This document shows, in pieces, positions 1-64,000 of a stretch of 64,000 nt of DNA. The stretch spans positions 1,505,171 through 1,569,170 of the forward strand of contig OY811977.1 in assembly GCA_963681505.1 (NCBI GenBank). The letters run 5' to 3'. The translations under genes were made by a program, and so were the position numbers. This DNA comes from Eunapius fragilis. Its lineage: Eukaryota; Porifera; Demospongiae; Spongillida; Spongillidae. The notes beneath the pieces were generated by a model. That model searched no databases and was not told the origin of the DNA. It saw only the letters and a program-made list of their open reading frames with translations. Position 1 is the stretch's first letter. The number at the start of each line of letters is the position of its first letter.

Positions 1-495
1 CCTGAATGGACTTCAAACTTTGTAGTAACCTCAAATTATACTACACACACAGACCAACATCTGGTGTGTACCTCGACAATATATAAGAACTGCCATTAGT
101 GTCAACAAAATAAGAATAAGTATGCACATGGACCCCCCTAGTCTTGTATCCAGACCCACATTTTCACAGCTGCGAGTGGATTACATCACCGCTACGTGAA
201 AAGTGGGTCTGGTAAAGTCCTGTACTCAATTCTACCCAGCAATTATACAATACTTGGTATGACGCAGCATGAATGCCATTTACATACGCACGCAAACCAT
301 TTAACCGTTCATATACCAGACCCACTTTTCACGTAACGGTGATGTAATCCACCCGCAGCTGTGAAAATATGGGTCTGGGTATGGTATTACCCCCCCCCCC
401 CCCCCCCGAATGAACTTTGAACTTTGTCCAATTATACTACACACATCTGGTGTACCTCAACAATATATAAGAGCCGCCATTAGTGCCAACAAGTG
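1..495. repeat. Duplicated segment with embedded inverted repeats
   Basis: Positions 4-108 and 408-491 are imperfect direct copies, sharing ATTATACTACACACA and ACAATATATAAGA. Between them, 149-211 and 316-378 are near-perfect reverse complements of about 63 bp. Each of these is itself a small palindrome with CCAGACCCAC ends, suggesting two oppositely oriented miniature elements. No gene seen. Confidence 0.7.
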
Positions 496-1291
496 TTATC
501 CTACAATAAGCCTATCACTAATTCATTTACCCATAAGCACACAGTTGCAAAATAAAAGACTTACTGTTTCACGTCTCGTACTTTTTGGCCATTTTCTCCC
601 ACCACCTTCACACCAACGTTCACTGCCTATACAACACATCATAATCATTTCATCACGACATAACATTGCAATCAACAAACACACAACAACAACAACAACA
701 ACAATAAAAACAACAACAACAAAGTTCCAAAAGGTTCTGTGATGGAGAGCTGGCAGTTATGACTAGCACAAGGATGTAACATAAGCATGAGTGGGGGTGA
801 GGATGGGGAGGGGGGGGATTCAATATTCAAAATTCCCTACAGGTCAAGTATCCAAAGCATCCCCCCACTGCTGCTGCTGCAACACATGACAGATGCCATA
901 AGATTACGGCAGCACTACAAATGTATGGCTGGGGACAACACATGCACTGTGGTTATGCACTACAGCGTATGATGTTAATTAGCTGCGTATTGGGACGTTA
1001 TACGCATGTATAATACTATACACTAGTGTGTAGCAATACCTCTTCCACGGTGATATCAGAGGCATGACATCATTCTGGTATATGTACGCTTTAAATAAAG
1101 TATTCAAAGTCCCTAGGTTTAAATGTGCTGTCATGAGGTACGCATTGACTATAAGGAACACTACCAAAACATCGCGTCACATGTCACCAAATTCCAGTAC
1201 TCTCAGTACTTTTCTACTTCCCCAACATTAAAACTAATTAACACTTATTCATAAGTATGTAAACATGAACATTAACCGTACATATCTGTGC
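496..1291. other. No gene recognised
   Basis: Contains a short AAC-rich tract (690-720) and G-rich bases near 790-820. A minus-strand stretch at 979-1167 is open (includes TLNTLFKAYIYQNDVMPLIS) and could be a further exon of the divergent gene, but its phase does not join the exon at 1821-1883. Confidence 0.3.
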
Positions 1292-1468
1292 ACATAGCCA
1301 TCTAGGGGTAGGCTTGCATGATTACAATGTGGAGACCAGGGTGCATACCAACATAGCCATCTAGGGGTAGGCTTGCATGATTACAATGTGGAGACCAGGG
1401 TGCATACGAACATAGCCATCTAGGGGTAGGCTTGCATGATTACAATGTGGAGACCAGGGTGCATACGA
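1292..1468. repeat. Three tandem copies of a 59-bp unit
   Basis: Each unit begins ACATAGCCATCTAGGGGTAG. The copies differ at about one base. They lie downstream of the last resolved exon of the minus-strand gene. Confidence 0.9.
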
Positions 1469-1820
1469 ACAGGCAAAGCAATGGAGAGTACATCTCATAA
1501 GCCACACCCCCTTCCCCCTTTGAAAAATAATAAAAATGAACGACCTGTTGTTTTAAACGTGCACATCTCCATAACCACAAACATCTCTGCATTTCCTTTA
1601 TAATCAAACCATGTTGAAGTTATGTTGATAAAAAGGTTGTGTAAACTATGACATAAGCTTGTTTAGATATGAGCGTTTAATTATTACTATTTTTGTGGGG
1701 CGGGCGGGGGAGCTTTTATAAGCGGTATAGCACAACCAGCAGGAGATAAACACCAGACTCTAAACTCAACCAATGTGCCTACCTGACACTGATACAATAT
1801 ACCATACTACAGGAACTTAC

Positions 1821-1880
1821 TGTGTGCAAGAGTGAGGGTAACCGGGCATGATAGGTCTGTATTACCCGAGCCAGATACTC

Positions 1881-1938
<58 letters not shown>

Positions 1939-2822
1939 TGTGCGTGTGCGTGTGTGTGCGCGTGTGTGTGTGTGCAATGAATGCCTGTGTCAGTAAAAGG
2001 AACTGAGGCCACACACACAGCTCTCACATTGATGGTGAACCAATCATTCAGCTGCAACTGTAGCTGAGAGCCATTGAACCTTCCCTCTGCTGTTTCGTAA
2101 GGCTGAGGATAGAGAACCATCATGGCACACACGTTTCACTCGTACACATACATGCACAGTGCATGGGTGTACACATAGCACAATCACAGTGATCACATGA
2201 CTATACAGCACCATCACATGACTATACAGCACCATCACATGACCATACAGCATCATCACATGACCATACAGCGCCATCACATGACCATACAGCACCATCA
2301 CACGACCATAAAGCATGATCACATGACCATACAGCGCCGTCACATGCAGCATAACACACTCTACCAAATGTTACCTCTCCAAACACGCAAAACACTCACA
2401 AGCAGTTGTTTCAGAAGAGGCTTAAGTTGTGCTGAGAAGGTATCCAGCTCAGAACGGAAAGTATACAGCAGTCAAAGACCAAAGCCGACAGTTGCATACA
2501 AGAATCTTTACCCACATGAGCACATCATCACCACACCCACATGAGCACATCATCACCACACCCACATGAGCACATCATCACCACACCCACATGAGCACAT
2601 CATCACCACACCCACATGAGCACATCACCACACCACATGAGCACATCGCCATACCCACATGAGCACATCACCACACCCACATGAGCACATCACCACACCC
2701 ACATGAGCACATCACCACACCCACATGAGCACATCACCACCCATATGAGCACATCATCACCACACCCACATGAGCACATCATCACCCACATGCACTGTAC
2801 ATCCAAAGGCAATACATGTGCC

Positions 2823-2901
<79 letters not shown>

Positions 2902-3905
2902 GCACTGTGCATACGAAGGCAACTGCAAAGCCCAATCACGTCTGCATGTGTGGCCACCAGAGAGACAAGACAACACTACAGGCAGCCACAGATATTTCCC
3001 TCTTGCACACACACACACACACACCCATCCACTCCCTCCACAACCAGAAATGAAGGATATAGCTCCAATCCCTGCTTCCCTATGAGCAAGAAGCAGAGGA
3101 TAAATTTGTTGACATCACTCCCGTCTTCCAGCTGCAAGTCCACCAGTGTGTAGTAGCAGAGTGATGGTGAGGGGAATGCCCTGTGGAAGAGTGACAGCAT
3201 ATCTAGAACCTTTGAGGCCCTCCCCCTAGACCATGACCCCTAACCTTTGAGGCCCTCCCCCTAGACCATGACCCCTAACCTTTGAGGCCCCCCTAAGACC
3301 ATGACCCCTAACCTTTGAGCCCCCCCTCAGACCATGACCCCTAACCTAACAAGACATTTTCTGTCCTGCGTTGTGCTGATTTACAATAACATTGCTACGA
3401 TAAACGATAAAATAGTTTTGTAATGCTTATTAATTTCGTTCTATATAAAAATTTCTCCAAACTACGTCAGGAATTCTTGGTCCTCTTTCCATGATCTTTC
3501 TCAGAGAGCTAGGTTGCAGGCTCTCAGCCACAACTGGTGACACCAAAAGCTACAGCTACCTGATCCAGCGCCTTTCAGTGACTGTACAAAGGGGAAATGC
3601 AGTCTCCATCTTAGGAACACTTTTTTCATCTCCCACTACTACTGACTCTTTTTAGGGGTTTAGTTTATGTATTACTGTTACATGTATGTATTATTTTACA
3701 GGTTCAATTGATTTTAATTTTAAAAACTATGGTACTAAACTGTAATAATTTTAAAATGTGCTTACTGTTACAAGTGTGTGCATATGATGTGTGTATGTGT
3801 GCATCTGTGCATATGTGCCTGTGCATTTGTGTTGCACATGATGTGTGTGTACATGTGTTTGTGAGCATATATGTATTTGAGTGCATGATTGTGCGTATTT
3901 GTAAA

Positions 3906-3965
<60 letters not shown>

Positions 3966-4197
3966 CGTGTGTGTGTGTGTGCACGCAGTACAAACACACA
4001 TCTAAAGCACACATTTCCCAGAGGCTTACTCGGGGGGTTCCAGGGCTATGACCTGCCCACTGTCCAGATACAGGGGGCTCAGCCTGCTTCCAACGCAGGC
4101 CCTCAGGAAGTGCTCCCTGTCCGGAGCCACACTCGAGCCGATCACACTCAGGCTGTCAAGCAGATTTCGTACACATGATGGACACGCGTTACCACAT

Positions 4198-4237
<40 letters not shown>

Positions 4238-4832
4238 ATAACTGTACAGCAGAAGTATATGTGGTTTGTATCTTTTTCTCGACCACTCAGACAGTACTAA
4301 ACTAGAATTGCCACAGTATGACATCACATACATGTATGAAGACCAATTTTACCTGATCAAACTGTTTTGGGGTAGACGTGTCTTTCTCTCTTCACTATTT
4401 ATTTGCCTCTCCTTTCTCTCCCTCCCCCCCTCTCTCTCTATCTCTCTCCCTCTCTTTCTCTCTCTCTCTCTCTCCTTCTCTCTCCCCTCTAACACACACA
4501 TAGACACACTCACTCTGCGAATTCTTGCACAGCCATGTTGATCTCACCTGAAACCCACTCCGACAGTATTGACGTCATTTTGCTTGTCTATAGACTCTCT
4601 GGGGACACGGAAATAGTGGTGCAGCCACTACAGATATGCTTCCAAGATTCACTAACTGGTTTGGCGAGTAGTGATACACAGCGTATTCAGTGGGCTTCCA
4701 GCTGCTCAGCAGATCAACAGTGGGCAACAGAGTGTCTTTCGGTAGGGGTGAGGAAACCTGATCTTGCGCGCTGTTAATACTCTGGCCATCATCGCTCAGT
4801 TCCAGTAACAAGGGCTCGTCGACTGATGCCAT
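1821..4832 (-). CDS. Unidentified multi-exon protein, divergent from NCAPD3
   Basis: I do not recognise the family. A consistent minus-strand exon chain can be read: 4832-4678 (starts MASVDEPLLLELSDD), 4598-4548, 4152-4030, 3180 to about 3045, 2447-2400, 2102-2028 and 1883-1821. Each has AG/GT borders, and the phases join (2, 2, 2, then 0, 0, 0). Peptides include VAPDREHFLRACVGSRLSPL, CYYTLVDLQLEDGSDVNKFI, DTFSAQLKPLLKQLL, NGSQLQLQLNDWFTIN and VEYLARVIQTYHARLPSLLH. No signal peptide is evident. The 3' end of exon 4 is uncertain (weak donor near 3045), and further exons below 1821 are likely but not resolved. The gene is head-to-head with NCAPD3, so the two probably share a promoter. The peptides are compositionally normal and unrelated to the surrounding microsatellites, which argues for real coding. 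Confidence 0.6.
2190..2345. repeat. 21-bp minisatellite, about seven copies
   Basis: Unit close to ACATGACCATACAGCACCATC. It is open on both strands because the unit is a multiple of three. It falls in an intron of the minus-strand gene and is not considered coding. Confidence 0.85.
2510..2900. repeat. 25-bp minisatellite followed by (CA)n
   Basis: About a dozen copies of CCACATGAGCACATCATCAC-type units (2510-2790), then a (CA)n run at 2826-2898. Intronic to the minus-strand gene. Confidence 0.85.
3208..3355. repeat. Four tandem copies of an approximately 35-bp unit
   Basis: Units begin ACCTTTGAGGCCC and end CATGACCCCTA. They start about 28 bp upstream, on the minus strand, of the exon starting at 3180. 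Confidence 0.85.
3907..3980. repeat. (GT)n microsatellite
   Basis: Near-pure GT dinucleotides. Other runs in the window: 1885-1975, 4197-4233, 5517-5562, 5626-5664, 11826-11860, 12057-12232, 17270-17341, 19408-19440, 19678-19715 and 33674-33707. All lie in introns or non-coding DNA. Confidence 0.95.
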
Positions 4833-4909
4833 TGGCTGCACTGGTTGATGATAACGATGCATTAAACGTGGCTCACGTGATTTATTCGGCGGGAAAAACG
4901 GAGGCGATC
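4833..4909. promoter_or_regulatory. Putative bidirectional promoter with E-box and E2F-like site
   Basis: The 77 bp between the proposed start codons of the minus-strand gene (4832) and NCAPD3 (4910) contain CACGTG at 4874-4879 and GGCGGGAAAA at 4888-4897. The second matches the well-known E2F core (GCGGGAAA). E2F control would suit a mitotic condensin gene. Transcription start sites were not identified, and the function is inferred from motif and position only. Confidence 0.5.
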
Positions 4910-25530
<20,621 letters not shown>

Positions 25531-26416
25531 GTTGTCTTCATTTTCATTAATTCAGCGTCTATGTTACTTTTTAAAATCATGACCCTCAGACCCAGGAAAT
25601 TGAACAAGTGGAAAGTGAAGTAATGCAATGGCATGTCCACTTTTATCAGCTGGTTACACTTCATTACTTACATTTATTTTTGGTTGCATTTTAAGTGCCA
25701 TGTTTGAAACCTTTTTTTTTTTTTTCTTTTTTCATTACATCCTGTGTGACTATTTGTATCCATCACCTTCATATTTAAAACCAATTACAGTCTACCCTCT
25801 GTGATGCGAAGCGATGTGGCGCCAATTGCGTGCGTACATTTTTTATGAGCTGCCATTTTGCAGCTTGGCACTGGCAAAGAACTTCTGAAAGTTGCAACAA
25901 ATTTTAAGAAATCGAGATTGAGAAAACTATTTAACAACCTACTTCTGATGAATGGTTCTTCCTATGGCTTAGAAGTATGATGTCATCACCTATATGCCAC
26001 ATGATGTGATTGTGAGATTGCCCGCGCGCAATTAGTTAATTATAATGTTAATTGTTTATATGTATGTGTAGTGTGCATTCTTTTCCTATGGTTGGCTACT
26101 TGAACATTCTTACAGAAGTTAATAAAACATTAGGGTTTTTCCACTGGGACAATCAAGGATTGTTGTTGCTTGGCCAGGGCAAATTAATAAGTGAATAGTG
26201 TGAAATAAAATTATTAGTGCTACAATATTTCACCCGGTATATATGCTAACTTATTTTTAGCGGTGGTCGATCGATCGTGCAATGTGCCTTGAATTTTGTC
26301 ATGTTAATGATGAGCCTTATAATTAGTTGGCCACACCCAACATATGAAGATCAACGACCCCCCCCCCCCCCCCCGCAAAAAATAAAGAAAAATTTCTCAG
26401 ACCGTGATGTGTACAA
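25531..26416. other. Intergenic: NCAPD3 3' UTR and LRRK-like gene A promoter region
   Basis: AATAAA at 26121-26126 and 26204-26209 are candidate NCAPD3 poly(A) signals, about 0.6-0.7 kb after the stop. CGATCGATCG lies near 26267-26276, and a C run at 26358-26374. No coding region was recognised. Confidence 0.4.
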
Positions 26417-29400
26417 ATGGATAGGAGCGTTGGAGAAAAGCTAGTCGGTGATGGTAAGCTGTGCACGGGGCATTGACATGAAATCTAGGTGTATGCAGCC
26501 GGCGAATCAGGGTGGTGGCCGTGCTTTGAAATACGCGGTATCCTTTTTCAGGCAATGAAGGCCCTTCGACCCATGCCGTTGAAAGGGTGAGTTGCTACCT
26601 ACAACTATAGCCGCGCATAGTAAACGGATTTTATATTTTGCTTTGCCGGTTCCAATCGTCGGAGCCATTATAACGCGTGGGAGAACCCCCACGCCCGTAG
26701 CGCTTGCTCAGCTGTATTGTGTATTTTAGTAGTCATTGTGGGATAGCACTTTTCGATGAGCCATTTTATGTAACAAAAATACAACAATGCCTGTCATTGT
26801 AAACAGGGGATTTGACCTTTATTAAAGCAAATGCCCCACGCCCACGGTTAGGGGTTAATAACCGGTCAAATTGCCCGTCCACCCACGCGTGTTTCAGTGA
26901 AAGTTCAATTCTGTTTTCTCAGTGTCACAGTCTTTCTTTATGCGGCTATTCTTGTTTTTGTTTTTTGATACCATGTGTTCGAGTGATTGCACACAACACT
27001 AGTAATTGCTCTGTGTCGGCCTTCTGTTGCGTTGTTCAAATACCTGTAATTCTCTCTCCTGCCTCCCTCTCTTGTCCCGCCCCTTTTCTTTCCATCTCTC
27101 CGGACGCGCACACACAAATTATATACGCTGTATACGTGCCTATTAGGGTTTGCATCCGTCGGTAAATTAACTATCCGGACTCCGAAATCCGATAATTTTT
27201 TCCCGGATTCCGGTATCCGTACTATCCGGTTTTTATTCGGATTTCATAACACCTACATGCAATGATGCACACCATGTGCTCTCAAATTTCTAATGTATGG
27301 CATATAACTTATATCAGTCAGTTTATATGCCAAATACTCAAAGGTATGCATGCACCACCAATGAGCACAAGTATGAATTGATCAATATAATTGAAGCGAG
27401 AGAAAGAATTGAAAGTGGACATAACAATATCAATTCCAGCATTATGCAGCATGGGCATGACCTTACATGTATTATAAACTATATAAAACAAGCAACTTTT
27501 ATTTCCAATGTTGATTATTACTATAGCCATTGGTTCCCCATCTACTAAATCACTAGCATAAAAACCATCCTTCCTGATGACCTCCCATGAACAATTATCT
27601 TCCTTTTTACCTAAGCGTACTGGCAACCACTGTATTTTAGCTTCTTCTCCTTCAATTTCTTCCTCCCACTTCGAGAGCATCAAATCCCCTGTTTTCAAGC
27701 TCTTTTGAATCTTTCTACTCACTTCTGTTGTCATACTAGTAAAAGCCATCGCCATTGCACTGATTGCAGCTACAAAGTTTAAGGTTTAATGTAATGTCTA
27801 AGTGCCTTATTCACAGCCTTAAGTGTACCTATAAATGCAATCAGACTCAGAGAGGCTGACTCAACACTATAAGAAATTAAGGATTAAAAAAAATAACCAA
27901 AACGTCAGCCAATTCAAGCCGACCCAATCGGATTCCATTACGCTAAATATCCATGTAAATCCGGATAGGACTAGGCCGGATACCGATAACCGGATTGATG
28001 AATAACAAAGCGGAATCCGTAATATCCATCATTTAATTACTATCCGGATGCAAACCCTAGTGCCTATACGTAATTTTTTTAAATGACAAGCGCGGAATGT
28101 GTACAGAAAGAAATTATGACCAGTTATTAATTGCAAATAAAATGGTGGCCTATTGTCATGCTAACAATATTACACTGCAGCCCCTTCAGGTGCGGAATGT
28201 TTAGACATATTTGCGCTTCAGTCTCAATCATGCTGTAGTGAATTAGGACTTTTTATTGTTAATACTGAAAACCACCAGTACTTGATATGTCATAAACATT
28301 CATTTAGGAACGACACAAATTGTTAATTCTCACCACAAGGAAGTGTAGATAAATTAATGAAATGGTGCTTACAAATATTCTATACCTCTGACAAGTATTG
28401 TAATTTATAGGACCTACAAGAAATTCATGTCAAGTGGAAAATTTTGAAATCATTTTTGTAAAGCCCAAATGACATTCTACATTTGTATAGTATATTATAC
28501 ATATAATTATAATAATTATTATTATATTCATAAAGTGTGTAAGTTAAGGTAAGATATCTGCTTACACGCTATGACGAGAATGCAGGAAAACAAACGTATT
28601 TGCTGTTGACACCATTTCCCTAGACCACCAAATGATCGTTAATATATATACATATAAATGGTCATAGCACTTGGGGGCATTGTTTAGGAATGGGTAAGCA
28701 TTATTATATGAGCTTTTTGGGTAGGCTGTAATCACAACATATACAGAGCACACCATTTACATCTCTTGTTTGGCTTCAATTGTGCATAAATTTAGCATGA
28801 TCTTCTTACAATCATCTTGACATCATTGATTGGACGGCCTGTATCAAGTGTGGTGACACAATTCATAGGTTTGTTGGAGTCCATTTAAAAAAAAACATAA
28901 CTGGGAGTTATGTTTTTTTTTTCCCCTTGTTTTTCATACAGTGCAGGACTGTATTGGAATAAAGGATCAACTAGAAGCCAGTATGAATTGTTATTATACA
29001 CTTATTGTCCGCACTTGAGTAGTCCGTGCATGCTTTTGTGTAAAGATTGAAAGATTGTGAGTGGATAGTGATTGGTATCGAGTTACCTCATCAGCATAGA
29101 TTAGCAGTGCCAGAGAACTGACCAATGTTATAGCACTGCCAACACTTCTGTGGTGGCATACCATTGTATATTATGGAGGTAACCTAGGCTAAGAGTGTTT
29201 GGACTTGGGGCTTAGCTTCTGTGTGATGCAGCATAAATATTATATAATGAAACAGCCCAACTCACAGAAAATTTTATTGTTTTAGTTGATACCTCGTTAT
29301 AATAAATTATTAAAATAACAATGAATGTAGCCCATTATGTCTGTGTTCTGTGATGCATTCATAACCTTGCATTGCATTGTACTTCTTTTCATAATATGCA

Positions 29401-32400
29401 TTAATGAACTCAACAGGTCTGTACAAATTGACACAGAAATCTGATTGCTCAGCTGATGATGTTGACGTATTTTCTACCACTCTTTATTTCATAGTCAACA
29501 GCTGTGGTTATAACTTAAATGATGCACACCCATCTCTGCTTATAAGGTATACTCCTGACATATTTGAATCTCAGTTCATCCCTCCCTCCCCCTCTCTCTC
29601 CATCCTCCCTCTCTCCCTCCCTCCCTCTCTCCATCCTCTCTCCCTCCCCTCTCCATCCTTCCTTCCTCCCCCTCTCTCTCCATCCTCCCTCCCTCCCCCT
29701 CTCCCTCCCTCCCCCTCTCCCTCCCTCCCCCTCTCCCTCCCTCCCTCCTCCTCTCCCTCCCTCCCTCCCCCTCTCCCTCCCTCCCTCCCCTCTCCCTCCC
29801 TCCCCCTCTCCCTCCCTCCCTCCCCCTCTCCCTCCCTCCCTCCCCCTCTCCCTCCCTCCCTCCCCCTCTCCCTCCCTCCCTTCCCCTCTCCCTCCCTCCC
29901 TCCCCCTTCCCTACCTCACCTACCTCCCTCCTTACCCTCTCTCTTTCTCTCTCCCTCCCCTCTCTTTCTCGATCCCAAATATGCACATATGTACGAACAA
30001 TCAACATCCAGTGCAGCCCAAAGCAACAATATGGCTATCGTGGTGAAGCTACTGTTAGACCACGGTGCAGTATACAGTACAAAAAGTCGTGCCAAACAGG
30101 AAACCATTTTCCACATTGCCTGCCAGCTGAAGTCTGCACTCCGCTATGTATACGCACTTATCTATCCCACACTTTTATCTGCATCGGACATTAATGGAAA
30201 CCTTCCTCTGCATATCGCTTGCCACAATAATGACATTCAGTTTGTGTCATGGATATTTAAGTCAGCCCAAAGCAAAGAAAGCCACCCCTTCCCCCCTGCG
30301 GCAGTTAGATGCGCGCTGGTTGAAACCGTGCCTATTGAAGCAACAGTTGTATCCCAGTTCACTCCTTCTTTATTGGCAATGAAAAGTGCTAAGATTGCTT
30401 CTCTAAATATGAGAGGACAAAGCATGTACCATATTGCAACATCCAATGGTTATAGCCAATTGCTCAGCTTGTTACTGGATATTTTGGACATTATGCAGGG
30501 TGTCTATAATAAGTATGTTGTCCTTGCATCAGATTTTGAGACGCAAAGAACGCCCCTTGACATAGCCATAGCAACTCAACAGACAGAATGTCTGAGGCTT
30601 TTGCTGGAGTTCCTCAACAGGCATGGTATGCTGCAGAAGGTGGTGCAGGATAGAAGGTTCATGGAAAGTGCTGCCAATGTTGGCAATGTCGACATAATGA
30701 AGCTGTTAGTGAAGTATGGCTTTAGCCAGGGTTTGGAGGGAGCCATTGGTAAGGTCCAGGACCAACAGCTGAAGCGTCTTCTCCTGTACTATTACACACA
30801 GTTAACCAGTGCTCAGGCCAAACAGTCAGATTACAAAAATGGACCAAACTCAGGGGTGATTAGATGGAATGGTGCCAGAATTGAGGCCCTGGACTTTAGC
30901 TGGATTAGAGATAGCTTAAATGCTATGGAGACCACCTCTCAAGTCATAATAAAAACAGAAATGGCTTCACAATCTCTTCATGACCTTTGTACCATTCAAC
31001 AGCTTGCATCGCAGTGTTTGAAGTATTTCGACAGTAATGCTATTTGTGTACCATTATCAAATACTAACCCCTTAATTAGTATTACAAAAATTGAAATAAC
31101 ATACTGCTCACTGAATTATATCCCTTCAGACCTGTTCCGATTGCCAAAGTTAGAGATTCTAGATTTGTCTCAAAATTATCTTCAGGAGCTTCCCACATCT
31201 GTGCATTCTTCACAGTGCATTTATTCATCTCAGTCCTTGAAGCGGCTTGTCCTGGATGGTAACAAGTTGAAGAAGTTACCAGAAGATCTCTTCCTTGGCT
31301 TGGTCAACAGTCTGGAACACTTAAGTGTGCAGAAAAATGAGTTAACAGAGCTTCCACCTGGACTTTGGATAATGCCTCATCTCAAGGAGCTTAACCTGTC
31401 AGACAACAAATTGTCACAGCTGCATTATTTATGTTCAGATAATACCTGCACTGATGGACTAAATTTTCCAAAAATGGTAATTGCAGCTATCGATGACGGT
31501 GTCTGTAAACTTAATTCATGCTCTTCACAAAGGGGTATTATGTCTGATAGTATTTGGACATACATTGAAAGGCTTGAAATATTCTACAAGACACTTCATT
31601 TGGCTTCCAGTGGAAAGTTTCACGTGAAAAATGTTCAAGAATGGGTTCGCTTTCTTCATGAGCAGAGGAGCAGGGATCAAGGGGCAGAGGATTTTGACGG
31701 CAATGAAACGGAAAGTGAATTGCCTACCATATTGTCCAGGGAAGAATATGAAACTTCTGTACTGTCATCCCTTAATCTTTCACAGAACATGTTCACAAAA
31801 ATACCAGTGCAGCTGCCCTGTCTGGCTCCAAACCTACAACGTATAAACATGAGCCACAATCAGATTACCTCAGTGGACCTTGTCCACAGCATACCAAGAA
31901 ATGTGTCTTCTGTCCGCCTGGACCATAATTTTATAGAGAATATGGATGCTCAACAGCCACCCCTTTCAATCTGTTCATCTCCCTGCATGCTTCTGCTACT
32001 GCAGCCTAGTGAGTCCAATTGTTGCACTCACACAGCTCATAATCGACTAAAGTCACTTTTAACTCTCACACTTGGGCACAATAGATTAAAAGATTTTAAA
32101 GCTGTCGATATTGGTGCTAGCCTAGATGTAACGAACGTGGTGTGTTCTGTGGTAGTTCACTTTCCACAACTATCCATCCTGTCGCTGGAACACAACGAAC
32201 TTACTTCTGTCCCATCAGGCATACTGAGCTTGACCTCCCTGAACTCCCTTAACCTGGCTCACAATACAGGAATTACAAGTCTCCCTAGTAAAATGGGTCT
32301 TCTCTCGCTTTCCAGTTTAAATTTGGATGGTTTGTCATTAGCTGAAATCCCAATCAACCTCATACAAAAGCCTTCACCTAGATATCTCCTGGGCTTCCTT

Positions 32401-33669
32401 AAAGGAATTTGTCTTGGGTAAGTAAAAATTGTTATTGTTTATCTATGCATCAACATAATTTTCTCCAGGAAGGAATATTATCATCACATGAAATTGATGT
32501 TCATGGGGTCAGCAAATGCTGGCAAAACAACTCTACTTCTTCAGCTTACAAAAAAGGGGAAAATGATCCACCAGAGGGCAGTTCAAGTGCAGAGAAATGG
32601 ACAGCCCCTCTCCACCGTGGGTGTTGAGCTAGGACAGTGGGAATATTCACCAAAGAAGAGCCTTTCTAATATCACTTTCATGACATGGGATTTTGGCGGG
32701 CAGGTACACAATATACCATATATTGGTGGGTAACTATTTAACTTTTCCATTGCAGGTAACTGCACAAGTGTGTTTTAATTAAGTCGTTTCTTTGATATCA
32801 TTTTGATATCTTTCAACAATATTTCATTCTGGTTTTCCGGATAGATATTTTGACAGATGTGGGAATATTGCATCAAAACATTCCCAACTCTAATGCTTAT
32901 GTTATACATGGCAATGATTAATGTACCTGAAGTTGAGATTACACACCTTTTCCCATACCATAGTAATTTCACATCACCTCTTCTCTGATTACAAAGTACA
33001 CACAATATGCAATGTTTAGTTGAGGTCACTAAGAAGCACAATAATAATATCATACACACAGTATTTTAAGAACACAATTTACTCTTTGGATTAATGATGC
33101 CATGATCAGGGATAACATAGTGCAGTACGTATAGTTGTTCTATGCCATGCTGAGTTCAAATATTATGTCGACACCTATAGGAATTTCAATGCGTCCTTCT
33201 TTCGCTGTAGGAGGAATACTATGCCACTCATCAGTGCTTTATTTCACATCGTTCAATTTATCTTGTGATCTGGGATGTGAGAGAAAAAGAAGAGGGGCTA
33301 AGAAACATTAAGCCCTGGCTGGAGAATATTGAGGTTTGATACTTCAAGCTAGCATTGGTCGCCACAAGCAGTTTTCTTTTTCTTTTATAGGCCAGGGCAC
33401 CAAATGCTCCAGTAATAGTGGTTGGGACTCATGCTGATTGCATTGAAAATACTTCTGCTCTCGAAAAGGCCTTCAAGAAATTATATATAGAATACAACAC
33501 AAGCAGCTTTGCTTATCCTAAGGTCCAACCACATTGCTTCTTTGTGAACAGTTTCTGTCCAGATGATGTACAAAATCTAAGAAAGTATATTTATGACTTT
33601 ACAAAGGCATACAGAAATCCATGTAAAGCTGAGATAATAGCCTACTGACGAAACCTGTGTGAAGACTAC

Positions 33670-33708
<39 letters not shown>

Positions 33709-36700
33709 ATTCTATTTTTCTTGTGCAGGGGCAAGGAGTGATGCACCACCACTACTCGATGAACCTATTCCATCATATTACATGACAGTGCTAAAAATCA
33801 TACAATCTATAACTGCGAAATGCAGCAAGCAGAACACCATACCTATCTTCACCAGGAATGAATACCTGTATGTTACGATTGTACTAATGGGAAAAAAGAA
33901 AGTAATGTGTTATTACCATGCCTGGGAGGGGAACTAATGATCAATTTGCACAGTCTCCAATGGATTATAATTGTAGTAATTTATTTCTATGTATGTACAC
34001 AATTTCAACAGGAAGGAAGTGTTCCAACAGGGATATGGTGGTAGTGTTCAGGAGATAGTGGAAGCCAGCAGTTTTTGGCACGACAATGGTGAGATGGAGG
34101 CAACATGTGCAGCTATAGATAACTCTAGCATTCAATGTCCTCCAGGCATCATCCTGCACCACAAGGGGATAATAATGGATGAACTGTATTGTGTGGATCC
34201 CCAATGGCTGTGTGCAGTAATGGCAAATGTGATCACAGTGCAGGAGAAGAATCCATTTCAGAAGAATGGTACACAGGCTGTAATTATTTGGTTTGTGCAG
34301 AATTATATTCTCAATCATCAAAGAGAAATATTTAACTCATACCCAGAGCACATTATGTTCGCTTTTTCAAATATCTAATTCCTTATTTTGCCAACATACT
34401 TATGCTTACCAATTTCATTCTCCAATTGTTTTCCAATCACAACTGTTCCAGGTTTTATGTGTGTTGAAGACTTCTCAAAGCTGTGCAATGGACCCCGTAT
34501 GGAATCTACAGCATCCTTTACCAGTGCAGTCACCAACATCATGCAGAGCTTTGAGGTCATCCTCCTCCTGGACCAACAGTCCATCCTCATCCCCTCACTT
34601 ATGTCACAGCAAAGGGAAAATGCATGTGCAATCATGGAGGACCAGAATGGAAAACTTTCTGTGAGGGGTACCACTAGTCAGCTTGCAGTACCAATAACCA
34701 CTCAGACACAGCACGTCTTGCTGAGGCACTACATCCTTCCATTCATCCCGAATGGGTTCTTCTCTCGCCTGATATCTCGCATCTGCAGTGTTCCGAACAT
34801 TATTGCACACTGCAGAAGTACGTTTGGAGCACCTGATCCTTGGTGGAGCTGCTGGAAGGATGGTGTCTCCCTGAATTGTGAAGGGGCTGAGATCCTCAGG
34901 ATTGTCCCTGTGACCTATCCACTGCCAGGCTCGGAAGCTACATACATTATAACAAGTTCTGGTCATGAAGCAGTTACGATGCCCAGCGGCATTGAAGTGA
35001 GGGCTATTCCATTACTAGCAAGCAGAGGAGGAGATTCAATGCCAGGCTCCACAGGCCACATGCGTGCAGCCACTTGGCTACTTCAGCAGGCTATTGAGTG
35101 CATCGATTCTATTTTTGATGACTGGTACGCAGCGTTTGGCAGACAAAGGGGCTTCAAGCTCTCAACAATACAGCAAGGTGTTCCGTGTCGTATGTGTGAG
35201 ACACAAAGGCTCGCCCTGTCAGCCCCATGTTGTATAGCTGACATTCCTTCCAAGAAAAATGCAGAGGGAAATTTTTACTTGTTTTCATCACCCATTTGTG
35301 CTCATGCTGTTGCAGTGACACAGGTGCTACAGTGTCCCATTCATGGAAGTATTAACGTCAGAGAAATGGCGCCTGATATAGTAGGGATTTTTTTTTACTG
35401 TCATGTATTAAGTTATCTTTCATCTCCTTAATCTAGGTGTTTGGAGATCTCCCTCAGTCGATGATTCATACTGCTGAGAACATAAGGATTGCTTCCGTGA
35501 TAGGAAAAGGTGGATTTGGTGCTGTGTTCTCTGCTAGCATCGGCAGAAATGTAATATACTGTGCTCCTAATTGTTGCACATCAAGCACATTAGCATTCTG
35601 CAGGTGAATGAATCTCAGAGAATTGCTATCAAGCAGTACGTTGTGGTTGATGATCCCTCTGCTGAAGTTGAGTCTTCAGCATGGCAAAAATACCAAGAGG
35701 CCAGCCGTGAAGCACGTGTGATGAGTAGGCTGGTTCATGACAACATCCTTGGTCTGGTGGGCGTTGCCATTGCACCCCTGATGCTCCTGCTGGAGCTGGC
35801 TCCACTAGGTGACCTCAAAGCATGCGTGGAGAGGTTCCAACAGGCAAATGTGAAACTGAATGTTTGGACTCTGAACTCCACATTGATACAGGTGATTTTA
35901 GATGAGGTTATAGGAGAAGTGCTATTTAGCGATGTATTTTAGCAAGGCAAGGCACAAGGGTACAATTACCATTCTGCTTCAGTACACACTTAGATATCTT
36001 ACACTATCGGTTAGCTGTAGCGTAGGTTAATTTGTGTCTCTTCCTCTCAATGATGCATTCTTCAATAGACGTCTTATTTAATATCAATGTGTAAATAAAA
36101 CAATGGTTTCAACATCTGAACGTTTGTGTTTTCCCACATCAACAGTCATTGAAAGCATATGGGCATTGTGAGGCACACTGCATAGAGTAGCCAAAAATCT
36201 AAGCAACATTGAAACTCTTGGTTATACTACTCAACAAATTTCAATAGCTGACCTTTTTGTATAAGTAATTACTTTTTAAATCCAACAGCTAGTTGTGAAT
36301 TGATTTTATAGCAGTAGTTTATGCTCAGTGTTACATAATGTGCATGGAAATATACATTGCGCAGGTTGGAAAGGCTCTGGACTACATCCACTCTAACAAG
36401 TTCATATTTCGGGACCTAAAACCAGGAAACATACTAGTCTGGAAGTTCCCACTTCCTGAAAACCAATGGAATTCAGATTCGGCAGTTTACGTTAAGCTTG
36501 CCGACTATGGGATATGTCAGCAGTACACTCCTCAGGGCGTGAGAGGGATGGAAGGCACGCCTCCATATCTACCACCCGAGGTGCTTCTTCATAGTGGTCA
36601 GCAGAGCCAGAACACAAAGCTAGATGTCTACTCCTTTGGAATGCTCATGTACTATCTGTTCACATTTGAAAATCCTTTCTATGATGAGACCAAGCCAATC

Positions 36701-39700
36701 AGTTCCTTACTTGAAATGGGAAAGCGACCCTCTTTATCATTCAAGGTAAGCTTCTACCTCCAACACTTACATCCAAGTTCATAGTTCATACCACCAGCAG
36801 TACAATATATTTATATATGTCATATATGATTTGTACCACCAGCAATGCCCTCCCTCCCTCTGGCTGTTGGAGCTAATGTGCTGGTGCTGGAGTGAACATC
36901 CCTATCACAGGCCTGACCTTAAAGAGGTGCTGGCAGTGCTCCAGAATGGTGCCACCTCGCAACTGATTTCAGCGTTTCCAATCTCAAACATCAATGCAGT
37001 TATTGTAGCTGCATGTGCCACACTGAAAGATAACCCATCGTTTGTGTCATCTACAGCTGAAGCACAAAGCGCAGCTCCTGCCCCTGGCTACTTGAGTCCC
37101 TTCAGTCAGTTGTACAGTCAGCCTCTGAAATCTCCATCTGTAGATGTCTGGTGTGCTTGCAAAGATGGACTTAAGCGCATTGAATGTCAAGCAGCTAGTC
37201 AGACAATAAGGGTAAGAAGTCTGTATAATATTGTATTGTGCTATAGGAGCCGCTGTTAGCTTTGTGCGATGTCAGACTACACACTTATATTGTAGGATCA
37301 TGGGCGCCTGTGGTGTAGTGATGGAAGGCATTTACCACAAATTGTTTTGTACCTGCAATCGGATCTATAATTATTAGTTATGTATAATCCAATCATTCCT
37401 ATTTCTTATTATAAGAGTTCTTTGGATATTTACCTGGTTTTTATTTTTTTAATTTATTTTTATTCTTGTCATACTGGTAGTAAAAGAAGTAATATGTATA
37501 GTAAGATTTTGTTGACCTATGATGGATTTCAACAATCCCATATAGTTTAATATAGTTCGCATTATTAACTAACAATTATCGAACACATAATGCCAAATTA
37601 CACTATATTGTTGCTAGGAATGTGTCCAATGACTCTCGTCGTTTAGCCTTTTGAGTCACTAGAGCTTGCATGTAAAGACGTGATGGCATTCTAGTGCCCA
37701 TATTGCTCTTTACCTCACAGAATGTCGAACCACTTGAGGGAGAATGTGTCGCTATGACGTCCACCTCACATAGCCTCATTTGGGTTAGCAGAGCCCCCTC
37801 TACCGGACAGCTGAGCATATATGACACCAAAAGTTATCGCAGGATAGCAACGTGGGGCAGTAAATACCCCATCAAGAAGCTCCTTTACAACGCTGCAGAG
37901 GACATTGTTGTTGCAATGACAAAAGGCGATGTGCATGTCTTTTCTGCCCACGACTGTACCTGTACTAAAGGTCTGACGCCCATTCTTTCACACCCTATAC
38001 TTGACAGCTTCACTGAAGTCACTTTAGTTAGGGCAACCAAAAAAGGCAATGAGGTTGACTTATGGTATTCAGTTCAATCAAAGCTGAAAGCCATGAAGAT
38101 CTCCGTTGATGGCACCACCGACATGACATTTCACCAGTATGCTGGAAGCTCAGTAACGTGCATGGCACCAATGAACGAAACAGAAGGCAACGCAGTACAA
38201 GTTGTCATCGTCAGCCATGGATCATGTGTCGAGAGATGGAATGCTGATAACAAGAAATTGTTACAGCTGCTCAACTGTAGTGAGCTGATCTGGGGGAAAT
38301 GTGAGTGTATGCATTGTATCTTCTTAATGCCTACGTTCATGTTGGCCCCACAAATGAAAGCCTCATTCAGTAATTTCTTGCATAAGTTGCATGTTGTTTT
38401 TTTGGAAGGAATTATATGCCCTATAACCTGTACATGTAGTTGAAGAAATAGGGAATCGAATTCTGATATGCATCCCTTCATAGGAACCTTTCATGCAGCC
38501 CACGTGAAGCAACTAGAATAATTTTATTTCATACAGATGAAGCTTTTTAGAATACAATAATTTCTATATGTACATGTACATGTACTTACTAAGATCTTCT
38601 GCTTTAGACACCAGCAGCATGGTGACATCATTATTATGCTATAACAATGTCCTGTACATTGGTACTGAGGGTGGAGTCATGCTAGCTCTGAACCCAGTCG
38701 ACCTGACAGCTCTATGGAGTGTCACGGCTTCAAAGACACCAATCAGGTGTATCACTGGAACCCCACTGGATACCCAAGACCTTAAACGTAGGTCTCACCA
38801 TTCACTGGCCTTCATCGTTATTTGTGATTATATCATTTTCAAATTATCAGAGCACAGGGTAGTAGTTATTCATGCTGATCATTTACCTTTAAATAATGGA
38901 GTGCCCATGGCTTCAAAGGCACCAATCAGGGCCTCTATCATTATGTTCTTATTCCATAATTCCATTAATGCCTACAAAAATCATAATCCTGTTTGAAATT
39001 GAAGAAACAGAAATTAGTCAAATTCTGTAGACAAACATACAATCTCTTTCCGGTGTTTTTTATTTAAATGCTTAAGCACAAGACTGACTGTTTTCATAAT
39101 TCTGAAATAATACTACTGCGTAAAAATCTGATTGTTATATGATACGTGTATACGTCACGTGCTGCTATAATTATAATGTTATACAGTTTTTTTTACACAG
39201 TGACTGATATTGTAAAGTATTATAGGTCTTAAAATATTTTAACAACAGACTTGCCTCGCATAGTATTTGCATTGATAGGTCTAATTATATTATCAAAGTT
39301 CAAATGGCCATTTGCTTGTCTTGGATGTTTCATTTATTCAACACATATTCTTTAACCTATCACTCACCTGAATGTAGGCAAAGTTGCTGGTGCATATATC
39401 AGTGCCACTAAATGATATCTCAAAATGACAAACTAACCATAAAATGTGCTATTTTAATTTTGCTTCAACTTTGTGTTTACCACTTTTAGTGATTTCTTCT
39501 TTGCAGGTCACACAAAACCTGGAATGATTATCTGTTTTAATAAAAGGTACACTGGAGTTTACAGAGGCTCTAAGAATATCCCACCATCTTTGAACCCACC
39601 TGGAGAACCAGAGTCTGGTTATAACTCATCCACAACTCCTCGCATTAAGTTGCTCACCTCCTCGTCAGATGACCCTCACATGTTCATGTGGTCTTCTTAT

Positions 39701-39715
39701 CAGCTGATGAAATAA
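26417..39715 (+). CDS. LRRK-like Roco protein kinase, paralogue A (ANK-LRR-Roc-COR-kinase-propeller)
   Basis: Twenty exons, about 2232 aa: 26417-26453, 26552-26586, 28796-28868, 28942-28980, 29417-29546, 30012-32417, 32469-32703, 33211-33333, 33391-33622, 33729-33867, 34012-34088, 34146-34268, 34452-35380, 35437-35550, 35604-35891, 36365-36745, 36843-37211, 37721-38300, 38608-38787, 39507-39715. Domains: helical N-terminus (aa 1-105); ankyrin-like repeats (about 106-380; GNLPLHIACHNND, TPLDIAIATQQTE); LRRs split by a roughly 100-aa insert (to about 906); Roc (907-1103); COR (1104-1526); kinase (1527 to about 1835); C-terminal beta-propeller/WD40-like region. The family couples a GTPase switch to a Ser/Thr kinase. 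The first two exons are small and rest on phase and on similarity to gene C (MDRSVGEKLVGD versus MEECVGTKQN). The hAT element lies in intron 2. It lies about 0.9 kb downstream of NCAPD3. LRRK1/2-type by architecture; exact orthology not determined. Confidence 0.9.
27144..28059. mobile_element. hAT-type DNA transposon (probably non-autonomous), 916 bp
   Basis: Ends are perfect 15-bp inverted repeats, TAGGGTTTGCATCCG at 27144 and its complement ending at 28059. They are flanked by 8-bp duplications GTGCCTAT at 27136-27143 and 28060-28067. An 8-bp duplication fitting nTnnnnAn with YAGGG ends is diagnostic of the hAT superfamily. Subterminal zones carry many ATCCGG motifs, candidate transposase-binding sites. 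It is inserted in intron 2 of LRRK-like gene A. It is too short for a full transposase; a minus-strand open frame inside is listed separately. Confidence 0.88.
27318..27755 (-). CDS. Uncharacterised 145-codon open frame inside the hAT element
   Basis: Open from ATG at 27755. It includes SRKIQKSLKTGDLMLSKWEE, WLPVRLGKKEDNCSWEV and DGFYASDLVDGEPMAIVI. Composition is protein-like, not repeat-derived. I see no transposase signature (no hAT dimerisation or BED motif). It could be a captured host exon, an element-encoded accessory protein, a transposase relic too decayed to recognise, or chance. A GAAGTGAGT site early in the frame may be a splice donor. Confidence 0.3.
   Translation of the reverse strand: MAMAFTSMTTEVSRKIQKSLKTGDLMLSKWEEEIEGEEAKIQWLPVRLGKKEDNCSWEVIRKDGFYASDLVDGEPMAIVIINIGNKSCLFYIVYNTCKVMPMLHNAGIDIVMSTFNSFSRFNYIDQFILVLIGGACIPLSIWHIN
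28887..28921. repeat. Perfect 16-bp-arm hairpin filling a 73-bp intron of LRRK-like gene A
   Basis: AAAAAAAAACATAACT, then GGG, then AGTTATGTTTTTTTTT. The hairpin occupies the middle of intron 3 (28869-28941) and ends about 20 bases before the acceptor. Confidence 0.75.
29575..29970. repeat. CCCTCCCTC-rich tract forming most of intron 5 of LRRK-like gene A
   Basis: Pure pyrimidine low-complexity DNA between the donor at 29547 and acceptor at 30011. It has no stop codon in several frames, so it merges exons 5 and 6 into one false long frame. The equivalent introns in B and C are also pyrimidine tracts. Confidence 0.92.
32469..33622 (+). other. Roc GTPase domain of LRRK-like gene A
   Basis: Three exons. 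The P-loop GSANAGKT is encoded at 32506-32529, the switch II/G3 motif DFGGQ at 32689-32703 (followed in exon 8 by EEYYATHQCF), and the G4-like THAD at 33427-33438 in place of NKxD, as in LRRK proteins. Length and exon phases match paralogues B and C. All motifs needed for GTP binding look intact. Confidence 0.9.
35437..36745 (+). other. Kinase catalytic core of LRRK-like gene A
   Basis: Glycine loop GKGGFG (exon 35437-35550), ATP-anchoring Lys in IAIKQY (exon 35604-35891), catalytic loop FRDLKPGN at 36407-36430, and metal-binding DYG at 36503-36511. DYG in place of DFG is an LRRK hallmark. The HRD His is Phe here (Tyr in human LRRK1/2). The activation segment ends GTPPYLPPE rather than the usual APE. 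The kinase appears catalytically competent. Confidence 0.88.
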
Positions 39716-40359
39716 TTATTTTAAAAACTTGACACATATTTATTTGCATTCAAAAATGTAATACCATATTGCTAACTTTTACTTCGAGCTTATATATTGC
39801 CAACTCATTCCTTACATCAGTTACATATGTGTATGGGCCCCCTGAGACAGCCGCATTTGCTATTGGGGTGAGATAACGGTGCGGGCCAGTACTAAAGTGG
39901 GGAATCTCAGGCAAGTGATCATCACAGTTAAGTGTATCCGATAATGCAAGTATGCGCGCTTGCATCAAGCCATGGATATTAGTAAGGTAAAGGGATTGGA
40001 AACCAACCCAATCAGCACCAATCAATCCTCTGCCATAACTGTAACCATATAGATAATTATCTATGGTGTCACTACTAGCTGAAGGTCGGTTCCTAGACAT
40101 CAAGGTTTGAAATTTTGACGACAAAGCTTCAGGCCGGTCGGTCCAACAGACAGCTGGGCAGATCATATTCATAGGCGGGGTGCCCAAATCATATTCATAA
40201 ATATCAGATCATTTTCACAATTAAATTTTACCATATATGGCACTCCCCCCCTGTATCCGCCCATTAAAGTATCTTCATTTAGTATAGGGCTATAAAAATG
40301 AAACCTAAGATCTAAAATTCGTGCACTACCTTTTCGTGATCTCAGTTTTCGCACCACGC
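39716..40359. other. Intergenic between LRRK-like genes A and B
   Basis: No AATAAA found. A minus-strand frame open from 40187 to 39750 (145 codons, containing YGYSYGRGLIGADWVGFQSL) is compositionally protein-like but has no recognised family or clear splice partners. Part of 40185-40262 resembles the MITE at 55336-55470. Confidence 0.3.
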
Positions 40360-40394
40360 TTAGTCCGAGCGACGGACCATACTGGTCGGACTAA
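40360..40394. promoter_or_regulatory. 35-bp inverted repeat 14 bp upstream of gene B start codon
   Basis: TTAGTCCGA (40360-40368) and TCGGACTAA (40386-40394) are perfect 9-bp arms. An inner GACCA/TGGTC pair extends the symmetry. It lies in the presumed 5' UTR or core promoter. It may be a dimeric factor site or an RNA hairpin; neither is shown. Confidence 0.4.
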
Positions 40395-40408
40395 ACAGTT
40401 TTGAAATC

Positions 40409-53815
<13,407 letters not shown>

Positions 53816-54768
53816 ACTCTGTACAAAATTGACATGTGCTGTGGCAATGAAAGAATTATTCACGTTTTAGCAATACATTTGGGCGGGAATCATTCGCGCC
53901 CAATTTGGGGTTGTGCTTGGTATCATCTGACCAATAATATCACTTGTCCGCACCGAGATGGGAGATCTTTTGTTAACTTGTATCACTTAATCGAACACTG
54001 GACACGGTGTGCAAATAAAATTATTACTCACTTTCTTCGTTGCTTGGAGGTTTGGCGTTTTTTTAGCGTGTGCAAGTTGCTCGAGGAGGTATAGCTCTAA
54101 ATGGTTAACTTATCTGTTGGTAACTAATCTCGTAACCTTTATAAACCGGAGTATGAAATAATTAACGCATACGGGATTACGGTATGTGATGGCGACGAAT
54201 TGGGCTATTCAACCGTACACCCCTACAGATGACAATAATTGCAAACGTACACCCCGGGACAATATATAAAAGCATCCCTGGACAAGCTTATATTATATCT
54301 CCACCTCCCAGGGACAGACTTGTAAATGCACCCTGGACAAACTTCTGTTTTGTTCCACCCCCCTGGACAAGCTTCTATGTTGTTCCCCTCCCCCCTGGAC
54401 AAGCTTTTATTATGCCCTAACCCTAATCCCTTCCAGAACTCCTGTATCCGCCCCTACTCAGTACTTTGCAGCACCAACCCGTATGATTGGCTCGTGGCGA
54501 CTTTGGTCCTTCAACTTGAAACGCGTGGGCATCATGTTTCATTCGTAGTATAAGTTGTTCCTATGCGTTGGCCACCAGACTCGTTTCTACTATACTGTCT
54601 GTCAAGTTTTTTACACAGCGCTAGTCGGTATATTTATCACAATGATTATTAAGATGATTATATTTATTTCTCCACAAGCTAGTTCGACACAATTCAGAAG
54701 GCGTGGCTCCGACCTGCGTGTCATATACAGAACAAGGCACGCACCGTGTTACTGCAGTCTTTCGAGCG
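53816..54768. other. Intergenic between LRRK-like genes B and C
   Basis: AATAAA at 54014-54019 is a likely poly(A) signal for gene B. About 54245-54415 holds four to five degenerate copies of CCCTGGACAAGCTT-containing units. An open stretch 54680-54799 leads into the first recognised exon of gene C. Confidence 0.45.
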
Positions 54769-57700
54769 ATGGAGGAGTGTGTGGGTACGAAGCAGAACGG
54801 TACGTTTACTGGGACGGTGCTGCAAATCCTGTTGATTGCCAAAGCGTGCATGTGGGCGTTCCTGATTGTTAATTGCTTCTTTTTTTTTTAATGATTTGGT
54901 GACGGCAATTCGTTATGTTCGACTGATATAACTTATGTCAGAAAACTTAAACCTTAATGTAAAAGATGTATGCATGTTCCGCTTTCTTTTAGGAGAGGAA
55001 ACCTCTACGGAAGTCAATGCGAAGGTCAGTCGGAAGGTTTATCACTAACATAAACCCCATTGGTTCCTACAGACACTTCTTTCGACCATCCTATCATCTC
55101 TAGTGGGTCAAACGCTCAATGCAGAAGTATACCCCATAGGTAGGCGCAATTTGAATGTATCAAAGGATCAGTGTAATATATGGTCCCCCCCCCCCGTTCA
55201 AAAAGCACGTGACAACGATGATTTAAAAGCACAACTACAAGCTCGTAAGTTCATGTACATCGCAAATCTATTTTGTACACGCGTAGGCATCTGTCTTATA
55301 GCATAGCTTCAAAATTATTACATCCTTCCATATCAGTAGCGGATCCAGAGGGGGGGGGGCTGAAACAATATTCACAATTAATTTTCACCATATAAGGATT
55401 GTCAGTACCATATATGGTGAAAATGAATTGTGAATATGATTTTAGCCCCCCCTCTGGATCCGATACTGCATGTGTCGTAGAAGAAGCAATAAAGCTGTGT
55501 TATTGTAGCTAGTTTTTCACGTGCGCACATGTGGTGTGCACGTGTTTTTTTTTTTTTAACGTCTTAGTGGCATTCCCAGGTGCTTATCTCATAAGGAAGT
55601 CCTTTTGATTGAAGCTGGCCACCATATTTTTACAACTGCAATGTTTTATTTATTTATTTATTTTAACCCACAGACCTGCACAGAATAGCACAGAAATCTG
55701 AATGCACTTGTGATGAAGTTGAAATGTTTTCCAATGCCCTTCATTACCTCGTCAATCGGTGTGACTATGACTTGCGTGATGCTAGCCCTTCTCTGCTCCT
55801 GAGGTGGGTCTCTTTCCTAAGCCAACTGATTGTGTCATTCTGGTCTTTGATTACATGAGGAAAAATTTATCCCCTCTGTAATGCTCTCCCCCTCCCCCTC
55901 TCTCCTCCTCACCCTCCCCTCCCTTTACCCTTCCTTCCTTCTCTTTCCCTCACCACTCTCCCTTTCCCCTTCCCTTCCTATCTTTCCCCCTCCCAACTCT
56001 ATAGGGCTGCCTATGGCAACAATATGGCTATTGTCCTAAAACTCCTGTTGGATCATGATGCAGCGTATAATGACACAAATCCTGACAATTTGGAAACCAT
56101 TCTCCACATTGCCTGCAGACTAAATTCTCCGCTTCGCTACATCTATGCTCTAATATACCCTAGTCTTCTTAGCACTCCAGACATACAGGGGAATCTCCCA
56201 ATCCACATAGCATGTCAAAAAAATGACATCCGATTTATTTCCTGGCTTTTAAAGTCAGTTCTCTGCAGAAATGGTATCCCTCCAATGACCTATGGGGATG
56301 CAGGAACACTATTTATTGGAGCTAATATTGAATCAGACTACACTCCTCCTTTATCATCTGCCAAGTATAGCAAACTGTCTGCCACAACCACTATGGGGCT
56401 TACTGTGTATCACATTGCGGTATCCAATGGCTACTGTCAGCTGCTCAGTCTGCTGCTTCATGCTCTGGAGCTGATGCACGATGTCATTGAAATGGACATT
56501 GTTGTCACTCCAGACTTTGAAAACAGAAAGACGCCCCTTGACATAGCCATAGCAACCCAACAGACAGAATGTCTGAGGCTTTTGCTGGAGTTCCTCAACA
56601 GGCATGGTATGCTGCAGAAGGTGGTGCAGGACAGAAGGTTCATGGAAAGTGCTGCCATTGTTGGCAATGTCGACATAATGAAGCTGTTAGTGAAGTATGG
56701 CTTTAGCCAGGGTTTGGAGGGAGCCATTGGTAAGGTCCAGGACCAACAGCTGAAGCGTCTTCTCCTGTACTATTACACACAGTTGACAAGTGTTCAGGTG
56801 CTGTATGAGCTGCAGTCAGATTGCAAGGAAATTACAGTGGGGCAGATTAAATGGAATGGTGCTGTCGTTGAGGACTTCAGTATTGCCAGGATTAATGATT
56901 TCTTCAATGCAATGGAGTCCATCTCCCAAGCCATAAGACAAACAGAAGCGAAATCAGAGGGGTTCCCTCGTGATCTTCACACAATTCAGCATCTTGCATC
57001 AGAATGCCTACACTACTTTGAAAATGGTCCTGTCATTGCATTGCAGTTGAACACAAGTCCCCTTATTCCCATTACAGAGATCGACATAACTCACTGCTCT
57101 TTAAAGTCAGTTCCACCTGAACTGTTCCAGCTACCCAAATTGGAATCCTTAAAATTGTTGAACAATTGCATTCAGGAGCTTCCCACATCTGTGCATTCTT
57201 CACAGTGCATTTATTCCTCTCAGTCCTTGAAGCGGCTTGTCCTGGATGGCAACAAGCTGAAGAAGTTACCAGAGGATCTCTTCCTTGGCTTGGTCAACAG
57301 TCTGGAGCACTTAAGTGTGCATAAAAATGAGTTAACAGAGCTTCCACCTGGTCTTTGGATAATGCCTCATCTCAAGGAGCTTAACCTGTCAGAGAACAAA
57401 TTGTCACAGCTGCATTATTTCAGTGACAGAATAATTATTGATGACAAGAGTTTTTCTGAGAGAGTGCTCTCGGCTCTCGATACATGTTCCCATAGATCTC
57501 AATTGAGTCTTTCCGAAACAGTTGCTTTATATCAAGGAGCTGAAAATAATCGTGACATATGGATGTATCTGTATAGGCTCCGTGTCTTCTACGAGATGCT
57601 ACATAAGAGGAGTAGTGCTCAATCAGCTCTAGGAAATTTCGTAGAATGGGTACAACTGTTACACAAACAGCGCCTTTGGCTAAAGATGGCAGAGGAAAGC

Positions 57701-60700
57701 GAGTCAGAATTGAATGCTTTACCTGAAGTGTATTTTGACGAAGAGATTGGAACATCCAGCTTGACATCATTAAACATTTCCCACAACAGCTTCACCGCGT
57801 TTCCCGAGGAACTGCCGTGCCTGGCTGCAAACCTGCAACGCTTAAATATGTCCCACAATTACATCAAGTGCGTGAACCTTGTTCACGGGCTGCCTCCCAA
57901 TGTTGTATCTGTCCATCTGGACCACAACCTCATTGAAGATATGTTGGCACCTGAGCCACAAGCTGTTCGACGTTGCTCCTCCCTGCGCACACTGCTACGG
58001 CAAATACCTTTAGACTGCTGCACCCACACTGCTCACAATCAACTGAAGTCACTTGCAAACCTCATGCTTGGCCACAACAAACTGAAGGATTTTATAGCTG
58101 CTGATCTTGATAATTGCACCAATATTGATATAGAAAGCATAGCGATTTACTCTGTGATCATTCCGTTTCCGCAACTGTTGGTCCTGTCGCTGGAACACAA
58201 CGAACTTACTTCTGTCCCATCAGGCATACTGAGCTTGACCTCCCTGAACTCCCTTAACCTGGCTCACAACACGGGAATTGTCACCCTGCCGAGCAAGCTG
58301 GGATTTCTCCCACTTTACATTTTAAACCTGGAGGGCTTGTCACTGTCAGGAATTCCAATGAACCTTGTAGAAAAGCTGTCATCCAAGTACCTCCTAAACT
58401 ACCTCAAAGGAATTGTTCAAGGGTTAGTAAGCGTCAAACGTCTATGTCAAAAAAAAAATAATTCTTCTCTCCACTTCCTCCCCTTATCTCTCCACTTCCT
58501 CCCCTTATCTCTCCACTTCCTCCCCTTATCTCTCCACTTCCCCTTATCTCTCCACTTCCTCCCCTTATCTTCTTCTCCTCACCCTTATCTTCTTCCCCTC
58601 ACCCTTTAGAAAAGAGACTTTTCGCCACATGAAGCTGATGTTAGTGGGATCAGCAAATGCTGGTAAAACAACTCTGCTCCTTCAACTTACGAAGAAAGGA
58701 AGAATGGTTCACCAAAGGGCAGTTCAGGTGGGGATTAATGGACTGCCCTTGTCTACTGTGGGTGTTGAGCTAGGTCAGTGGGAATATTCAAGGAAGAGAA
58801 ACCCAAAGGTTACTTTCATGACGTGGGACTTTGGAGGTCAGGTAGGCATGAATCTTTCGCATTAATTGTCACATGTTTCAAATTTGTCTTTAAAATTTAG
58901 CATAGTCCCAACAAATTAAGTAAAAGACAATTATTTTGAACCACCACTCACATGCACTTGTATCAAAAGGTGCAAGTGGCTAATGTGATTTTTATTCTGA
59001 CTGAGGTTTAATTGATTATTCATATGGTGTCTGGTTTATCCATGCGGTTGTCATGTGTTAAGTGTTGGAGCAACAGACTGTCATCTTTCACTGTAGGAAG
59101 AATACTATGCCACTCATCAGTGCTTTATTTCACATCGTTCACTTTATCTGGTGGTGTGGGATGTGAGAGAAGGAGAAGAGGGGCTAAGAAACATTAAGCC
59201 CTGGCTGGAGAATATTGAGGTTTGATACTTCAAGCTAGCATTGGTCGCCACAAGCAGTTTTCTTTTTCTTTTATAGGCCAGGGCACCAAATGCTCCAGTA
59301 ATAGTGGTTGGGACTCATGCTGATTGCATTGAAAATACTTCTGCTCTTGAAGAGGCCTTCAAGAAGTTGTATATAGAATACAACACAAGCAGCTTTGCTT
59401 ATCCTAAGGTCCAACCACATTGCTTCTTTGTGAACAGTTTCAGTTCCTCTGACATGAGACAACTGAGAAAGTATATTTACCTATTTACAAGAACATACAG
59501 AAGCCCAGGTTAGAACTGTCATTAAACCTTCATGTATTGTGTGGCCTATTTGGATGTACATGTGTGTGCGTGCATATGTGTGGGTGTATCTTGTGCAGTG
59601 TCCTTGTTTAATCCTTGTGCAGGGGCAAGGAGTGATGCACCACCACTACTTGATGAACCTATTCCATCATATTACATGACAGTGCTAAAAATCATACAAT
59701 CTATGACTGTGAGATGCAGCAAGCAGAACACCATGCCTATCTTCACCAGGAATGAATACATGTATGTTAAAAATGCTTATGTATTTTGCAATAAAGGCAT
59801 GGGCACACATTCACTCAAAAATGCATGTGGGAACCAAATGTGCTTCATTGTTGAAAGGAATGGTTTCTGTGGCTCATTTCTTCATTCCGTTGATTTTTTT
59901 TTTTGACAGTTTATATTTTGGGTGTTAAAAGTCGTCAACATTTGGACGGCATGTTTATGTAGCATTCTATAGTTTTAAAATCCAGATAGATTTGCATATT
60001 ACCTACAGTGCATTCTACAATAGCATTATCGCTATCCCAACCCCTCTACTAATGTCTGGAGATATTTTTAAAATGCCAAAAAAAAAACACAAAACTAGAT
60101 GTGCTTGTGAATTGTGGTCAGATACTCAACACATGTGTGCTTTGGCAGGAAGGAAGTGTTCCAATGTGGATATGCTGGTACTGCTCAAGAGATAGTGGAA
60201 GCCACCAGTTTCTGGCATGACAATGGTGAGATTGAGACAACATGTGCAGCTGTAGATGATGACTTAAACATATAATGATCCTTCAGGCATCATCCTTCAT
60301 CACAAAGGAGTCACTATGGATGAGTTGTATTGTATTGATCCCCAATGGCTGTGTGCAGTAATGGCAAATGTGATTACAGTGCAGGAGAGGAACCCATTTC
60401 AGAAAAATGGTATTGCCAGTTTGTATCTGTGGTACATTTAAATATGAAACAGGACATGGTTAAAATGTCTCACTTTACTATGTTAGTTGTTCAATAATAT
60501 TTTGTTATATATGGGACAGTGTCCAGCAAAATCACCACTTCAAAATTTTCATGATAAGCAAAAGAAAAGTAACGCTTGCATTGAAATGTATGGCTAATTA
60601 AAAAATTCAGTGCCTTTTAAATTTTATGATGGATAGCCCAATTTTGGATGTGTAATGACCATTTGATAGTGGCTCTTCTTTGCAGTTCACAATAAATTTG

Positions 60701-63700
60701 AAAACTTGAAAAACTACCCAGAAATGTAATTTTGCTGGACACAGTCTCAATATTGTTACATTGTACTAGTCTTTTTCCCCTCAGATATTACCACATCATA
60801 TATTTACTTGATGTTCAAAATAGTCAAGAAATACATATATTTCACACAGGGCTTTTTAATGGAGCTAGTCAGCACTATTTATGTTCCCCTCATAGTCACA
60901 TATAGGTCATTGCGTAAGCAAATCCAAATTTTATGTTATTGTATACATATTGATCAGCAGTCATCTGGTACTGGTTTATTGATTTGCTGTTGCACAACAA
61001 CTTGAGTTTAAATTGAATCTATACGTGTTGCTGAATGAGAATATTACATAAACACACAAGCAAAGTTAAACACATACTCTAGACAGAATGGCCCTTGAGT
61101 TGGCTCTGATCAGGGTCAAATTCAATCTACCGTAGATCTGGTTTATTGTGATGGACTTGAACCTATAATTACTTTTTTCTTTTTCTTTTACAGGATTTAT
61201 GCAGGTTGAAGACTTTGTTGCGCTGTTCAAGGTGGGCTCAAAGCAGTCCATCAACGCAGTCATCAGCATCATGCAGAGCTTTGAGGTCATCCTCCTCCTG
61301 GACCAACAGTCCATCCTCATCCCCTCACTTATGTCACAGCAAAGGGAAAACGCATGTGCGATCACTCGGGATGCTTTCGGTCGCCTTTCCATGCAGAGCA
61401 CAATCGACCGCCTCGCGGTTCCCATAGCCACTCAGACACATCACGTTCTGTCGAGGCACTACATCCTCCCTTTCGTCCCCAACGGGTTCTTCACTCGCCT
61501 GATTTCTCGCATCTGCACCTCCCCGCTGATCATTGCGCAATGTGAAGGCGTATTTGGAGGGCGTAATCCGCGGTGGCGCTGCTGGAGGGGAGGGGTGTGT
61601 CTGGTCTGCAACGATACCGAAGTCCTCAAGATTGTCCCCGCCACCTACCCGCTCCCGGGCACCGATGCGACGTTCGCGGTCACAGGTTCAGGTCGCGAGC
61701 TGGTGGAGAAGCATAGTGGCATTGTCGTCACGGCGACCCCGCTGCTGCCAAGCCTGGTTGTCGGGTCGACCTCCGACTCCTACGCTCGCGCGCGCGAGGC
61801 CACGTGGCTACTCCAGCAAGCCATCGACCACATTGACTCGATATTTGCAGACTGGTACGTGGCGTTCGGCCGAAGGAGAGGCTTCGAACTGGCCATGATA
61901 CTTCAAGGGGTACCCTGCGACAGGTGCGAGGGGGAACGACACACTGCTGATGCTGCTCAGCAAAAAGGGACACCGGATATTTGTGGCGCTGACGTGCCAG
62001 CCCAGGAACATGTCAAGGTCGAGAAGAGCTACTTCTTGTTCCCGTCATCCTTTTGTGCTCACATGGTGGCTACGAAGCAAGACCTGCAGTGCCCCCTTCA
62101 TGGGAGAGTTAGTGTATCCAACATTGCTCCTGACCTGGTGAGCAGAAAATGTTCCCCTTGCTTTTTAAAATATACTCGTCTACCCTGAGGGGCCATTCAT
62201 AAATTACGTCACGTTGAAGGGGGGGTATCTGCCAGTGTGACAATGTATACATCAGTATGGGATAATGTATGACGAAGAGGGGGGAGGGGGGGGGGGGTCC
62301 ATAATGGTTAAAGCGCGACCTTCTTGCATTGTTGTTACTGCAACCTTCCTTGTTTTCCGCTGTAGGTTTTTAGAGATCTCCCACAGTCTATGACTTACAG
62401 TGCTAAAGATGTCTTGACCACTTCATTCCTTGGAAAGGGAAGCTACGGTGCCGTTTTCTCTGGCACCATTAGCACAAATGTAATGAATATGTCTCCAATT
62501 AATGCACATCATGTTATTTTTGTCCCCCCCCTCCCCCCTTCTCTATAGGCTCAAAGAGTTGCTATAAAAATGTACGTTGCGGAGGACCCCTTTGCTGCCG
62601 TTGAGATTGCAGCGTGGGAAACATATTTGCAAGCCAGCAGAGAGGCGAGGGTGATATCCAGGCTGGTTCATGACAACATCCTTGGTCTGGTGGGCGTTGC
62701 CATTGCACCCCTGATGCTCCTGCTGGAGCTGGCTCCACTAGGTGACCTCAAAGCATGCGTAGAGAGGTTCCAACAGGCAAATGTGAAACTGAATGTTTGG
62801 ACCCTGAATTCCACGTTGATACAGGTGGGGTTTTGTAGACTGAATTAGGGGGAGGGGGAGGGAGAAAGGCTACTACTGCTGTCTCAAAAAGCATAACTTC
62901 CTCAGATGATGTGGTCTTGAATATCACTTGTATAGGCCAGGTGTCCCACAATTATCTGATGGTATTAAGCCACAGAGTAGCTCCATAACTGATAATTGTA
63001 GTCAAAAGGTCAATTAAGCTAAAATAAATTACAATGCAAAAGCAATCAATGGATGACTAAAGTTAGGTTGGTGCCCAAATTGTATTAAGAACCCCTGAAT
63101 GAATGCCAAATAACCACTAATTTCTATTTGGCTATCAACATCAATTTATGTCTGCCAATAACTAGGGTTGATTTCAAAATGTCAAACCTTTTTAGAAAGC
63201 CTTGTGTTTGATTCTCCTGAGTTTTATATATCTCATATTTTTCCCAGGAATGCTGTTAGAATACTTAACCACGTATCATTACCAGTTAATTAACTATTTG
63301 GCTAATGTTTAAACAGGTTGATGTGAACTAGGTCACACTGCTGACAGTTAGGTGCAACTCCTTTATCTCACTCCAACAGGTTACAAAGGCTCTTGAATTT
63401 ATCCATTCACAAAGGATTGTATTTCGGGACCTAAAACCAGGAAACATACTAGTCTGGAAGTTCCCACTTCCTGAAAACCAATGGAATTCAGATTCGGCAG
63501 TTTACGTTAAGCTTGCCGACTATGGGATATGTCAGCAGTACACTCCTCAGGGTGTGAGAGGGGTGGAAGGCACGCCTCCATATCTACCACCCGAGGTGCT
63601 TCTTCATGGTGGTCAGCAGAGCCAGAACACAAAGCTAGATGTCTACTCCTTTGGAATGCTCATGTACTATCTGTTCACATTTGAAAATCCTTTCTATGAT

Positions 63701-64000
63701 GAGACCAAGCCAATCAGTTCCTTACTTGAAATGGGAAAGCGACCCTCTTTATCATTCAAGGTAAGCTTCTACCTCCAACACTTACATCCAAGTTCATAGT
63801 TCATACCACCAGCAGTACCATATATAGTCCAGACAGGCGTAGTTCTGGGGTAAACAGGATGCTTGTATGCAAAAAAAGAAATGCAATTTTGATTGTATCC
63901 TGTTTACCCCTGAACCCCACACATCAGTAGCTGCCAGTGCACCATATTCATATATTATATATATCTGTCGTTATACCACCAGCAATGCCCTCCCTCCCTC
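54769..64000 (+). CDS. LRRK-like Roco protein kinase, paralogue C (3' end outside window)
   Basis: Exons seen: 54769-54799, 54993-55024, 55073-55139, 55206-55244, 55674-55803, 56005-58422, 58610-58841, 59097-59219, 59277-59508, 59623-59761, 60149-60225, 60287-60409, 61194-62137, 62366-62479, 62549-62824, 63380-63760 and 63983 to the window end. Phases match genes A and B throughout. Ankyrin repeats, LRRs, Roc, COR and kinase are present; the propeller lies beyond 64000. The start is uncertain. ATG 54769 gives MEECVGTKQN, but the open frame extends upstream without ATG through GVAPT, a motif also found in gene B's first exon, so an upstream exon may exist. The COR exon (61360-62000) is much more GC-rich than its A and B counterparts. 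The kinase N-lobe has diverged (GKGSYG, VAIKMY) while the C-lobe is nearly identical to A and B. Confidence 0.88.
55336..55470. mobile_element. Palindromic MITE-like element in intron 4 of LRRK-like gene C
   Basis: CGGATCCAGAGGGGGGG near 55341 is mirrored by CCCCCCTCTGGATCCG ending near 55461. Between them ATTCACAATTAATTTTCACC is mirrored by GGTGAAAATGAATTGTGAAT. A degenerate half-copy appears at about 40185-40262 upstream of gene B. Confidence 0.65.
58455..58600. repeat. Approximately 21-bp pyrimidine tandem repeat, intron 6 of LRRK-like gene C
   Basis: Copies of CTCTCCACTTCCTCCCCTTA, about six, filling the 187-bp intron before the P-loop exon. The corresponding introns in A and B are short (51 and 69 bp) and lack it. 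Confidence 0.88.
58610..59508 (+). other. Roc GTPase domain of LRRK-like gene C
   Basis: P-loop GSANAGKT, DFGGQ followed by EEYYATHQCF, and THAD are intact. The first exon is 3 bp shorter than in A and B because the loop before the G3 strand is one residue shorter. The exon start is shared with gene B at DNA level. The second exon and the following intron (59217-59286) are shared with gene A. Confidence 0.9.
60513..60748. mobile_element. MITE-like element in intron 12 of LRRK-like gene C
   Basis: Terminal inverted repeats GTGTCCAGCAAAAT at about 60520 and its complement ending near 60743, extended by GGGACA/TGTCTC-like ends. Internal blocks (ATGATGGATAG, GAAAACTTGAAAAA) resemble the family-1 repeat at 23120 and 46475, so they may be distant relatives. 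Confidence 0.55.
62366..63760 (+). other. Kinase catalytic core of LRRK-like gene C
   Basis: Glycine loop GKGSYG (62366-62479), Lys in VAIKMY (62549-62824), FRDLKPGN, DYG and GTPPYLPPE in 63380-63760. The N-lobe differs from A and B at many positions (for example VAEDPFAAVEIAAWETYLQ). Identity becomes nearly complete from LVHDNILGLVGV onward. Confidence 0.86.
63843..63914. repeat. 72-bp inverted repeat in intron 16 of LRRK-like gene C
   Basis: TTCTGGGGTAAACAGGAT at 63843-63860 pairs with its near-complement at 63897-63914 across a 36-base loop. It is absent from the equivalent intron of gene A, which is otherwise identical up to about 36800. It therefore looks like an insertion after the duplication. 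Confidence 0.65.

Follow-up and report, generated by a model that had tools for sequence, protein, structure and literature searches.

Three tandem genes on contig C7 (A, B and C), all in one orientation and all of ankyrin-LRR-Roc-COR-kinase type, are mosaics of one another: when aligned over their whole length, they are 95-100% identical in patches and far more diverged elsewhere. These patches reflect recent sharing within the contig, beyond mere conservation, and they are very probably best explained by repeated, DNA-templated interlocus gene conversion within this array and, separately, within a second array of related genes. An earlier note on this DNA had proposed repeated conversion among the three copies, and the proposal is borne out by tracts of all three pairings, by unequal divergence among tracts, by tracts that cross introns, by aligned blocks without stops and by a second patchwork array.

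The window, a stretch of 64,000 nucleotides (C7:1505171-1569170), was analysed together with the genome to which it belongs (219 Mb in 24 contigs), probably that of an animal to judge from the type of gene and the introns. By aligned blocks, A extends over 29.4-38.3 kb, B over 43.1-52.9 kb and C over 55.7-65.3 kb, the last aligned block of C ending 1323 bases beyond the window end.

29413..38278, plus strand: gene A, partial model by blocks (tblastx/tblastn against the copies D, E and F described below; stop-free blocks; Pfam and PDB matches)
29413-29547, plus strand: gene A, N-terminal block
30010-32418, plus strand: gene A, ANK-LRR block
32470-32703, 33211-33333 and 33391-33621, plus strand: gene A, Roc blocks
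33731-33868, 34016-34087, 34148-34267 and 34454-35386, plus strand: gene A, COR blocks
35437-35550, 35604-35891, 36365-36745 and 36846-37019, plus strand: gene A, kinase blocks
37140-37217 and 37718-38278, plus strand: gene A, blocks 3' of the kinase
43117..52885, plus strand: gene B, same blocks as A, partial model (tblastx/tblastn and codon alignment)
55670..64000, plus strand, continuing beyond the window: gene C, same blocks as A, partial model (tblastx/tblastn and codon alignment)

Pfam searches retrieved Ank_2 in A, B and C, so that N-terminal ankyrin repeats are present as in LRRK, and LRR_8 matches mark leucine-rich repeats in all three. Gene A, on which Roc, COR and kinase were tested, matches Roc (2.1e-19) and Pkinase (4.4e-40), while COR-A and COR-B score under their Pfam cut-offs; the order is that of LRRK, with LRR followed by Roc-COR and then a C-terminal kinase. 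Among the best 60 of 2125 PDB matches to gene A, LRRK2 comes first with a whole-sequence E of 1.4e-66; it covers query residues 4-446 and fits best over Roc-COR. LRRK1 is matched as well, best at 519-868 of the query (the end of COR and the kinase). The kinase exon contains FRDLKPGN and ADYG, and DYG is typical of LRRK2. At E 0.01, Pfam gave no match, to WD40 or any other family, in 37694-38443 or past the kinase in the joined A stretch, the gene model being partial at its ends, and Rfam gave no match anywhere in the window. LRRK1 and LRRK2, which PMC6337361 in outline places in the Roco group with a C-terminal kinase, thus resemble the trio in ANK-LRR-Roc-COR-kinase order, and the trio differs from them in being a tandem triplication and, as far as the partial model of A shows, in lacking a match to the Pfam WD40 family in its C-terminal block. 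Elsewhere in the window, a 37-bp unit is repeated in tandem about 28 times at 17615-18660 (93% matches), and G-rich minisatellites at 13085-13841 (19-bp unit) and 14015-14794 (27-bp unit) lie just 5' of a 200-base N run.

The genome search gave 14 matches, seven of which (E <= 1.2e-35) are A, B, C and four further LRRK-type genes, three (D, E and F) on contig C17 and a more distant single gene (G) on contig C11. G, which was used as outgroup, is 42% identical in the ankyrin region and has recognisable matches to most blocks, with the order kept.

C17, about 2303-2312 kb (~2303 kb): LRRK-type copy D
C17, about 2335-2347 kb (~2336 kb): LRRK-type copy E
C17, about 2472-2485 kb (~2473 kb): LRRK-type copy F
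C11, around 6640357-6640917, minus strand: LRRK-type gene G

A codon alignment of A to F was built from 15 blocks without in-frame stops. Along it, a five-state HMM of the A/B/C pairings reached a log likelihood of -5590.4 vs -6510.3 for a homogeneous model. Its path has 44 segments, those of 2-10 nt not to be taken as events, and assigns 2907 of the 6117 spanned columns to the background, where synonymous divergence is near saturation (pS 0.647 for A and B, 0.697 for A and C, 0.697 for B and C). Fifteen segments are tracts of at least 60 columns. For pS, 15 tracts of roughly 100-600 bp (A+C, A+B, B+C or three-way) were trimmed by hand from the HMM segments, and in all 15 the closest pair has a pS of 0.00-0.15, so that blocks of low divergence between paralogues are flanked by divergence of 0.65-0.70. 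GC-biased conversion was considered and not adopted; a raw comparison puts GC3 at 0.487 in the tracts vs 0.458 in the background. The tracts are listed in A coordinates unless another gene is named, together with one intron stretch that prolongs an exon tract.

30550..30803 (C 56531-56784), plus strand: A+C tract, ankyrin region; HMM; pS AC 2.0/55.5
31181..31430 (B 44858-45107, C 57171-57420), plus strand: three-way tract; HMM; pS 0.11-0.20
31431..32044 (B 45108-45727), plus strand: A+B tract, LRR region; pS AB 2.0/131.8, C 0.72-0.74; AU test rejects other pairings
32177..32264, plus strand: three-way tract near the ANK-LRR exon end; pS 0.00-0.04
B 46186..46350 (C 58626-58790; A 32485-32649), plus strand: B+C tract over the Roc P-loop; pS BC 0.0/40.7, A 0.48
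33288..33390 (C 59174-59276), plus strand: A+C tract, Roc exon plus all 57 bp of the intron after it; 57/57 intron bases identical, exon pS 0.0/9.0
33397..33495, plus strand: three-way tract, Roc exon, hand-trimmed from HMM segment 33325-33555; pS 0.04-0.13
33731..33865 (C 59625-59759), plus strand: A+C tract, first COR exon; pS AC 1.0/29.5, B 0.68-0.69
B 48602..48857 (C 60153-60408), plus strand: B+C tract by pS and gap identity, two COR exons with their small intervening intron; trees of the block do not favour BC
34526..34626, plus strand: three-way tract, COR exon; pS 0.00-0.05
35542..35726 (B 50069-50260), plus strand: A+B tract, N-terminal part of the kinase; pS AB 3.0/24.8, C 0.64-0.68; AU 0.005-0.006 for other pairings
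35727..35850, plus strand: three-way tract, kinase exon, hand-trimmed; pS 0.03-0.09
36365..36745 (B 50731-51111, C 63380-63760), plus strand: three-way tract, kinase exon that carries FRD and DYG; pS 0.06-0.09, inter-array 0.60
36746..36810 (C 63761-63825), plus strand: A+C identity running on into the next intron; 64/65 bases identical
36846..36929, plus strand: tract, next kinase block, closest pair A+B; pS AB 0.07, AC 0.26, BC 0.20
B 52328..52448 (C partner beyond the window end), plus strand: B+C tract, C-terminal block; pS BC 4.0/26.5, A 0.62-0.74

Each of the blocks by which the earlier note had described the patchwork was recovered. The near-identity of A and C at 30540-30800/56520-56790 falls on an HMM segment with 98-99% identity in two 100-column windows from A 30558, with the refinement that B is distant only at 30550-30714 and joins the similarity at 30715-30803. 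The near-identity of A and B at 31425-32040/45109-45725, with C far from both, and the start of the P-loop exon common to B and C at 46187-46352/58627-58792 likewise have the low pS values listed above. The same holds for introns: A and C agree at 57 of 57 bases in the intron at 33334-33390/59220-59276, where B is about 50% identical, and the identity noted for the first 55 or so bases of the intron at 36746/63761 is 55/55 and continues to 64/65.

The closest-pair pS departs from the background with uncorrected binomial P values of 2e-5 to 6e-56 over the 15 tracts, and P is <= 1e-8 in 12 of them, the tracts having been chosen post hoc and hand-trimmed. Shared sites are also clustered non-randomly: at third positions, A, B and C show 421 pattern switches, as against a mean of 571.7 and a minimum of 518 in 5000 shuffles. 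A GENECONV-type analysis, which the earlier note had proposed as a check (5000 permutations, global P <= 0.01), found fragments in all three pairs, both on all sites (3 for AB, 5 for AC and 5 for BC) and on third positions (2, 4 and 3, respectively), with one kinase fragment recurring in all pairs. As a control, the nine pairs between the two arrays gave third-position fragments in 0/9 and, on all sites, a weak fragment within A 30961-31092 in 5/9, which means that constraint has some influence on the all-site P values. At 30961-31092, A and B are weakly similar to the copies of the other array on all sites and not on third positions; we read this as constraint, and conversion between the two arrays was rejected as a candidate. 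The tracts differ among themselves in synonymous divergence, e.g., 2/132 vs 11/55 in two AB tracts (Fisher P 3e-5), and heterogeneity over all tracts, chosen post hoc, has a P of 0.027. This inequality supports repeated events.

To examine the pairings by phylogeny, trees of single blocks were compared by the AU test with D, E and F as outgroup. The A+B block in the LRR region rejects the other two pairings (AU 1e-8 with the limits of the earlier note, 3e-6 with HMM limits), as does the second A+B block (0.005-0.006), and the A+C ankyrin block rejects the others as well (0.043/0.036 with the earlier limits, 0.007/0.030 for the HMM core), so that segments of the same genes carry conflicting trees. 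The A+C block in COR rejects AB (0.029) and not BC (0.19), and a 16-codon A+C segment in Roc prefers AB (0.78; AC 0.27) and rejects one alternative. No alternative was rejected by the B+C blocks at the P-loop (AU 0.088-0.09) and the C-terminus (0.27), no pairing was preferred by the B+C block of two COR exons (AB 0.63, AC 0.48 and BC lowest at 0.285), and in background and three-way segments the pairing of A, B and C was not resolved by the AU test. The earlier claim that no single duplication order explains the pattern thus stands on the conflict of A+B with A+C trees and on the contrast in divergence, and its B+C part falls short of rejection (0.088 and 0.089).

Protein trees with G were also built for 11 of the 15 blocks, from 895 background and 1002 tract columns. 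In the background tree, the branches of A, B and C are long (0.37-0.48), the summed branch lengths place them 0.82-0.94 apart and roughly 1.05-1.25 from D, and support is 55 for an A/B/C grouping and 30 for A with B. The background disfavours A+C trees (AU 0.042 and 0.006) as well as the tree that joins B to C and puts A next to D/E/F (0.021), and rejects a tree with two unresolved trichotomies (0.001); it does not reject (A+B)+C, (B+C)+A, the pair A+B with C next to D/E/F, or a ladder without a C7 group. In contrast, the tract tree supports A/B/C at 96 and A with B at 100, with branches of 0.04-0.11. Long background branches and short tract branches indicate that the copies are old and the patches young, and the tree obtained for tandem LRRK-type genes varies with the segment chosen, with a support for A/B/C of 96 in tracts vs 55 in the background.

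The copies D, E and F are less diverged than A, B and C, and their pairings also switch along the gene. Third positions show 107 pattern switches vs a shuffled mean of 174.7, and GENECONV-type fragments were found in 3/3 pairs, whether all sites or third positions are used, D/F being the weakest pair by third positions (P 0.0063). One long fragment, which runs from the kinase to the gene end, occurs in all three pairs. The ROC3 exon is 100% identical between D and E, the intron before it 63%; other introns are alike together with their exons, and the last two gaps are 93-99% identical.

Purifying selection, with the patches as the most constrained parts of the protein and no exchange at all, would account for the fact that pS among A, B and C tracks inter-array pN: with inter-array pS controlled, r is 0.50-0.64, and circular shifts reach the observed link in 0/101, 0/67 and 0/39 cases. 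Nevertheless, pS to D/E/F inside the 15 tracts remains at 0.45-0.76 while the pair itself is near-identical, and the patches are therefore not due to constraint on synonymous sites. As one moves along the gene, moreover, the close pair passes from AC through AB to BC, and one A/C intron is identical. The A+B tract of the LRR region has a pN to C of 0.36, and its pS of 2.0/131.8 vs 0.72-0.74 with C over the same codons contradicts such selection directly; we give this reading next to no chance. Unequal crossing-over or chimeric duplication is possible in tandem genes of the same orientation and could yield mosaic copies with one or two switches in lieu of repeated conversion. However, a crossover would switch everything downstream and alter copy number, and the HMM path of 44 segments contains several tracts with saturated background on both sides, all of which makes this origin highly improbable.

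Another candidate is conversion templated by RNA or cDNA, in which a spliced transcript as donor would leave identity across exon junctions and skip the introns. Both exon ends are at least 90% identical at 9 of the 42 A/B/C junction-pairs, vs 5.7 expected under independence, both intron ends are below 70% in six of those nine, and the A/B identity of the kinase exon ends at the exon ends. This excess is small, however, and D/E/F show none (27 observed vs 25.9 expected). As 34 of 42 A/B/C intron-pair comparisons are only 37-59% identical, pairing must stop there; unalignable introns would halt DNA-templated tracts at the same places, and cDNA is not needed to explain exon-limited identity. Several tracts enter or cross introns and include non-coding DNA (57/57 and 64/65 intron bases for A/C; the small-intron gap in the B+C COR tract, 97% for B/C and 83% with A), which calls for a DNA template for at least those tracts, and we consider a transcript donor very unlikely. 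Collapsed or chimeric reads might also produce patches, near-identical paralogues being error-prone in assembly and the assembly being the sole source of the result. Against such an artefact, the window's only N run (14847-15046) is far from the genes, the aligned blocks have no stops, the tracts bear their own differences and unlike divergence, and patchwork recurs on a second contig; it too seems extremely doubtful.

From the mosaic, the shared synonymous sites and introns, the conflicting A+B and A+C trees, the patchwork of the second array and the link with protein constraint in A/B/C, all of which are shown by the alignments, we infer a repair mechanism with donor and recipient copies and a feedback through a homology threshold. 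Under DNA-templated conversion, a broken copy would be patched from a neighbouring copy during repair, leaving a tract that matches the donor, and the adjoining intron would be converted too where it is still able to pair. Conversion would have been repeated between all pairs, and apparently the events were not simultaneous. For the most part, introns and fast-evolving protein regions would have drifted too far to pair and so would keep their old divergence, whereas constrained regions (Roc, kinase, and parts of ANK, LRR and COR) would stay similar and thus convertible again. The A/B/C pattern fits such a feedback, in which constraint maintains homology and thereby lets conversion occur, with the A+B tract in the LRR region as an exception to the link with constraint; in D/E/F the link between pS and pN is weak (rho 0.18-0.26; P 0.033, 0.035 and 0.26). 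Conversion hotspots shared by both arrays were considered and rejected, given that the three-way patches of the two arrays look alike by eye but the pS profiles are uncorrelated (rho 0.05-0.13, partial -0.02 to -0.07; observed values reached by 40/101, 19/67 and 15/39 circular shifts). We would like to note that polypyrimidine arrays separate the N-terminal block from the ANK exon at 29579-29943 (A, TCCC), 43351-43680 (B, 330 bases of CT) and 55884-55994 (C, weaker). The coding sequence beside them is unconverted background, and the arrays therefore do not look like conversion starts.

Interlocus gene conversion is well known, and the LRRK-type trio is a clear and strong further example. In the outline given in PMC3728101, GOT1p1 and GOT1p2 of the copepod Tigriopus californicus show a similar mosaic of high and low divergence along paralogues, which is attributed to continuing gene conversion; that study, so outlined, has gene pairs and population data, whereas here there are three genes, all pairings, a near-saturated background, a second array and one assembly. 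Nonallelic conversion between diverged paralogs is likewise described for a pair of merozoite surface protein genes in Plasmodium falciparum, where, as summarised in PMC10919680, its proposed outcome is allelic dimorphism of surface antigens; the present case concerns a kinase family in a single assembly. In a literature search by titles and abstract starts, none of the matches listed dealt with gene conversion between LRRK-type genes.

These genes are a clean case in nature for reading how far interlocus conversion reaches, given the near-saturated background, the near-identical tracts and a second array to compare with. The background distances of 0.82-0.94 among A, B and C, vs roughly 1.05-1.25 to D, suggest that the copies are nearly as old as their split from D/E/F. 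It is possible, and we put this forward tentatively, that the trio undergoes modular concerted evolution, in which three very old LRRK-type genes are held near-uniform by conversion in their GTPase and kinase switch while most other parts diverge, the A+B tract in the LRR region being an exception. If so, the process would have been ongoing for most of the time since the split from D/E/F, and one signalling module would be served by several diverging sensors.
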